DNA of 64,000 nucleotides from assembly GCF_003044565.1 (NCBI RefSeq), contig NZ_POXG01000007.1, positions 62,001-126,000 of the forward strand, given 5' to 3'. Within the stretch, counting starts at the first letter, position 1. Every line of letters starts with the position of its first letter. Shown here one piece after another: positions 1-64,000 of the stretch. A program made the translations under genes and the position numbers. The DNA comes from Neisseria sicca (GTDB taxonomy: Bacteria > Pseudomonadota > Gammaproteobacteria > Burkholderiales > Neisseriaceae). Below the pieces are notes generated by a model. It searched no databases and had not been told where the DNA came from. It saw only the letters and a program-made list of their open reading frames with translations.

Positions 1-567
1 GACGACGGGCGACATTTTTTCCAGATTGATTTGGTGCATGATGCCGTTGCCCGCCGGAATCACGTCCACATTTTCAAAAGCGGTTTTCGTCCAGTTGATA
101 AAGTGGAAACGGTCTTCGTTGCGGCGGTCTTCGATTTCGCGGTTTTTGCGGAACGCATCGGGGTCGTAGCCGCCGCATTCCACCGCCAGCGAGTGGTCGA
201 CGATAAGCTGCGTCTGCACCACCGGATTTACTTTGGCAGGATCGCCGCCCTTCTCTGCAATCGCATCGCGCAAGCCCGCCAAATCCACCAACGCGGTCTG
301 CCCCAAAATATCATGGCACACCACCCGCGCGGGATACCACGGGAAATCGATTTCCTGCTTGCCTTCTATCAGCTGACCCAGCCAGCTTTGCAGCGTCGGC
401 AAATCGACTTTGTCCGCGCGGTTGACCAAGTTCTCCGCCAAAATGCGGCTCGTGTAAGGCAGCTTGTCGTAAGAGCCGGCTTGAATGTCCTCACACGCCG
501 CACGCGCGTCGTAGTATTCCAAATCCGTACCGGGCAGCGGTTTGCGGTAACGTTGGTTGGCAGCCAT
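1..567 (-). CDS. acnD: Fe/S-dependent 2-methylisocitrate dehydratase AcnD, 5' part only
   Basis: This is the N-terminal 189 residues of an aconitase-family protein; the gene runs off the left edge of the window. It begins MAANQRYRKPLPGTDLEYYD and includes the substrate-site stretch around YPARVVCHDILGQTALVDL, typical of the AcnA/AcnD branch. AcnD dehydrates 2-methylcitrate in the methylcitrate cycle, which oxidises propionyl-CoA. The assignment to AcnD rather than AcnA rests on prpC and prpB lying upstream on the same strand. The start ATG (565-567) follows an AGGAGAAC-type ribosome binding site. The 405-bp gap to prpC carries several DUS copies, so the gene may have its own promoter or be read through. 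Confidence 0.85.
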   Translation of the reverse strand, partial: MAANQRYRKPLPGTDLEYYDARAACEDIQAGSYDKLPYTSRILAENLVNRADKVDLPTLQSWLGQLIEGKQEIDFPWYPARVVCHDILGQTALVDLAGLRDAIAEKGGDPAKVNPVVQTQLIVDHSLAVECGGYDPDAFRKNREIEDRRNEDRFHFINWTKTAFENVDVIPAGNGIMHQINLEKMSPVV

Positions 568-972
568 GTTCAGTTCTCCTGTGGATCTATTTTTCTTGTG
601 GTTTGAGGTTTCAGACGACGTTTTTGAAGGGGTCGTCTGAAACTTAAATATTCGGTTTTAATGGGTAACAACGATATTGCACGTCGTCTGAAATCCGGTC
701 GGCTCGCGGGCTCTTCCCGCATTTTGGCGAAACCGTGAAAAAAGTTGCCGCGCTGCCTCCGCCATTCCCGCCGCGACCTGTCCTCGCTTAGGCGGGGGCG
801 GGAATGACGGCAGACGTTGCGGCTGGTTTTTCAGACGACCTTCTCTCTCTCACATATTCCAACAGGCCGTCTGAAAAGCGTAACCGTAGGCGGGTTTCGG
901 TTTTCCGCGGGCAAAGCCCACGCTACACGTCGTCTGAAATCCGATTGGCGTCTCCTACGGCTGTTGTCCGTC
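568..972. other. 405-bp gap between prpC and acnD rich in repeats
   Basis: There is no convincing gene. It contains the DUS hairpin at 608-643, single DUS-like copies near 679-691, 829-840 and 928-937, and one copy of the meningococcal-type dialect AGGCCGTCTGAA at 864-875. A GC-rich inverted repeat (ATTCCCGCC / GGCGGGAAT, about 764-806) and a right half of the hairpin-ended 95-bp repeat (about 907-926) are also present. It looks like repeat accretion rather than coding sequence. Confidence 0.7.
608..643. terminator. DUS inverted-repeat hairpin upstream of acnD
   Basis: Two 12-bp arms (GTTTCAGACGAC at 608-619 and its complement at 632-643) face each other 41 bp upstream of the acnD start. Paired DUS are common Neisseria terminators; here the hairpin sits between prpC and acnD and could attenuate read-through. 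There is no strong T-run, so its function is uncertain. Confidence 0.45.
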
Positions 973-2127
973 TCAGCGTTCCTCAATCTCCACAAACGCC
1001 AAATCTTCAGGGCCGGTGTAGTTCGCGCTCGGACGGATGATTTTGCCGTCTTTGCGCTGTTCGAGGACGTGTGCCGCCCAGCCGGTGGAGCGCGAAATCA
1101 CGAAGAGCGGCGTGAACATGGCGGTCGGTACGCCGAGTTTTTGGTAGGACACGGCGGAGAACCAGTCTAAGTTCGGGAACATTTTTTTCTCTTCCCACAT
1201 CACGCTCTCCAAGCGTTCGGCGATGTCGAAGAGGCGCATGTCGCCCGCTTCCCGGCTCAAACCGCGCGCCACTTCTTTAATCACGACGTTGCGCGGGTCG
1301 GAAATGGTGTAAACCGGATGGCCGAACCCGATAACGATTTCCTTGCGGGCGATGCGTTCGCGGATGTCGGCTTCGGCTTCGTCGGCGTTGCGGTAGCGTT
1401 TTTGGATGTCGTAGGCGACTTCGTTCGCGCCGCCGTGTTTCGGACCTTTGAGCGCGCCGATGGCGCCGGTGATGCAGGAATACATATCCGAACCCGTACC
1501 GGCAATCACGCGGGCGGTGAAGGTGGAGGCGTTGAACTCGTGTTCCGCATACAGAATCAGCGAAACGTGCATGGCCTTAACCTGCGATTCGGTCGGGCGT
1601 TTGCCGTGCAACAGGTGCAGGAAGTGGCCGCCGATGGTGTCTTCCTTGCTTTCGACGTCGATGCGTTTGCCGTTGTGCGAATATTGATACCAGTAGAGCA
1701 GGATGCTGCCAAGGCTGGCGATGAGTTTGTCCGCGATGTCGCGCGCTTCGCTGTCGGGGTGGCTTTCGCGTTCGGGATGAACGCAGCCGAGCATGGACAC
1801 GCCGGTACGCATGACGTCCATCGGATGCGTGTGCGCAGGCAGGCTTTCCAACACCTTAATCACGCGGATAGGCAGGCCGCGCATGGATTTGAGCTTGGTT
1901 TTGTAGGCGGCGAGTTCGGATTTGTTGGGCAGGTGGCCGTGAATCAGCAGGTGGGCGACTTCTTCAAACTCGCATTTCTGCGCCAGATCGAGAATGTCGT
2001 AACCGCGGTAGCTCAAATCGTTGCCCGTGCGGCCGACCGTACACAGCGCGGTATTGCCCGCCGCCACGCCGGAAAGGGCGACGGATTTTTTCGGTTTGAA
2101 GGTCGGGGTTTCGGTGGTTGCAGTCAT
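973..2127 (-). CDS. prpC: 2-methylcitrate synthase PrpC
   Basis: A 384-residue citrate-synthase-family protein that condenses propionyl-CoA with oxaloacetate to 2-methylcitrate, the first step of the methylcitrate cycle. The family catalytic triad is visible: His231 in KHGGANE, His270 in GFGHPVY and Asp321 in PNLDWF. The length fits PrpC (about 370-390 aa) rather than the longer type II citrate synthase GltA. The ATG follows AAAGGAGAAATACC, a strong ribosome binding site. It lies 83 bp downstream of prpB and upstream of acnD on the same strand. In meningococci these genes are part of a known propionate-utilisation island. Confidence 0.95.
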
Positions 2128-2162
2128 GGTATTTCTCCTTTGTGTTTTTATGGGATTTTGGT

Positions 2163-2202
2163 TTTTCAGACGACCTATTCAAGGTTGAGGGTCGTCTGAA
2201 AA
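2163..2202. terminator. DUS hairpin between prpB and prpC
   Basis: TTTTCAGACGACC (2163-2175) and its complement (2190-2202) form a 13-bp stem in the 83-bp gap between the two genes. If it terminates, prpC expression would be lower than prpB; it may instead only serve DNA uptake. Confidence 0.5.
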
Positions 2203-2210
2203 CGGTTTTT

Positions 2211-3086
2211 TTACTTCTGAAACAATTTATCCAGCTTCTGCTCGAAGTCGTGATAATTCAAATGCTCGTAAAGCTCGGCGCGGGTCTGCATGGTATCGAC
2301 CACCGCCGCCTGCGTGCCGTCGCGCATAATCGCCTCATAAACATTCAGCGCGGCCTTGCTCGCGGCGCGGAACGACGAGAGCGGATACAGCACCAGCGAC
2401 ACGCCGTTGTCCGCCAGCTCTTGCTGCGTATAAAGCGGCGTCGCGCCGAATTCGGTAATGTTCGCCAACACGGGCACTTTCACCGCATCCGCAAATTGCC
2501 GGTACATCGCCAAATCCGTCATTGCTTCGGGGAAAATCATGTCCGCGCCCGCTTCCACGCAAGCCTGCGCACGCTCAATGGCGGCATCCAAACCTTCCAC
2601 CGCCAGCGCGTCCGTCCGCGCCATAATCACAAAATTCTCATCCACACGCGCATCCACGGCGGCTTTAATGCGGTCAACCATTTCATCTTTAGAAACAATG
2701 GCTTTGTTCGGACGATGGCCGCAACGCTTCTGCGCCACCTGATCTTCGATATGCACCGCCGCCACGCCCGCACGCTCGAAGTTGCGAATCGTGCGCGCGA
2801 TATTGAACGCCCCTCCCCAACCGACATCAATGTCCACCAGCAAAGGCGTATCCACATTGTCCGTAATCCGCCGCGCATCAATCAGCACATCTTCCATTGT
2901 GGTGATGCCCAAATCCGGAATCCCGCACGAACAGGCCGCCACGCCGCCGCCCGACAGATACACCGCCTTAAACCCGCTCTGCGTCGCCAGCCGCGCAAAA
3001 TAAGCGTTCACACAGCCGACCACGGCAAGGGGATTCGACTCCTTCACAGCTTGGCGGAAACGGGCACCGGCAGAAAGTTGGCTCAT
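2211..3086 (-). CDS. prpB: 2-methylisocitrate lyase PrpB
   Basis: A 291-residue member of the isocitrate lyase / PEP mutase superfamily that cleaves 2-methylisocitrate to pyruvate and succinate, the last step of the methylcitrate cycle. Visible motifs are SGGG (45-48), the metal-binding Asp85/Asp87 in VDIDVGWGG, and the catalytic KRCGH (120-124), the PrpB version of the KKCGH loop. The start ATG is preceded by AAAGGAGAATTAAC. It is the first gene of the prpB-prpC(-acnD) run; no recognisable prpR regulator lies in the window, and about 1.2 kb without an obvious large gene lies upstream. Confidence 0.95.
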
Positions 3087-3418
3087 GTTAATTCTCCTTT
3101 GTAGATTAGATTTTTTTCAGTATCGGCTCAGCGGCTCGGTTTCCACGAAACCCGAAACGAACCGTTCAAAAAGAAACAATGGTTTCAAAACCATTTTCAG
3201 ACGACCTTTCAAGCCACTAACCCATCACGTCGCCTGAAAATCAAAATCAATAAAAACAATTGGTTAATAAATTCAATACATACAATTCGGCTGAAGCGGA
3301 GGTCTAAGTATTTTTTTATTATTTTAATATTCGGAAGGAAATACAGTGGGAGATACAGAAAATTTAAAACCCGAACCGACCGCAGAAATACGGGAAACCA
3401 AATTCGGGCGAAGAGCCG

Positions 3419-3514
3419 TCAGACCGCCGCGACTGCCCAAAAGCAGACGACGACGAATGCGGCAGGGATAGAAGACAATCTATAACAAGACGGAGAAGTT
3501 TGGTACAGATTCAT
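3419..3514 (-). CDS. possible 31-aa leader or small membrane peptide
   Basis: ATG at 3512-3514 follows AAAGGAACCCTATC, a good ribosome binding site. The predicted peptide starts MNLYQTSPSCYRLSS and ends in a hydrophobic run (FVVVCFWAVAAV) before TGA. It is read in the same direction as prpB, whose start lies about 330 bp further on. Family unknown. It could be a small membrane peptide, a leader peptide or a chance ORF. Confidence 0.3.
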   Translation of the reverse strand: MNLYQTSPSCYRLSSIPAAFVVVCFWAVAAV

Positions 3515-3935
3515 GATAGGGTTCCTTTGTAGTGCGATGTAGTTTTTATTGGTAAGGGCAAATTTAAAAAATAATTTTCAGGCTGTCAAACACTTTTTCT
3601 CAAATATTTTTAAAAATTTCAATCATTAATGAACAATACTTCAGAAACAAAACCCAAAACCCTCACCTTGAAACACCTCAAATCCTTACCCGACAAAGCC
3701 TTAACCACTTCCAATCAATCAGAACGATTTTAAACAATACTTCTCAAAATTAAATATAATTAATTCATTTTTCAGGAATTTTTGTTTAACCGCAAAAAAC
3801 AGCATCCAAACCGCCCAAACCACCCGATTTTGCACCCACGCCCTTTTCAGACGACCAAAATTTAAATAACATCATGATTTAACAATAAAAATAATCTAAT
3901 TTTAAAATGTAGTCGCGTGTAGTTTTAGATATAAA

Positions 3936-3977
3936 AAGGTCGTCTGAAATCGTAACCCTATGATTTCAGACGACCTT
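3936..3977. terminator. DUS inverted-repeat hairpin
   Basis: A 16-bp stem (AAGGTCGTCTGAAATC and complement) with a 10-nt loop. It lies in a region without an adjacent gene end, so it may be an uptake site rather than a working terminator. Confidence 0.45.
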
Positions 3978-3987
3978 CACACCCAGC

Positions 3988-4082
3988 CGTAGCATGGGCT
4001 TCGCCCACGAAAAAACAATACCATGATTATCGCCCGACTCGAAAACCAACCATTCGACTGCGTGGGCAAAGCCCACGCTACG
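3988..4082. repeat. 95-bp hairpin-ended repeat, copy A
   Basis: The left end CGTAGCATGGGCTTCGCCCA and right end TGGGCAAAGCCCACGCTACG are inverted copies of each other, and each is itself a hairpin (GTGGGC/GCCCAC). About 50 bp of unrelated AT-rich sequence lies between. Two further copies of nearly the same length occur at 18637-18731 and 21734-21826. Confidence 0.7.
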
Positions 4083-4209
4083 ATCCGTAGTAGGCATCGA
4101 ACCGCCCTACCCGCCGCCGCGTTGAATTTGCCCATCAAGGAAAGTTTTGTATTTAATGGGAAAGTTTTTTGCTTATCTCAGATTCACGTTCATCCACCAT
4201 AAAAGTTAA

Positions 4210-4256
4210 AAAAGGTCGTCTGAAACCCATAACCACATGATTTCAGACGACCTTTT
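4210..4256 (-). terminator. DUS hairpin terminator of mgtE
   Basis: AAAAGGTCGTCTGAAA (4210-4225) pairs with 4241-4256, giving a 16-bp stem. Read on the minus strand it follows the mgtE stop by about 30 bp and ends in a T-rich stretch. Another single DUS (4274-4285) overlaps the mgtE stop codon. Confidence 0.75.
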
Positions 4257-4284
4257 CTCTTTTCCATCCGCTTTTCAGACGACC

Positions 4285-5739
4285 TTACAGTAAGAATATC
4301 GTTGCCAGTCCCAAGAAGATCAGAAAACCGCCGGAATCCGTTACCGCCGTAATCAGCACCGAGCTGCCCAACGCAGGGTCGCGACCGTATTTTTCCATGA
4401 TGACGGGGATGAGGACGCCGACCGAGGCGGCGAGCAAAAGGTTCAGCGTCATCGCGGCGATCATCACCAAACCGATGCCGATGCTGCCGTACAGCAGCCA
4501 TGACACCACGCCCATGACCGTTCCCCAGATGATGCCGTTGACCAAAGCGACGCCGACTTCTTTTTTCAACAACCGTCCCGCCTGCATCCCTGTCAACTGC
4601 CCCATCGCCATCGCGCGGACAATCATGGTGATGGTTTGGTTGCCGGAATTGCCGCCGATGCCGGCGACGATGGGCATCAGCGCGGCGAGTGCGACGATTT
4701 TCTCGATACTGCCTTCAAAAGCGCCGATAACGCGGCTGGCAAGAAAGGCGGTGCAGAGGTTGACGGCAAGCCACATCCAGCGGTTTTTCACCGAATCCCA
4801 CACAGGCGCAAACAAATCTTCCTCTTCCTGCAAACCCGCCATGTTCAACATATCCGCTTCCGATTCTTCGCGGATAACGTCCACCATCTCGTCGATGGTA
4901 ATCCTGCCGATGAGCTTTTTGTTTTCATCGACCACGGGCGCGGTGACCAAGTCATAACGTTCGAACGCCTGCGCCGCCTCTTCCACGTCGTCTTCGGGGC
5001 GGAAGCGCACGACTTCGGTCGCCATCACGTCTGCCACCAAGTCTTCGGGATCGGCAACCAAAAGTTTGCGGATGGGCAGCACGCCTTGCAGGATGTCGTT
5101 TTCATCGACCACAAAAATCTTGTCGGTATGGTCGGGCAGGCTCTCGAAGCGGCGCAGGTAACGCAGCACCACTTCGCAGGCGACGTCGGCGCGAATGCTG
5201 ACCAGTTCGAAGTCCATAATCGCACCGACTTGGTTGTCTTCATACGACATCGCCGCCTTGACTTGGGCGCGCTCTTCCTCGTCGCGCGTCTGCAAGGCTT
5301 CATAGACCACTTGGTGCGGTAAATCGCCCGCCAGCTCCGCCAGCTCGTCCGCGTCCAAGTCATCGACCGCCGCCAACAGCTCGTCTTTGTCCATCGACTC
5401 GATCAGCGTTTCACGCACCGCGTCGGAGACTTCCAGCAACACTTCGCCGTCGTCTTCAGGCGTGACCAACAGCCAGACGATATTACGCTCGCGCGGCGGC
5501 AACGATTCCAACACCGCCGCCACGTCGGCAGGGTGCAGCTCGTTCAAAAGGACGGTCAGCTCGCTAAATTTGTCACGCAACGCCTCGTCCTCAATCGGCA
5601 CGCCTTCTTCAATCTGCGGGAAGGCGGGCGAAAGAATTTCGCACAACGCGTGGATACGGTCGAAATCGGCGGAAACGCGCTCTACGTCGCTTTCGATAAC
5701 GTCGTTTTCAAGGTTCGGAGGGGTTTGTTCGATGCTCAT
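4285..5739 (-). CDS. mgtE: magnesium transporter MgtE
   Basis: A 484-residue inner-membrane Mg2+ channel. Order of parts: acidic N-terminal MgtE_N helical domain (about 50-160), paired CBS domains (about 170-290) that sense cytosolic Mg2+, then five membrane helices from about residue 325. The selectivity-pore motif GGNSGNQ lies at 362-368 and a conserved Asp sits in the last helices (TAVTDSGG). The start ATG follows GGGCGGAGCATTT. It is a single-gene unit with its own DUS terminator. The length is slightly above the family norm of about 450 because of the N-terminus. Confidence 0.95.
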   Translation of the reverse strand: MSIEQTPPNLENDVIESDVERVSADFDRIHALCEILSPAFPQIEEGVPIEDEALRDKFSELTVLLNELHPADVAAVLESLPPRERNIVWLLVTPEDDGEVLLEVSDAVRETLIESMDKDELLAAVDDLDADELAELAGDLPHQVVYEALQTRDEEERAQVKAAMSYEDNQVGAIMDFELVSIRADVACEVVLRYLRRFESLPDHTDKIFVVDENDILQGVLPIRKLLVADPEDLVADVMATEVVRFRPEDDVEEAAQAFERYDLVTAPVVDENKKLIGRITIDEMVDVIREESEADMLNMAGLQEEEDLFAPVWDSVKNRWMWLAVNLCTAFLASRVIGAFEGSIEKIVALAALMPIVAGIGGNSGNQTITMIVRAMAMGQLTGMQAGRLLKKEVGVALVNGIIWGTVMGVVSWLLYGSIGIGLVMIAAMTLNLLLAASVGVLIPVIMEKYGRDPALGSSVLITAVTDSGGFLIFLGLATIFLL

Positions 5740-6069
5740 AAATGCTCCGCCCGCCGGATGCGGGAGGGCATTTCGGCGGGATGGTTATCGTGTATTTCGG
5801 GATAAACCGGAAGGGAAGTTCAGTAAAAACGAACTGGGAAGATCCATAATAAAAGCCTGCTGATTCAGGCGTCGTGTTGGAAACGGAGCGTATTTTACCG
5901 CGTTTCGGAGCGGTTTACTATTTTTAACTGAAAAGGTCGTCTGAAATTTATAAATTTCAGACGACCTTGGTACATATTGGTTTTTAACTCAACCTATGCT
6001 TACTGAACTAAACACAAAATATAACCATTCAGCATAATTAAAGTAAAGTTGATATGTTGACTGATAAAT
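5740..6069. other. 330-bp gap between mgtE and the T6SS cargo block
   Basis: It holds the mgtE promoter region (next to 5740), a perfect 36-nt DUS palindrome (5933-5968) and AT-rich sequence after it. The drop in GC content starts about here and marks the right-hand border (in map order the left) of the accessory block. Confidence 0.6.
5933..5968. terminator. perfect DUS palindrome, likely terminator of the T6SS cargo operon
   Basis: AAGGTCGTCTGAAATTTA is followed directly by its reverse complement, giving an 18-bp perfect dyad. On the minus strand it lies about 100 bp past the last gene of the VgrG operon and is followed by TTTTC. Confidence 0.65.
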
Positions 6070-7188
6070 TTATGTAGAAATTATATTTAAATTCATTTCA
6101 TATTCAGAGTCACTTGAATAGATAACAATAACTATATCATTTTTGGAATGTAAGTTTTTAGTCGTCAAGGCAATTAAAAGCCAATTCATATTTAGGGGCG
6201 AACTCCCCAAATACTTCTCTACCGATTTTTTTATATTATTTGTTTTCAACGAAAACAAATAAGGTAATAGTTCGTATTTTTCTAAAGTCAAAAAACTATA
6301 GCTATCAATCCAATATTGTATAGTACGATTTTCAACATCGCTATAACGAAGAAATTTTTCTAGATTTGAAGATACTTCTGCTTTATTGGTAGAATCAATG
6401 TTAAGCCCTCTACTAATATAATTTTTGATATGGATTTTTTTGTCCTCAACCGATTTTTCATTTGAAAAGATAAACCATATAATATTCTCAGTAAAATGAC
6501 CTTCTGCATTCGAAGAATTATTAATGGCAGGTGAAATAAGCACATGCAAGCCATCTGCCATATCTTCCATCCAGACATCAATAATATTGCCATTATTTTC
6601 TTGAACCCACAAAAGATTATTTTTGATGATGTTTTGAAATAAGTTAGCTGTTTTTTTTAAATAATCGAAACAATCTTTCTTATATTGATAATTATCACTA
6701 TCAATATAAAACCGAATATTGGTTAGCAAAGTTCCCTGCAATAGTTCATCCAATGACTCTAAACATTCCCATATTGCCCGCTTAAAAGTATCTTCAGGTA
6801 AGTAAAACACCTCATTATGAAATGTTCCCCCAGTACCATTCAGTATTCCATCTATTGAAATTTCTTGTGGTAAATAAATTCCATTCCTCAATAATGCAAT
6901 TTTTTTATTTGCCCATTGTTTCCATCTAGATTCAATATGCTTTTTTTCTTCTGCCCATGCTTCTTTTTGATATTGTTTATGTATTCTTATAGAAAGAAAG
7001 AAAATACCAACAATTAGCAAAGGTAGGCACAAATATAAGGCTTTCTGTATCAATGTAGAATCTTCTGTAAACCATAACAATATGGCTACTAGAATATATA
7101 ACATTGTTAAAGCTACCAAACAATACCATTTATATATAGGTCTGAAAACCTCTTCTGCTTCAGGAATATCGGGAATATTCCATTTCAT
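6070..7188 (-). CDS. unknown two-TM protein, last gene of VgrG-lipase cassette
   Basis: A 372-residue AT-rich gene whose family I do not recognise with confidence. Two membrane helices are clear (about 22-41 and 49-67), separated by a short acidic loop (TEDSTLIQ). A basic/acidic helix (KQYQKEAWAEEKKHIESRWK) and a roughly 300-residue soluble domain follow, which would be cytoplasmic if the N-terminus is inside. It starts 71 bp after the lipase gene with a good ribosome binding site (AAAGGATATATC). Its place directly after a Tle-type lipase is where immunity proteins or lipase adaptors (for example the Tla3/DUF2875 type, which also have N-terminal TM pairs) usually sit. Either role is inference. 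Confidence 0.75.
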   Translation of the reverse strand: MKWNIPDIPEAEEVFRPIYKWYCLVALTMLYILVAILLWFTEDSTLIQKALYLCLPLLIVGIFFLSIRIHKQYQKEAWAEEKKHIESRWKQWANKKIALLRNGIYLPQEISIDGILNGTGGTFHNEVFYLPEDTFKRAIWECLESLDELLQGTLLTNIRFYIDSDNYQYKKDCFDYLKKTANLFQNIIKNNLLWVQENNGNIIDVWMEDMADGLHVLISPAINNSSNAEGHFTENIIWFIFSNEKSVEDKKIHIKNYISRGLNIDSTNKAEVSSNLEKFLRYSDVENRTIQYWIDSYSFLTLEKYELLPYLFSLKTNNIKKSVEKYLGSSPLNMNWLLIALTTKNLHSKNDIVIVIYSSDSEYEMNLNIIST

Positions 7189-7259
7189 GATATATCCTTT
7201 CTCTATCTATCAATACTGTCTGAAAATGATTTTGGATAGTTTGACACTACACGAAGATT

Positions 7260-8723
7260 TTAACCTTTGTGTATTATTCTATATGGCAATCCATTTTTTG
7301 TTCTCAGCTCATATCCGGTTTCATCTTTTGCAGACCAATGGATATACTTGTAACGGATCTTCCGTACCTGTTGCGGTGAGTAATACTTACTCAGTTCAAA
7401 ATTGTACCTTTTTGCCCAGGAATCTTGGGATGCCTTCTGTATATCATAAGGCAATTTGTTAAGCAGTTCGATAATTTCCGGAAAGTGGGAAGCCTCTCTA
7501 TGTTTTATCCGATTCCTGTTAAATACAATAACCTTATCACTGCAGTGCGTTTCCACAATCAAGCGCATAATCTTGAATGCAACGCGGGCATAATCATTAG
7601 GTATTATATTCTTACGTATTGCTTCCATCGTTTCTGGAGTTTTTTGCGTCCCCCCAAAATCACCTTCATAAGTCTTACTTTTTACCCAATGAATATCATC
7701 TTCTTTAAAGAAACCTTGCTCTTGAAACCATTTTTTCATACCTAGAAAATTTTTCTTAACCGGAAACGGTTTTTTTTGCGCTTCGGATTGATAGCTTCCA
7801 CCAACATCTGCATGTGCACCACTAATAATAACTTCCATTCCAAAACCATTACTAATGGCACTGTCTATATTTGTTAGAGAGAAATATTGTCGGTATTCAT
7901 CTGCAGCTGTCAAATGAAAAACTTTACTTGCATAATTACGTCCAAAATTGAGATGTAATTCCTTTACATCATCATCAAATGCACTTGTCGGTTCTGGTAT
8001 AGTATAAACTGCCGAAAATGACGATACAGTATCAAATAAGCCAACAAAATTGACGATAATTCTTTCTCTTTTAAGATTCCAACCTTTAAACAGTTGAGGT
8101 TCCGTTTTTACTCTATGTAAAAAATGCCTGGCAGCTGCCGCTCCTCTGCTGAAACCGAATATGTTCAGTATAAGGATCGTCGGGATCCGATCACCTAAAC
8201 TTTGCTTGACCATAGTCTGAATCTTCTCAAAGGATTGAAAAACACGGGCTTCTATACCGGTAGGACCACTACCGAAAGCAAATCCCTGTTGCGAATCTGT
8301 ATGATATTCTCTGTCCTTCAGCGGAAAACCTTTACGTGCACGATCTTTGTTCTCCCTATCCCAATGATTAATTTGATCTGCACCGGTACCGATCCCTTCG
8401 ATATAAGCCCAGCCTATATTAGCTTTTTGTCCTCTTGCTTGATACAGATACGACACATTGGAATGATCATTGAAATAGCTTTCATATTCACTGGCTGTTT
8501 CTTTGCCCTTATACATTTGAGGATTTTTCTTCCTATTCTCAATGTTGTATAAATTATTTTTTGTACCGTCAAAAAATACGTTTATCGTAAAAGTATCAAC
8601 ATAGACCTCCTTTTGAGACCCAGTTGTCCCATTGGTTGTCGCTTTACCATGCACGTTACTTCCACGTTGAGTGGCATTTCCCTTCTTTGTGACTATCCTA
8701 TTAATTAATCTACTTCTACTCAT
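7260..8723 (-). CDS. T6SS phospholipase effector, Tle1-like (DUF2235)
   Basis: A 487-residue alpha/beta-hydrolase of the DUF2235/Tle1 family. These T6SS toxins hydrolyse phospholipids of rival cells. The family opening FFDGT is at 51-54, the nucleophile elbow GFSRG at 190-194 (Ser192), the acid in GLFDTVSS (Asp231), and the catalytic His304 in SGAHADVGGSY. The triad is intact. It has no signal peptide, as expected for a cargo carried by VgrG. The gene starts 10 bp after the DUF2931-like gene with TAAGGAAATATC before ATG. It is the third gene after vgrG and lies in low-GC DNA unlike the flanking housekeeping genes. Confidence 0.88.
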   Translation of the reverse strand: MSRSRLINRIVTKKGNATQRGSNVHGKATTNGTTGSQKEVYVDTFTINVFFDGTKNNLYNIENRKKNPQMYKGKETASEYESYFNDHSNVSYLYQARGQKANIGWAYIEGIGTGADQINHWDRENKDRARKGFPLKDREYHTDSQQGFAFGSGPTGIEARVFQSFEKIQTMVKQSLGDRIPTILILNIFGFSRGAAAARHFLHRVKTEPQLFKGWNLKRERIIVNFVGLFDTVSSFSAVYTIPEPTSAFDDDVKELHLNFGRNYASKVFHLTAADEYRQYFSLTNIDSAISNGFGMEVIISGAHADVGGSYQSEAQKKPFPVKKNFLGMKKWFQEQGFFKEDDIHWVKSKTYEGDFGGTQKTPETMEAIRKNIIPNDYARVAFKIMRLIVETHCSDKVIVFNRNRIKHREASHFPEIIELLNKLPYDIQKASQDSWAKRYNFELSKYYSPQQVRKIRYKYIHWSAKDETGYELRTKNGLPYRIIHKG

Positions 8724-8732
8724 GATATTTCC

Positions 8733-10022
8733 TTAATAATAAGCGATCTTGCTAATTTCGTAACGTTGATGGATTTCAGCATCTGGCAATACAAATTTTT
8801 GCCCATTGTTTTCAAGATACGCCTCTATCAACTCGAAATGATCGTCAAGTTTCAATTTCAATGTAGCAAACTGATTTATCGGAGGTGTACTGATATTATG
8901 CGCTCGAGTCCTCTCAGGAAACGCCTGCTGAAATGTCCTGTACAACCTATTTAATCGGATATCATCATATATTATTTTATAATCATTCTGTTCTCGTTCT
9001 TCAGTCTTAAATGGATGCAATCTGATGCCCCACCGATTACCCGTTTCTTTGTCTATTAACCATATCTTGATGTAAGTTGGCATCGCCTTCATTGCCTTCT
9101 TCTCTTCTTCTACCCTCTCCTTACCGATAGCCGTCCAGCGCTCCGTGTTAGCGAATTCCATATAGTATTCGCCGTTCCATTCCCCTCCATCGACTTCAAC
9201 CTCCAAGTTCCATGGATATTTCGTTTGCATCTGTTTGTACCACTCCGCACTCACCTTTTTGGGTCCATCTATATAAGTGTGATAGAAATTGGGGTGTTCT
9301 TTACGGACTCTGTCTAAATATTCTTTCCGTTCTTCCTGATTGTGAAAACCTGCGACTTTGTAATACCATATTTCATTAAAGTGATGTTTGGCAGCCTCTT
9401 CCACAGAAGGCATGATTTCTTTTGCCTGCCAGGACATCAATTCCTTGCGAATAAATACATTGGTAAGGTTCAGCGTCACCCAGCCGTCAGGAGCAACAGC
9501 CAATTCAAAATCATTGGGAGATTCATATTGCGGAGTTTCTGTGTCCTCTACTGCATTATTGAATACCCTGTAACTTTTTGCCATCATAGGACGTATCTTT
9601 TCGGTTGGAAGGGCTTCATCCAACTGATAAAATTTATTTTCAAACTGAGAGGAATAGGTAAAAGTCAGCCTTTCGGGAAGTAAATCAAACTCTGCCGTTC
9701 TTCCCAAATACCCTCCTCTTCCCCATATAGAACCCGTACCAAAGAAATTTCGCAATACTGTTCCGTTCTGCAAATAAAAATCAGAACTGTACTTATTTGA
9801 TACATCTATTGCTTCTGCATCCAATGTTAAATATGAAGAATTTTCCGGTGTGGCGTTAACCAATATTGCATCTGCCATCGTAATTCCCCAAACCATGCCT
9901 TTTCCCTGTTCGGGATTGCCATTGCCTTCAATCATTCTATTTAATCCTATGTTTGCCAATACAATACTCAGATAGCCCGCTGCTACCATGCCTAACAGTA
10001 AATTTGTTTTCCTGTGTTTCAT
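8733..10022 (-). CDS. DUF2931-like protein, candidate immunity or accessory factor
   Basis: 429 residues. The N-terminus has a positively charged MKHRKTN stretch and a hydrophobic helix (8-27), so it is probably membrane-anchored or exported; there is no lipobox Cys. The segment LPERLTFTYSSQFENKFYQL resembles the core of DUF2931 proteins found in T6SS effector loci. The rest contains many aromatic and charged residues (HFNEIWYYKVAGF). The ATG overlaps a meningococcal-dialect DUS (10022-10033), whose AGG serves as the ribosome binding site. It lies between a small TM gene and the lipase. A periplasm-facing immunity role is plausible but not shown; the family call is tentative. Confidence 0.7.
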   Translation of the reverse strand: MKHRKTNLLLGMVAAGYLSIVLANIGLNRMIEGNGNPEQGKGMVWGITMADAILVNATPENSSYLTLDAEAIDVSNKYSSDFYLQNGTVLRNFFGTGSIWGRGGYLGRTAEFDLLPERLTFTYSSQFENKFYQLDEALPTEKIRPMMAKSYRVFNNAVEDTETPQYESPNDFELAVAPDGWVTLNLTNVFIRKELMSWQAKEIMPSVEEAAKHHFNEIWYYKVAGFHNQEERKEYLDRVRKEHPNFYHTYIDGPKKVSAEWYKQMQTKYPWNLEVEVDGGEWNGEYYMEFANTERWTAIGKERVEEEKKAMKAMPTYIKIWLIDKETGNRWGIRLHPFKTEEREQNDYKIIYDDIRLNRLYRTFQQAFPERTRAHNISTPPINQFATLKLKLDDHFELIEAYLENNGQKFVLPDAEIHQRYEISKIAYY

Positions 10023-10033
10023 TCAGACGGCCT
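10022..10033 (-). other. AG-dialect DUS overlapping a start codon
   Basis: On the minus strand this reads AGGCCGTCTGAA and runs into ATG. It is the dialect of meningococcus and relatives, not the AGGTCGTCTGAA that dominates this window, and it also supplies the Shine-Dalgarno AGG for the DUF2931-like gene. Confidence 0.8.
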
Positions 10034-10043
10034 TTTTACTATC

Positions 10044-10253
10044 TTATTGATTCCAATAAAGATACGAATTAATGATATCAATCCAGTATCCGTAAGTTAC
10101 CCAGCCATTGAGCAGAATGAAAACAACTGCACAATATTTCCAATGACGGTTTTGATACATTCTAATGATACAGTAGGCATTAACAACCAGAAAAAAAATG
10201 TATCTGCCAATCTCCTCCCACAATATCTGAAACGTTAATACCAAATATCCCAT
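10044..10253 (-). CDS. small two-TM protein (69 aa) between vgrG and effector genes
   Basis: A short AT-rich gene of unknown family with two hydrophobic helices (about YIFFLVVNAYCII and YCAVVFILLNGWV) joined by a basic MYQNRHWK turn, and an aromatic C-terminus. The chosen ATG (10251-10253) is preceded by AGGGATATTGGAT; a TTG two codons upstream is an alternative. It lies 20 bp after vgrG and 21 bp before the DUF2931-like gene, so it is almost certainly cotranscribed. It may be a membrane immunity partner, but nothing in the sequence proves this. Confidence 0.6.
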   Translation of the reverse strand: MGYLVLTFQILWEEIGRYIFFLVVNAYCIIRMYQNRHWKYCAVVFILLNGWVTYGYWIDIINSYLYWNQ

Positions 10254-10273
10254 ATCCAATATCCCTATATCAT

Positions 10274-12757
10274 TTAAATTTCTTTAGATTCTTCATCATC
10301 AGATTCAAAAACCATCCCCTCCAGTTTACTTCCTGAATATACCCTGAATGCCTCCCCTTTTTCATTGGTTACACCTCGATAAATTTCACCGTTTGCCATA
10401 GTAATTTTATAAGCAAAATTAGGGATAGGCATACCTGTACGTTCATCTTTTAATACAAACATTTCGTCATTTCCTGGATTAGGGATCGCCAAAGGATAGT
10501 CCTCGGAATGATTGGCTGTCACATGAAATGGAGCTCTAAAACGCAACATTTTTGGACCACCAATTTCAACCTCTCCATTTTTAATTCGAATGTAAGCTCC
10601 CTGACTAACTAACAAAATTCCTTTATCTGATGCAATCGTAATTTCACCTTCTGTACTGGTTAAGGCCGAATTTTTTCGTGCATTAATCTGCAATTCACCA
10701 TTTTGTGCCTGAATAGCCACTTTACCTTTATTCGCTTGTATTTTCATTCCACTATTTTGGGCAAACAGATTAAGACTATCTGCAGCATGAACAGTAAAAT
10801 TTTTTCCTGAAGTTATGCCTGTATTTTGTCCACTAACTAAATTAATAAACTCTTTTGCTGTATGAATTTGGCTTTTCGAAGTTGCACTAGCAATACCATT
10901 TGGAGCGGATTGGATAATCCCTGCTTGTTTTAATTCTTTAAGGCTATTTTCCAGTTGCTCCCTCTGTATCTTAATTTCTGCCAATTCATTTTGTGCACTT
11001 TGCGCAGCTTTATCCAAGCTTTGAGCTAATCCTAACATTTCCTCTAGAACACTTATAGCCTCATGCATATTTAATACTTTATCAGATGGACTCTTACCGT
11101 CTGCACTGATTAATATACCATTGCCAGCCCTTACCGCACCCCAGCCGTCGGTTCTGAGTTCAAAGCCTTCGCCGTTCTCTCCGCGTTTTGTCCTACCGCT
11201 GTCGACGATGTGGCCGAGGTTGAGTTGGGATTTTTGGTAGTCGGTGGCGAGTTTGATGTGTTCCTGACCTTTTTGGTCTTCCATCCTGAGTTTGTTGTTC
11301 GCCCAGGTACGGATGACGTTCCTTGTGTTCCAATCGGCAGGGATGTGGTCGGGATGGGCGCTGTCGTGCATGACGCCGGAGATATACGGGCGATCGGGGT
11401 TACCTTGGACGAAGGACAGCATGACTTCGGTGCCTTCGTGCAGGGGGAAGTGGATGCCGTATTCGGGACCGGCATAGGGTTTGGCGAGTCGGACGGGACG
11501 GCTTTCTCCGCCGGGGCTCCATTCGTCCAAATCAAACGGCAGTTTGACGCGGTAGCGTCCCATGTCGTCGATGTAGGCGTAGGTGCAGTTCTCCGCCGCG
11601 GTCACCCGTGCGGGCAGTGTGCCGGCGATATGGGGACGTGGGGTGGTGCGTTCGGGACGGAAGGCGAGTTGGGCGGGTATGGCGGTAAAGGTGTGGCTGT
11701 AGGCGCTATCGCGGCTGCCGCTGTGTTCCATACTGAGTACCAGCCAGCCGTCGGGGGCTTCGGGGAAGGCGGTATCGGTTTGGAACACTTTCATCGGTGC
11801 CATCGAAACGACGTTGCCGCTGCCGTTGGCGACGGTTTGGCGGCAGAGGACGGCTTCGTTCAACAGGGTCGTCTGAACTTTGGCTTCATCGGTTGTTTTA
11901 GGGTGAAGCCCCCAGTTTTGCTGTTTGCCCAATAAGACGGTATTGTCGGCAGATTCTTCGGATTGTTTGTTGTCGGTTTCTGCGAAGAGGTCGGTATCGG
12001 CGGTGCGGTAGTTGTAGTCGGCACTGCGTATGCCTTCGACGATGGGGTTGTGGCGGATGCTTAAGTTGAACAGTGCTTCGGTACCGACGCTTTCCAATCC
12101 GGCATGGGGACGGTAGGAAACGGGTAGGCTTTGGTCGCGGAAGTAGTGTTCGGGACTGTCGCCGAAGACGACCACATCGCCATGTTGTTCATTCTGCTCG
12201 AAGGCATACCAAATGCCTTCTTCCTCACACAGACGGTTGATAAAGGCGAAGTCGCTTTCGAGATACTGGGTCACATACTCGCGTACGGTGTAACTGCGGC
12301 TTTTTTGGAAACGGTAATCCACACCGGAGAAGCCGTGGTGTTTGAAGACGGCGGCAACGATATCGGGGACGGTTTGGTTTTGAAACAGTCGGGAAGATTG
12401 GAAATGTTTTAAAGCCGCGAAACGCGGCTCTAAAACAAAGCGGTAAACGGTTTCATCCTTGGATACCGACAGCTTCTCACACGAAGTCACGATGCCCTGC
12501 CATTGTTTCGCCGGAGGCTCGTCTGAACCGGCTGCGAAGGCGGCGGCGACTTCGGACAATACGGCTTCCTGCGGACGGATTTCAAACGCTGCGCGTTGGT
12601 TGAGGTAGGAAGACAACGGCAGGGAGGAATCGGTGGAGGTGGCGGTGATTTCGACGCGGTAGGCGGTGTTGGCGGCTTCGGAGGCGGTGAAGGATTTGAC
12701 GGAGAGGGACGGGGAGAAACGGGCGAAGGTGAGGTGGTAGGATTGGCGGGCAGTCAT
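10274..12757 (-). CDS. vgrG: type VI secretion spike protein VgrG with transthyretin-like tail
   Basis: 827 residues. Residues 1 to about 540 form the VgrG core: the gp27-like base (with DFAFINRLCEEEGIWYAFEQ at about 170-190) and the gp5-like OB-fold (GPEYGIHFPLHEGTEVMLSF). A helical coiled-coil segment follows (564-613), then a DUF2345-type beta-prism extension (about 615-745). The C-terminal domain (764-827, with YKITMANGEIYRGVTNEKGE) resembles the transthyretin-like domains that dock Tle1 lipases. The core is GC-rich, while everything after about 11,125 (residue 544) is AT-rich like the downstream cargo genes, so the gene is a mosaic. The Shine-Dalgarno is weak. No T6SS sheath or baseplate genes are in the window, so this is an orphan vgrG. 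Confidence 0.93.
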   Translation of the reverse strand: MTARQSYHLTFARFSPSLSVKSFTASEAANTAYRVEITATSTDSSLPLSSYLNQRAAFEIRPQEAVLSEVAAAFAAGSDEPPAKQWQGIVTSCEKLSVSKDETVYRFVLEPRFAALKHFQSSRLFQNQTVPDIVAAVFKHHGFSGVDYRFQKSRSYTVREYVTQYLESDFAFINRLCEEEGIWYAFEQNEQHGDVVVFGDSPEHYFRDQSLPVSYRPHAGLESVGTEALFNLSIRHNPIVEGIRSADYNYRTADTDLFAETDNKQSEESADNTVLLGKQQNWGLHPKTTDEAKVQTTLLNEAVLCRQTVANGSGNVVSMAPMKVFQTDTAFPEAPDGWLVLSMEHSGSRDSAYSHTFTAIPAQLAFRPERTTPRPHIAGTLPARVTAAENCTYAYIDDMGRYRVKLPFDLDEWSPGGESRPVRLAKPYAGPEYGIHFPLHEGTEVMLSFVQGNPDRPYISGVMHDSAHPDHIPADWNTRNVIRTWANNKLRMEDQKGQEHIKLATDYQKSQLNLGHIVDSGRTKRGENGEGFELRTDGWGAVRAGNGILISADGKSPSDKVLNMHEAISVLEEMLGLAQSLDKAAQSAQNELAEIKIQREQLENSLKELKQAGIIQSAPNGIASATSKSQIHTAKEFINLVSGQNTGITSGKNFTVHAADSLNLFAQNSGMKIQANKGKVAIQAQNGELQINARKNSALTSTEGEITIASDKGILLVSQGAYIRIKNGEVEIGGPKMLRFRAPFHVTANHSEDYPLAIPNPGNDEMFVLKDERTGMPIPNFAYKITMANGEIYRGVTNEKGEAFRVYSGSKLEGMVFESDDEESKEI

Positions 12758-12856
12758 GGCGTTGAATTTAAAGATGACAATGAGGTTCGTATGGTAACTC
12801 GAATGGCATCAACAGTAAAGCAGATGGGATAAACGGTAGAAAGGTCGTCTGAATGG
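12757..12856 (-). repeat. diverged duplicated upstream region, copy 1 (vgrG)
   Basis: About 100 bp from the DUS (CCATTCAGACGACC) through the promoter to the vgrG start match 14040-14137 at roughly 70 percent by eye. Shared blocks include TTATCCCAT, GCTTTAC, ATACGAACC and TTGTCAT. Confidence 0.7.
12791..12819 (-). promoter_or_regulatory. sigma-70-like promoter of vgrG operon
   Basis: TTTACT (12814-12819) and TACCAT (12791-12796) are separated by 17 bp, 34 bp upstream of the vgrG ATG. The same arrangement is conserved in a diverged copy upstream of the DUF3304-like gene (14072-14100), which supports it. Confidence 0.6.
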
Positions 12857-12873
12857 AGGTTTTCAGACGACCT
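12842..12873 (-). terminator. DUS hairpin between the 120-aa gene and vgrG
   Basis: AGGTCGTCTGAA (12842-12853) faces its complement (12862-12873) over an 8-nt loop. It follows the 120-aa gene by 75 bp and sits just upstream of the vgrG promoter, so it would insulate the two units. Confidence 0.6.
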
Positions 12874-12948
12874 ACTTTGGGGATAAAAATCTAATCTCAA
12901 CCTGTTTATACATATCTCATACTCGCTGCGGACATAGATAAAGACACA

Positions 12949-13311
12949 CTAATCATTTTCTACATAAATATGGCAACCCAACCATTTTTTTAATGATATG
13001 AAATACAAATTATTCAATTCATGTGCAAAGGGAGTGCCATATTCACTGACCATAACAGTATATTCCTCTAACAAGGAAAAGGTATCATCGGATATTGAAA
13101 GAATAAGCTGACCGTCAGTTACATCAAACTCATCTTCATCATTTGAATTCAGAAAAATTCTAAAGGAAAGGTTATATTCTTTCTTGCGCTTTGTTAAAAA
13201 AACTTGCCCCTCCCAATAATTCCCTTCTCTTTGTAATGAAGACATTATTTCCTTTAAATCATTTATTTTTACATGCCAATTTATACTGTCACGTCTGATT
13301 TCTAAATTCAT
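12949..13311 (-). CDS. unknown 120-aa protein upstream of vgrG
   Basis: An AT-rich gene of unrecognised family. The chosen start ATG (13309-13311) has GAGAGGAAAT in front, better than an in-frame ATG 19 codons upstream. The protein is acidic and predicted mostly beta, with no signal peptide or membrane helix (MNLEIRRDSINWHVKINDL...). It contains SNDEDEFDVTDGQLILSIS and ends with a hydrophobic and aromatic YFISLKKWLGCHIYVEND. It follows the DUF3304-like gene and precedes vgrG. Small beta-rich acidic proteins in such places are often immunity proteins; that is inference. Confidence 0.65.
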   Translation of the reverse strand: MNLEIRRDSINWHVKINDLKEIMSSLQREGNYWEGQVFLTKRKKEYNLSFRIFLNSNDEDEFDVTDGQLILSISDDTFSLLEEYTVMVSEYGTPFAHELNNLYFISLKKWLGCHIYVEND

Positions 13312-13467
13312 ATTTCCTCTCGACAACAAATATTCGGACTGGCGACATAAGTCATTCCGACCACCCAATAACCCGTAAGAAATAGCTGATAGGGCACGCT
13401 ATTTATATAAAACATTTTTTGTGAAAATCATTATTCAGCTTTGCTCATCATTTCGCCCCATCTTAAT

Positions 13468-14007
13468 TTAAAAATCCGGATTTTCCTTACGGTATGCTTC
13501 GTTATCTTTTTTCAAAGTTTCATGAAACTGATGCATCGGATTTTCCGGTCTCTGCCTACCGTAACTTGAAATTAATACACGCACTGAATAATCCGGCAAA
13601 ATGTGAAACTGCAATAATCCGTTGTCTTCATCGGTAAATTTATCTACCTTAGCATTAACGTTACGCTCTTCAAATTCATTTTTATCCGTGCTTATCATCA
13701 AAGTCAGAGGCAGCGTCATCCCCTCATGCCAGCGCGGGATGGAAACGCAACATTGTCCACCTCCTTCCTCTGCATAAGGACTGATTCCACCTAAATGCCA
13801 TGTTTGCCCGACCTGTTGATAAAAAATCGTTACACCTCGGTCGGAATAGTTGTTGAGCATAAATGAAAACGAGCGTTCCTGATCGGTATCCACAAAAAAA
13901 TCATCCTTTTGATTGAAGATTTCTTTTATTGAAGAAGCATAGATTGATAGAACCGGAAGAGCGGCGACTAAAACGACCAAGCCCAAAACCCTAAATATTT
14001 TTTTCAT
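13468..14007 (-). CDS. DUF3304-like exported protein near vgrG
   Basis: 179 residues starting MKKIFRVLGLVVLVAALPVL, an apparent signal peptide or anchor (1-25). The stretch GGGQCCVSIPRWHEGMTLPL (about residues 83-102) resembles the GG-CCVxLPxxWxPGMT core of DUF3304 proteins common in T6SS effector loci. This ATG has AAAAAGGAAAAAA before it. A longer reading from 14061 is unlikely because it would begin at the predicted transcription start. A 10-bp perfect dyad (14024-14044) lies in the 5' leader. Function unknown; exported immunity or accessory roles are possible. Confidence 0.75.
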   Translation of the reverse strand: MKKIFRVLGLVVLVAALPVLSIYASSIKEIFNQKDDFFVDTDQERSFSFMLNNYSDRGVTIFYQQVGQTWHLGGISPYAEEGGGQCCVSIPRWHEGMTLPLTLMISTDKNEFEERNVNAKVDKFTDEDNGLLQFHILPDYSVRVLISSYGRQRPENPMHQFHETLKKDNEAYRKENPDF

Positions 14008-14023
14008 TTTTTTTCCTTTTTGT

Positions 14024-14044
14024 CTGCCATAAGGCTTATGGCAG
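14024..14044. promoter_or_regulatory. perfect 10-bp dyad in leader of DUF3304-like gene
   Basis: CTGCCATAAG and its exact complement CTTATGGCAG are separated by one base. The site lies between the predicted transcription start and the ribosome binding site, so it could be an operator or an RNA hairpin close to the Shine-Dalgarno. Confidence 0.5.
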
Positions 14045-14137
14045 CGCATTTTAAATGACAACGTGGTTCGTATAGTAGCTTGAACGATGTAATGGGTAAA
14101 GCGAATGGGATAACTGGCTAATGGGTCGTCTGAATGG
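14040..14137 (-). repeat. diverged duplicated upstream region, copy 2
   Basis: The partner of 12757-12856. Its 3' end (CGCTGCCATAAG) aligns with the vgrG start region (AACGCCATGACTG), so it may be what remains of another vgrG start. Confidence 0.65.
14072..14100 (-). promoter_or_regulatory. sigma-70-like promoter of DUF3304-like gene
   Basis: TTTACC (14095-14100), a 17-bp spacer and TACTAT (14072-14077). It is the paralogue of the vgrG promoter and places transcription start near 14065. Confidence 0.6.
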
Positions 14138-14207
14138 TGTTTTGTTGGCGTTGTTTCTTTCAGACGAGCTTTGATGTGCGTCTCTCCTGACGTTATTGAT
14201 TTAAAAT

Positions 14208-14244
14208 AAAGGTCGTCTGAAATCTTAGATTTCAGACGACCTTT
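14208..14244 (-). terminator. DUS hairpin terminator of FMN reductase gene
   Basis: An 18-bp perfect stem (AAAGGTCGTCTGAAATCT and complement) with a one-base loop, 70 bp past the stop of the oxidoreductase gene. T-rich sequence flanks it on the plus side. Confidence 0.7.
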
Positions 14245-14313
14245 TTCTGCATTAAACCTTCGATGTTTAGAAAGTCAGCTATTTTCTAACAGTCAACAGT
14301 TTTTCTGTTGGTT

Positions 14314-14880
14314 TTATTTGGGGTTTTTCTCGATGAGGGCGACAAGTTGGTCGATATAGCCTTGAACGAAGCTTCTCGCTGATTCGATGAGTTTGCCGTT
14401 GTCGTCAAATAAGGTGGGGGAGTTGCCGAGGAAGACTTCGGGCTGTCCGGTCAGCGGCATATTGAAGTAGGACAAGGCAAGGCGCAGGTTTTTTTGCGAG
14501 CTGTAACCGCCCATTTTGCCGACGGAATGGCTGATGATGCCTGCGGGCGTGTTTTTCCATGCGACGTCGGCGTTGGGTTTGGAGCCGATGTCTACCGCGT
14601 TTTTCAGGCAGGCGGGGACGGTGCGGTTGTTTTCGGAGGTAACGAACAATACGCCGTCGGAGGCTTTGATGGTTTCGCGGAAGGCGGTGTAGCTTTCGGG
14701 CGTGGGGAAGTCGGTTTCGGCGGGGTCGTCGTAGTCGAAATTGTAGAGCGGCAAGCCGCCGATTTCGACGATTTGGGCTTCGTAGCCTTCGGGGAACATG
14801 GGGATGACGTTTTGCGCCACTTTGCGGGCGAACGAGCCTTTACGCAGGCTGCCTACTAAAATGCTGACTTTTTTTGCCAT
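14314..14880 (-). CDS. NADPH-dependent FMN reductase (YieF/ChrR-like)
   Basis: A 188-residue flavodoxin-fold oxidoreductase. The FMN phosphate loop GSLRKGSFARK follows the first strand (residues 10-20). The motif PLYNFDYDDP and the flavin-contacting segment TSENNRTVPACLKNAVD are typical of the NAD(P)H:quinone/chromate reductase family, where the usual text is PEYNxSxPGxLKNAID. Here it is altered to ENNRTVPACLKN. It probably reduces quinones or other electrophiles in the cytoplasm. The ATG is preceded by AGGAGAAAATTC. Single gene with a DUS terminator. Confidence 0.88.
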   Translation of the reverse strand: MAKKVSILVGSLRKGSFARKVAQNVIPMFPEGYEAQIVEIGGLPLYNFDYDDPAETDFPTPESYTAFRETIKASDGVLFVTSENNRTVPACLKNAVDIGSKPNADVAWKNTPAGIISHSVGKMGGYSSQKNLRLALSYFNMPLTGQPEVFLGNSPTLFDDNGKLIESARSFVQGYIDQLVALIEKNPK

Positions 14881-15191
14881 GAATTTTCTCCTGATTGTGT
14901 GAAAATAATAACGATTCTTAAATTCATTTTAAAACTGTCAGCCGATTGTCGTCAATCCTATTGAGTGCAAATTGACCATTCATTCTGCGCAAAGTGAATC
15001 TGAACTGAGGAATCGGTGTGATGGCGGTTTGCCTACCTCTCCCCTGCTCAGGTTTCGAGACGGTCATTTCCTAAATTGCTGGGACAGTATCGGCTCAGCA
15101 ATCATCGAGGTCGTCTGAAAACCCTATCGGGCATGAATCAAGACGACAATGCTATAATCCATCCTAAAATTTTTATCTTGAAGAACACGCC
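14881..15191. other. 311-bp divergent promoter region
   Basis: The gap between the oxidoreductase gene (minus) and tsaB (plus). It contains one DUS (15108-15119) and the tsaB extended -10 element. Nothing else recognisable. Confidence 0.5.
15150..15158 (+). promoter_or_regulatory. extended -10 promoter element for tsaB
   Basis: TGCTATAAT is a consensus extended -10 (TGnTATAAT), 34 bp upstream of the tsaB ATG. No good -35 is seen, as is common for extended -10 promoters. Confidence 0.55.
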
Positions 15192-15869
15192 ATGCAAGCC
15201 GATTTCAGACGACCTGTCCTTGCCATCGACACCAGCACTTCCTACCTGTCCCTCGCGTTGCAAACCGACGGGCAGATTGTTTCGTTTCATGAAGACGTCG
15301 GCACGAAGCAATCCGATTTGATTCTGCCGCAGATTCGTGTTTTGTTTGAACAAGCGGGTATTACGGCGGCGGATTTGGGCGTGATTGTCTATGCACAAGG
15401 TCCCGGGGCGTTTACCGGTTTGCGTATCGGGACAGGCGTGGCGCAAGGTTTGGCGACGCCGTTTGGCACGCCCCTCATCGGTATCCCCTGTCTGAATGCG
15501 GCGGCGTATCTGCTGCCCGAACAAAGCTGCGTACTGGCAGCGACCGACGCGCGTATGGGCGAGGTGTTTTACGCATGGTTCGACACGGACGCGCACCAGC
15601 GGCTTGGCGATTATCAGGTCGGCAAAGCGGCTGAAATTGTCGAACCCGAAGGTCGTGCGTTTACCGGCGGCATAGGCAATGCGTTTGCCCTGACCGATGC
15701 ACCGCCCTTTGCCGGTACGCCGCAAATGCCTGCCGCGTCCGACTATCTCAAGCTGGCACTGAGCGGGCGTTATCCCGCGTCCGATGCGGCACACGCCGAA
15801 TTGCTTTATGTCCGCAACAAAGTCGCCCTGACCGCCAAAGAGCAGGCAGAACGGAAAGCGCAGGCATGA
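15192..15869 (+). CDS. tsaB: tRNA threonylcarbamoyladenosine biosynthesis protein TsaB
   Basis: 225 residues of the ASKHA fold: LAIDTSTSYLSLAL at the N-terminus and GPGAFTGLRIGTGVAQGLA (about 75-93), the TsaB signature. TsaB pairs with TsaD and TsaE to place t6A on A37 of ANN-decoding tRNAs; it is essential in most bacteria. Codons 4-8 are built from a complete DUS (15203-15214), so the uptake word is translated as the peptide FRRP. It overlaps rimI by 4 bp (ATGA), giving a translationally coupled tsaB-rimI pair common in proteobacteria. Confidence 0.95.
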   Translation: MQADFRRPVLAIDTSTSYLSLALQTDGQIVSFHEDVGTKQSDLILPQIRVLFEQAGITAADLGVIVYAQGPGAFTGLRIGTGVAQGLATPFGTPLIGIPCLNAAAYLLPEQSCVLAATDARMGEVFYAWFDTDAHQRLGDYQVGKAAEIVEPEGRAFTGGIGNAFALTDAPPFAGTPQMPAASDYLKLALSGRYPASDAAHAELLYVRNKVALTAKEQAERKAQA

Positions 15870-16309
15870 ATATCCGCCCCGCTTTTTCAGACGACTGCCC
15901 TGCCCTTGCCGCGATTGATGCAGTCAGCAATCCGTCGCCCTGGTCTGTGAAACAATTCGCCTCCGCGCTGGCGCAGCCTACGGATAAACTATGGGTCTGC
16001 GAGACCGACGGCGTCATCAGCGGCTTTATCGTTTGGCAGGATATATTGGACGAATCTGAGCTGCATTTGATTGCCACCGCACCCGAATACCGCCGCCAAG
16101 GCATTGCCGCCGCACTATTGGAGCATTGGTTCCGCCACGCCCAAACCGCCGGCATCACGCGCCTGCTGCTGGAAGTCCGCGCAGACAATGCCGCCGCCCA
16201 ATCGCTGTATCTCAAATACGGCTTTACCGAGGCCGGCATTCGCAAACATTACTATTCCCTGCCCGAAGGCGGGCATGAAGACGCCGTTTTAATGGAAAAA
16301 CCATGTTAA
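15866..16309 (+). CDS. rimI: ribosomal protein S18-alanine N-acetyltransferase RimI
   Basis: A 147-residue GNAT acetyltransferase that acetylates the N-terminal Ala of S18. The acetyl-CoA loop YRRQGIA is at 75-81, the Glu of the active site in LLLEVRADN (about 101-109), and the closing Tyr in SLYLKYGF. It overlaps tsaB by ATGA upstream, and its last codons overlap the start of the next gene by 7 bp, so the three genes form one operon. Confidence 0.93.
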   Translation: MNIRPAFSDDCPALAAIDAVSNPSPWSVKQFASALAQPTDKLWVCETDGVISGFIVWQDILDESELHLIATAPEYRRQGIAAALLEHWFRHAQTAGITRLLLEVRADNAAAQSLYLKYGFTEAGIRKHYYSLPEGGHEDAVLMEKPC

Positions 16310-17100
16310 GCAGCCGCTATCTCCACTTGCATCAGGCATTAGGCTTAGGCCCGATGTGGCTGAACCGTAACGCCAAAGTCATCCCGCCCGCAGGTGATGC
16401 CTCCGTTACGCAGCCGCAAAAACCTGCCGCCGCCCAAGTTGCCGAAGCCGTCCGCACGATTTCCGCATCGGCACATCATGCCCGTATGGCGGCGATGGCG
16501 GCGGTTCAACACGAAAAAACTGCCCCCGCAGCGGCAACGCCTCCCGTACCGCCGACTGCTGCGCCGGTTGACGCGCCTGCTCCGTCTGCACGGACGAACT
16601 CCGCGCCTGAAGACACCGCCAAAGCCGCCACTACAACCGTTTCAGACGACCTCCCGCGCCTGCAAACCGAAGCGCGTCCGTCCGAAGTCATCATCATCAG
16701 CATCTGCCCCGCAACCGAAGACAGTCTGCACGGACAACTCTTTCACGGCGCGGTCGGCGTCCTGCTCGACAATATGCTTGCCGCCATCCACCTGACGCCC
16801 CAACAAGCCTACAAAACCAGCTGGGTCAAAGCAGCGCCTGTTTTCAGCCCGCACCCTACTGACGAACAAATCCAAGCCGAGCTGCCCCAGCTTGCCCGAG
16901 AGCTGGCCGATACGCAGGCGAAGGCCGTGTTATTGGTGGGTCAAATCTTTGAAAAACCCGAGCTTGCCCCATTAATAGACACCCTCTGCGGCAACACGCC
17001 CCGCTTCATCCTTCCCCACCCTGCCCGCCTGCTGCGCCAGCCGCAGCTCAAAGCAAAAGCCTGGCAGGTTTTGAAACAAGTGCGGCAGATACTGAATTAA
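16303..17100 (+). CDS. degenerate family-4 uracil-DNA-glycosylase-like protein
   Basis: 265 residues. After an N-terminal segment and an Ala/Pro-rich linker (about 40-115), residues 125-265 follow the UDG family 4 fold: an ICPATEDSLHGQLFHGAVG block in place of GEAPGxxEDxxGxPFVGxAG, LLDNMLAAI, a VVKCRPP-equivalent reading VKAAPV, and LPHPARLLRQPQLKAKAW. Only Cys135 and Cys229 remain, so the four-Cys 4Fe-4S site of the family is absent and the catalytic GEAPG loop is changed. Position after tsaB-rimI is where betaproteobacteria keep the UDG gene. A DUS at 16641-16652 encodes part of the linker. It is probably not an active glycosylase. Confidence 0.75.
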   Translation: MLSSRYLHLHQALGLGPMWLNRNAKVIPPAGDASVTQPQKPAAAQVAEAVRTISASAHHARMAAMAAVQHEKTAPAAATPPVPPTAAPVDAPAPSARTNSAPEDTAKAATTTVSDDLPRLQTEARPSEVIIISICPATEDSLHGQLFHGAVGVLLDNMLAAIHLTPQQAYKTSWVKAAPVFSPHPTDEQIQAELPQLARELADTQAKAVLLVGQIFEKPELAPLIDTLCGNTPRFILPHPARLLRQPQLKAKAWQVLKQVRQILN

Positions 17101-17160
17101 GGCACGCCGACAGCGTTCCAAACATACCCCGCACCACATCCGACCCCTTCCCTATCCATC

Positions 17161-17655
17161 ATGTACCTCACCCAAGAAAAACCCTACCGCCCGCTGCTGA
17201 TTGCCCTGATTTTCCTGAATCTGCCTCTGGCATTGCTGCTGCACGAAATCATCACAGTCGGGTTGTTCCGCCATTCCGGACTGCTGCTGACCTTACAAGA
17301 CGGGCAGTTGCGGCAAGTTGCGGGCTGGGATGACTCCATCGTTTGGTTTATCTGCGGCGTATTCGGCTTTTTCAACCTGATGATTGCGGGCGGTCTGACC
17401 AAGCTCGCCTACAAAAAAATGATGCGCTGCCATTTCCGCTACGCCCTGTTTTTAAGCGGGGCGGCGGCGTGTGCGGCGGCTTTGGTCGTGATTATCTTAG
17501 AATCTTTACTGGGCAGCGCGGCATTGGGCGGCATGCGGCAAGGCGGGATATTTCTTTACGCATTGAGCGTTTGGATATTGGCGATGCTGACGCTGCCGCG
17601 CCAACTGACCCGCGCGCCGGAGCAGCCCATCATTTTTCACAAAATGAAAAGATAA
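17161..17655 (+). CDS. hypothetical four-TM membrane protein
   Basis: 164 residues of unknown family, 60 bp after the UDG-like gene. Four hydrophobic segments are visible: about 11-35, 59-82, 93-115 and 124-142. A soluble loop (LLTLQDGQLRQVAGWDDS) lies between the first two, and a basic C-terminal tail ends KMKR. There are no catalytic motifs. It is probably the last gene of the tsaB operon, since a strong DUS terminator follows. Confidence 0.75.
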   Translation: MYLTQEKPYRPLLIALIFLNLPLALLLHEIITVGLFRHSGLLLTLQDGQLRQVAGWDDSIVWFICGVFGFFNLMIAGGLTKLAYKKMMRCHFRYALFLSGAAACAAALVVIILESLLGSAALGGMRQGGIFLYALSVWILAMLTLPRQLTRAPEQPIIFHKMKR

Positions 17656-17716
17656 GCCCGACAGCAGGAAATCAGAGCAACGTCTTTCTTCATGTTCTCC
17701 GGCAAAAAACCATAAA

Positions 17717-17752
17717 AAAGGGGTCGTCTGAAACTTTTCAGACGACCCCTTT
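17717..17752. terminator. DUS hairpin terminator
   Basis: A 17-bp stem (AAAGGGGTCGTCTGAAA and complement) with a 2-nt loop, 62 bp after the membrane-protein gene. Four G:C pairs extend the DUS core. Confidence 0.7.
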
Positions 17753-17839
17753 GCCCAACTCATTCGACCTTAGCGTTTGAATTCAGTTAGGATTTTTAAA
17801 GTTTGCATCAATCTGTAAGCAGGCAGGCATCGGATTTTC

Positions 17840-17848
17840 TGCTATGAT
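17840..17848 (+). promoter_or_regulatory. possible extended -10 promoter for HAD gene
   Basis: TGCTATGAT sits 42 bp before the start of the HAD hydrolase gene. It resembles an extended -10; no -35 is clear. Confidence 0.35.
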
Positions 17849-17889
17849 TTTTCTATCTTGCCCCAAGGTCGTCTGAAAGAAAGCGCACG

Positions 17890-18558
17890 ATGAAACCTAA
17901 ACTGATTATCTTCGACTGGGACGGAACGCTGGCAGACACGACGCGCCCGATTATCCGCACCTTCCAACAAAGTTTTGCCGACTGCGGCATGCCCGTTCCC
18001 GATGACGATGCCGTTCGCGTCCTTATCGGTTACAGCCTGCCCGAAATCATCCGCCGCCTCGCCCCGCATGCCGGCGAACACATGCGCGAAGAATTGGCGG
18101 AAACCTACGCCGCACACTATCTCAATCCCAACAACCACAACATGACGTTCTTCCCCGAAGCACTGCCCTGCCTGCACACCCTGCAAAGCCAAGGCTACTG
18201 GCTCGCCGTCGCCACGGGCAAAGGCAGGATAGGACTCGACCGCTCTATCGCGCAAACCGGTACAGCCGATTTTTGGATGGCGACCACCTGCGCCAGCGAA
18301 CAAGCCTCCAAACCCGCGCCCGACATGGTTTTCAAACTCTGCGACGAACTGGGACTGACGCCGCAGGAAACTTTGGTGGTCGGCGACACGACCCACGACT
18401 TGGAAATGGCAGCCAACGCCAAAGCTCCCGCCGTCGCCCTCACCACAGGCGCACACTCCGCCGCCATGTTGAACACCGCCCCGCATCTCGCCATACTCGA
18501 CAGCCTCTCCGAGCTGCCTGATTTCTTGGAAACGTTTGATTGGACAAGCAAGGTTTGA
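17890..18558 (+). CDS. HAD-superfamily phosphatase (phosphoglycolate-phosphatase-like)
   Basis: 222 residues with all four HAD motifs: DWDGT (nucleophile Asp9, Asp11), Thr109 in VATGKGR, Lys141 in ASKPAPD, and GDTTHD (Asp166, Asp170). The helical cap domain (about 18-90) places it in the HAD-IA class with Gph. The substrate cannot be read from the sequence; small phosphate esters such as phosphoglycolate are likely. A DUS lies just upstream (17867-17878). Confidence 0.88.
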   Translation: MKPKLIIFDWDGTLADTTRPIIRTFQQSFADCGMPVPDDDAVRVLIGYSLPEIIRRLAPHAGEHMREELAETYAAHYLNPNNHNMTFFPEALPCLHTLQSQGYWLAVATGKGRIGLDRSIAQTGTADFWMATTCASEQASKPAPDMVFKLCDELGLTPQETLVVGDTTHDLEMAANAKAPAVALTTGAHSAAMLNTAPHLAILDSLSELPDFLETFDWTSKV

Positions 18559-18636
18559 CTCAAGGCACAAGCCCTTTAAAGCTGCAGGCAGCCAAACCGT
18601 AGCGATTTGAATTAAACCCTAGACCCACCACCAATC

Positions 18637-18731
18637 CGTAGCGTGGGCTTCGCCCACGGAATCTATCAATCAAACCCCAAACCAAACTATGACCCAACCG
18701 TTTTTTTTTTCGTGGGCAAAGCCCACGCTAC
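18637..18731. repeat. 95-bp hairpin-ended repeat, copy B
   Basis: CGTAGCGTGGGCTTCGCCCA at the left and TGGGCAAAGCCCACGCTAC at the right. The interior is unrelated to copies A and C and carries a T10 tract next to the right end. Confidence 0.75.
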
Positions 18732-18827
18732 AACTCGCTGCAAGCATTACAGCTTGCTGCCTCCTGATACCGTCCTTCCTGCCTGCTCGACCATGCCAAA
18801 ATGAATGATTCAATCGCCAACAAAAAC

Positions 18828-18863
18828 GTCATCTGAAAACCTATTTCCAAGTTTTCAGACGAC
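18828..18863 (-). terminator. imperfect DUS hairpin terminator of rsgA
   Basis: GTCATCTGAAAAC (18828-18840) pairs with GTTTTCAGACGAC (18851-18863) with one mismatch; on the minus strand it is followed by GTTTTTG. It lies 33 bp past the rsgA stop. Confidence 0.65.
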
Positions 18864-18896
18864 CTTTTTTAGTTCACCGAGACCAACCGCCTATCC

Positions 18897-19763
18897 CTAC
18901 CTCAACAACTCATCCGTTATCCGTTGCAAAAATTCGATGCGTTCGGGCTTGGCTCCGCCTGCTTCGGCGGCGGCTTTGACGGCGCAGCCGGGTTCGGCGC
19001 GGTGGGTGCAGTTGTGGAAGCGGCATTGTCCGACGAGGTGGTTCAGGTCGGGGAAGTATTGCAGCAGGTCGGCAGCTTGGAGGTGGTGCAGCCCGAATTC
19101 TTGCAAACCGGGGGAGTCGATTAATTGGGTTTCTTCGTTTAAATCGTAGAGCTGGGCGTGGGTGGTGGTGTGTTTGCCGGAATCGAGCGCGGTGGAGATG
19201 TCGCCGGTGCGGGCGGTTTGGTTGCCCAAGAGGGCGTTGGTCAGGGTGGATTTGCCCATACCGCTTTGTCCGAGCAGGATGTTGGTATGCCCTTGCAGGA
19301 CGGGGCGCAGGATGTCGGCGTTTTCCAGCGCGCGGGTTTCGATCACGGGATAACCGAGCGTTTCGTAGAATTTGAGTTTGTCGCGCCAGAGGGCGGTTTC
19401 GGGCAGGTCGGCTTTGTTTAGGATGATGACGGCTTGGATGCCGGCGGCTTCGGCGGCAAGGAGGGCGCGTTGCAACAGGGCTTCGCTGGGCGAGGGAACG
19501 GCGGCGGTAACGATAAGGAGCTGGGTAACATTCGCGGCGATAAGCTTGGTTTTCCAAGCGTCTTGGCGGTAGAGCAGGCTTTCGCGCGGCAGGTAGTCTT
19601 CGATGACGGCTTGTTCGGCGTTGATGTTTTGGATATGCACGCGGTCGCCGCAGGCGAAATCCACCCGCTTTTTGCGCGTGCTGGCTTCGTAGGTTTTGCC
19701 GTCGGGCGTGCGCACGATATAGCGGCGGCCGTAGCTGGTAATGATTTGGGCGGTATCGGTCAT
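18897..19763 (-). CDS. rsgA: ribosome small-subunit maturation GTPase RsgA
   Basis: A 288-residue circularly permuted GTPase: N-terminal OB domain (1-70), then G4 NKAD (116-119), P-loop GQSGMGKS (165-172) and DSPG (216-219) in the permuted order. A zinc knuckle follows (Cys247, Cys252, His254, Cys260). RsgA acts late in 30S assembly. No clear Shine-Dalgarno lies before the ATG at 19763. Single gene. Confidence 0.96.
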   Translation of the reverse strand: MTDTAQIITSYGRRYIVRTPDGKTYEASTRKKRVDFACGDRVHIQNINAEQAVIEDYLPRESLLYRQDAWKTKLIAANVTQLLIVTAAVPSPSEALLQRALLAAEAAGIQAVIILNKADLPETALWRDKLKFYETLGYPVIETRALENADILRPVLQGHTNILLGQSGMGKSTLTNALLGNQTARTGDISTALDSGKHTTTHAQLYDLNEETQLIDSPGLQEFGLHHLQAADLLQYFPDLNHLVGQCRFHNCTHRAEPGCAVKAAAEAGGAKPERIEFLQRITDELLR

Positions 19764-19990
19764 AAATGGTTGGGTCGGGTTGGGTCGGGTGGATTGGATA
19801 AAGGGAATGTTCGCGGCGGCGTTGTTGCCTTGCGGCGAAAAGGTATTGTACCGAAATAGGCAGGGGTCGTCTGAGTCGTCTGAAACGATTCTATATCGGG
19901 TTAACTGTAAACCGATACGGCGTTGCCGCTTTGTCTTAATTCCAACTCATCCGCAAGATTCAAACGGTTTTCAGACGACCTCCCAGCCCA

Positions 19991-20719
19991 TCACAAGCCG
20001 AGCGACCACGCGTTGACGCCTTCGGAAAAATCTTCCAAACGGTTTTCGTAGTGCGCGAAGATTTCTTCGATGATTTCGTCTTCGCCGTCGATCAGTCGGA
20101 TTAAATCCATATCGGCTTCCGAAATCAGCCCACGCCCGAGCAGCTCTTTGCGTATCCAGTCCAACAAGCCCGACCAAAAATCCTTGCCCACCAAGATAAT
20201 CGGGCGGTCGGGTGTTTTGCCCGTCTGCACCAGCGTCAGGCTTTCAAACAGTTCGTCCAGCGTGCCGAAGCCGCCGGGCATGACGACATACGCGACCGCA
20301 TGTTTCACAAACATCACCTTGCGCGGGAAGAAATGTTGGAATTTGATGGACAAATCTTGATACGGATTGGCTTTTTGTTCGTGCGGCAACACGATATTCA
20401 ACCCCACCGCTGGGCTTGCGCCCGCAAACGCGCCCTTGTTCGCCGCTTCCATAATCCCCGGCCCGCCGCCGGAAATGACGGAAAAACCCGCATCCGAGAG
20501 TTTGCGCGCCAGACGCAGCGTAAATTCATAGTCGGGATGGTTCTCCGGCGTACGCGCGCTGCCGTAAATGCTGACCGCAGGCTGAATCGCCCGCAGCTCC
20601 TCGCCCGCCTCGACAAATTCCGAAATAATCTTCAAAACATGATACGACTCCCGCGCCTGAATCTCGCGGCGCGCCTCATCGGGCAGCATAGGCTTCGGCA
20701 GTTTTTTGAGCAGGCTCAC
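19991..20719 (-). CDS. LOG-family protein (cytokinin-riboside-phosphate phosphoribohydrolase-like)
   Basis: 242 residues with the LOG fold: SIYGSART (near 50), SGGGPGIMEAA (about 83-93) and the phosphate-binding PGGFGTLDE (148-156). Such enzymes cleave the N-glycosidic bond of nucleoside 5'-monophosphates. I chose the GTG at 20717-20719 because AAGGAAAAACT precedes it; an upstream GTG at 20749 adds ten residues but has no ribosome binding site. The N-terminal MSLLKKLPKPMLPDEARR segment is typical of the longer TIGR00730 group. Confidence 0.88.
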   Translation of the reverse strand: MSLLKKLPKPMLPDEARREIQARESYHVLKIISEFVEAGEELRAIQPAVSIYGSARTPENHPDYEFTLRLARKLSDAGFSVISGGGPGIMEAANKGAFAGASPAVGLNIVLPHEQKANPYQDLSIKFQHFFPRKVMFVKHAVAYVVMPGGFGTLDELFESLTLVQTGKTPDRPIILVGKDFWSGLLDWIRKELLGRGLISEADMDLIRLIDGEDEIIEEIFAHYENRLEDFSEGVNAWSLGL

Positions 20720-20925
20720 AGTTTTTCCTTCATCTTGTTGAATCCCCACATTGTAACCGACAGAACCCGAGGTCGTCTGAAAACGCAGGCAGGAATGACG
20801 GCAAATGTTCCTTATTTGAACCGAATCATGCGTTTCAGCCCGCCATCCCGCGCAAAAGAGACAAGATTGCCGTCGCAGCCGCGACCGCTTGCGTTACAAT
20901 CCCCCATTTCCGCCCACATCAGACC

Positions 20926-21633
20926 ATGCTCGAAATCCTCTACCGCGACAGCCGCACCATCGCCGTCAACAAACCCGCCGGAATGCTCGTCCACCGAAGC
21001 TGGCTCGACCGCCACGAAACACAGTTCGTCATGCAGACCCTGCGCGACCAAATCGGACAACACGTCTATCCCGCCCACCGCCTCGACCGCCCCACATCCG
21101 GCGTCCTCCTGTTTGCCCTCGACCCCGAAGCCGCCCGCCTGCTGACGCAGCAGTTCGAACAAAAAACCACACGCAAAACCTACTGGGCAATCGTGCGCGG
21201 ATATTTGCCTGACGACGGACTCATCGACTACCCGCTCAAATATCAGCCCGACAAAATCGCCGAATCCCAAACCGAAGCCACCCTCCAAGAAGCCCAAACC
21301 CAATACCGCTGCCTTGCGTGCACCGAATTGCCCTTCCAATCCGCCGCCCGCTACCCAACCTCGCGCTACTCGTGGGCGGAACTCATCCCGCACACAGGTC
21401 GCAAACACCAACTCCGCCGCCACATGAAACACATCTTCCACCCCATCGTCGGCGACACCAACTACGGCGACCTGCGCCAAAACCACACCACCGCCGCCCA
21501 CCTCGGTCCCACCCGCCTCATGCTCCACGCCCGCAGCCTGTCGTTCCAAAGCATCGAAAACGGCGAAACCCTGACCGTCTGCGCCGATACCGACGAGAGC
21601 TGGCGGATTTGGCTGGATAAGTTTGAAGCCTAA
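20926..21633 (+). CDS. truC: tRNA pseudouridine(65) synthase TruC
   Basis: A 235-residue RluA-family enzyme with the catalytic motif HRLDRPTSGVLLFA (Asp54). The N-terminal text (LEILYRDSRTIAVNKPAGML VHRSWLDR, here broken) is close to E. coli TruC, which modifies U65 of tRNA-Ile and tRNA-Asp. The usual R/K-Q-HQLRRH substrate loop is present as TGRKHQLRRHMKH. No strong Shine-Dalgarno is visible. The last codons and downstream sequence are repeated at 21832-21951, suggesting a recombination event at the gene's 3' end. Confidence 0.92.
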   Translation: MLEILYRDSRTIAVNKPAGMLVHRSWLDRHETQFVMQTLRDQIGQHVYPAHRLDRPTSGVLLFALDPEAARLLTQQFEQKTTRKTYWAIVRGYLPDDGLIDYPLKYQPDKIAESQTEATLQEAQTQYRCLACTELPFQSAARYPTSRYSWAELIPHTGRKHQLRRHMKHIFHPIVGDTNYGDLRQNHTTAAHLGPTRLMLHARSLSFQSIENGETLTVCADTDESWRIWLDKFEA

Positions 21634-21697
21634 GCGAAAGGTCGCGAGACAGGCAGGCTGGTGATGCTGCGAAGCTGGACATGGTTTTCAGACGACC
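21579..21697 (+). repeat. direct repeat copy 1 (truC 3' end and downstream)
   Basis: About 119 bp from codon 218 of truC through the downstream DUS match 21832-21951 at roughly 80 percent by eye, including the stop codon and the spacing to the DUS. Confidence 0.8.
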
Positions 21698-21733
21698 TTT
21701 ATGAATCAAAACATACTTGAGATAACCGACCCC

Positions 21734-21826
21734 CGTAGCGTGGGCTTTGCCCGCGAGATTTGCCGTCCGCCAGTCTGAATCGGGTATTTGTGCTGACATC
21801 TGCTTGCGGGTAGAACCCGCGCTACG
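21734..21826. repeat. 95-bp hairpin-ended repeat, copy C (93 bp)
   Basis: CGTAGCGTGGGCTTTGCCCG at the left and CGGGTAGAACCCGCGCTACG at the right. The ends are inverted but more diverged than in A and B, with changes that keep the small hairpins paired (GCGGGT/ACCCGC). Confidence 0.65.
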
Positions 21827-21831
21827 GTTTG

Positions 21832-21951
21832 CTGCACCGATACCGACGAGGGCTGGCGGATTTGGCTGGATACGTTTGAGGCATAAGCGGAAGGTCGTGC
21901 AAACAAGTGGGCTGGTTATGTTGCAAAGCCGGACGCGGGTTTCAGACGACC
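21832..21951 (+). pseudogene. duplicated truC 3' fragment
   Basis: The in-frame remnant encodes DTDEGWRIWLDTFEA then TAA (21884-21886), matching the TruC C-terminus DTDESWRIWLDKFEA. There is no start or upstream portion, so it is a non-functional tail duplicated with its downstream DUS. Confidence 0.8.
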
Positions 21952-22077
21952 CCATTCCTGCCATCTCATTCCGTTCAACCCACATTCATGCCGAATAATC
22001 CTGTTTGACGGTAAAGGTCGTCTGAAAACGCTACACTCTTTCAGACGACGTCTGTCATATCACCATAAGGACATTCC

Positions 22078-23331
22078 ATGAGCGACATCGAAAAACAACT
22101 CGCCGCCATCCGCTACACCGCCGACCGCACCAAACGCTACAACGAACATGGCTTTACCCTGTTGCAACTGGGCATACGCGGCGTGGTCTATTTCAATACC
22201 CGTGATAATGTCGCCGATGCCTTAACCGGTTTGATGGATTTCTATTACGAATGGGGAAAAAACAAGCTAACAATAGCCAGCCATGAGATAGGAACAGGTA
22301 CACGGAACAGAAGCGGTCGGATGCGCGAGATCAAGTTGAGTGAAAAGTCGTACCTTAAAGAACGGGATAAAGTGTACCGTTGGCTGGATGAAAGAACCGA
22401 AAATGCTTCCGAGGTTGATTGGGGAATGCAAAGCGAGCATGCAAATACCAGTGCATCCTATTATTTCAATATCACTTCTTTTGCCGCCTACTTTGCAAAC
22501 GATCCAGATATATCAAGAGGCACCCTGCTTTTTAATTTGCCACTGGAAATTTTGTCTTCTCCCCAAGATTTGGCAAAGCTGGATGAATTTGTCGGCAAAA
22601 TTTCAGAGAAGCTGGATGTTTTCCACGGCTATATCGGACTGGCAGCGATTCCACCGCATAATTATCACGACGGTGCGCCGTATGAATACGGGGTTTGCCG
22701 CGAGAATTTAGGGCTGATTCCGGTCACGACCGATTATTTGGCAGACTTTTATGACTACAATATCCGCAGTATCAGTTGGTACACACTGGTCGGCAGGGAA
22801 CTTTACGGACAGCTCCCGGCAGGTAGGATAGAGCCTGTTTTGGCAAATCATCCCAATATTACTCTGCGCGACATCGCAGGCATCAAGATTTTCAAAATCG
22901 GTAGCCTGCCCGAAACAGGGGATATCCGCGAAGATTTACCCTTGGACTACATTGCGCTAAACCGAGCTTTAGAACCGATACGCGAAAAATATCCGCGCGA
23001 GAATATGGGCGGCATCACCCGCGAACAGATGTATTATTGGTCGAGAAGATGGGACGGCTGGGAAGTGGAAGAAAAAGACGGCAAGCGGATCTACACCCAA
23101 GCGCCGCAAGAAATCATCGGCGTCGAGGAAGAGCCTGTTCCGATTTCAGGTATGTGGAAAATCACCAGCTTTGACGGTGAAACCCGCCATTTCAATAAAG
23201 GCGAGATCTTCCCCGAAGGAGAAGGAGTTCGGACGCAAGATGTACTTCTCGGACCCCAAATGGGGCTGACCATTTGGGAGCTGGTCAAAGGCGACCACAA
23301 CGAGCCTTTGCGCAGAAAGGCAATGTGGTAG
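22078..23331 (+). CDS. DUF3396-type, type VI immunity-like protein
   Basis: 417 residues, no signal peptide. The body (about 20-300) resembles DUF3396 proteins, named type VI immunity family: GVVYFNTRDNVADALTGLMD, the GYIGLAA region, and DYLADFYDYNIRSISWYTLVG. A C-terminal module (about 360-415: GMWKITSFDGETRHFNKGEI) resembles the short SGxWxxxxxxxRxFxKGExxP module appended to many immunity-type proteins. AAGGACATTCC precedes the ATG. No toxin or vgrG gene is next to it, so it looks like an orphan immunity gene kept between housekeeping genes. The family call is moderately sure, and function is inferred. Confidence 0.72.
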   Translation: MSDIEKQLAAIRYTADRTKRYNEHGFTLLQLGIRGVVYFNTRDNVADALTGLMDFYYEWGKNKLTIASHEIGTGTRNRSGRMREIKLSEKSYLKERDKVYRWLDERTENASEVDWGMQSEHANTSASYYFNITSFAAYFANDPDISRGTLLFNLPLEILSSPQDLAKLDEFVGKISEKLDVFHGYIGLAAIPPHNYHDGAPYEYGVCRENLGLIPVTTDYLADFYDYNIRSISWYTLVGRELYGQLPAGRIEPVLANHPNITLRDIAGIKIFKIGSLPETGDIREDLPLDYIALNRALEPIREKYPRENMGGITREQMYYWSRRWDGWEVEEKDGKRIYTQAPQEIIGVEEEPVPISGMWKITSFDGETRHFNKGEIFPEGEGVRTQDVLLGPQMGLTIWELVKGDHNEPLRRKAMW

Positions 23332-23412
23332 GCAAGCGCCCTGCCTTTCCGAACGTCAGCCGATACGTTAAAATATGCCTCGTCTGAAACCCCGTTTTTA
23401 AGGAAAACCGCC

Positions 23413-23688
23413 ATGACCCGTATGGTTCACTGCGTCAAACTCGGCAAAGAAGCCGAAGGTATGAAATTCCCACCGCTGCCCAACGAATTAGGCAAGCGCA
23501 TTTTTGAAAATGTATCCCAAGAAGCTTGGAATGCGTGGACACGCCATCAAACCATGCTGATTAACGAAAACCGTTTGAGCCTCGCCGACCCGCGTGCGCG
23601 CGAATATCTGGCACAACAAATGGAGCAGTATTTCTTCGGCGACGGCGCAGATGCCGTTCAAGGTTATGTACCGCAAGAGCCAAAATAA
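23413..23688 (+). CDS. yggX: oxidative damage protection / Fe(2+)-trafficking protein YggX
   Basis: 91 residues matching YggX along its length: [20 protein letters not shown] (from residue 4) with the conserved N-terminal Cys7, then [20 protein letters not shown] and the C-terminal FFGD. YggX protects Fe-S enzymes and limits iron-driven oxidation; in many proteobacteria it lies next to mutY. Here it stands alone. The ATG follows TTTTAAGGAAAACCGCC; a second in-frame ATG three codons later is an alternative. Confidence 0.93.
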
Positions 23689-23702
23689 CGCCATCATTTG
23701 CT

Positions 23703-23748
23703 CAAAAGGTCGTCTGAAAACGAAAATCGGATTTCAGACGACCTTTTG
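23703..23748 (+). terminator. DUS hairpin terminator of yggX
   Basis: CAAAAGGTCGTCTGAAA and its complement form a 17-bp stem 15 bp past the stop, ending CCTTTTG. Confidence 0.75.
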
Positions 23749-23781
23749 TATCAATAGACTTGCTGCAAAGCCATTTCATTT

Positions 23782-23888
23782 TATAGTGGATTAACTTTAA
23801 ATCAGGACAAGGCGACGAAGCCGCAGACAGTACAGATAGTACGGCAAGGCGAGGCAACGCCGTACTGGTTTAAAGTTAATCCACTATA
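23782..23888. repeat. Correia repeat element (107 bp)
   Basis: Ends are TATAGTGGATTAACTTTAAA and its inverted partner; the interior carries the typical GGACAAGGCGACGAAGCCGC and GTACTGGTTTAAAG blocks. It is the short (internally deleted) class. Confidence 0.93.
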
Positions 23889-24411
23889 TTTCCGCTATTT
23901 CCGTATTTTCCCTATTCCTCTCCCCCGCAAAAGAGGATGAAAAATACCAAAATCGCAACCGTTTATCAGCTTATCAAATTTACCACCAGCTTATTGCATC
24001 CTTTGGACAAGAGTTGACCGAATCGCAATAACCCATCAAAATTTGCCGTACTTCAATATAGGTTTCGCAAAAGCTCAAATGAATTTCTCCAACCATCTGT
24101 TTTCAGACGACCTCAACATGGTTTCTTTGACCTGCTGCACCCGACCTTTGTCCTGAATAAAGGGAGAAAACGTCGCGTAGGCCTTACCCACGGAAAGTGT
24201 TCAAAGAATTATTTATCTAACACCGGCTCCCCATACAAATATAAACCGATTTCCAATGATGCACATATCGATCTTTAACAGTAAGCAAGACCTAATAAAA
24301 TTCAAAAACTCAATTCCATCCATGAAGTCTCGATTGTGCAAAATACCAATCAACAGAATGCCCTATTTCTATTTGAATCCACCATAAATGCTTCAATGGG
24401 TTAAAAAATAA
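23889..24411. other. gene-free stretch between yggX and rpsJ
   Basis: The interval from 23689 to the rpsJ terminator holds the yggX terminator and the Correia element. After that come one DUS (24103-24114), a degraded half of the 95-bp repeat end (about 24175-24193) and otherwise featureless AT-rich DNA. No rplC or other S10-operon gene follows rpsJ. Confidence 0.6.
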
Positions 24412-24440
24412 AAAGCCGAACGGATAAACCATTCGGCTTT
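24412..24440 (-). terminator. rho-independent terminator after rpsJ
   Basis: On the minus strand AAAGCCGAATGG, a short loop and CCGTTCGGCTTT are followed by TTATTTTTTAA. It is a classic stem with T-run 17 bp past the rpsJ stop. Confidence 0.88.
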
Positions 24441-24456
24441 CTATCAAAAGCAACGA

Positions 24457-24768
24457 TTATTGAACTTTAATTTCTACATCAACACCGGCCGGCAAGTCCA
24501 GTTTCATCAGTGCGTCGGTAGTTTTGTCAGTCCAGTCCACGATGTCCATCAGGCGCAAGTGGGTGCGGATTTCCAATTGTTCACGAGAAGTTTTGTTCAC
24601 GTGTGGAGAACGCAGAATGTTGAAACGCTCGATTTTAGTCGGCAACGGAATCGGACCTTTTACAACGGCACCGGTACGTTTTGCAGTTTCAACGATTTCT
24701 TGAGCAGAACGGTCGATCAGGCTGTAATCATAAGCTTTCAGGCGGATACGGATTTTTTGGTTTGCCAT
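24457..24768 (-). CDS. rpsJ: 30S ribosomal protein S10
   Basis: 103 residues, full length, with the S10 signature around [20 protein letters not shown]10 (NusE) is part of the 30S head and joins NusB in antitermination. It lies 17 bp after tufA on the same strand, extending the str operon. Unlike E. coli, it is followed by a terminator and unrelated genes rather than rplC, so it is detached from the S10 operon. In meningococcus rpsJ also follows tufA. Confidence 0.97.
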
Positions 24769-24785
24769 TTATCGATATCCTTCAA

Positions 24786-25970
24786 TTAAGCGATGATAGA
24801 AGAAACCACACCTGCACCTACGGTACGACCACCTTCGCGAATCGCAAAGCGCAGACCTTCTTCCATAGCGATAGGTGCAATCAGTTCTACAGTGATGGCT
24901 ACGTTCTCACCAGGCATAACCATTTCTACACCTTCTTCCAAAGTAACCGCGCCGGTTACGTCGGTAGTACGGAAGTAGAATTGTGGACGGTAGTTAGCGA
25001 AGAACGGAGTATGACGGCCACCCTCTTCTTTGCTCAATACGTACACTTCCGCTTTGAATTTGGTGTGCGGAGTGATGGTACCCGGTTTAGCCAATACTTG
25101 ACCGCGTTCCACTTCTTCGCGTTTGGTACCGCGCAGCAATACGCCTACGTTGTCACCGGCTTGACCTTCGTCCAGCAGTTTGCGGAACATCTCAACACCG
25201 GTACAAGTGGTTTTTTGGGTTTCTTTCAGACCTACGATTTCGATCTCGTCACCAACGTGGATGACACCGCGCTCTACACGGCCGGTTACTACTGTACCGC
25301 GACCGGAGATGGAGAATACGTCTTCGATAGGCAACAGGAAAGGTTTGTCCACGGCACGCTCTGGAGTCGGGATGTAGCTGTCCAATGCGGCAGCCAGTTC
25401 GAAGATTTTTTCTTCGTAAGCGGCGTCGCCTTCCAAGGCTTTCAGTGCAGAACCTTGTACGATCGGGCAGTCGTCGCCTGGGAAGTCGTAGCTTGACAGC
25501 AAGTCACGGATTTCCATTTCAACCAGTTCCAACAGCTCGGCATCGTCAACCATGTCGCATTTGTTCATGAACACGATGATGTAAGGTACGCCTACTTGGC
25601 GGGCCAACAGGATGTGTTCGCGGGTTTGCGGCATAGGACCGTCGGCAGCGGAACATACCAAGATTGCGCCGTCCATTTGTGCGGCACCGGTAATCATGTT
25701 TTTAACGTAGTCGGCGTGACCCGGGCAGTCTACGTGTGCGTAGTGGCGGGTTTCGGTTTCGTATTCTACGTGTGAGGTATTAATGGTAATACCGCGGGCT
25801 TTTTCTTCGGGAGCGTTGTCGATTTGGTCGTAAGCTTTTGCAGCACCGCCGAATTTTTTAGCTAAAATAGTAGTCAAAGCAGCAGTCAGAGTGGTTTTAC
25901 CATGGTCAACGTGACCGATGGTGCCAACGTTTACGTGCGGTTTGCTACGTTCAAATTTTTCCTTAGCCAT
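24786..25970 (-). CDS. tufA: elongation factor Tu (copy A)
   Basis: 394 residues, identical in sequence to the second copy at 41605-42789. GTPase motifs GHVDHGKT (19-26), DCPGH and NKCD are present. EF-Tu carries aminoacyl-tRNA to the ribosome. It is the fourth gene of the rpsL-rpsG-fusA-tufA-rpsJ run. At DNA level the two copies appear identical except codon 2 (GCT here, GCA in the other); flanks differ, which points to gene conversion. Confidence 0.98.
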
Positions 25971-26009
25971 GAGCTAATTCCTTTACATTAAAGATCGATT
26001 AAAGAACAG

Positions 26010-26048
26010 AGGTCGTCTGAAAAATCATTTCAGCCTTTCAGACGACCT
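26010..26048. terminator. DUS hairpin between fusA and tufA
   Basis: AGGTCGTCTGAAA (26010-26022) pairs with 26036-26048 in the 88-bp intergenic space. It could reduce read-through or be only an uptake site, since tufA and rpsJ have no other clear promoter here. Confidence 0.5.
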
Positions 26049-26058
26049 ATTTGCCTGA

Positions 26059-28164
26059 TTAGCCTTTACGGGCTTCAGTTACAGCAGCAGCTACGTGGGC
26101 AGGAGCTTCAGAATATTTCTTGAACTCCATAGAGTAAGTTGCGCGGCCTTGGGTTGCAGAACGCAGGTCGGTAGAATAACCAAACATTTCTGCCAGAGGT
26201 ACTTCGGCACGGACTTTTTTACCGCCAATACCGTCATCATCCATACCCAATACAACGCCACGACGACGGTTCAAGTCGCCCATTACGTCACCCATGTATT
26301 CTTCAGGAGTTTCCACTTCAACTGCCATGATCGGCTCAAGCAGAGCAGGATTGGCTTTACGCATACCTTCTTTGAAGGCTTGAGAAGCAGCCAATTCGAA
26401 GGCCAGCTGAGAGGAGTCAACGTCGTGTGAAGAACCGAAGATCAAACGTACGCGTACATCAACTACAGGGTAGCCTGCAACGATACCGTTAGGCAGGGTA
26501 TCGCGGATACCTTTATCCACAGACGGAATGAATTCGCGAGGAATCACACCACCTTTAATTTCGTCGATAAATTCGTAACCTGCACCACCCGGTTCCATAG
26601 GTTCCATTTTAATCACAACGTGACCGTATTGACCTTTACCACCGGATTGTTTAGCGTGTTTATATTCGGCTTCGACTTCTTTGCGGATGGTTTCGCGGTA
26701 AGCCACTTGAGGCGCACCGATATTTGCTTCCACGCCAAATTCGCGTTTCATACGGTCAACAATAATTTCCAAGTGCAGCTCACCCATACCCGAAATAATG
26801 GTTTGACCGGATTCCTCGTCTGTACGAACGCGGAAAGAAGGGTCTTCTTTAGCCAGACGGTTCAGGGCAATACCCATTTTCTCTTGGTCGGCTTTGGTTT
26901 TCGGCTCAACGGCAATATGGATTACCGGCTCAGGGAATTCCATGCGTTCCAAGATAATTGGCGCGCTTTCTGCACACAAGGTTTCACCGGTAGTAACGTC
27001 TTTCAGACCGATAGCAGCTGCGATGTCGCCAGCGCGTACTTCTTCAATTTCAGTACGGTCTGCAGCAGTCATTTGTACCAAACGGCCGATACGTTCACGA
27101 GTGCCTTTCACAGAGTTCAATACGGTATCACCGGACTTCACGACACCGGAGTAAACGCGAATGAAAGTCAGTTGACCAACGTATTTGTCGTTCAACATTT
27201 TGAACGCCAATGCAGAGAATTTCTCTTCATCGCTGGCTTGACGGCTGTCGGCCTCTTCAGTGTTAGGGTTAACACCTTGAACAGGAGGAATATCGGTAGG
27301 AGCAGGCAGCAATTCTACAACTGCGTCCAACATACGTTGAACACCTTTGTTTTTAAATGCAGAACCACACAACATAGGTTGGATTTCGCCTGCCAGAGTA
27401 CGTTGACGCAAACCGCCTACGATTTCTTCCTCAGTCAGCTCGTCGCCGCCCAAGTATTTGTCCATCAATTCTTCGCTGGCTTCTGCCGCAGCTTCAATCA
27501 TGTTTTGACGCCATTCTTCAGCAGTTTCAACCAACTCGGCAGGAATATCGCCATAGGTAAAGGTCGTACCTTTGTCAGCTTCGTTCCAGATGATAGATTT
27601 CATTTTCAGCAGGTCAACAACGCCGCTGAAGCTATCTTCTGCACCAACCGGGATTACGATAGGTACAGGGTTTGCGCGCAAACGGGTTTTCATTTGCTCG
27701 ACAACGCGGAAGAAGTTGGCACCCTGACGGTCCATTTTGTTTACAAACGCCAAGCGCGGTACTTGGTATTTGTTAGCTTGACGCCATACGGTTTCAGATT
27801 GTGGCTGAACACCGCCCACTGCGCAGTAAACCATTACCGCACCGTCCAATACACGCATAGAGCGCTCCACCTCTACGGTAAAGTCAACGTGTCCCGGTGT
27901 GTCGATGATGTTGAAGCGGTGTTCGGGGAATTGTTTCGCCATACCGGACCAGTAGGAAGTTACGGCAGCAGAAGTAATGGTAATACCACGCTCTTGCTCT
28001 TGTTCCATGTAGTCGGTAGTAGCCGCACCGTCATGTACCTCGCCCAATTTGTGGGTCAAACCAGTATAGAACAAAATACGTTCTGTAGTAGTGGTTTTAC
28101 CCGCGTCGATATGAGCGGAAATACCGATGTTGCGGTACAGGCTGATCGGGGTCTTACGAGCCAT
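26059..28164 (-). CDS. fusA: elongation factor G
   Basis: A 701-residue translocation GTPase with the five EF-G domains. P-loop [10 protein letters not shown], switch DTPGHVDF and NKMDR are present; C-terminal domains IV-V carry GEGKxxxxxxGxGGQYGHV-type text ([12 protein letters not shown]). ATG is preceded by AAAGGCTAATAAA. It follows rpsG by 18 bp, as in the standard str operon. Confidence 0.98.
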
Positions 28165-28182
28165 TTTATTAGCCTTTCAAAA

Positions 28183-28653
28183 TTAGAAACGGAAGTGAGA
28201 GAATGCTTTGTTGGCTTCAGCCATGCGGTGTACTTCTTCACGTTTTTTCAACGCACCGCCGCGACCTTCGGACGCATCAATCAACTCGCCTGCCAAACGC
28301 AGGTCCATGGATTTCTCACCACGTTTGCGGGCCGCATCGCGAACCCAGCGCATTGCAAGAGCCAGACGGCGTGAAGGACGAACCTCAACAGGAACTTGGT
28401 AGTTTGCACCACCTACACGGCGGCTTTTCACTTCCACGATAGGTTTGGCGTTTGCAATGGCTTCGTTGAATACTTCGATTGCTGCTTTGCCGGTTTTTTT
28501 CTCGATTTGCTCCAACGCACCGTAAACGATACGTTCGGCAACAGATTTTTTACCGTCAATCATCAATACGTTCATGAATTTAGTCAGCTCGACGCTGCCG
28601 AATTTAGGATCAGGCAATACATCGCGCTTGGGGACTTCTCTACGTCTTGGCAT
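28183..28653 (-). CDS. rpsG: 30S ribosomal protein S7
   Basis: 156 residues starting [20 protein letters not shown], the standard S7 length. An upstream in-frame extension exists, but the ATG at 28651-28653 has AAAGGAAATTAAA before it. S7 nucleates assembly of the 30S head and in E. coli represses the str operon by binding between rpsL and rpsG. The 117-bp gap here (28654-28770) is large enough for such a site. Confidence 0.97.
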
Positions 28654-28770
28654 TTTAATTTCCTTTAATCTATTCAGTTGGGTCAATTCCCATGAATACC
28701 CAAAAGAGCATTCACTTACTCGGCCGTTGTTCAGCTTAGGCGGCCGACGTGCCTATTTAAGTCCCTGCAA
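28654..28770 (-). promoter_or_regulatory. rpsL-rpsG intercistronic region, candidate S7 regulatory site
   Basis: It contains complementary GC blocks (CGGCCGCC and GGCCG, minus strand) and a TGGGTA...TGACCCA-type stem. In E. coli S7 binds this interval for feedback control. Regulation in Neisseria is inferred by position only. Confidence 0.3.
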
Positions 28771-29142
28771 TTATTTAGGACGCTTAGCACCGTATTTAGA
28801 ACGGGCTTGTTTACGGTCTTTGACACCTGCAGTATCCAAGGAACCGCGTACAGTGTGGTAACGTACACCCGGCAAGTCTTTTACACGACCACCGCGAATC
28901 AGTACGACGCTGTGCTCTTGCAGGTTGTGGCCTTCACCGCCGATGTATGAAATGACTTCAAAACCGTTGGTCAGGCGAACTTTACATACTTTACGCAATG
29001 CAGAGTTAGGTTTTTTAGGGGTAGTTGTGTATACACGGGTGCATACGCCGCGTTTTTGCGGGCAAGCTTCCAGTGCAGGCACTTTGTTCACGTACACAGG
29101 CTTTTGACGGCCTTTGCGTACCAATTGGTTGATAGTTGGCAT
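28771..29142 (-). CDS. rpsL: 30S ribosomal protein S12
   Basis: 123 residues from [15 protein letters not shown]. The streptomycin-relevant Lys in [11 protein letters not shown] and the second site [13 protein letters not shown] are wild type. AACAGGACGAGAAAAT precedes the ATG. First gene of the str operon, with a strong promoter and a leader hairpin upstream. Confidence 0.97.
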
Positions 29143-29169
29143 ATTTTCTCGTCCTGTTGAGTTAAATAC

Positions 29170-29190
29170 TTGCCGACACCATGTCGGCAA
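29170..29190 (-). promoter_or_regulatory. stem-loop in rpsL 5' leader
   Basis: TTGCCGACA and TGTCGGCAA form a 9-bp perfect stem with a 3-nt loop, starting right at the predicted transcription start and about 28 nt before the rpsL ATG. It may stabilise the mRNA or take part in control. Confidence 0.55.
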
Positions 29191-29197
29191 GATTGGA

Positions 29198-29227
29198 ATT
29201 ATATTTTTATTGCAAGAGTTTAGTCAA
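29198..29227 (-). promoter_or_regulatory. strong sigma-70 promoter of rpsL operon
   Basis: TTGACT (29222-29227), an 18-bp spacer and a consensus TATAAT (29198-29203), directly upstream of the leader hairpin and rpsL. Confidence 0.85.
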
Positions 29228-29283
29228 GCAAACAGCAGATAAAAGTTGGTATTTTGTATTTACTAAGAACTATTTAGCAACTG

Positions 29284-29342
29284 AGGTCGTCTGAAATGGA
29301 TAAAGAGTTTTCAAACTCTGCGCTCCCTATTTCAGACGACCT
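29284..29342 (-). terminator. nested DUS hairpin downstream of rpoC
   Basis: An outer 14-bp DUS stem (29284-29297 with 29329-29342) encloses an inner AGAGTTT/AAACTCT stem (29304-29319). It lies between the rpoC terminator and the rpsL promoter and may be a second terminator. Confidence 0.55.
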
Positions 29343-29439
29343 TTATCAAAAATAAGTCGGTTCGCAACTCTTAAGGACTGCCCTTCCTCCCGTACTTTTC
29401 ACGACAACCTTGACAAGCCACACCGGTCGTCTGAAAAAG

Positions 29440-29470
29440 AAAACCGCAAGCTGTGTTGGCTTGCGGTTTT
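29440..29470 (-). terminator. rho-independent terminator after rpoC
   Basis: AAAACCGCAAG and CTTGCGGTTTT form an 11-bp stem with a 9-nt loop, followed on the minus strand by CTTTTTC, 23 bp after the rpoC stop. Confidence 0.85.
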
Positions 29471-29493
29471 CTTTCAAACAAATATCCCATGGA

Positions 29494-32400
29494 TTATTCA
29501 TCTGTCGCTTCGATTTCGGAAGTTTCTTGCTCCGCTTCTTGCCATTGCTGGCGGCGGCTGCGGTGGTAAGTCAAACCGGTACCGGCAGGAATCAGACGAC
29601 CTACGATTACGTTCTCTTTCAGACCGCGCAACTCGTCTTGCTTGCCCATGATGGCGGCTTCGGTCAGAACGCGGGTCGTTTCTTGGAACGATGCGGCAGA
29701 AATGAAGCTGTCAGTAGACAGAGAGGCTTTGGTAATGCCCAACAATACGTTTTCGTAACGTGCCGGCTCTTTACCTTCCTCCAACGCTTTTTCATTGGCT
29801 GTCATCACATCGCCGCGTTCGACTTGCTCACCGGTAATGAATTCGGTTTCACCTGAATCGACAATATTCACACGGCGCAGCATTTGACGGATGATGACTT
29901 CGATATGTTTATCAGAAATCTTCACACCTTGCAGACGGTAAACCTCCTGCACCTCTTGGACAATGTAGCGTGCCAATGCTTCGATGCCTTGCAAACGCAG
30001 GATATCATGCGGATCGACAGCTCCGTCAACGATGGTTTCGCCGCGGTTTACCACTTGACCGTCGTGTACCAAAATTTGTTTCTCTTTGGAAATCAAAGTC
30101 TCGTATGCCACACCATCCACGTCAGTGATAATCAGACGTTGCTTGCCTTTGGTCTCCTTACCAAAAGAAACGGTACCAGTAATTTCTGCCAGCATACCTG
30201 CATCTTTCGGCACGCGTGCTTCAAACAGCTCGGCAACGCGCGGCAGACCACCGGTAATGTCGCGGGTTTTGGAAGAGGCTTGCGGGATACGCGCCAATAC
30301 GTCACCTTTACCGATTTCCTGACCTTCGCGTACGGTAATCACTGCGCCCACTGGGAACGCCATAGATACCGGAGTGGAAGTACCCGGGATGCAGATTTCC
30401 AAACCGTTTTCATCCAAGAGTTTCACAGTCGGACGCAGCAGTTTGGATGCGCTTCCGGAGCGGCGTTTGCCGTCAATAACTACCAAAGTGGACAAACCAG
30501 TTACATCGTCAGTTTGTTTGGCAACGGTTACACCCTCTTCCACATTCTCGAATTTCACCCAACCTGCATGTTCGGTAATCATCGGACGGGTATGCGGATC
30601 CCAGGTTGCCAATGTTTGACCGGCTTTAATGGCTTCACCGTCTTGAACCATCAAAATCGCACCGTAAGGCACTTTGTGGCGTTCGCGCTCACGACCGATG
30701 TCATCATGAATAACGACTTCGCAAGAGCGGCCGATGACAACCAATTCGCCTTTGTTATTGGCAACATAACGCATTTGGCTGCTGAATCGTGCCGTACCGT
30801 TGGATTTGGCTTCAACTTGACTGGCTGCTGCCGCACGGGATGCCGCACCACCGATGTGGAACGTACGCATGGTCAACTGGGTACCCGGTTCACCGATAGA
30901 CTGAGCCGCAATGACGCCGACTGCTTCACCGGCATTAACCAGTTTACCGCGTGCCAAGTCGCGACCGTAACAGTGCGCGCACAAGCCATGGCGGGTTTTA
31001 CAAGTAATCGGGGTACGGACCTTGACTTCATCGACACCGGATTGGTCAATCATATCCACCAGTTTTTCAGTCAACAACGTACCGGCTTCAACCAAGGTTT
31101 CGCCACTTGACGGATCGACAACGTCAGACGCGGTAACACGACCCAAAATACGATCGCGCAATGCTTCAATCACATCACCGCCTTGCACAACTGCCTTCAT
31201 GACAAAGCCGTCTGTAGTGCCACAATCGTCTTCAACAACGACCAAGTCTTGAGTTACGTCTACCAGACGACGGGTCAGGTAACCGGAGTTCGCAGTTTTC
31301 AATGCGGTATCCGCCAAACCCTTACGCGCACCGTGGGTCGCAATAAAGTATTGCAATACGGTCAGACCTTCGCGGAAGTTTGAGGTAATCGGCGTTTCAA
31401 TAATCGAGCCGTCAGGTTTAGCCATCAGACCACGCATACCGGACAACTGTTTAATCTGAGCCGCAGAACCACGGGCACCAGAGTCTGCCATCATATAGAT
31501 GGAGTTGAATGACTCTTGATCGACTTCGTTGCCGTCACGGTCGATAACTTTCTGTTTAGACAAGTTATCCATCATCGCTTTAGCAATTTTATCGCCGGCA
31601 CGACCCCAAATATCCACCACTTTGTTGTAGCGTTCGCCGTTGGTGACCAAACCTTGACGGTATTGGTCTTCGATTTCTTTAACCTCGGCATTAGCTTCAG
31701 CCAACAAGGCCGCTTTTTCTTTCGGAATTTCCATGTCGTCAACAGCAATGGAAATACCGCCTTTGGCTGCGAATCCGAAACCGGTGTACATCAAGTGGTC
31801 GGCGAAGATAACCGTATCGCGCAAACCGCATAGGCGGAACGATGCGTTAATCAGCTTAGAAATTTCTTTTTTCTTCAGCGCTTTGTTGATGTATTCGAAC
31901 GGCAGGCCTTTAGGCAGGATTTCGCTCAACAATGCACGACCGACAGTCGTTTCGTAGCGGGTAACGACAGGCTCAAATTCACCAGCTTCGTTTTTCACCC
32001 ATTCGCGCAGACGTACGGTGATTTTCGTACCCAGCTCAACCTGTTTGGTATGGTATGCACGATGCACTTCTTTCACATCAGCAAACAGACTGCCCTCACC
32101 TTTGGCATTGATGCGGTCGCGGGTCATGTAGTACAGACCCAATACAATGTCTTGGGAAGGTACGATAATCGGTTCGCCGTTGGCAGGAGACAATACGTTG
32201 TTTGAAGCCAGCATCAGGGTGCGCGCTTCCATTTGCGCTTCCAAGCTCAATGGAACGTGTACCGCCATTTGGTCACCGTCAAAGTCGGCGTTAAACGCGG
32301 CACATACCAACGGATGCAGCTGAATGGCTTTACCTTCAATCAGGATGGGTTCAAACGCTTGAATACCCAAACGGTGCAGGGTCGGCGCACGATTCAGCAT

Positions 32401-33669
32401 AATAGGATGTTCGCGAATGACTTCTTCCAAGATGTCCCATACTTCAGGTACTTCTTGCTCTACCAATTTTTTCGCTGCTTTAACGGTAGAAGCTAAACCT
32501 TGTTTTTCCAGTTTATGGAAAATGAACGGCTTGAACAGTTCCAAAGCCATTTTTTTCGGCAAACCACATTGGTGCAGACGCAGGTATGGACCTACGGTAA
32601 TCACGGAACGACCGGAGTAGTCCACACGTTTACCCAGCAGGTTTTGACGGAAACGACCGCCCTTACCTTTAATCATGTCGGCCAATGATTTCAGCGGACG
32701 TTTGTTGGCACCGGTCATGGCTTTACCGCGACGGCCGTTATCCAACAGCGAGTCAACCGCTTCTTGCAACATACGTTTTTCGTTGCGAACAATGATGTCA
32801 GGAGCGTGCAGTTCCAGCAGGCGTTTCAGACGGTTGTTACGGTTGATGACGCGACGGTACAAATCGTTCAAATCGGAAGTGGCAAAACGACCACCGTCCA
32901 ACGGAACCAGAGGACGCAAATCAGGCGGCAATACCGGCAACACGTCCATAATCATCCACTCCAGTTTCATACCGGAACGATGGAAGGCTTCCAATACTTT
33001 CAAACGTTTTGCGATTTTTTTGATTTTGGTATCTGAACCGGTCGACTCAAGCTCTTGGCGCAGAATTTCGATTTCGCCTGCTACATCCAAGGTGCGCAAC
33101 AATTCGCGGATACCTTCCGCACCCATTTTGGCATCGAAATCGTCGCCGTATTCGTCCAGTTTGTTGTAGTAGTCATCTTCAGTCAGCAATTGACGGCGTT
33201 GCAGCGGAGTCATGCCGGGGTCGGTCACAACAAATGCTTCAAAGTACAATACGCGCTCGATGTCGCGCAAAGTCATGTCCAACACCATACCCAAACGAGA
33301 AGGCAGGGATTTCAAGAACCAAATGTGTGCCACAGGTGCGGCCAATTCGATATGACCCATGCGTTCGCGGCGTACTTTGGACAAAGTCACTTCAACGCCA
33401 CATTTTTCACAGGTTACGCCTTTAAATTTCAAGCGTTTATATTTTCCGCACAAGCATTCGTAGTCTTTGACCGGACCAAAGATTTTGGCGCAGAACAGAC
33501 CGTCACGCTCAGGTTTGAACGTACGATAGTTGATGGTTTCGGGCTTTTTAACTTCGCCGTAAGACCATGAGCGGATGGTTTCGGGAGAAGCAATGCCGAT
33601 TTTGATGGCATCAAACTCTTCTTCCATGCCGGCAGTTTGCAACGGATTAAATAAGTTCAACAAATTCAT
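29494..33669 (-). CDS. rpoC: RNA polymerase beta' subunit
   Basis: 1391 residues, full length. The N-terminal zinc ribbon has [20 protein letters not shown], the catalytic Mg loop is [14 protein letters not shown], and the trigger-loop and C-terminal clamp regions are present. ATG is preceded by CAAGGAGCAAAA. It follows rpoB by 165 bp, in which a DUS hairpin sits. Transcription is closed by a strong terminator before rpsL. Confidence 0.98.
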
Positions 33670-33795
33670 TTTTGCTCCTTGAAGGAAGTATTTTTACTGC
33701 GTAGCGGATTTTCGATATTGGAAACGGTACGTTGCGGTTTCAGACGAACTGATATTTTCAGATTTCGATTAATTCATTCTTATTCTGCAACCGCT

Positions 33796-33827
33796 TTTTC
33801 AGACGACCTAGAGAGGTCGTCTGAAAA
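33796..33827. terminator. DUS hairpin between rpoB and rpoC
   Basis: TTTTCAGACGACCT, a 4-nt loop (AGAG) and the exact complement lie within the intergenic space of an essential operon. There is no downstream T-run on the minus strand beyond TTTT of the DUS context. Read-through must occur for rpoC expression. Confidence 0.5.
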
Positions 33828-33834
33828 CTTCTGT

Positions 33835-36800
33835 TTAGTAACGTTCCAAATCGATATCCAAGCCCAGTGAGCGAATCTCTTTAACCAATACGTTGAAGGA
33901 CTCAGGCATACCGGCATCGATTTTGTGTTCGCCTTTGACGATGTTCTCGTACATTTTGGTACGACCTGTTACGTCGTCGGACTTCACGGTCAACATCTCT
34001 TGCAGTGTGTAGGCTGCGCCGTATGCTTCCAGCGCCCAAACCTCCATCTCACCGAAACGTTGGCCACCGAACTGAGCTTTACCGCCCAGAGGCTGTTGAG
34101 TAACCAGACTGTACGGACCGGTAGAGCGCGCGTGCATTTTTTCGTCAACCAAGTGGTGCAGTTTCAGATAGTGCATCACACCTACTGTTACCTTGCGGTC
34201 AAACGGTTCGCCTGAGCGTCCGTCATACAGCGTGATTTGGGTTTTGCTGTCGTTAAAGCCCAGTTTTTCGACTTCAGGATCATCACTCGGATAAGCCAAG
34301 TTCAGCATTTCGCGGATTTCGGATTCTTTCGCACCATCAAATACCGGCGATGCGAAAGATGCGCCTTTACGCAGGTTGGAAGCCAGTTCGATGATTTCTT
34401 CATCAGTCAGGGCATCCAAATCTTCTTTCTTACCGCTGCCGTTGTAGAGTTTGTTCAAGAACTCGCGCAGCTCGCTGGCTTTGCGTTGTTCTTTCAGCAT
34501 ACGGTCGATACGCTCGCCGATACCTTTTGCTGCCCAACCTAAGTGAACTTCCAAAATCTGACCGATGTTCATACGGGAAGGTACGCCCAACGGGTTCAGT
34601 ACGATGTCCACAGGACGACCGTCCGCCATGTAAGGCATGTCTTCTACAGGCAGAATGCGCGATACCACACCTTTGTTACCGTGGCGGCCCGCCATTTTGT
34701 CACCGGCTTGCAAACGGCGTTTGATGGCGATAAAGACTTTCACCATTTTTTGTACGCCAGGCTGCAATTCGTCGCCTTGGGTCAGTTTTTTCTTCTTGAT
34801 TTCGTACAACTCGTCCGCTTCTTCGCGTTTTTGTTGCAGACTCAATTTAATCAGTTCTAATTGTTTGGCCAAATCTTCATCAGCCAAACGGATATCGAAC
34901 CAATCGTGTTTGCTAGGCAGCCCCGCCAGATATTCCGTCGAGATTTCGCTGCCTTTAGCCAGCTTCATAGGACCTCCGTTGGCTTTTTGGCCGACGATCA
35001 TACGCTCAATACGGTCAAATGCGTCGTTATCAAAAATACGCAACTGGTCGCCCAAGTCTTGACGGTAACGTTTCAGCTCGGAATCGATAATAGATTGAGC
35101 ACGTTTGTCACGTTGGATACCTTCGCGGGTAAAGACTTGAACGTCGATAACCGTACCGCTCATGCCGGTAGGCATACGCAAAGAGGTGTCTTTTACGTCG
35201 GATGCTTTTTCACCGAAGATGGCGCGCAACAGTTTTTCTTCCGGAGTCAGTTGGGTTTCGCCTTTAGGCGTTACTTTACCTACCAACACATCGCCTGCTT
35301 CCACTTCTGCACCGATATAAACGATACCTGATTCGTCCAAACGGTTTTGCATACGCTCGGACAAGTTCGGAATATCGCGGGTAATATCTTCCGCACCCAG
35401 CTTGGTATCGCGGGCAACAACATTCAATTCCTCAATGTGAATCGAAGTATAGCGGTCGTCCGCAGCCACTTTTTCGGAAATCAGAATCGAGTCTTCATAG
35501 TTATAACCGTTCCACGGCATGAAGGCGATGGTCATGTTTTGACCCAAAGCCAATTCGCCCAAATCGGTGGATGCACCGTCAGCAATCAAATCGCCGCGTT
35601 GCAAAACGTCGCCTGCTTTGACGGCTGGACGCTGATTGATATTGGTAGACTGGTTGGAACGGGTGAATTTAACCAAGTTGTAAATATCGACACCCACTTC
35701 ACCGGCAGTCGCTTCATCGTCATGAACACGAATCACAACACGGTTGGCATCGACATACTCAACCACACCGCCGCGGCGGGCAACGATTGCAGTAGCAGAG
35801 TCAACGGCAACGGAACGCTCAATACCGGTACCAACCATCGGTTTTTCAGGACGCAGGCACGGTACGGCCTGACGTTGCATGTTGGCACCCATCAATGCAC
35901 GGTTCGCATCATCGTGCTCCAAGAACGGAATCAGAGATGCCGCTACAGATACCACTTGACCAGTTGCCACGTCCATATATTGGACACGGTCAGGCGTTGC
36001 CATAATGGTTTCACCTTTTTCACGACAAGTTACCAAGTCACCAATCAAATTACCGTCTTTGTCCAAATCAGCATTCGCCTGTGCAATCACATAGCGGCCT
36101 TCTTCGATAGCAGACAAGTAATCGATTTCCTCGGTTACTTTGCCGTCGATAACGCGGCGGTAAGGAGTTTCCAAGAAACCATAATCATTGGTACGCGCAT
36201 AAACGGACAATGAGTTAATCAAGCCGATGTTCGGACCTTCAGGCGTTTCAATCGGACATACGCGGCCATAGTGGGTCGGATGCACGTCTCGCACCTCGAA
36301 ACCGGCACGTTCACGGGTCAAACCACCCGGGCCCAACGCAGATACGCGACGTTTATGGGTTACTTCAGACAAGGGGTTGGTCTGATCCATAAACTGACTC
36401 AATTGGCTTGAGCCGAAGAATTCTTTGATGGCAGCAGAAACAGGTTTCGCATTAATTAAATCATGCGGCATTAAGTTTTCTGATTCTGCCTGATTCAAGC
36501 GTTCTTTTACGGCACGTTCCACACGAGCCAAACCACTGCGGAATTGGTTTTCAGTCAACTCACCTACCGAACGCACACGACGGTTGCCCAAGTGGTCAAT
36601 ATCGTCTACTTCGCCATGACCGTTACGTAATTCAACCAAAGTAGCAATAGAAGCAACAATATCTTCGACGCTCAGAACATAACCGCCTTTTTCGGCAGCA
36701 CCTGCGAAGGTTTCGTTCAACAAACGGTCATACCAAGAATGTTGTTGTGCTTCAGACAATTTTTGCTCATAAGTACGCGTATTGAATTTCATACGGCCTA

Positions 36801-38013
36801 CGCGAGACAAATCGTAGCTGTCCTCACTGAAGAACAAGCGGTTAAACAATTGCTCGACTGCCTCTTCGGTAGGCGGCTCGCCCGGGCGCATCATGCGGTA
36901 AATCGCAACACGTGCTGCTTGCTGATCAGCAGTCTCATCAGTACGCAGAGTATTGGAAATATAGCCACCCTGATCCAATTCATTAATGTAAAGCGTAGTA
37001 AGCTGTTTTACACCATGGATATCAAATTTTGCCAACAACTCTTCAGTGATTTCATCGTTGGCCACAGCCAATACTTCACCCGTTTCAGGATCAATCAAAT
37101 CCGCGGCCAAAGCTTTGCCAATCAAACTTTCCGGCTCCACATCCAAACGAGTCAATCCCGCATTGCTGATATCACGGATATTTTTTGCGGTAATGCGTTT
37201 ACCTTTAGCAACCAATACGTTGCCTTCTTTATCTAAGATATCAACTTTGGCAGTTTCACCTTTCAGACGACCTACAACCAAATCGGTTTGAACACCATTT
37301 TCAGACAGATAGAACGTTTCTTTATCGTAAAAAATATCCAAGATCTGTTCATTGTTGTAGCCCAAAGCCTTCAACAAAATCGTAACCGGCATTTTACGGC
37401 GACGGTCGATACGGAAATACAGCAAATCTTTCGGGTCAAATTCGAAATCCAACCACGAACCACGGTAAGGAATGATTCGAGCAGAGAACAACAATTTACC
37501 GGAGGAATGGGTCTTGCCGCGGTCATGCTCAAAGAACACACCAGGAGAACGGTGCAACTGAGAAACAATTACACGTTCGGTACCGTTAATGACAAACGAA
37601 CCACTTGGAGTCATCAATGGGATTTCGCCCATGTACACTTCATTTTCACGAACTTCTTTGACTGTCGGTTTAGACGCTTCCTTGTCTAAAATAACCAATC
37701 GGATACGCGCACGCAAGGGAGCGGCATAAGTGATTCCGCGCAATTGACATTCAGGAATATCAAACAAAGGCTCACCCAACGTGTAATGCACAAACTCCAA
37801 ACGCGCATAACCGTTGTGGCTTACGATAGGGAAAATAGAATTAAATGCAGCCTGCAGACCATCGTCAGTACGCTGATCAAAAGCATTTTCTAATTGCAGA
37901 AATTTCGCATAAGAATCAATTTGTGTTGCCAACAAAAAGGGAACGTCCAATACGTTCTCTCGTTTTGCAAAACTCTTACGGATACGTTTTTTCTCGGTAA
38001 ACGAATAGTTCAT
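33835..38013 (-). CDS. rpoB: RNA polymerase beta subunit
   Basis: 1392 residues from [20 protein letters not shown]; the ATG at 38011-38013 has CGGAGTGTAT before it, and six in-frame codons upstream are excluded. The rifampicin region reads [20 protein letters not shown], with the key His present, as in susceptible Neisseria. It follows rplL by 189 bp with a strong intercistronic hairpin. Partner of rpoC. Confidence 0.98.
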
Positions 38014-38160
38014 ATACACTCCGAAAAGCAATTTTTAAAGAAAGAGGTCGTCTGAAATAACGCCTATTGTTTGTGATATTTACATTTATTTAAACTTAAC
38101 TTACGAATAAATTGCAAATAAATGTAAATATCAAATTAACCTAATAACAACAAGCAAAAT

Positions 38161-38186
38161 AAGGCTGGCAGAAAACTGCCAGCCTT
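38161..38186 (-). terminator. attenuator-like hairpin between rplL and rpoB
   Basis: AAGGCTGGCAG, an AAAA loop and CTGCCAGCCTT form an 11-bp stem 17 bp past the rplL stop, followed on the minus strand by ATTTTGCTTG. The position matches the rplL-rpoB attenuator of E. coli, which lowers rpoBC relative to rplJL. Confidence 0.75.
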
Positions 38187-38202
38187 CACAGGAAGCATCA
38201 AA

Positions 38203-38574
38203 TTATTTGATTTCGACTTTAGCGCCGGCTTCTTCCAATTGTTTTTGGATGTCTTCAGCTTCAGCTTTAGAAACACCTTCTTTAAGAGTTTTAGGTGCGC
38301 CATCAACGATGTCTTTAGCTTCTTTCAGACCCAGACCAGTAATTGCGCGAACTACTTTAATCACGCCAACTTTTTGGTCACCGGCAGAAGCCAGTACTAC
38401 GTCAAATTCAGTTTTTTCTTCAGCAGCAGCTGCACCAGCACCTGCAGGACCTGCAACTGCAACTGCAGCAGCAGAAACACCGAATTTTTCTTCAAAAGCT
38501 TTAACCAAGTCGTTCAATTCCATTACGGTCAAAGAACCAACTGCTTCCAAAATGTCTTCTTTAGTAATAGCCAT
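38203..38574 (-). CDS. rplL: 50S ribosomal protein L7/L12
   Basis: 123 residues: N-terminal dimer helices, Ala-rich hinge ([20 protein letters not shown]) and C-terminal factor-binding domain ([20 protein letters not shown]). It forms the ribosome stalk that recruits EF-Tu and EF-G. 58 bp downstream of rplJ. Confidence 0.98.
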
Positions 38575-38632
38575 GCTATTTATACTCCAAATATTGTATT
38601 AAAAAATAATTGATTAACAGAAACAAAATTGA

Positions 38633-39133
38633 TTAAGCGGCTTCTTCGCCTGCTTTTTTCTCTGCCAAAGCAGCCAAACCGCGCGCAAAGCCTGATACAG
38701 GAGCTTGCATAACGAACAACAGTTTGGACAACAGCTCTTCGCGGCTCGGAATAGAAGCCAACTCAGCAACCTGAGCAGCATTCATTACTTCACCATTGTA
38801 AGAACCGGCTTTAACTACAATTTTGTCATCTTTTTTCGCGAATTGGTGCAGCACTTTAGCAGCAGCAACAGCATCTTCAGAAGCAGCATAAACCAATGGA
38901 CCAACCATTTGATCAGCCAAAGCTGCGAATGAAGTACCCTCTACTGCACGACGAGCCAATGTATTTTTCAGAACGCGCAAGTAAACGCCTTCTTTACGCG
39001 CATTAGCGCGAAGCTCAGTCATGCTGGAAACACTGATACCGCGATATTCAGCAACCACGAGAGTCTGAGCGTTAGCAATTGCTGCGCTGATTTCCTCTAC
39101 GGCTACTTTCTTGGTTTCAATATTGAGACTCAA
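38633..39133 (-). CDS. rplJ: 50S ribosomal protein L10 (TTG start)
   Basis: 166 residues beginning [20 protein letters not shown]. The start is TTG (39131-39133), preceded by a strong GGGAGGTAGACC; no ATG is available nearby in frame. L10 anchors L12 dimers and feeds back on its own mRNA. The rare start codon fits tight translational control together with the long leader upstream. Confidence 0.95.
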
Positions 39134-39340
39134 GGTCTACCTCCCACTGTTTATAAACAGGATATCTGAATGATATCCCACCAGCGCGGTAACCTAAAAA
39201 GACATCTTACAAGCAATCTTGCAATGTGTTTCAGGACTACCGTCTGCGTAGGGTAGTTACGATTAAATCTTGCGATCCCTACGGTCTTGGACATCTACTT
39301 AATTCTAAGTAGCCCAAATTCAAGCAACTCAAAATAGAGT
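39134..39340 (-). promoter_or_regulatory. rplJ leader, probable L10(L12)4 autoregulatory RNA
   Basis: The 226-bp gap between rplA and rplJ has several complementary blocks: CCGTAGGGA/CTACCCTACG near 39240-39290, and a GGATATC/GATATCC stem near 39158-39178 just before the ribosome binding site. The conserved-looking CGCTGGTGGG sits at about 39178-39187. In proteobacteria this leader binds L10-L12 to repress translation. Assignment by position and structure only. Confidence 0.55.
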
Positions 39341-39359
39341 TGCTTGAAAATTTCTTAGA

Positions 39360-40055
39360 TTAGTTATTCACACTTGATGTATCAACGCGAACACCTAAAC
39401 CCATAGTGCTGGACACAGCAACTTTTTTCAGGTACTGACCTTTAGCAGCAGCGGGTTTAGCTTTAACGATAGCGTCCAGCAATGCATCAAAGTTCTCTTT
39501 CAAATCAGCCTCAGCGAATGAAGCACGACCGATAGTTGCATGAACGATACCAGCTTTGTCTGTACGGTATTGCACTTGACCTGCTTTTGCATTTTTAACT
39601 GCCTCAGCCACATTAGGAGTAACAGTGCCCACTTTAGGATTTGGCATCAAACCACGCGGACCCAAGATAGTACCCAATTGACCAACGATGCGCATTGCAT
39701 CAGGAGAAGCAATAACGACATCAAAGTTCAGATTACCTGCTTTGATTTCAGCAGCCAAATCCTCAAAGCCGACAACATCAGCACCAGCTTCTTTAGCTGC
39801 ATCAGCATTTGCACCTTGAGTAAATACTGCTACGCGGGTTGTTTTACCAGTACCTTTAGGCAGAACGACTGAACCACGGATAACTTGGTCAGATTTACGC
39901 GGATCAACACCTAAGTTGAAAGATACGTCAACAGACTCGTCAAATTTAGCAGTCGCTGCTTTTTTGACCAAAGCAATTGCTTCATCAATTGCATATAATT
40001 TATTGGCTTCAACAGAAGAGCGCAAAGCTTTCAAGCGTTTAGATACTTTAGCCAT
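39360..40055 (-). CDS. rplA: 50S ribosomal protein L1
   Basis: 231 residues, complete, with the L1 signature [20 protein letters not shown]1 forms the mobile E-site stalk and represses the L11 operon. Its ATG shares one base with the rplK stop (TAATG), so the two are translationally coupled. Confidence 0.98.
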
Positions 40056-40489
40056 TATACAACACCCTCCACATCCAAGCCCATTGAGCGAGCAGAACCA
40101 GCAATAGTGCGAACAGCAGCATCCAAATCAGCTGCAGTCAAATCAGGTTCTTTAGTTTTAGCAATTTCTTCCAACTGAGCACGGGTCAATTTACCCACTT
40201 TATTTGTCAGAGGATTAGAACTACCTTTTTGCAGACCAGCAGCTTTTTTCAACAGAATAGAAGCCGGAGGAGTTTTCATCACAAAAGTGAATGATTTATC
40301 CGCAAATGCAGTAATGACAACTGGAATCGGCAAACCAGGCTCCATGCCTTGAGTTGCAGCATTAAATGCTTTACAGAATTCCATAATATTCAGACCACGT
40401 TGACCCAAAGCAGGACCAACTGGGGGAGATGGATTGGCTTTACCTGCAGGAATTTGCAGTTTGATGTAGCCGATAATTTTCTTTGCCAC
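40055..40489 (-). CDS. rplK: 50S ribosomal protein L11
   Basis: 144 residues with the N-terminal [20 protein letters not shown] and the RNA-binding C-terminal domain. It forms the GTPase-associated centre with L10 and 23S rRNA. TAGGAGTCCTATAAGTGGC-like text before the ATG gives a good ribosome binding site (AGGAGTCC). Confidence 0.98.
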
Positions 40490-40594
40490 TTATAGGACTC
40501 CTAAAAACGGGTATAGCGCGGAACCATTTCCGCTTCCCAAAAAGAATTTAGCATTATATTTGCTTAGAGATTTTTTTTCAAGAGATTTAAAAAC

Positions 40595-41128
40595 TTAAAT
40601 CTTTTCCACTTGACCAAACTCTAGCTCAACTGGGGTTTCACGACCAAAAATCTGAACAGAAACCCTCAATTTATTACGCTCATAATTCACTTCATCTACA
40701 ATACCATTGAAGTCAGCAAAAGGTCCTTCGTTTACACGAACTTGTTGTCCAACTTCAAATTCAACCTTAGGTTTAGGCTTCTCAACTCCAGAACGAACCT
40801 GTTGCAAGATTGCATCAGCTTCTCTTTGAGAAATCGGAGTAGGCTTATTTGCCGTACCACCAATAAAGCCTGAAACACGGGGGGTGCTTTTCACCAAATG
40901 CCATGAGTCATCAGTCATTTCCATTTCGACCAAGACATAGCCTGGATAAAACTTACGCTCACTAATGGTTTTTCGACCATTTTTGATATCGACCACTTCT
41001 TCAACAGGAACAAGGATCTGACCGAAATAACCTTCCATACCTTCGCGAGCAATGCGCTCTTTTAATGTCTTTTGGACATTTTTCTCAAAGCCGGAATAAG
41101 CCTGCACAACATACCAACGTTTTGACAT
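40595..41128 (-). CDS. nusG: transcription termination/antitermination protein NusG
   Basis: 177 residues: NGN domain starting [17 protein letters not shown] and C-terminal KOW domain ([20 protein letters not shown]). It links RNA polymerase to Rho or to S10 on the ribosome. Start 2 bp after the secE stop. Confidence 0.98.
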
Positions 41129-41130
41129 TT

Positions 41131-41403
41131 TTACCCCCTCTTCAACAACACATCAAAAAACAGCCATGAAATAGCACTGTCCGCTGCATAAATAAATACT
41201 GCCAAGATTGAAACAAATATAACAACGAAGATCGTCATCTTAACTGCATCATCTCGCGCAGGCCAAACAACTTTTTTAAACTCAGACCATGAGTTTTTAA
41301 AATAGGAAAGCAGCCCTTCTCGCTTAGGTGGCGTAGAATGATTGCCGGATGTTACAAGCTGACCCGACTTTTCTGCTTTATGTTCAGATGTATGTTCAGT
41401 CAT
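41131..41403 (-). CDS. secE: preprotein translocase subunit SecE
   Basis: 90 residues: a hydrophilic N-terminus, the amphipathic [20 protein letters not shown] helix and a single TM helix ([20 protein letters not shown]). It is the short single-TM type of SecE, which clamps SecY. It lies directly upstream of nusG. Confidence 0.95.
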
Positions 41404-41485
41404 CTTTACTCACTCACCACAGCATCAAAGTCGCACTATCTCACTCATGCAATGGTTTAAATTAATTACTAAAAAAGAAATGCAA

Positions 41486-41518
41486 AAAAATTAACCGGCA
41501 CAGGGCCGGTTAATTTTT
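41486..41518 (-). terminator. terminator between tRNA-Trp and secE
   Basis: AAAAATTAACCGGC pairs with GCCGGTTAATTTTT over a 5-nt loop, followed by T on the minus strand. It closes the tRNA-tufB-tRNA-Trp unit, so secE-nusG should have its own promoter. Confidence 0.85.
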
Positions 41519-41522
41519 TATT

Positions 41523-41598
41523 TGGCAGGCCAAGAGGGTCTCGAACCCCCAACCCTCGGTTTTGGAGACCGATACTCTACCAATTGAGCTATTGGCCT
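41523..41598 (-). tRNA. tRNA-Trp (CCA)
   Basis: 76 nt including the encoded CCA. The acceptor stem AGGCCAA/TTGGCCT, the anticodon loop CTCCAAA (anticodon CCA) and the T arm GGGTTCGAGACCC are all clear. It sits between tufB and secE. Confidence 0.97.
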
Positions 41599-41604
41599 CT
41601 AAAC

Positions 41605-42789
41605 TTAAGCGATGATAGAAGAAACCACACCTGCACCTACGGTACGACCACCTTCGCGAATCGCAAAGCGCAGACCTTCTTCCATAGCGATAGGTGCAAT
41701 CAGTTCTACAGTGATGGCTACGTTCTCACCAGGCATAACCATTTCTACACCTTCTTCCAAAGTAACCGCGCCGGTTACGTCGGTAGTACGGAAGTAGAAT
41801 TGTGGACGGTAGTTAGCGAAGAACGGAGTATGACGGCCACCCTCTTCTTTGCTCAATACGTACACTTCCGCTTTGAATTTGGTGTGCGGAGTGATGGTAC
41901 CCGGTTTAGCCAATACTTGACCGCGTTCCACTTCTTCGCGTTTGGTACCGCGCAGCAATACGCCTACGTTGTCACCGGCTTGACCTTCGTCCAGCAGTTT
42001 GCGGAACATCTCAACACCGGTACAAGTGGTTTTTTGGGTTTCTTTCAGACCTACGATTTCGATCTCGTCACCAACGTGGATGACACCGCGCTCTACACGG
42101 CCGGTTACTACTGTACCGCGACCGGAGATGGAGAATACGTCTTCGATAGGCAACAGGAAAGGTTTGTCCACGGCACGCTCTGGAGTCGGGATGTAGCTGT
42201 CCAATGCGGCAGCCAGTTCGAAGATTTTTTCTTCGTAAGCGGCGTCGCCTTCCAAGGCTTTCAGTGCAGAACCTTGTACGATCGGGCAGTCGTCGCCTGG
42301 GAAGTCGTAGCTTGACAGCAAGTCACGGATTTCCATTTCAACCAGTTCCAACAGCTCGGCATCGTCAACCATGTCGCATTTGTTCATGAACACGATGATG
42401 TAAGGTACGCCTACTTGGCGGGCCAACAGGATGTGTTCGCGGGTTTGCGGCATAGGACCGTCGGCAGCGGAACATACCAAGATTGCGCCGTCCATTTGTG
42501 CGGCACCGGTAATCATGTTTTTAACGTAGTCGGCGTGACCCGGGCAGTCTACGTGTGCGTAGTGGCGGGTTTCGGTTTCGTATTCTACGTGTGAGGTATT
42601 AATGGTAATACCGCGGGCTTTTTCTTCGGGAGCGTTGTCGATTTGGTCGTAAGCTTTTGCAGCACCGCCGAATTTTTTAGCTAAAATAGTAGTCAAAGCA
42701 GCAGTCAGAGTGGTTTTACCATGGTCAACGTGACCGATGGTGCCAACGTTTACGTGCGGTTTGCTACGTTCAAATTTTTCCTTTGCCAT
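41605..42789 (-). CDS. tufB: elongation factor Tu (copy B)
   Basis: 394 residues, the same protein as tufA at 24786-25970, 16.8 kb away on the same strand. Nucleotide sequence is apparently identical beyond codon 2 (GCA here). It lies between tRNA-Thr and tRNA-Trp, the ancestral tRNA-tufB arrangement. It is probably transcribed from the promoter upstream of tRNA-Tyr. Confidence 0.98.
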
Positions 42790-42829
42790 GGCAAATTTCC
42801 TATCTTTAAAATACTGAGAAAATGGTATT

Positions 42830-42904
42830 TGGTGCCCATGGGCAGATTTGAACTGCCGGCCTCTCCCTTACCAAGGGAGTGCTCTACCCCTGAGCTACAT
42901 GGGC
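42830..42904 (-). tRNA. tRNA-Thr (GGT)
   Basis: 75 nt including CCA. Acceptor GCCCATG/CATGGGC, anticodon loop CTTGGTAA (GGT), T arm GCAGTTCAAATCTGC. Third of the tyr-gly-thr cluster before tufB. Confidence 0.96.
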
Positions 42905-42915
42905 CAATAGACTAT

Positions 42916-42989
42916 TGGAGCGGGTGAAGGGAATCGAACCCTCACCGTAAGCTTGGAAGGCTTCTGCTCTACCATTGAGCTACACCCGC
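42916..42989 (-). tRNA. tRNA-Gly (TCC)
   Basis: 74 nt including CCA. Acceptor GCGGGTG/CACCCGC, anticodon loop CTTCCAA (TCC), T arm GAGGGTTCGATTCCCTT. Confidence 0.96.
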
Positions 42990-43025
42990 AGACTTACTGC
43001 ATCAATGCTCCAACACATTGGGATT

Positions 43026-43109
43026 TGGTGGTGGGAGAAGGATTCGAACCTTCGAAGCTCTCGCAACAGATTTACAGTCTGCCCCCTTTGACCGCTCGGG
43101 AATCCCACC
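43026..43109 (-). tRNA. tRNA-Tyr (GTA)
   Basis: 84 nt including CCA, class II with a long variable arm (TTGCGAGAGCTTCGA). Acceptor GGTGGGA/TCCCACC, anticodon loop CTGTAAA (GTA). First gene of the cluster. Confidence 0.96.
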
Positions 43110-43122
43110 AAAAGAGAACGCA

Positions 43123-43151
43123 AGTTTATTCGCGACTCAGATTTTCGTCAA
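43123..43151 (-). promoter_or_regulatory. sigma-70 promoter of tRNA-tufB operon
   Basis: TTGACG (43146-43151), a 17-bp spacer and TAAACT (43123-43128), about 14 bp upstream of the tRNA-Tyr 5' end. Confidence 0.8.
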
Positions 43152-43208
43152 GCTCTTTTTTAATTTTGTTTTTTAAAAATCACTCAATTTATTGCTTTAA
43201 AAAAGAAT

Positions 43209-44148
<940 letters not shown>

Positions 44149-44417
44149 GATTAAAACAAATCGTCCGACAGTTTCAGACGACCTCTAAAGAATGACAAAG
44201 CAGCCATTATACCGCAGCGTTTTTTCATTTAAGGTCGCATGAAAACAAATCGGCGCATCGTGAAATTTTATTTTTTATGATGCTAAACTTACAAAATTTT
44301 ATAAATCATAAAATATTTTCTCAAATAAAAAGGTCGCTTACGTCCGCCATTAGAACTTTCCCACCGCTTTTTCAGTCTATTGGTCATAATACGTAATGAA
44401 AATATGGATGGCTGACA

Positions 44418-44639
44418 ATGCCACTTTGGAAAATTATTTTGGGTGTTTATATCAGCGGTGTGATTGCATTCACCGCCCATGCCCATTTCTTTGACGAATA
44501 TTACCGCCACTTGGGATTGATACCGAACTTGGAACGCGGTCTGCTTTGGTTCGTCTTTTGTCTGCCCTTGATTGGCAAAACTGTCGCTTTGATAGTCAGT
44601 TTGTTCTTTCTTGCCACATTGGTTTTCGCGAGACGTTGA
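44418..44639 (+). CDS. small two-TM protein (73 aa)
   Basis: Hydrophobic segments at 5-21 and about 42-68, joined by a polar loop (HFFDEYYRHLGLIPNLERG), with a short basic tail (FARR). GGATGGCTGACA lies before the ATG, and a DUS hairpin terminator follows 20 bp after the stop. An overlapping minus-strand ORF is less likely because it lacks these signals. Family unknown. Confidence 0.6.
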   Translation: MPLWKIILGVYISGVIAFTAHAHFFDEYYRHLGLIPNLERGLLWFVFCLPLIGKTVALIVSLFFLATLVFARR

Positions 44640-44659
44640 GTCCTTTCTTAATAAGACTG

Positions 44660-44694
44660 AAAAGGTCGTCTGAAAATTTTTCAGACGACCTTTT
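44660..44694. terminator. bidirectional DUS hairpin terminator
   Basis: A 17-bp stem (AAAAGGTCGTCTGAAAA and complement) with a 1-nt loop between the convergent 73-aa gene and topA. T-runs occur on both strands. Confidence 0.8.
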
Positions 44695-44715
44695 CTCTTT
44701 CAAACCAACCTAATC

Positions 44716-47022
44716 TCACTCTTTCGGTGCAGGCGGTTCAATCTGTTCTTTCCAGCCGCATTCTTTTTGCGGGCAGACTTTTTCCACACCCCAGCGTTTG
44801 GTGGTTTTGATGGTTAAAACCGGCCAATGGCAGTTCGGGCATTCTTCGGCGACGGGCGGGTTCCAGGTGGCGTAGTTGCAGTCGGGATAGGTGCTGCAAC
44901 TGTAAAACAGTTTGCCGTAGCGGGATTTGCGCTCGACGAGGTTGCCTTTTTTGCATTGCGGGCATTGGACGCCGGTGTCTTTAGGTTTTTCCAACGGCTC
45001 GACGTGTTTGCATTTGGGGTAGTTCACGCAGCCAATGAATTTGCTGCCGGTGCGGCTGTATTTGTACAACAGCCGTCCGCCGCATTTGGGACATTCGCGT
45101 CCGTCGAGTTCGGCTTGTTCTGCTTCGGCTTTGGCGATGCGCTCGGCGGCTTCTTCGGCGGTTTCGTTGACGTTGCGGGTGTAGCTGCACTCGGGATAGC
45201 CGGCGCAGGCAACGAAGCGGCCCATTTTGCCGAACTTGATTTGCAGTTTGTGTTCACCGCATTTAGGACAGGTTTCGTCGAGTTCCTGCGTGGTGAATTT
45301 GGCGCGTTCGATGCCTTCTTTTTCCTCCACTTGTTTGATGAACGGTTTCCAGAATTTGTCCATCACAGGAATCCAGCGGCGTTTGCCGTCGGCGATTTCG
45401 TCGAGCTGGTCTTCGAGTTTGGCGGTGAAGTGGTAATCGACGTATTGGGCGAAGTGTTCGGTCAGGAATTTGTTGACGATGTCGCCTGTGTCGGTGGGCA
45501 TGAAGCGTTTTTGCTCAAGGGTAACGTATTCGCGGTCTTTGAGCGTGGAAATAATGCTGGCGTAGGTCGAAGGACGGCCGATGCCGTATTCTTCGAGGGC
45601 TTTAACCAGTGTGGCTTCGTTGTAGCGCGGCGGCGGGGTGGTGAAGTGTTGCTCGCCGTAGAGTTTGTCCACGGGCAGTTTGTCGCCTTCGCTCATTTCA
45701 GGCAGTTTTTTGCTGTCTTCGCCTTCTTCATCGTCGCTGCTTTCTTCGTAAACGCTGAGGAAGCCTGCGAAGGTTTGCACTTGTCCGGTTACGCGGAATA
45801 CGCCTTTACCGACGGTAATATCGACGGTGGTTTGGTCGAATTTGGCGGGCGTCATCTGACAGGCGACGGTGCGCTGCCAAATCATTTGATAGAGTTTGAA
45901 CTGGTCTGCGCTCAGGAAGGGTTTGACGCTTTCGGGCGTGCGGTACACGGAAGTCGGACGGATGGCTTCGTGCGCTTCTTGGGCGTTTTTGGATTTGGTT
46001 TTGTATTGCTTGGCGGCACTCGGCAGATATTCTTTGCCGATTTTGTTTTCGATGTAATGGCGGATTTCGGTTAACGCTTCGTCAGCCAAGTTCACGCTGT
46101 CGGTACGCATATAGGTAATCAGACCGATGGCGCCCTGCCCTACGTCAATACCTTCATACAGCTGTTGGGCGGTACGCATGGTGCGGTCGGTAGTGAAGCC
46201 GAGTTTGCGCACGGCATCCTGCTGCATGGTTGATGTCGTAAACGGCGCGGCGGGATTGCGGCTGCGCTTTTTCTTTTCGATGGCGGTAACGACGGCCTCT
46301 TTGCCTTCGAGTTCTTTCAACACATCGGCTTGCGCGGCTTCGTTCGGCAGGTCGAATTGTTCGAGTTTCGCGCCGTTGTATTGGACGAGTTTGGCGGTAA
46401 ACTTGCTGCGGCCTTTGTGGCTGTCGAGATGCACCGTCCAATATTCCTGCGCTTCAAACGCGCGGATTTCGTTTTCGCGTTCGCAAATCAGACGCAAGGC
46501 GGGACTTTGCACACGACCCGCACTCAAACCGCGGCGGATTTTTTTCCACAACAATGGCGAGAGGTTGAAACCGACCAGATAGTCCAGCGCGCGGCGGGCT
46601 TGTTGCGCATCGACCAAGTCCATTTCGATTTCGCGCGGGTTGGCGACGGCGTCGAGCACAGCGTTTTTGGTGATTTCGTGGAACACGACACGCTGCGGCT
46701 TGATGTTTTTCAGACCGCGTTTGGATTTGAGGATTTCATAAAGATGCCATGAGATGGCTTCGCCTTCCCTATCCGGGTCGGTTGCGAGGTAGATGTTTTC
46801 GGCTTCTTTGGCTCCGGCGACAATCGCATCGACGTGTTTGGCGTTGCGTTTGATCAGCTCGTATTTCATGGCGAAGTCGTGTTCGGGATCGACGGCTCCG
46901 TTTTTGGGGACGAGGTCGCGGACGTGGCCGTAGGAGGCCAGGATTTCGAAATCGCCGCCAAGGTATTTTTTCAGGGTTTTGGCTTTGGACGGTGATTCGA
47001 CGATTAAGAGGTTTTTCGCCAT
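44716..47022 (-). CDS. topA: DNA topoisomerase I
   Basis: 768 residues from MAKNLLIVESPSKAKTLKKY (toprim domain). The active-site Tyr lies in LITYMRTDSVNLA. The C-terminal third has several zinc ribbons (CPKCGEHKLQ, CPKCGGRLLYKYS, CPQCKKGNLVERK, CPNCHWPVL). It relaxes negative supercoils. The ATG at 47020-47022 follows AAAAGAGAACA; an in-frame extension to 47088 is rejected because it runs through a DUS. It follows smg, a conserved order. Confidence 0.96.
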   Translation of the reverse strand: MAKNLLIVESPSKAKTLKKYLGGDFEILASYGHVRDLVPKNGAVDPEHDFAMKYELIKRNAKHVDAIVAGAKEAENIYLATDPDREGEAISWHLYEILKSKRGLKNIKPQRVVFHEITKNAVLDAVANPREIEMDLVDAQQARRALDYLVGFNLSPLLWKKIRRGLSAGRVQSPALRLICERENEIRAFEAQEYWTVHLDSHKGRSKFTAKLVQYNGAKLEQFDLPNEAAQADVLKELEGKEAVVTAIEKKKRSRNPAAPFTTSTMQQDAVRKLGFTTDRTMRTAQQLYEGIDVGQGAIGLITYMRTDSVNLADEALTEIRHYIENKIGKEYLPSAAKQYKTKSKNAQEAHEAIRPTSVYRTPESVKPFLSADQFKLYQMIWQRTVACQMTPAKFDQTTVDITVGKGVFRVTGQVQTFAGFLSVYEESSDDEEGEDSKKLPEMSEGDKLPVDKLYGEQHFTTPPPRYNEATLVKALEEYGIGRPSTYASIISTLKDREYVTLEQKRFMPTDTGDIVNKFLTEHFAQYVDYHFTAKLEDQLDEIADGKRRWIPVMDKFWKPFIKQVEEKEGIERAKFTTQELDETCPKCGEHKLQIKFGKMGRFVACAGYPECSYTRNVNETAEEAAERIAKAEAEQAELDGRECPKCGGRLLYKYSRTGSKFIGCVNYPKCKHVEPLEKPKDTGVQCPQCKKGNLVERKSRYGKLFYSCSTYPDCNYATWNPPVAEECPNCHWPVLTIKTTKRWGVEKVCPQKECGWKEQIEPPAPKE

Positions 47023-47055
47023 TGTTTGTTCTCTTTTAATGTATTGGATGATGCG

Positions 47056-47102
47056 TTTCAGACGACCTTTCTGAACAAGCTGCGTCAAAAGGTCGTCTGA
47101 AA
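47056..47102. terminator. DUS hairpin between smg and topA
   Basis: TTTCAGACGACCTTT (47056-47070) pairs with 47088-47102. It is 5 bp past the smg stop and 34 bp before the topA start, so it may lower topA read-through. Confidence 0.55.
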
Positions 47103-47106
47103 AGGT

Positions 47107-47562
47107 TTAATGCATGGTCGCTTTGCCGTTGAGCGCGCCCATCAGGTCGTCGCCGATTAAGACGGGTAATTCGCTTTTGTGCGCCCACAATAAGAGCAAC
47201 ACCAGCACTTTCGCCGTATCGAGCGTGATTTCTTCGGGCGGGATGTGCATCAGGGCGTGGATGACGATTTCGCGCTGCTCGTAAGTGATGGCGCGTTCGG
47301 CAACCAGATACTGCATCAGCCCGATGACTTCCTGCGGCAGGTTTTCGATTTCTTCGTTGCAATACACGCGCAGGGCATGGCTGTCGAACGGCGCGGCGGA
47401 GAATTCGGACGTGTTGAACAACACTTCCATCATCATCAGCGTATTGCCGATTTCCGTGACGTCAAAACCCGCATCTTCCAACAGGCGCCCCAAATCCTCC
47501 GGCGGCGGGCAGTTGTCGAAATCTTGGAAGTGTTCGATGAGATAGGCGATGACTTCTGTCAT
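47107..47562 (-). CDS. smg: Smg protein (DUF494)
   Basis: 151 residues matching the DUF494/Smg family: [20 protein letters not shown] and the acidic C-terminal [20 protein letters not shown]. Its function is not established. It lies between dprA and topA as in many gamma- and betaproteobacteria. AAGGAACCAGC precedes the ATG. Confidence 0.93.
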
Positions 47563-47587
47563 GCTGGTTCCTTAATGAATGAATCAA

Positions 47588-48808
47588 TTATGCTTTTATG
47601 CGCTGATAGCGTCCGCCCGGCAAGGCGGCGACGATGCCGTCGAGTTCGTATTCCAGCAGTCGGGCGTAAACGTCTGCCGCCGCCCATGCAGTTTGCTGCG
47701 CCAACATATCGGGATGCACGGGGTCGTAACCCATGGCGTTCAGCAGTTCGTCTTCCGCTGTCGGCGCGGCAACCGTATGGGCTTGCGCCGGCTGTTTTCG
47801 GACATCAAGGTCGTCTGAAAACGGCAAAACAGGTTCAGACGACGTCTCTCTGACGGCAGTGCGTTTTTCCGTTTTTTTGTTTTTCTTATTTATAGAATAT
47901 GATGGAACTGCCGCATTTTGCAATAGCCCCGGACATTCGTGAAGGATGTCGTCCAAACATTCCACCAATTTCGCGCCGTCTTTAATCAGCTTGTGGCAGC
48001 CTTTACTGTGCGGATTGTCTATCGAACCGGGCACCGCCATCACCTCCCGCCCCATCTCCGCCGCCAGCTTGGCGGTAATCAACGAACCGGATTCCAAAGC
48101 GGCCTCGACCACCAGCGTAACCTGCGACAACGCGGCAATCAGGCGGTTGCGGCGCGGGAAGTTGCCCGCAAACGGGCGCGTATCCAAAGGGAACTCGCTG
48201 ACAATCAGTCCTTTTTCGGCGATTTCATAGGCAAGGTTTTTATTGGACGGCGGGTAAATGCGGTCTATGCCCGTCCCCCATACGGCGATGGTGCCGCCAT
48301 CTGCCTGCAATGCACCTTGATGGGCGGCGGTGTCGATACCCGAAGCCATACCCGACACGACGGGAATATCCTTTTCGCTCAACGCCTTGCCGAAATCTTT
48401 GGCAATCCGCATCGCCTGCGGCGTGGCATGGCGGCTGCCGACAATGGCGGCGGAAGGTTTGTGCAGCAGTTGCACGTTGCCGCGCAAAAACAAAACCGGC
48501 GGCGCGGTGATGCCCTGCGTCAGCATTTCAGGAAAATCCTCATCTTGCAGCAGCAACAAACGGCAGCCGTCCTGCGTTTCCCATTGCAACGCGGCTTCCG
48601 CAGCCTTTTGCGCCAACGCCCGTTTTTCGCCGTTTCGCCAAGATTCGGCTGCCTGCTTGTGGCGCACTATCGTGGCGATTTGCTCCGCAGGAGCGTCCAG
48701 CGCGGCTTTCGCGCTGCCGAAACGTTGCAGCAGGAGCAAGAAGCCCTCCGCGCCGACATAAGGCGTAAACGCCAGTTGCAGCCAGTCAAGGCGGTCGTTT
48801 TCCGTCAT
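47588..48808 (-). CDS. dprA: DNA-processing protein DprA
   Basis: 406 residues. The Rossmann-like core has VGSRHATPQAM, SGMASGIDTAAHQGAL, TIAVWGTGIDRIYPP and FPRRNRLIAAL. A winged-helix C-terminal domain (about 335-400) follows a low-complexity linker (YSINKKNKKTEKRTA). DprA loads RecA on incoming single strands during natural transformation, in keeping with the dense DUS content here. The ATG at 48806-48808 was chosen; a TTG immediately upstream is equivalent. AAGGGGACATAATTG is in front. Confidence 0.95.
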   Translation of the reverse strand: MTENDRLDWLQLAFTPYVGAEGFLLLLQRFGSAKAALDAPAEQIATIVRHKQAAESWRNGEKRALAQKAAEAALQWETQDGCRLLLLQDEDFPEMLTQGITAPPVLFLRGNVQLLHKPSAAIVGSRHATPQAMRIAKDFGKALSEKDIPVVSGMASGIDTAAHQGALQADGGTIAVWGTGIDRIYPPSNKNLAYEIAEKGLIVSEFPLDTRPFAGNFPRRNRLIAALSQVTLVVEAALESGSLITAKLAAEMGREVMAVPGSIDNPHSKGCHKLIKDGAKLVECLDDILHECPGLLQNAAVPSYSINKKNKKTEKRTAVRETSSEPVLPFSDDLDVRKQPAQAHTVAAPTAEDELLNAMGYDPVHPDMLAQQTAWAAADVYARLLEYELDGIVAALPGGRYQRIKA

Positions 48809-48826
48809 CAATTATGTCCCCTTGTT

Positions 48827-48865
48827 GTTTTCAGACGACCTTTGTTCGGGAGGTCGTCTGAAAAC
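48827..48865. terminator. DUS hairpin upstream of dprA
   Basis: GTTTTCAGACGACCT, a 9-nt loop and the exact complement, beginning 19 bp before the dprA ATG. It lies in the 5' region, so it is more likely an uptake site or leader structure than a terminator. Confidence 0.45.
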
Positions 48866-49275
48866 AGATAAATGTCAGTATTCAAAGATTGAGCGGCAAA
48901 CTTTAAACCGATACGGCGTTCCCGCGCCAGCTTCCGGTTTCGTGTCTGTTCACCGTCATGCGAATGCTGCCAAACAGTCGGCAGCCCGTTAGTAACTTTT
49001 GTAATATTTTTATATTCTACACGATACGGTAGAAATATCCGTTATTCAGATGATTGTCGCACGCAGCCGTGATTCCTTCTCACCCTGCACGGAAATGGCG
49101 CACTCAATATAGTGGATTAAATTTAAACCAGTACGGCGTTGCCTCGCCTTGCCGTACTATTTGTACTGTCTGCGGCTTCGTCTCCTTGTCCTGATTTAAA
49201 TTTAATCCACTATAAATGAACCGGATTCGCATCAGTGGGTTGGATACGGCAAAAGCGAACAGATTAATGGCAAAC
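48866..49275. other. gene-free interval between dprA and ntrX
   Basis: No ORF with support. It has a Correia element (49108-49214) and otherwise unremarkable sequence; the ntrX terminator follows. Confidence 0.55.
49108..49214. repeat. Correia repeat element (107 bp)
   Basis: Ends TATAGTGGATTAAATTTAAA and inverse; interior GTACGGCGTTGCCTCGCC is typical of the short class. Confidence 0.93.
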
Positions 49276-49326
49276 AAGGTCGTCTGAAAACATACCGCGG
49301 CGTGCCGTATGCTTTCAGACGACCTT
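49276..49326 (-). terminator. DUS hairpin terminator of ntrX
   Basis: AAGGTCGTCTGAAA (49276-49289) pairs with 49313-49326, and the GC-rich loop contains its own CATACCG/CGTATG stem. It starts 17 bp after the ntrX stop. Confidence 0.7.
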
Positions 49327-49342
49327 TTGTCCTACTACCGCC

Positions 49343-50626
49343 CTACTCTTCTGCTTTTTCCGCTGCGCTGCGGCGGGAAACGCTGATGCCTAATTGTTTG
49401 AGTTTGCGGTAGAGGTGCGTGCGCTCCAGACCGACTTTTTGGGCGACACGGCTCATGTTTTGCCCTTCTTGGGCGATGTGGTACTCGAAATAGCGGCGTT
49501 CCAACTCTTCACGCAGTTCGCGCAAAGGCATGTTGAAATTGAAACCGCCGACGATTTCGGTGGCGACTGTCGCCCGTTTTTGCCCCAATGCGGCAACGAC
49601 CGCCTGCTCGTGGACTTCTTGTCCGTCCGCCTCCAGCATCAGGTTTTTCACGACGCTGCGGAGCTGGTCAAAATTACCCGGCCAGTTGTATTGGCACAGG
49701 ACGGTCAGCGAGCCGTTGCTGAATTTGACGGGCTGGATTTTTTCGCTGTCTGCCAATTCGGTCATGACTTGGTTAACCAAGAAGGCGATGTCTTCGGATT
49801 GGCTGCGCAACGGCGGAATGCTGATAACATTGCCGGAAAGCAGTTCGGACAACTTGGCATCGGCAATGGCATCAGCCGGGCTTTCATCGGCGGCGTGGCT
49901 GCCCGCGACAATAACGCGCACGTTGTAACGGTCTGCCTTGCCGAGGATGAAGCTGATGCCGTTTTGGATGTTTTTACTGTACTGCGCGGCATCACCGAGA
50001 TAAAGCGTGCCGCCCGATGCTTTTTGCAGCAGCTCTAAAGGCGCATCGGCGATGAGTTCAACGCGGCTGAGTCCGACCCAAGGCGTGCCGCTTTTGTGGA
50101 AATAACGGGCAACGATTTCAAACGGCGAACCGGTTTCGCCGCTGAGCAGCACGGGGCCGCTTTTTTTCACGGCAGACTCGAGCTGCTGTTTGAATTCCTG
50201 AATGGCGGGGCTGTTGCCGAGCTTATCGAAGGACAAGCCCGCCGCCATCTGCATTTCGCCGTGTTTGAGGGCGCGGTCGACGGTAGAGAGCAGCTTTTGC
50301 AGGGCAATCGGTTTTTCCAGAAAATCGAGCGCGCCGATTTTGGTGGCTTCAACGGCGGTGTCGATGCTGGCGTGTCCGCTCATCATCACCACGGGCATGT
50401 TGAGCTGTCCGTTTTTCGCCCACTCTTTGAGCAGGGTAATCCCGTCGCAGTCGGGCATCCATATGTCCAACAACACCATGGCGGGACGGGTCTGGTGGCG
50501 CAGTTGGCGCGCCTCTTCGGCGTTTTCCGCCAAAGCCACGGAATAACCTTCGTCTTGGAGGATTTCCGAGAGCAAATCACGGATACCTACTTCGTCATCT
50601 ACAATTAAAATATCACTGCTACGCAT
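49343..50626 (-). CDS. ntrX: NtrX-type response regulator with degenerate AAA+ domain
   Basis: 427 residues. The receiver domain has Asp10/Asp11, phospho-acceptor Asp54 and Lys105. The central sigma-54-type domain is decayed: the Walker A position reads GETGSPFE (163-170) without the GK(T/S), the GAFTGA loop is missing, and Walker B reads TLYLGDA. The Fis-type helix-turn-helix at the C-terminus (about 385-412) is intact. It therefore cannot act as an ATP-driven sigma-54 activator and probably works as a simple DNA-binding regulator. It overlaps ntrY by 8 bp. Known NtrYX targets in gonococcus are respiratory genes. Confidence 0.92.
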   Translation of the reverse strand: MRSSDILIVDDEVGIRDLLSEILQDEGYSVALAENAEEARQLRHQTRPAMVLLDIWMPDCDGITLLKEWAKNGQLNMPVVMMSGHASIDTAVEATKIGALDFLEKPIALQKLLSTVDRALKHGEMQMAAGLSFDKLGNSPAIQEFKQQLESAVKKSGPVLLSGETGSPFEIVARYFHKSGTPWVGLSRVELIADAPLELLQKASGGTLYLGDAAQYSKNIQNGISFILGKADRYNVRVIVAGSHAADESPADAIADAKLSELLSGNVISIPPLRSQSEDIAFLVNQVMTELADSEKIQPVKFSNGSLTVLCQYNWPGNFDQLRSVVKNLMLEADGQEVHEQAVVAALGQKRATVATEIVGGFNFNMPLRELREELERRYFEYHIAQEGQNMSRVAQKVGLERTHLYRKLKQLGISVSRRSAAEKAEE

Positions 50627-52742
50627 AAGTTTCTACCAATCGGGGTAAGGCTATTTTCACACACGCGCCGCCTTCGTTCTGATTGCTCAGGCTGATGCGG
50701 CCGCCGTGCTCTTCGATGATTTTCTTCACAACGGGCAATCCCAGTCCCGTACCTGTCGGTTTGTCGGTTACATACGGCTCGAAGGCATTATGTAGCATTT
50801 CTTTGCTGAAACCTTTGCCGTTGTTACACACGGTCAATAAAACCTGTCCGTCGTTATCTTCGCCGACGCTGACATTCACTTGGGGAACTTCTGCCTCTTC
50901 CGCCGCTTCCGCCGCGTTTTTAAAGATATTGTGCAATACCTGCCGCATGGCGGTGGTATCGGCGGAAATCGGCTGCGGCTTGTCGGACAAGTTCGGAACA
51001 AAGCGGCACGCCCCGCCTTCGTATAGCAGCAGCACTTCTTCAACCAAGCGGTTCAAATCGTGTTTTTCAAAATTCAGCGACGGCGCGCGGGCGTAATTGC
51101 GGAAGGCTTCGACCATTTCTTTCAATGCCGCCACCTGTTTGACGATGGTGTCGGTCGAACGGCTGAGGATTTGGGCGTGTTGTTCGTCCAATTTATCATG
51201 CAATTTCCATGCCAATCTCTCGGCGGAAAGTTGGATAGGCGTGAGCGGATTGCGGATTTCATGCGCCAACCGTTTCGCTACTTCGCCCCATGCGGCTTCT
51301 TTTTGGGCGCGGATGAGGACGGTGATGTCGTCAATCACCATCACCACGCCGTTGTCGTTGTCGTCGGGCAGGATGGTGGCTTTACCCAAAAGAATCCGCG
51401 CATCGTCGGGGGCGGCGTATTCGACTTGGACGGGTTTGGCGGCATTAGCGGTTTCTTCAATGGCGGCAAACACTTCGGCAAGCAGGGTTTGTTGCGGCGA
51501 TTGTCCGCGCCAGTCGTGCCAGTTGCTGCCCCACAGCGGCACCAATTCAATGCCCAAAATCCGTTCGGCGGCTTTGTTGAAGGTTTTCAGACGACCTTCG
51601 GCATCCAAAGTAATCACGCCCGTGGTCAAGCTTTCCAACACGCATTCGAGATAGTGGCGCGCCGCTTCTTCGCGCAGGCGGTTGTTCTCGTCGGCTTCTT
51701 TGGCAATGGCAAGCTGTTCGGTCATGTGATTGAACAACTGGGTCAACCTACCGAATTCGTCGTTGCGGAACACGGGGCGTTTCTGGCTGAAATCGCCCTG
51801 CGCCACCGCCCTTGCGCCTTCTGCCAACGACAACACCGGCTCGACGAAGCGGCGGGCGAAATACAGCGCCATCACCAAGGCAAGGAAAATAGCCAACAGC
51901 GCGGCAACCAGCAAAGTCGCCAAGAAGAAGGTTTGCAGGCCTTGTTTGGTGTAGCTCAATTCGGCGTATTTCGCCCGCGCCGCTTCAATCAGCGTCGCGT
52001 CTTGCGCCACATCCTGCGGGATGGGCTGGCGGAAAAACAAGGCGTAATCGCGTCCGTTGTGCGCGCCGATGAGCATCCAGCCTTGCGCGTACAAGACATT
52101 TTCTATGTTTTCCAAACTGCGTATCGAGCCGGTCTGCTCCAGCGTATCCCATCCTTCTTTGTCGAGTTCGGGCTGGTTTAGTTTCAGCGGATTGACACTT
52201 TTCTCGGTTTTATGGGTTTTGACATCATAGAGCGAAAGTTGGGTAAAGCCGCCCGATTTAGCCGCATTTGTCAGGGCTTTGCCCAAGTCGCCGTCCACAG
52301 ACGCGGTGCTGATCAGGTCGATTTGCACCGGCGTAGCGTTGCTGACGGCGTTGTCCACTGCCAGATTCAGCGCGGATTTGCTCAAGTTCAGACTGCGTTC
52401 GAGGGCTTCGTGGGTATCGTTGCCGAACCATGAATTAATCGTGCCGTTGATGAACTGCGCAGAAATGCCGAACAGGAACACACCCGGCAATACCGCCACC
52501 AGCGTAAACATCCCCGACAGCCGCCGCGCAATCTGCGAACCGAACACACCCTTGCTTTTGTCGCGCATGAGGAGCAGGACGTAGCGCGTCAAAACCGATA
52601 CCAACACCAGCATCAGCAGCGCACATAGGGCGATAATCCACCAGAAATATTCCGCTAGCGGGCTGGTGCTGCCCGTTGCGACGGTCAGTCCGTAAAGCAG
52701 TCCTACCGCCGCCAACACGGCAATCAGGAGAAAGCGGCGCAT
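50619..52742 (-). CDS. ntrY: NtrY sensor histidine kinase
   Basis: 707 residues: N-terminal TM helices (about 3-20, 34-57, 85-110), an extracytoplasmic sensor loop (about 110-280), another TM (about 285-310), HAMP (RRFVEPVLSLAEGARAVAQG), PAS, and kinase core with AHEIRNPLTPIQLSAERLAW, N box, NGKGFSKE and GTGLGLPVVKKI. It phosphorylates NtrX. Cotranscribed with DUF4390 upstream and ntrX downstream. Confidence 0.94.
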   Translation of the reverse strand: MRRFLLIAVLAAVGLLYGLTVATGSTSPLAEYFWWIIALCALLMLVLVSVLTRYVLLLMRDKSKGVFGSQIARRLSGMFTLVAVLPGVFLFGISAQFINGTINSWFGNDTHEALERSLNLSKSALNLAVDNAVSNATPVQIDLISTASVDGDLGKALTNAAKSGGFTQLSLYDVKTHKTEKSVNPLKLNQPELDKEGWDTLEQTGSIRSLENIENVLYAQGWMLIGAHNGRDYALFFRQPIPQDVAQDATLIEAARAKYAELSYTKQGLQTFFLATLLVAALLAIFLALVMALYFARRFVEPVLSLAEGARAVAQGDFSQKRPVFRNDEFGRLTQLFNHMTEQLAIAKEADENNRLREEAARHYLECVLESLTTGVITLDAEGRLKTFNKAAERILGIELVPLWGSNWHDWRGQSPQQTLLAEVFAAIEETANAAKPVQVEYAAPDDARILLGKATILPDDNDNGVVMVIDDITVLIRAQKEAAWGEVAKRLAHEIRNPLTPIQLSAERLAWKLHDKLDEQHAQILSRSTDTIVKQVAALKEMVEAFRNYARAPSLNFEKHDLNRLVEEVLLLYEGGACRFVPNLSDKPQPISADTTAMRQVLHNIFKNAAEAAEEAEVPQVNVSVGEDNDGQVLLTVCNNGKGFSKEMLHNAFEPYVTDKPTGTGLGLPVVKKIIEEHGGRISLSNQNEGGACVKIALPRLVETYA

Positions 52743-52745
52743 GGT

Positions 52746-53339
52746 TTACTCCTGAGAGATGGTCAGCGACTTCCAGCCGGAATCCAAGTGCCAGTTTTTA
52801 GAAGTCAATGCGTTGATTTGGAAGGGTTTGGGCAGCTTCGCCGTCGAGAGCAGCAGGCGGATTTCGGCTTGTGTGTCTTTCGCTGAGACGCCGCTTAACG
52901 CGCCTTTGGACAGCACTTTCCAGTTGGCGACCGCCCCTACGCCGCGCAAGGCGGTATCGAGCGTGTCGTATTCGGTGGAAAACGTGCCGACGGTTATGCG
53001 GTAGCGGTTGGTCAGCGGATGGAAGGAAAGTTTGTAGTGGATGGTGTTGTCGCTGTTGAGCAGCTGGTCAAACTTGAAGCGGTAAGACGGCATGGAAGGC
53101 GCAGAAAGCTGCCAGCTCAAAGTGAAATTCAACGGCACACCCTGCCGGAGCGCCTGTTTGAGCTGGTCGGGCAAATCGGTGCGGAAACGGCTGCTGACGG
53201 AAAGCTGTCCGGTATCGGTCAGCTTCGCCTCGGAGCGGGTCACACTGATGCCCTCCGCCGCCGCATTCAGCGACAGGGTGAGCAACAGCGTTCCAAACAG
53301 CCGTTTACTGCTTTTTGATAAGCGCGTAATAAAAGCCAT
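52746..53339 (-). CDS. DUF4390 exported protein
   Basis: 197 residues with a signal peptide (KRLFGTLLLTLSLNAAAEG). The mature part is beta-rich and has the DUF4390 pattern: GVPLNFTLSWQLSAP, YRFKFDQLL, LSFHPLTNRYRITVG. It overlaps the end of rsmB by 35 bp. The order rsmB-DUF4390-ntrY-ntrX is conserved in betaproteobacteria, suggesting a link to NtrY sensing. The ATG at 53337-53339 was chosen to give a clean signal peptide; there is no clear Shine-Dalgarno. Confidence 0.85.
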   Translation of the reverse strand: MAFITRLSKSSKRLFGTLLLTLSLNAAAEGISVTRSEAKLTDTGQLSVSSRFRTDLPDQLKQALRQGVPLNFTLSWQLSAPSMPSYRFKFDQLLNSDNTIHYKLSFHPLTNRYRITVGTFSTEYDTLDTALRGVGAVANWKVLSKGALSGVSAKDTQAEIRLLLSTAKLPKPFQINALTSKNWHLDSGWKSLTISQE

Positions 53340-54564
53340 CTTGATGTTTGTTCGGTAAAAGCACACGCGATTCGATCAGCTCGGCATCGGCGTGGCGGTT
53401 GAGGAATTTTTGCAACTGAACGTCGTTTTCTTCGACGAACACCGAGCAGGTGGCAAGCAGCATTCTGCCGTTTTTCGTCAGGGTTTGCCAAAGCGCGTCC
53501 AGCAATGCCTCCTGCTGACGGGCGGTTTTGGCGGCATCGGTCGGACGGCGCAGCCATTTCACGTCGGGATTGCGCCGCGCCACACCCGAAGCGGTACACG
53601 GCACGTCGGCAAGGATGGCGTCGAAAGGCTTTCCATCATACCACGCCGCCAAGTCCTGCGCATCGGCGCAAGTCAGAGCGGTCGTCTGAAACCCCAAACG
53701 GTCAATATTGTCCTTCACCCTTTTCAGACGACCTTCGTCTATGTCCAAAGCGGTTACATGACAATCCGCCAATTCCAACATATGCCCTGTTTTCCCGCCC
53801 GGCGCGGCGCACGCATCCAAAATCCGTTCGCCGTCTTTAGGGTTTAACAGATACGCCGCCTGCTGCGCGCCGAAATCCTGCACCGACACCAGCCCTTCGG
53901 CAAAACCGGGCAGCCGGCTGACGGGAACCGCCTCGTCCAGCGTTACCGCATATTCGTCCAACGCCTTAGCCGCAATACCTTCTGCCGCCAGCTTTTCCAA
54001 ATACGATTCGGCATTGCCGTGGCGGCGATTGACCCGCAGCGTCATCGGCGGATGCGATTGCAGCGCGGTGGTGATGTTGTGCCAGTGTTTCGGATAATGG
54101 TTTTTCAGGTATGCTACCCACCACAGCGGCAGGTTGTGTTTCGCCACATCGTCTTTTTTGCACGAAGCCTCCAGCTTCTCCCGCTCGCGCAAAAACCGCC
54201 GCAAAATCGCGTTGGCAAACGAGCGGAACTGCCCGCGCCCGATTTTCGCGATGCTCTCGACCGCCTCGTTGACCACCGCATGAGGCGCGTTGCGCGTGTA
54301 ATGCAGTTGGTACATCGCCGCCAAAAGCAGGCTTTCGAGCTGCGGATTGTCAATCGGCTTTTTCAGCATCTGCGCGAGCATATGTTTCAAACTGCCCAAA
54401 TAACGCTGGCAGCCGTAGGCAATATCCTGCAACGCGCCGTTTTCCTGCGCCGTCAGCTCGGGATGCGCCGCGCGGATTTGCGCCAACACATCCTGAAGGT
54501 TGCGCCCTTCGGCGACTGCCGCAATGCTGTCGGCGGCGAGTTTTTGGGCGAGAGACATACTCAT
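53305..54564 (-). CDS. rsmB: 16S rRNA (cytosine(967)-C5)-methyltransferase RsmB
   Basis: 419 residues: N-terminal NusB-like helical domain (about 1-135), then a Rossmann methyltransferase with DACAAPGGKTGHML, catalytic ADVPCTASG and TCSV (second Cys). RsmB makes m5C967. First gene of the rsmB-DUF4390-ntrYX run, with a Correia element 44 bp upstream. Confidence 0.96.
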   Translation of the reverse strand: MSMSLAQKLAADSIAAVAEGRNLQDVLAQIRAAHPELTAQENGALQDIAYGCQRYLGSLKHMLAQMLKKPIDNPQLESLLLAAMYQLHYTRNAPHAVVNEAVESIAKIGRGQFRSFANAILRRFLREREKLEASCKKDDVAKHNLPLWWVAYLKNHYPKHWHNITTALQSHPPMTLRVNRRHGNAESYLEKLAAEGIAAKALDEYAVTLDEAVPVSRLPGFAEGLVSVQDFGAQQAAYLLNPKDGERILDACAAPGGKTGHMLELADCHVTALDIDEGRLKRVKDNIDRLGFQTTALTCADAQDLAAWYDGKPFDAILADVPCTASGVARRNPDVKWLRRPTDAAKTARQQEALLDALWQTLTKNGRMLLATCSVFVEENDVQLQKFLNRHADAELIESRVLLPNKHQDGFYYALIKKQ

Positions 54565-54607
54565 AAATTCAATTCCTTAAATGACTGCTGTGGTTCGATT
54601 TGTTCGT

Positions 54608-54714
54608 TATAGTGGATTAACTTTAAACCAGTACGGCGTTACCTCGCCTTGCCGTACTATCTGTACTGTCTGCGGCTTCGTCGCCTTGTCCTGATTTAAA
54701 TTTAATCCACTATA
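54608..54714. repeat. Correia repeat element (107 bp)
   Basis: Ends TATAGTGGATTAACTTTAAA and inverse, short class, between divergent rsmB and the PepSY gene. Correia ends have been reported to carry outward promoters. Confidence 0.93.
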
Positions 54715-54840
54715 AAAATGTAAACGCCGCACAAGCGGTTCGGGCGGTGTTCGGGGCAAAATTCAATTTCTGTTAATCCGATTGCCTGTTTGCGGCAATG
54801 TCCATATAGTTTGTTTTTTATGCCACATAAAGGACCCATC

Positions 54841-55125
54841 ATGAAATTACGCGCCCTTTCCCTGCTTGCCGTTTCCGCCGCACTCATTTCCGGCAGCCTG
54901 ACCGCCGCTGCGGCACCGCATAAACATTCCCGCTCCATCTCCCAAGCGCAAGCCGTCAAAATCGCCAAGAAACGCGTCGGCGGCGGCCGCGTTACCGACG
55001 TGGATTACAGCAGAGGACGCTGGGAAATCGAAATCCGCAGGGGCTGTACCGAATACGATGTGGACGTTTCTTCACAAAGCGGCCGCGTCATCAGAGTAGA
55101 TACCGACAACCACTGCGACGATTAA
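54841..55125 (+). CDS. PepSY-domain exported protein
   Basis: 94 residues. Signal peptide MKLRALSLLAVSAALISGSL with Ala-rich cleavage region, then one PepSY unit (SISQAQAVKIAKKRVGGGRV, WEIEIRRGCTEYDVDVSSQS GRV). Two Cys in the mature part (RRGCTEY and NHCDD) could form a disulfide. AAAGGACCCATC precedes the ATG. Probably a periplasmic protein, possibly a protease-inhibitor-like or metal-binding module. Confidence 0.88.
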   Translation: MKLRALSLLAVSAALISGSLTAAAAPHKHSRSISQAQAVKIAKKRVGGGRVTDVDYSRGRWEIEIRRGCTEYDVDVSSQSGRVIRVDTDNHCDD

Positions 55126-55154
55126 TCGATTCTTGATTAATGGATTCTTAAGGA

Positions 55155-55179
55155 AGCCGGACTGCCTGTCCGGCTTTTT
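55155..55179 (+). terminator. rho-independent terminator after PepSY gene
   Basis: AGCCGGAC, TGCCT loop, GTCCGGCT, then TTTTC; 29 bp after the stop. Confidence 0.85.
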
Positions 55180-55181
55180 CG

Positions 55182-55220
55182 TTTTCAGACGACCTCAATC
55201 TTACTGAGGTCGTCTGAAAA
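55182..55220. terminator. DUS hairpin before the macrodomain gene end
   Basis: TTTTCAGACGACCTCA pairs with its complement ending at 55220, between the convergent PepSY and macrodomain genes. It serves the minus strand gene. Confidence 0.6.
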
Positions 55221-55267
55221 CCTTTTATCTAAACCTTTTATATGCCGTTTTGCCTGATTCGCGACTT

Positions 55268-55789
55268 TCAGACGACCACTCCGTCCCGTTCCAACAATGC
55301 CCGATAGCGTTCGGCATCCTGCGGCGAAAAGCAACAGAAGACGATTTTTTCGACAGTCGGACACTGCGGCAAAGTTTTTTTCAAAATCGCCAAAGCGGTT
55401 TCGGCAGCCAAATCAGCGGGGAAACGGTACACACCCGTGCTGACACAGGGGAAGGCGATGCTGCGGATGCCGTGTTCTTGCGCCAACAGCAGGGAATTTT
55501 GATACGCCTCCGCCAGCTTGACCGCTTCGCTGCGATGTCCGCCGAACCAAACCGGCCCGACGGTATGAATCACAAATTTCGCCGGCAGCCGATAGCCTTG
55601 GGTGATTTTCGCTTCGCCCGTGCGGCAGCCGTTCAACTTTCTGCACGCTTCCAACAACTCCCGTCCCGCCGCGCGGTGAATCGCGCCGTCCACACCACCG
55701 CCGCCCAATAACGAGGAATTGGCGGCGTTCACGATGGCATCGACTTCAAGTTTCGTAATATCGCCTTCGACTACTTCAAACACTGCCAT
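55268..55789 (-). CDS. macrodomain protein (O-acetyl-ADP-ribose deacetylase-like)
   Basis: 173 residues, single macrodomain: GDITKLEVDAIVNAANSSLL, GGGGVDGAIHRAAG, and the phosphate loop CVSTGVYRFP. This is the MacroD/YmdB type, which hydrolyses O-acetyl-ADP-ribose and mono-ADP-ribose esters. The ATG follows TTTAGGAGCAGATC. A full-length Correia element ends 42 bp upstream and may provide the promoter. Confidence 0.92.
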   Translation of the reverse strand: MAVFEVVEGDITKLEVDAIVNAANSSLLGGGGVDGAIHRAAGRELLEACRKLNGCRTGEAKITQGYRLPAKFVIHTVGPVWFGGHRSEAVKLAEAYQNSLLLAQEHGIRSIAFPCVSTGVYRFPADLAAETALAILKKTLPQCPTVEKIVFCCFSPQDAERYRALLERDGVVV

Positions 55790-55830
55790 GATCTGCTCCT
55801 AAACTTGGGTCATTCTTGCCGTCAGTTTAA

Positions 55831-55986
55831 TATAGTGGATTAAATTTAAACCAGTACGGCGTTGCCTCGCCTTAGCTCAAAGAGAACGATTCTCTAAGGT
55901 GCTCAAGCACCAAGTGAATCGGTTCCGTACTATCTGTACTGTCTGCGGCTTCATCGCCTTGTCCTGATTTTTGTTAATCCACTATA
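55831..55986. repeat. full-length Correia repeat element (156 bp)
   Basis: Ends TATAGTGGATTAAATTTAAA and ACAAAAATCAGGAC-type inverse. It contains the extra ~50-bp internal block (AGCTCAAAGAGAACGATTCT) that is deleted in the other copies and is reported to bind IHF. Confidence 0.95.
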
Positions 55987-56011
55987 AAAATCAGACGCTT
56001 CCCTGCCGATA

Positions 56012-56056
56012 TTTTCAGACGACCTCTAAGTCATCCGAAGAAAGGTCGTCTGAAAA
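56012..56056. terminator. DUS hairpin downstream of fmt
   Basis: TTTTCAGACGACCT (56012-56025) with its complement at 56043-56056. It is 220 bp from the fmt stop, so its role as terminator is uncertain. Confidence 0.45.
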
Positions 56057-56104
56057 TTGATTACCGGCCCACTGTTTTTGATACAGCACCTACCGCCAAC
56101 CGCC

Positions 56105-56124
56105 ATTCCCGCGCGGATGGGAAT
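56105..56124. repeat. dRS3-like 20-bp repeat
   Basis: ATTCCCGCGCGGATGGGAAT fits the neisserial dRS3 pattern ATTCCC-N8-GGGAAT, known as a target of filamentous phage insertion and a common interspersed repeat. Confidence 0.75.
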
Positions 56125-56276
56125 TCATCTTTGAATTCAACAACGTTTTTCAAACACCCGTTTCTTGGATTTTCCAATGGATTCCCGCAGTAGCTTACCC
56201 TCGCGTAAGCGGGGAAGGCATGGCAGCTAAGAAATGGGGGGATGGGCTGGCTCTAAATTTAGTTACAAAACGGCTT

Positions 56277-57203
56277 CTATAAAACCGTCCCAACCTCAAT
56301 CTTATGTCCTGCCGCAAATGCCGCAATCAGCATCCGTTTGCTGCCGGAAGGCTGCAATTCGGTAATCTTCAACGCATTCTCACCGCAGGCAACGACCAAG
56401 CCGTCAGCCGAACAAGACAACACTTCACCCGCCCTGCCCTGTTGCGCGACCGCTTCCGCCCGCCAGATTTTCATCGGCTTGCCCTGATATTCGATCCATG
56501 CAGCGGGAACGGGGTTGAAGGCACGGATTTTGCGTTCAATCACTGCCGCGCTTTCGTTCCAATCGATACGCGCTTCTTCTTTGCTTAATTTTTGAGCGTA
56601 AGTCACACCTTCTTCGGGCTGTTTGACGCTTTTCAGACGACCCTCTGCCTTTAATTGTTGCAAATCAGCAACAATCGCCGCCGCACCGAGGTTCATCAGC
56701 GCGTCGTGTACTTCATTGGCGGTATCGGTCGGCTGAATGGCGTAACGATGTTCGCTGACCACATCGCCGGTGTCCAAACCGATGTCCATCTGCATGATGC
56801 ACACGCCCGTCTCGGCATCACCCGCTTCAATCGCGCGCTGAATCGGTGCCGCCCCGCGCCAACGGGGCAGCAGCGAAGCGTGGATGTTGAGGCAGCCGTG
56901 TTTTGGCGTATCCAACACGTCTTGCGGCAAAATCAGCCCGTAGGCGGCAACGACCATCACGTCGGCCTCGACCTCTTCGAGCATTTGCAGGGCTTCGGCG
57001 TTGTTGCGCAGTTTTTCAGGCTGCGCCACGCGTAAACCCAATTCCAATGCGACCTGCTTCACGGGAGACGGGGCAAGCTGCATCCCGCGCCCTTTGGGGC
57101 GGTCGGGCTGGGTCAACACCAGCGGGATTTCAAAACCGGCGGCGGCAATGGCTTTTAAGGCGGCAGCGGCAAAATCGGGCGTACCGGCGAAGATGACTTT
57201 CAT
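56277..57203 (-). CDS. fmt: methionyl-tRNA formyltransferase
   Basis: 308 residues: VIFAGTPDFAAAAL at the start, catalytic region NIHASLLPRWRGAAPIQRAI, and the C-terminal tRNA-binding beta-barrel. It formylates initiator Met-tRNA. AAGGAGTTTCCCC precedes the ATG. It follows def (deformylase) by 228 bp with a DUS hairpin between. Confidence 0.97.
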   Translation of the reverse strand: MKVIFAGTPDFAAAALKAIAAAGFEIPLVLTQPDRPKGRGMQLAPSPVKQVALELGLRVAQPEKLRNNAEALQMLEEVEADVMVVAAYGLILPQDVLDTPKHGCLNIHASLLPRWRGAAPIQRAIEAGDAETGVCIMQMDIGLDTGDVVSEHRYAIQPTDTANEVHDALMNLGAAAIVADLQQLKAEGRLKSVKQPEEGVTYAQKLSKEEARIDWNESAAVIERKIRAFNPVPAAWIEYQGKPMKIWRAEAVAQQGRAGEVLSCSADGLVVACGENALKITELQPSGSKRMLIAAFAAGHKIEVGTVL

Positions 57204-57347
57204 GGGGAAACTCCTTGGAAATGGGTTTCAGACGATCCCTGTACCGCAACGGCAAGCTTGTTTCCGTCTGACGGAAAGGAACAGATTACGGGATACGGCT
57301 GTTACTGCTTCTAACCACTATATTTAAAGAATATGGCAAACATTGCG

Positions 57348-57411
57348 ACAGGTCGTCTGAAAGTTTGAAAAACAACGGCTTGCTGCCGCTTTCCTCTTTC
57401 AGACGACCTGT
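57348..57411. terminator. DUS hairpin between def and fmt
   Basis: ACAGGTCGTCTGAAAG (57348-57363) pairs with 57396-57411. It sits 21 bp past the def stop, so def may terminate before fmt in part. Confidence 0.6.
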
Positions 57412-57431
57412 TCGACCGTATCATTCGGCTT

Positions 57432-57935
57432 TTAGATGGTGTGTTTCTGACGTTTTTTCAGTTTGGTCTTAATCCGACCCTGCTTGAGCTGAGACAGGCG
57501 TTCGACAAAAACGATGCCCATCAGGTGGTCCAACTCGTGCTGCACACAAATCGCCAACAGCCCGTCCGCCTCCAGCGTGAATTTCTCACCTTTTTCGTTC
57601 AAAGCCTCGACCTTGACGCGTTCGGCGCGGGTAACGGTGTCGTAAATGCCCGGCACAGACAGGCAGCCTTCTTCGTAAGTGGTTTCGCCGTCTTTTTCAA
57701 CAATGACGGGGTTGATAAACACGCGAGGCTCGCTGCGGTCTTCGGTCAAATCCATCACGACGACGCGCTCATGCACATCGACCTGCGTCGCCGCCAGCCC
57801 GATGCCGCGTGCTTCGTACATGGTTTCAAACATATCGGCAACCAGCTTTTGGATGCGCTCATCGACTTTTTCGACAGGCTTTGCCACAGTGTGCAGTCGC
57901 TCGTCGGGGTATTGCAGGATATTCAGTAAAGCCAT
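57432..57935 (-). CDS. def: peptide deformylase
   Basis: 167 residues from [14 protein letters not shown]. Metal-site motifs [16 protein letters not shown] (Cys91) and QHELDHL (His133, Glu134, His137). It removes formyl groups from nascent proteins. The ATG at 57933-57935 follows GAAGAGAAAATT; longer in-frame readings are not family-like. Divergent from the LysM gene. Confidence 0.96.
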
Positions 57936-58215
57936 AATTTTCTCTTCGTTTTTCAATACTTGGGACGCGTATCCAAACGCGTCCGGCAGCAGATTGTGTG
58001 TGTTTTCATACAAATTTTGCGTCTGTCTTCACAATTCCCGTGATGACACTAACATTCAATGATAAAATATGTACCAATGAATTTCCGTTCAATGCGCACA
58101 AAACGCCCATTGACGTTTTTTAAAGGGGGACGGCGGTTTTTGCAAACTCCCGACCATTTCATTTTCTCCGTTTATCATTTAAAGACAAACCGAATCAATT
58201 TCAAGGGGAACGGTT

Positions 58216-59496
58216 ATGCAACAACGTATTATAACCCTGCTTTGTGTCGCGGGCATGGCAATTTCCGCCCACGCTCAAGCAGCTTCATTAAAAGTGCGCC
58301 CCGATGCGCCGCAACGCTACGTCGTCAAAAACGGCGACACTCTCTGGAGCATCTCCGGCAAATATCTGTACAGCCCGTGGCAGTGGAACCGCCTTTGGGG
58401 CGCAAACCGCGGCGAAATCCGCAATCCGCATCTGATTTATCCGGGTCAAGTGTTGGTTTTGCGCTACGTCAACGGCCGCCCGCAACTGGGCTTCGAAAAC
58501 AGCTCCGCAGGCAATGACGGCATTCCGGTCATCAAACTCAGCCCGCGTGTTCGCGAAACCTCTTCAGGCTACGGCATCCAAACCGTCAACGTGAACTTCT
58601 ACCGCATGTTCATGCAACATCCGCAGTTCATCGACCAAATGAAGACCCAAGACGCACCGCGCCTGATCGACGGCCCTGACAACCGCATCATGTACAGCAA
58701 AGGCGAACGCGTGTACGCCTACGGCGTGACCGAACCCGGCCGCTATCTGGTTTACCGCGCCGTCAAAGACCTGACTGATCCCGACACCCGCAAATACCTC
58801 GGACAAGAAGTCGTCTTCAGCGGCATCGTCAGCACCCTGCCCTATACCAACAGCGCGCTGGACTCCGCCTCCGACGAAGACCGCAAATATCTGAAAGACG
58901 GCGAATACTACACCCGCCTGCACCCGCTGGCGAAAGTGCCGACCCAAACCGCGCAACCTATGATCGTGGAAGAAGCCGTTTCCGAAATCCGCAAAGGCGA
59001 TTTCCTGCTGAAAATGGACGGCGAAACCGAGCCTTTCCAAATCATGCCGCACGCGCCGACGCAACATATCGACGGTAAAGTCATCTCCATCCTCGACGGC
59101 GTACACGAAGCCGGACAATTCCAAACCGTTACCCTGAACAAAGGTTCTGCCGACGGCTTGGACAAAGGTACGGTCTTGAGCATTTACAAACGTGACCGCC
59201 AAGTGAAAGTTGATTTGGAAGAAGGCAAAAAAGGCCGTAAGAACATCGTTAAATATGTTTCCATCCCTGCCGAAGAAACCGCATTGGCTATGGTGTACCG
59301 CACCGGCGAACATCTCTCGTCCGCCATCATTTTGGAAAACCTGACCAGTATCAACATTGGCGACACCGTATCCGAACCCGGCCGCGACTTGGACAACATG
59401 TCTGACGACAAACCGCACGTCCGCAATGAGCCGCAAGATTCCCACGATACGGAACATAACCAATACAATATCCACAGCAACATCAATAAATATTGA
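58216..59496 (+). CDS. exported LysM-domain protein
   Basis: 426 residues. Signal peptide (1-22, ends AHAQA), then one LysM domain (about 34-82: YVVKNGDTLWSISGKYLYSP...IYPGQVLVL) that binds peptidoglycan. A long C-terminal region of unknown fold follows, ending in a His/Asp/Asn-rich tail (HDTEHNQYNIHSNINK). AAGGGGAACGGTT precedes the ATG. Beta-proteobacteria keep such a gene next to dprA or def-fmt; here it is divergent from def. Probably acts in the periplasm on the cell wall. Confidence 0.9.
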   Translation: MQQRIITLLCVAGMAISAHAQAASLKVRPDAPQRYVVKNGDTLWSISGKYLYSPWQWNRLWGANRGEIRNPHLIYPGQVLVLRYVNGRPQLGFENSSAGNDGIPVIKLSPRVRETSSGYGIQTVNVNFYRMFMQHPQFIDQMKTQDAPRLIDGPDNRIMYSKGERVYAYGVTEPGRYLVYRAVKDLTDPDTRKYLGQEVVFSGIVSTLPYTNSALDSASDEDRKYLKDGEYYTRLHPLAKVPTQTAQPMIVEEAVSEIRKGDFLLKMDGETEPFQIMPHAPTQHIDGKVISILDGVHEAGQFQTVTLNKGSADGLDKGTVLSIYKRDRQVKVDLEEGKKGRKNIVKYVSIPAEETALAMVYRTGEHLSSAIILENLTSINIGDTVSEPGRDLDNMSDDKPHVRNEPQDSHDTEHNQYNIHSNINKY

Positions 59497-59511
59497 TCGA
59501 TTGTTGACAGC

Positions 59512-59546
59512 AAAACGTCGTCTGAAAATTTCAGACGACGTTTTTT
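59512..59546 (+). terminator. hairpin terminator of LysM gene, DUS variant
   Basis: AAAACGTCGTCTGAAA and complement with a 1-nt loop, then TTTTTT. The word is ACGTCGTCTGAA, one base off the standard DUS, with the matching change in both arms. Confidence 0.85.
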
Positions 59547-59900
59547 ATATAAGTCATAAAGGTCGTCTGAAAACGATGCCGTTTATGATGAAACACTGCT
59601 CATCGACGGAAACCGCGTTTCGTTTTCAAAAGAGCAAAATCCAATGATGCACCTTCAACAAGCTAACTTCAACCAATACAAATTACGTCGCACAAGTTTG
59701 ATGGATACTCTTTTCTAAAACACCAAGGCTCCAGCACAACCTTTGACTTTCTCAAATACAGCCCATCAAGTTTGCTTCTCAGCAATGTTTAATACCCCAC
59801 CAAGCACCAAGCCAATCAGCTTTCTACCTCCTGACGAACCGCCGCATGATTGCCCATCTGATTCAAAACGAATCCACACAAAAACCTGAGCATATAAAAA
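59547..59900. other. gene-free interval
   Basis: A single DUS (59560-59571) and otherwise nothing recognisable up to the BI-1 gene terminator. Confidence 0.5.
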
Positions 59901-59936
59901 AGGTCGTCTGAAACCTTTTCAGATTTCAGACGACCT
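59901..59936 (-). terminator. DUS hairpin terminator of BI-1 family gene
   Basis: AGGTCGTCTGAAA (59901-59913) pairs with 59924-59936, followed on the minus strand by TTTTTTATATG, 20 bp after the stop. Confidence 0.75.
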
Positions 59937-59956
59937 CGATATCAGAACCCAAGCCA

Positions 59957-60643
59957 TTAATCGTCGCTGGTGAATGCCAACAAGATGCGCAACAGGCTGC
60001 TGAAAATATTGTAAATCGAGATGAAAATGGTCAGAGCCGCGCTGATGTGGCTGTCTTCGCCACCATCAATCACGGTACGCACCTGCCACATAATAACCAG
60101 CGAACTGAATACAACGAACGCGCCGGAAATGGCAAGGCTCAGAGCCGGAATTTGCAGCATGAAGTTAGCAACCACTGCAATCATCAGAACCACACCGCCG
60201 ATTGCCAAGAAGCGTCCGAGCGAGTTCATGTTCATCGTTGTGCGGCGCGCCATCGCTGCCATCGTAAAGAATACGCCGGCGGTCATGGCTGCGGCGACAC
60301 CTACGATTTGAGTACCATTACGGATGGCAAGCGCATATTGCAGCAGCGGGCTGATCAACACGCCCATGCCGAAGGTGAAAATCATCAACAAGACAACGCC
60401 TGTGTTGCTGTAACGGTTTTTCTCAATAAGGAAAATCATACCGTAGAAGAATGCCAATACAGCTACAAAACCCATCCAGCGTGCGCCGAACATAGCGTAC
60501 AGGTTTAGGTTCAAAGCGCTGCTGGCAAATGCGCCGGCAATAGCGGGAATGAAAGATAAACCCAGCAGGCGGTAAGTTTTTTGCAAGACAATGTTTTGGG
60601 AAACTTGTCCTGCAAGAGGATAGTCGTAAACGTCGTTTCGCAT
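59957..60643 (-). CDS. Bax inhibitor-1/YccA family membrane protein
   Basis: 228 residues with seven predicted membrane helices. Typical text includes GLSFIPAIAGAFAS near the start and FVVFSSLVIMWQVRTVIDGG before the last helices; C-terminal Asp residues (TSDD) fit the calcium-leak family. AGGAGCAAACGCC precedes the ATG. Role in bacteria: modulator of membrane proteases or ion leak. Confidence 0.93.
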   Translation of the reverse strand: MRNDVYDYPLAGQVSQNIVLQKTYRLLGLSFIPAIAGAFASSALNLNLYAMFGARWMGFVAVLAFFYGMIFLIEKNRYSNTGVVLLMIFTFGMGVLISPLLQYALAIRNGTQIVGVAAAMTAGVFFTMAAMARRTTMNMNSLGRFLAIGGVVLMIAVVANFMLQIPALSLAISGAFVVFSSLVIMWQVRTVIDGGEDSHISAALTIFISIYNIFSSLLRILLAFTSDD

Positions 60644-61290
60644 GGCGTTTGCTCCTGAAAAAAGTGTGTGAAAACAAAAAGAGTCCTGATTCTATCAGCA
60701 AATTATTGGCTTGGGCATAAAAATATGCCTACGTCGCCGTTTAGGGATAAGTGGTAGCGTTCAAAGCATTTTAAAGTGTCGAAATCATAAATTTATATAA
60801 AAAGCTGCCTCTGGAGCCAATATTATAGTGGATTAAAATAAAAATGAGACAAGGCGGCAACGCCCGCCGTGTACGGGTAGTACATAAGGGCGTTGGCAAC
60901 GCCGTATCATTGCAATTTTAATCCACTATAAATCTTTGTTTCCCCCTTTTACTGCTTGATTTCCACCAATTCAAAACCTGATAAACCAGACTTTCGAAAA
61001 ATAATGAAGTTTAATGATTTGCCGGAGCAAATTTGAATAGAGCCGTTCTCAAGCTGCGTAAACAACATAAGAAATAAAATAACTTCATTGATTATTTATC
61101 AACTTTCGACCTATTGTCTGCCGAACGGCTGAATGATAGGATTGCGCCAGCAAGTGTAGTGTAATCGCTCAAAATCTGAATAAGCCGCTAATTTCAGACG
61201 ACATCAATGATGCGCAGAAAGTCGCTGTCTTCGATTTTAGCGATTCGTTATGTTTAACTGCATATCAATGATTATATAAGGAAATACAGT
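60644..61290. other. 647-bp gap with an atypical Correia-like element
   Basis: It contains the element at 60824-60930, a degenerate DUS near 61192-61203 and AT-rich sequence. No ORF with support; the promoter of the Cys-rich gene must lie near its right end. Confidence 0.55.
60824..60930. repeat. Correia-like element with unusual interior (107 bp)
   Basis: The ends TATAGTGGATTAAAAT and ATTTTAATCCACTATA are Correia-type, but the interior (GAGACAAGGCGGCAACGCCC, GTACGGGTAGTACATAAGGG) differs from the other copies. Confidence 0.8.
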
Positions 61291-61746
61291 ATGAACCGTC
61301 GTCAATTCTTGGGTGGTACAGCCGTTTCTTTGGCAGCCGCCGCCTCATTCGCCCGCGCTCACGGAAATCATAGCCATAAAGGCCATTCCCACGCTGCTCC
61401 TACTGCTGCGTCCAAAACCTATGAAGCCGCCAGAAAAGCGGCTGCCCACTGTGTTGAAGCAGGTCAAATCTGTCTGGCTCACTGCATCCGACTGCTGAGC
61501 CAAGGCGATACTTCAATGAAAGACTGCGCAACAGGCGTCAACCAAATGCTGGCATTGTGCGGTGCGCTGCAAAACCTTGCCGCCCAAAACTCTCCGCTGA
61601 CCCCTTCTTTGGCAAAAGTCTGCGTCGAAGCATGCAAACAATGTGCCGCAGCGTGCAAACAACACGCAGGTCATCATGCAGAATGCAAACAATGCTATGA
61701 GTCTTGCCTTGCCTGCATCAAAGAGTGCGAAAAAATCGCTGCTTAA
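61291..61746 (+). CDS. Tat-exported Cys-rich four-helix-bundle protein (Csp-like copper storage)
   Basis: 151 residues. Twin-arginine signal MNRRQFLGGTAVSLAAAASF, a His-rich linker (HGNHSHKGHSHAA), then four amphipathic helices with 14 Cys in CxxxC-type spacing (HCVEAGQICLAHC, VCVEACKQCAAACKQH, ECKQCYESCLACIKEC). This is the pattern of Csp1-type copper storage proteins. AAGGAAATACAGT precedes the ATG. It would fold around Cu(I) in the cytoplasm and be exported by Tat to the periplasm. Single gene with a strong terminator. Confidence 0.9.
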   Translation: MNRRQFLGGTAVSLAAAASFARAHGNHSHKGHSHAAPTAASKTYEAARKAAAHCVEAGQICLAHCIRLLSQGDTSMKDCATGVNQMLALCGALQNLAAQNSPLTPSLAKVCVEACKQCAAACKQHAGHHAECKQCYESCLACIKECEKIAA

Positions 61747-61760
61747 TTGACGCGGCAAAT

Positions 61761-61811
61761 AACCGGCCTGTCTGTAAAACAAGCTTTGTTTTGTAGGCAG
61801 GCCGGTTTGTT
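61761..61811 (+). terminator. strong terminator after Csp-like gene
   Basis: AACCGGCCTG and CAGGCCGGTT form the base of a long stem, with AAAACAA/TTGTTTT pairs inside, followed by TGTTTTG. It starts 15 bp after the stop. Confidence 0.85.
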
Positions 61812-62091
61812 TTGGATGGGATGGCTTTCACAAATTTATTCGATATGTAAGTTTTGTTTGTAGAATGTTGTGTCTTTGCCTACAAAATCTTGCCATAAAT
61901 TTAAAATTTCACCCGCCGGCAAAAATCGGTATGTTTAGGATTATTAAGTTCTGTAACTTGCCCCGTTCTAAAATGAAGACAGCAGGTTGCAAGATTCACG
62001 CCTTAACCATTCCAATGGTCTTAAAATTCCTGCCAAACACATGATTTTCACGCTTCTTTACAGACGTTTTCTTGATAAGGTCGTCTGAAAA
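61812..62091. other. gene-free stretch before mla operon
   Basis: AT-rich, with a DUS copy (62078-62089). No gene recognised. Confidence 0.5.
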
Positions 62092-62120
62092 TTGCCCGAC
62101 ACCTTGATAAGCTTTACAAT
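62092..62120 (+). promoter_or_regulatory. possible sigma-70 promoter of mla operon
   Basis: TTGCCC (62092-62097), a 17-bp spacer and TACAAT (62115-62120), 40 bp before the mlaF ATG. Confidence 0.5.
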
Positions 62121-62159
62121 GCAAGTAATTAAAATACATCCCGCCTTATCTTCCCCTTC

Positions 62160-62960
62160 ATGAGTTCCGTACCCTTCATCGAAATGAAAGACGTTGCCTT
62201 CGCGTATGGCGACCGTCCGATTCTGAACAATATCAATTTCAGCATTCCCCAAGGAAACTTCGCCGCCGTAATGGGCGGCTCGGGCAGCGGTAAAACCACG
62301 CTGATGCGGCTGATTACGGGTCAGATTCATCCGCAGTCAGGTAAGGTTTTGATTGAAGGACGTGATTTGGCGGGCTTTTCGGCTGACGAACTGTATGAAC
62401 ACCGCCGCCGTATGGGCGTGTTGTTCCAGCATGGCGCGCTGTTTACCGATTTGTCGGTGTTCGACAATATCGCTTTTCCGATGCGCGAACTGACGCGCCT
62501 GCCTGAAGCGGTGATCCGCGATTTGGTTTTGTTGAAATTGAACGCGGTCGGTCTGCGCGGCGTGGAAAACCTGATGCCGTCCGAACTCTCCGGCGGGATG
62601 TCGCGCCGCGTCGCGCTTGCCCGCACGATTGCGCTCGACCCTGAAATTATGTTGTACGACGAGCCGTTTACCGGCCTCGATCCGATTTCCTTGGGCGTGA
62701 TTGCCCACTTGATCAGCCGCGTCAACAAGGCTTTGCGCTCGACCAGCATTATGGTGACGCACGATATTGAAAAATCTTTGGAAATCGTCGATCAAGTGAT
62801 TTTCTTGGCGCACGGCGAAATCATGTTCTCCGGCTCGCCACAGGAAATGCGCGAACTGGATTCGCCTTGGGTGCGCCAGTTTGTCGGCGGGCTGGCAGAC
62901 GGTCCCGTAGCATACCGCTATCCGGCGCAAACGTCGTTGCAGCAAGATTTGCTTGGGTAG
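62160..62960 (+). CDS. mlaF: phospholipid transport ATP-binding protein MlaF
   Basis: 266 residues: Walker A GGSGSGKTT, signature LSGGMSRRVALAR, Walker B IMLYDEP, H-loop VTHD. It powers the MlaFEDB complex that moves phospholipids between the envelope membranes. No good Shine-Dalgarno; the predicted ATG agrees with family starts. mlaE follows after 136 bp containing DUS copies. Confidence 0.95.
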   Translation: MSSVPFIEMKDVAFAYGDRPILNNINFSIPQGNFAAVMGGSGSGKTTLMRLITGQIHPQSGKVLIEGRDLAGFSADELYEHRRRMGVLFQHGALFTDLSVFDNIAFPMRELTRLPEAVIRDLVLLKLNAVGLRGVENLMPSELSGGMSRRVALARTIALDPEIMLYDEPFTGLDPISLGVIAHLISRVNKALRSTSIMVTHDIEKSLEIVDQVIFLAHGEIMFSGSPQEMRELDSPWVRQFVGGLADGPVAYRYPAQTSLQQDLLG

Positions 62961-63096
62961 TTTTCAGACGACCTCGGTTTGCAGACGTCGTCTGAGACGT
63001 TTGAACCGTTGTTGCTTGAAGCCGAAATCATTTTTCAGACGACCCATCATCATCCTAAAAGGTCGTCTGAAACCCGTTAATCCGTAATGGAAACCT

Positions 63097-63873
63097 ATGA
63101 ATTTTATCCGTTCCGTCGGGGCGAAAACCCTCGGCTTTATTCAATCTCTCGGCAGTATTACGCTGTTTCTGCTGAACATTCTGGCGAAATCCGGTACGGC
63201 TTTCGTCCGTCCGCGCCTGAGCGTGCGCCAAGTGTATTTTGCCGGCGTGCTGTCGGTGTTGATTGTTGCCGTTTCAGGGCTGTTTGTCGGCATGGTTTTG
63301 GGTTTGCAGGGCTATACGCAATTATCGAAATTCAAATCCGCCGATATTTTGGGCTATATGGTTGCGGCTTCGCTGTTGCGCGAACTGGGTCCGGTGTTGG
63401 CGGCGATTCTGTTTGCCAGCAGCGCTGGCGGTGCGATGACCAGCGAAATCGGTTTGATGAAAACGACCGAACAGCTCGAAGCGATGAACGTGATGGCGGT
63501 AAACCCTGTCGCCCGCGTGGTTGCGCCGCGCTTTTGGGCGGGCGTGTTTTCCATGCCGCTGTTGGCTTCGATTTTCAACGTCGCGGGCATTTACGGCGCG
63601 TATTTGGTCGGCGTAACCTGGCTGGGCTTGGACAGCGGCATTTTCTGGTCGCAAATGCAGAACAACATCACGATACACTACGATGTAATCAACGGTCTGA
63701 TCAAATCCGCCGCGTTCGGCGTGGCGGTAACGCTGATTGCCGTGCATCAGGGCTTCCACTGCGTCCCGACCTCGGAAGGCATTTTGCGCGCCAGCACGCG
63801 TACGGTGGTTTCGTCCGCCCTGACGATTTTGGCGATTGACTTTGTGTTGACCGCATGGATGTTTACGGAATGA
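63097..63873 (+). CDS. mlaE: phospholipid transport permease MlaE
   Basis: 258 residues with five to six membrane helices. Family text: QVYFAGVLSVLIVAVSGLFV, GALGAMTSEIGLMKTTEQLE-type sequence (GGAMTSEIGLMKTTEQLEAM) and VAPRFWAGVFSMPLL. Inner-membrane partner of MlaF and MlaD. Confidence 0.95.
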   Translation: MNFIRSVGAKTLGFIQSLGSITLFLLNILAKSGTAFVRPRLSVRQVYFAGVLSVLIVAVSGLFVGMVLGLQGYTQLSKFKSADILGYMVAASLLRELGPVLAAILFASSAGGAMTSEIGLMKTTEQLEAMNVMAVNPVARVVAPRFWAGVFSMPLLASIFNVAGIYGAYLVGVTWLGLDSGIFWSQMQNNITIHYDVINGLIKSAAFGVAVTLIAVHQGFHCVPTSEGILRASTRTVVSSALTILAIDFVLTAWMFTE

Positions 63874-63923
63874 CAGGTCGTCTGAAAACGAAACAAAGAA
63901 CATTGGATATTCAAGGAACTTTA

Positions 63924-64000
63924 ATGAAAAAGAATGTATTGGAATTTTGGGTCGGACTGTTTGTCCTGCTCGGCGTGGCAGCGGTCGGTTTTCTCGCTTT
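63924..64000 (+). CDS. mlaD: MlaD, N-terminal part only
   Basis: ATG at 63924 preceded by CAAGGAACTTTA. The visible 25 residues (MKKNVLEFWVGLFVLLGVAA and on) are the N-terminal anchor of MlaD, the periplasmic MCE-domain ring. The gene runs off the right edge. A DUS (63876-63887) lies between mlaE and mlaD. Confidence 0.9.
   Translation, partial: MKKNVLEFWVGLFVLLGVAAVGFLA

What the first reader, a model, noticed from the sequence alone, without database searches (positions are those of the whole stretch)
11100..11160. Composition break inside vgrG near residue 544
Upstream (N-terminal) sequence is GC-rich like the housekeeping genome, while downstream sequence is AT-rich like the cargo genes. 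The change coincides with the end of the conserved VgrG core. This is what would be expected if the tail and its effector were swapped as one cassette by recombination in the conserved core.
Basis: seen in the sequence. Interest (0 to 1): 0.55.

Follow-up and report, generated by a model that had tools for sequence, protein, structure and literature searches.

The report
Swapped toxin-carrier tail of VgrG
A gene for the tip of a bacterial molecular spear changes abruptly from native-looking to foreign-looking DNA where its toxin-carrying tail begins, and comparison with related bacteria indicates that tail, toxin and probable antidote are exchanged together at this point, a known kind of modular arms exchange mapped here at one Neisseria site.

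Summary
In vgrG (10274-12757, minus strand) third-position GC falls from 0.69 to 0.23 at codon 545 (support 538-547). Of 25 long ORFs examined, the next strongest changepoint scores 7.6 against 81. Codon usage of codons 1-544 matches housekeeping genes; the tail matches its cargo genes.

The same site beside mgtE was found in two related genomes (G026 by one flank only). Both share the core sequence seen there, lose similarity near codons 542-554, and regain it at, or 40 bases before, an inverted repeat of uptake sequences near 5968. Cargo differs: Tle1 lipase here, Rhs nuclease and phospholipase D there. The same tail, Tle1 and DUF2931 recur in two other genomes of the genus. AU tests reject a common history of core and tail, though the tail tree is weak.

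Refinements: the break lies inside T6SS_Vgr, before DUF2345; a second junction exists near codon 745; homogenisation of the core among copies probably also shapes boundaries. Swapped vgrG 3' ends and GC breaks inside vgrG are published for other genera: a new member of a known kind.

The parts
10274..12757 (-). vgrG, 827 aa, mosaic T6SS spike protein
   Evidence: ORF; Phage_GPD, Phage_base_V, T6SS_Vgr, DUF2345; TIGR01646/TIGR03361 above cut-off
11123..12757 (-). vgrG core, codons 1-545: GC-rich, host-like codon usage; codons 1-520 are 92-98% identical in DNA to the four aligned G000/G019 copies (57-88% to the eleven aligned G045, G006 and G027 copies)
11123..11164 (-). junction J1 (about codons 532-545) in the conserved FELRTDGWGAVRAG block
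   Evidence: GC3 changepoint 538-547; identity changepoints 540, 540 and 553 against L061, L067 and L069; codon-by-codon comparison
10274..11122 (-). swapped VgrG tail (codons 546-827), AT-rich
   Evidence: best match among 83 family genomes is the Tle1-linked tail of G045 at 66% aa; PDB 6sjl chain A, E 2.2e-42
10523..10951 (-). DUF2345 (residues 603-745), AT-rich type
   Evidence: lacks the DUS at codon 600 that is present in 10 of 16 aligned copies
10274..10522 (-). C-terminal extension (residues 746-827), possibly the TTR-like Tle1-binding part
   Evidence: weak match to 6h56_A (E 0.00038) and 6sjl_A 780-819 (E 0.0021); two tails without Tle1, L074 and L067, stop matching 6sjl_A at 770-773
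8733..10022 (-). DUF2931 protein, 429 aa, hydrophobic N-terminus; probable Tle1 immunity protein
   Evidence: PF11153; a DUF2931 gene lies beside Tle1 in all four Tle1 cassettes examined, one of them just under the Pfam cut-off
7260..8723 (-). Tle1-like phospholipase effector, 487 aa, GFSRG at residues 190-194
   Evidence: PF09994 62.3 bits against cut-off 27; PDB 6sjl chain D, E 5.9e-18; motif
6070..7188 (-). 372-aa protein with N-terminal hydrophobic segments, role unknown, inside the cassette
   Evidence: ORF; no Pfam family over cut-off; weak 22% relative in the G006 Tle1 cassette
5934..5968 (.). DUS inverted repeat; right-hand boundary: homology with G019 resumes at 5968, with G026 at 6007, and in G007 and G022, which lack this vgrG, mgtE-side homology ends at 5946
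4285..5739 (-). mgtE-like flank gene, site marker
   Evidence: 99% in G019 and G026 beside vgrG; gene name recalled, not assigned by a call
14314..14880 (-). NAD(P)H-dependent FMN reductase-like flank gene on the other side
   Evidence: 98% in G019 at the same site; gene name recalled, not assigned by a call
12949..14061 (-). two AT-rich genes upstream of vgrG (139 aa unknown; 197 aa DUF3304, weakly Tli1a-like), possible orphan immunity genes
   Evidence: DUF3304 over its cut-off; Tli1a model 37 bits, below its cut-off of 110; 83-84% homologs at the G019 site
11868..11877 (+). DUS embedded in the vgrG core (codon 294) in the host's own dialect
10022..10031 (-). only DUS of the two forms searched in the cassette, in the GCC form that is rare in this genome

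Best explanation
The break is the left junction of an exchangeable cassette: VgrG tail (end of T6SS_Vgr, DUF2345 and a TTR-like extension), DUF2931 immunity candidate, Tle1 lipase and a 372-aa gene (about 5969-11122). Homologous recombination between DNA sharing the conserved vgrG core on one side and the DUS repeat/mgtE flank on the other replaced whatever cargo stood here. Because the tail probably holds the Tle1-binding surface, swapping tail and effector together keeps the spike and its load matched. Shown: the junction, different cargo at the same site in relatives, the tail-effector linkage, the core-tail conflict. Inferred: uptake by natural transformation, the direction of exchange, that the tail binds Tle1 and that DUF2931 is its immunity protein.
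For: Composition and codon usage switch at codon 545. Same site in G019: core 94.4% to window 11100, then no match until 5968, then 94.5%; outer flank 91.9%. G026 beside mgtE: 97% at codons 533-542, 33% at 553-562, homology again from 6007. Cargo there: Rhs protein with WHH nuclease end; PLD protein with a DUF6396 protein. Of 23 non-self tail matches in the genus, the three with Tle1 next door are the three best; 1 in 1771 if the 23 were independent, which sister copies are not. AU tests: W with L070 rejected for the core, p 3.6e-43; G000 with G019 rejected for the tail, p 3.0e-48 (groups picked after the identity table, before the trees). Tail and effector hit two chains of one entry, 6sjl A and D. 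PMC10715212 (passages) says Tle1 binds the TTR extension of EAEC VgrG.
Against: The tail tree is weak (2 of 13 inner branches starred; W+L070 only 87/78; one very long branch); the four Tle1-linked tails are not a clade in it, though that is not rejected (p-AU 0.34). The closest known tail is only 66% identical and its Tle1 49%, so no recent donor was found. AT-rich cargo is common in several species, so composition alone does not prove recent import. Effector and immunity order differs between W and the other three Tle1 cassettes. Tails without Tle1 match 6sjl_A with equal or higher total score (150-161 bits against 149); only the reach into the TTR region differs. The TTR match alone is weak (E 0.0021) and the AlphaFold model of that segment was poor (pLDDT 53). 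G026's other flank is on another contig and stops matching at 14202. The contig is a draft; other vgrG copies of this genome are cut at contig ends.
Confidence: 0.82

Rival explanations
1. The boundary marks mainly where gene conversion among the vgrG copies of one genome stops: the tail and cargo stay put at each site, while the shared core is repeatedly overwritten by sister copies. (Not exclusive of the best explanation; both may act.)
For: The core tree groups copies by genome for G045, G019, G006 and G027. In eight G045 pairs compared the longest exact run is 356-1835 nt although the copies lie at different sites; L070 is 88-92% identical to the five others in codons 1-100 but 95-100% in codons 101-480. 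G019 copies L067 and L068 share exact runs of 860 and 760 nt.
Against: The two G000 copies do not pair in the core tree. At the mgtE site the core (94.4%) is about as diverged between G000 and G019 as the flanks (91.9-94.5%, 87% for the two upstream genes), and W and L061 have no exact run over 156 nt, so no recent conversion is needed here. It does not explain three different cargoes beside mgtE. Recent duplication of whole copies could also give the exact runs.
Confidence: 0.25
2. The composition break is intrinsic: DUF2345 and effector genes are AT-rich through relaxed selection or function, without exchange at this point.
For: AT-rich C-terminal extensions and cargo occur in many copies and several species.
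Against: G045 copies L071, L072, L074, L075 and L076 have GC3 0.55-0.88 across DUF2345. The Tle1 gene of G006 is 53% GC against 38% here. DNA identity to sister copies collapses at the same place.
Confidence: 0.04
3. Assembly chimera joining the core of one vgrG copy to the tail of another.
For: Other vgrG copies of G000 are cut at contig ends at codons 64 and 691.
Against: Both flanks and the core position are reproduced at this site in the single-contig genome G019; a core joined to a Tle1 tail is reproduced in the single-contig genome G045.
Confidence: 0.04

Closest known systems
vgrG recombination hot spot in Agrobacterium (PMC8546570, passages read)
   Same: Recombination inside the conserved vgrG region, with the C-terminal part and all downstream genes replaced together
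   Different: Agrobacterium loci were sorted by tap adaptor genes; here no adaptor gene was recognised in the cassette; breakpoints there were predicted with GARD on translated sequences
Pantoea/Erwinia vgrG islands (PMC3235180, passages read)
   Same: Sharp GC drop inside vgrG (63.7% to 46.6%) continuing into the effector island
   Different: No junction was mapped in the passages read, and the word recombination does not occur in the main text held
P. aeruginosa vgrG6 3' end plus effector plus immunity replacement (PMC11751169, passages read)
   Same: The vgrG 3' end, effector and immunity gene are replaced as one block
   Different: Different effectors (pyocin-like) and population-scale data
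V. cholerae T6SS clusters (PMC5361080, passages read)
   Same: Effector-immunity modules exchanged by homologous recombination; displaced immunity genes kept
   Different: Breakpoints there were spread widely rather than at set sites; old immunity genes lie downstream, here the candidates lie upstream of vgrG
Neisseria T6SS-A VgrG C-termini and linked effectors (PMC10210955, abstract, two sections and passages read)
   Same: Same VgrG type; specific C-termini travel with specific downstream genes; DUS noted in vgrG
   Different: Treats the part after DUF2345 as the variable one and the main text holds no 'breakpoint'; here DUF2345 itself is part of the swapped piece and different cargo at one site is shown
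EAEC VgrG1-Tle1 complex (PDB 6sjl; that this entry is this complex is recalled; PMC10715212, passages read)
   Same: Tail matches chain A into its TTR region, effector matches chain D
   Different: Binding not tested here; the Neisseria Tle1 match covers residues 40-313 of 487

Membership tests
Modular vgrG effector cassette (3' end plus effector-immunity exchange) | Conserved N-terminal core shared between loci with different C-terminal parts | tested here: met
Modular vgrG effector cassette (3' end plus effector-immunity exchange) | Different cargo at the same chromosomal site in relatives | tested here: met
   2 of 2 copies beside mgtE (G019 by both flanks, G026 by one) differ from the window
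Modular vgrG effector cassette (3' end plus effector-immunity exchange) | Tail type travels with effector type | tested here: met
   the 3 other Tle1 matches in the genus follow the 3 best tail matches of 23; 2 Tle1 matches in another genus (G056) have no such tail at E 1e-10
Modular vgrG effector cassette (3' end plus effector-immunity exchange) | Conflict between core and tail trees | tested here: met
   AU tests, with the weak support of the tail tree noted
Tle1 phospholipase effector | Tle1-like catalytic domain with GxSxG nucleophile motif | tested here: met
   PF09994 62.3 bits against cut-off 27; GFSRG
Tle1 phospholipase effector | Phospholipase activity and T6SS-dependent killing | not testable with these tools
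   no experiment
VgrG1-Tle1 type loading | TTR-like C-terminal domain on VgrG | tested here: inconclusive
   alone E 0.0021 to 6sjl_A; within the whole tail the match runs to chain residue 819; no Pfam family for the segment; fold model poor
VgrG1-Tle1 type loading | Direct binding of the VgrG tail to Tle1 | not testable with these tools
   needs pull-down or two-hybrid
Neisseria T6SS-A VgrG | vgrG with DUF2345 and a variable extension, in several copies, in a genome with T6SS genes | tested here: met
   two VipB-family (TssC) matches and one PAAR match in G000; type A versus B was not assigned by a core-gene tree

The most novel reading that the evidence does not exclude
The Neisseria vgrG core acts as a self-maintaining landing pad for transformation-borne weapon cassettes. 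It is kept uniform within a genome by gene conversion and carries an embedded uptake sequence at codon 294 written in the genome's own DUS dialect, so that the encoded residue 297 differs with the dialect (Thr in G000 and G019 copies, Ala in G045 copies). Incoming DNA from killed neighbours is then both taken up and anchored through the core, and resolves at one of two junctions (about codons 530-560 or 743-751), importing tail, effector and immunity together. The cassette here would come from a GCC-dialect species.
Probability: 0.25. Interest if true: 0.6.

Novelty: new member of a known kind. Interest (0 to 1): 0.38.

Why it matters
It maps, codon by codon and at one chromosomal site, how commensal Neisseria may re-arm their T6SS: the machine-fitting half of the spike stays native while the probable loading surface, toxin and probable antidote come as one piece. 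The two junctions give a testable map of which VgrG parts must stay together, and the DUS pattern makes the role of natural transformation in weapon exchange measurable from sequence.

Tried and rejected
Intrinsic AT-richness and assembly chimera were considered and rejected (see rivals). An empty site was looked for in G007 (no vgrG match) and G022 (one distant 27% match): mgtE and the reductase gene lie far apart there, so no simple empty site was found. The AlphaFold model of the C-terminal extension was too poor to search by fold, and no fold search was run. Rfam, PHROGs, PADLOC, plasmid, phage, viral-contig and E. coli collections were not searched.

Rows dropped: L077 (in-frame stop) and L073 (same length, changepoint and match score as L072) were left out of alignments and trees; partial copies L056, L057, L080 and contig-end fragments were not in the trees; proteins were cut at 960 aa before alignment. 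The script crashed at L077, so per-gene GC3 changepoints exist for 12 of 18 copies; segment GC3 for 16 copies is, where G006 copies show little or no drop. In one search minus-strand positions of the degenerate DUS pattern are shifted by some bases; positions used here come from exact patterns.

Full report
Observation. The vgrG gene occupies 12757-10274 on the minus strand. Third-position GC is 0.69 up to codon 545 and 0.23 after; the best changepoint is codon 545 (support 538-547), with a log-likelihood gain of 81.5 against at most 6.8 in 500 shuffles. Among 25 non-overlapping ORFs of at least 250 aa in the window the next highest value is 7.6. Codon preferences of the core correlate 0.88 with six housekeeping ORFs and 0.09 with three cargo ORFs; those of the tail correlate -0.02 and 0.87.

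Where the break lies in the protein. Domain models put TIGR01646 at 19-507, T6SS_Vgr at 484-585 and DUF2345 at 603-745. The break is therefore inside T6SS_Vgr, in a block that is nearly invariant across the 16 aligned copies (GEGFELRTDGWGAVRAG), not at a domain end. The swapped piece includes DUF2345, unlike the variable part described by Calder and Snyder, which follows DUF2345 (PMC10210955, section read).

Related copies. In the own genome one other long copy (contig 4, codons 1-744 matched) and several fragments were found; contigs 10 and 11 end inside vgrG at codon 64, contigs 3 and 1 at codon 691. In the genus, 14 of 46 genomes have a match, including distant ~25% VgrGs; close full or partial copies are in G000, G006, G019, G026, G027 and G045. 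DNA identity of the window copy to L061 (own genome) and L067-L069 (G019) is 92-98% in codons 1-520 and 44-51% in codons 561-602. Pairwise changepoints are 540, 540 and 553 against L061, L067 and L069. Of the 17 pairs, ten fall at 532-561, five at 743-751, one at 697, and one pair with the same tail (L079/L079b) shows only a slight shift at 346. Per-gene GC3 changepoints fall at 545-559 in 4 of 12 copies (W, L061, L069, L070), at 744-760 in 7 and at 701 in 1 (6 of 18 copies not computed). So there are two main junctions.

Same site, different cargo. Window 14138-12840 and 12873-11100 match the G019 locus L069 at 87% and 94.4%; nothing matches at E 1e-8 from 11100 to 5968; 5968-3931 matches at 94.5%. 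The flank beyond, with the reductase gene, matches at 91.9% (L081). In G026 the copy on contig 142 is 97% identical in codons 533-542 and 33% in codons 553-562, and homology resumes at 6007. Its contig begins at codon 493, so the core upstream was not seen. The reductase flank of G026 is on contig 75, where homology stops at window 14202, so the same-site assignment for G026 rests on the mgtE side. Cargo: window DUF2931, Tle1 and a 372-aa gene; G019 a 1532-aa Rhs protein with WHH nuclease end; G026 a 647-aa PLD protein and a DUF6396 protein. Homology resumes at the DUS inverted repeat (5936-5968) for G019 and 39 bases before it for G026; in G007 and G022 the mgtE-side homology ends at 5946, inside the repeat. 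As a contrast, the VgrG-Rhs gene of G000 contig 4 and its counterpart in G026 contig 165 are 94.8% identical over 4,095 columns from codon 443 onward, straight through the junction.

The same cassette elsewhere. The best tail match in 83 family genomes is in G045 (66% aa), next another G045 locus and one in G006 (50% each); these three tails are followed by Tle1-like genes, and a DUF2931 gene stands next to Tle1 in all four cassettes (L071 slightly below the Pfam cut-off). Two further Tle1 matches, in a different genus (G056), have no such tail. L070 lies about 245 kb from mgtE in G045, so the cassette is not tied to one site. Its junction is at codon 559-561, not 545, which suggests separate events. 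In L071 a Tle1-linked extension is joined at the second junction (codon 746). Gene order differs: DUF2931 before Tle1 in the window, after it in L070, L071 and L078.

Trees. For codons 1-520 of 16 copies, G045, G019, G006 and G027 copies each form one group; the two G000 copies do not pair. Forcing W with L070 is rejected (p-AU 3.6e-43). For the tail protein, forcing G000 with G019 is rejected (p-AU 3.0e-48); W pairs with L070 (87/78). Only 2 of 13 inner branches of the tail tree are starred and L069 is a very long branch; the four Tle1-linked tails as one clade are neither recovered nor rejected (p-AU 0.34). The groups tested were picked after the identity table.

Core homogenisation. Eight G045 pairs have longest exact runs of 356-1,835 nt although the copies lie at different sites; L070 is 88-92% identical to the five others in codons 1-100 and 95-100% in codons 101-480. 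This points to gene conversion or recent exchange among copies; recent duplication is not excluded. In the window copy the longest exact run with L061 is 156 nt, so no recent event is needed here.

Uptake sequences. In the stretches examined, G000, G019 and G026 use GTCGTCTGAA (177, 78 and 49 copies, against 4, 1 and 2 of GCCGTCTGAA); G045, G006 and G027 use GCCGTCTGAA (177, 32, 54 against 0, 1, 3). The 5,154-base cassette holds none of the former (7.2 expected from the density outside; Poisson 0.0008) and one of the latter, overlapping the DUF2931 start. Against this, an AT-rich control region at 35-43 kb is also poor (1-2 per 5.15 kb), so composition explains part of the lack, and a single site is weak evidence for origin. 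The core carries a DUS at codon 294 in the genome's own dialect in all 5 aligned G000/G019 copies and all 6 aligned G045 copies; G006 copies (3 of 3) and one of two G027 copies lack it. A DUS at codon 600 is present in 10 of 16 aligned copies and absent from W, L061, L069, L070, L079 and L079b.

Mechanism. Tail and effector match chains A and D of one solved entry, 6sjl; that this is the EAEC VgrG1-Tle1 complex is recalled. The two Tle1-linked tails tested match chain A up to residue 819-821, the two other tails tested only up to 770-773, although the latter score as high overall (160.6 and 150.0 bits against 148.7 for the window). PMC10715212 (passages) states that Tle1 of EAEC binds the TTR extension of VgrG, the form without TTR ending at 778. 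The inference is that the swapped tail is the loading surface for the linked Tle1. The genome has two VipB-family (TssC) matches and one PAAR match, so a machine is likely present. Function is not shown by any search.

What is known. GC breaks inside vgrG (PMC3235180), a recombination hot spot within vgrG that exchanges the C-terminal part with all downstream genes (PMC8546570), replacement of a vgrG 3' end with effector and immunity genes (PMC11751169), and mosaic T6SS clusters with widely spread breakpoints and displaced effectors (PMC5361080) are published. For Neisseria, tail-effector linkage and DUS in vgrG are published (PMC10210955; its main text holds no 'breakpoint' or 'gene conversion'). 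Hence a new member of a known kind. The genus is taken from the close L009 record. Gene names mgtE and FMN reductase, the name of the GTC form of DUS, and a likely N. mucosa/sicca-like host are from recall.

Noticed in passing
L061, oriented with vgrG 3119-8962 (G000 contig 4); also L056, L079: VgrG in one reading frame with a full Rhs protein (1947 aa; Rhs domains found) in G000; a 1487-aa partial counterpart in G026 is 94.8% identical; two 1999-2000-aa VgrGs in G006 are similarly long but their ends were not tested. One paper search for VgrG-Rhs wording listed five papers.
   Followed up: partly
vgrG codon 294 (window 11868-11877) and codon 600 in other copies: Embedded uptake sequences at fixed codons written in each genome's own DUS dialect, with a Thr/Ala difference following the dialect at codon 297.
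   Followed up: partly
window 12949-14061: Two AT-rich genes upstream of vgrG, conserved at the G019 site (83-84%), may be orphan immunity genes left from earlier cassettes; G019 has about 1.8 kb more there with two further ORFs of 125 and 180 aa.
   Followed up: partly
L062 10356-10679 (G000 contig 8), L063, L064, L065, L066: A truncated vgrG start (codons 1-70) and contigs ending inside vgrG, a sign of further collapsed copies in the draft genome.
   Followed up: no
L077 (G045): A vgrG copy with an in-frame TAA stop.
   Followed up: no
L078 (G006), 6836-10534 oriented with vgrG: Three tandem genes of near-identical start downstream of one Tle1, a probable immunity gene array (the first of the three is DUF2931, the others were not tested).
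   Followed up: no
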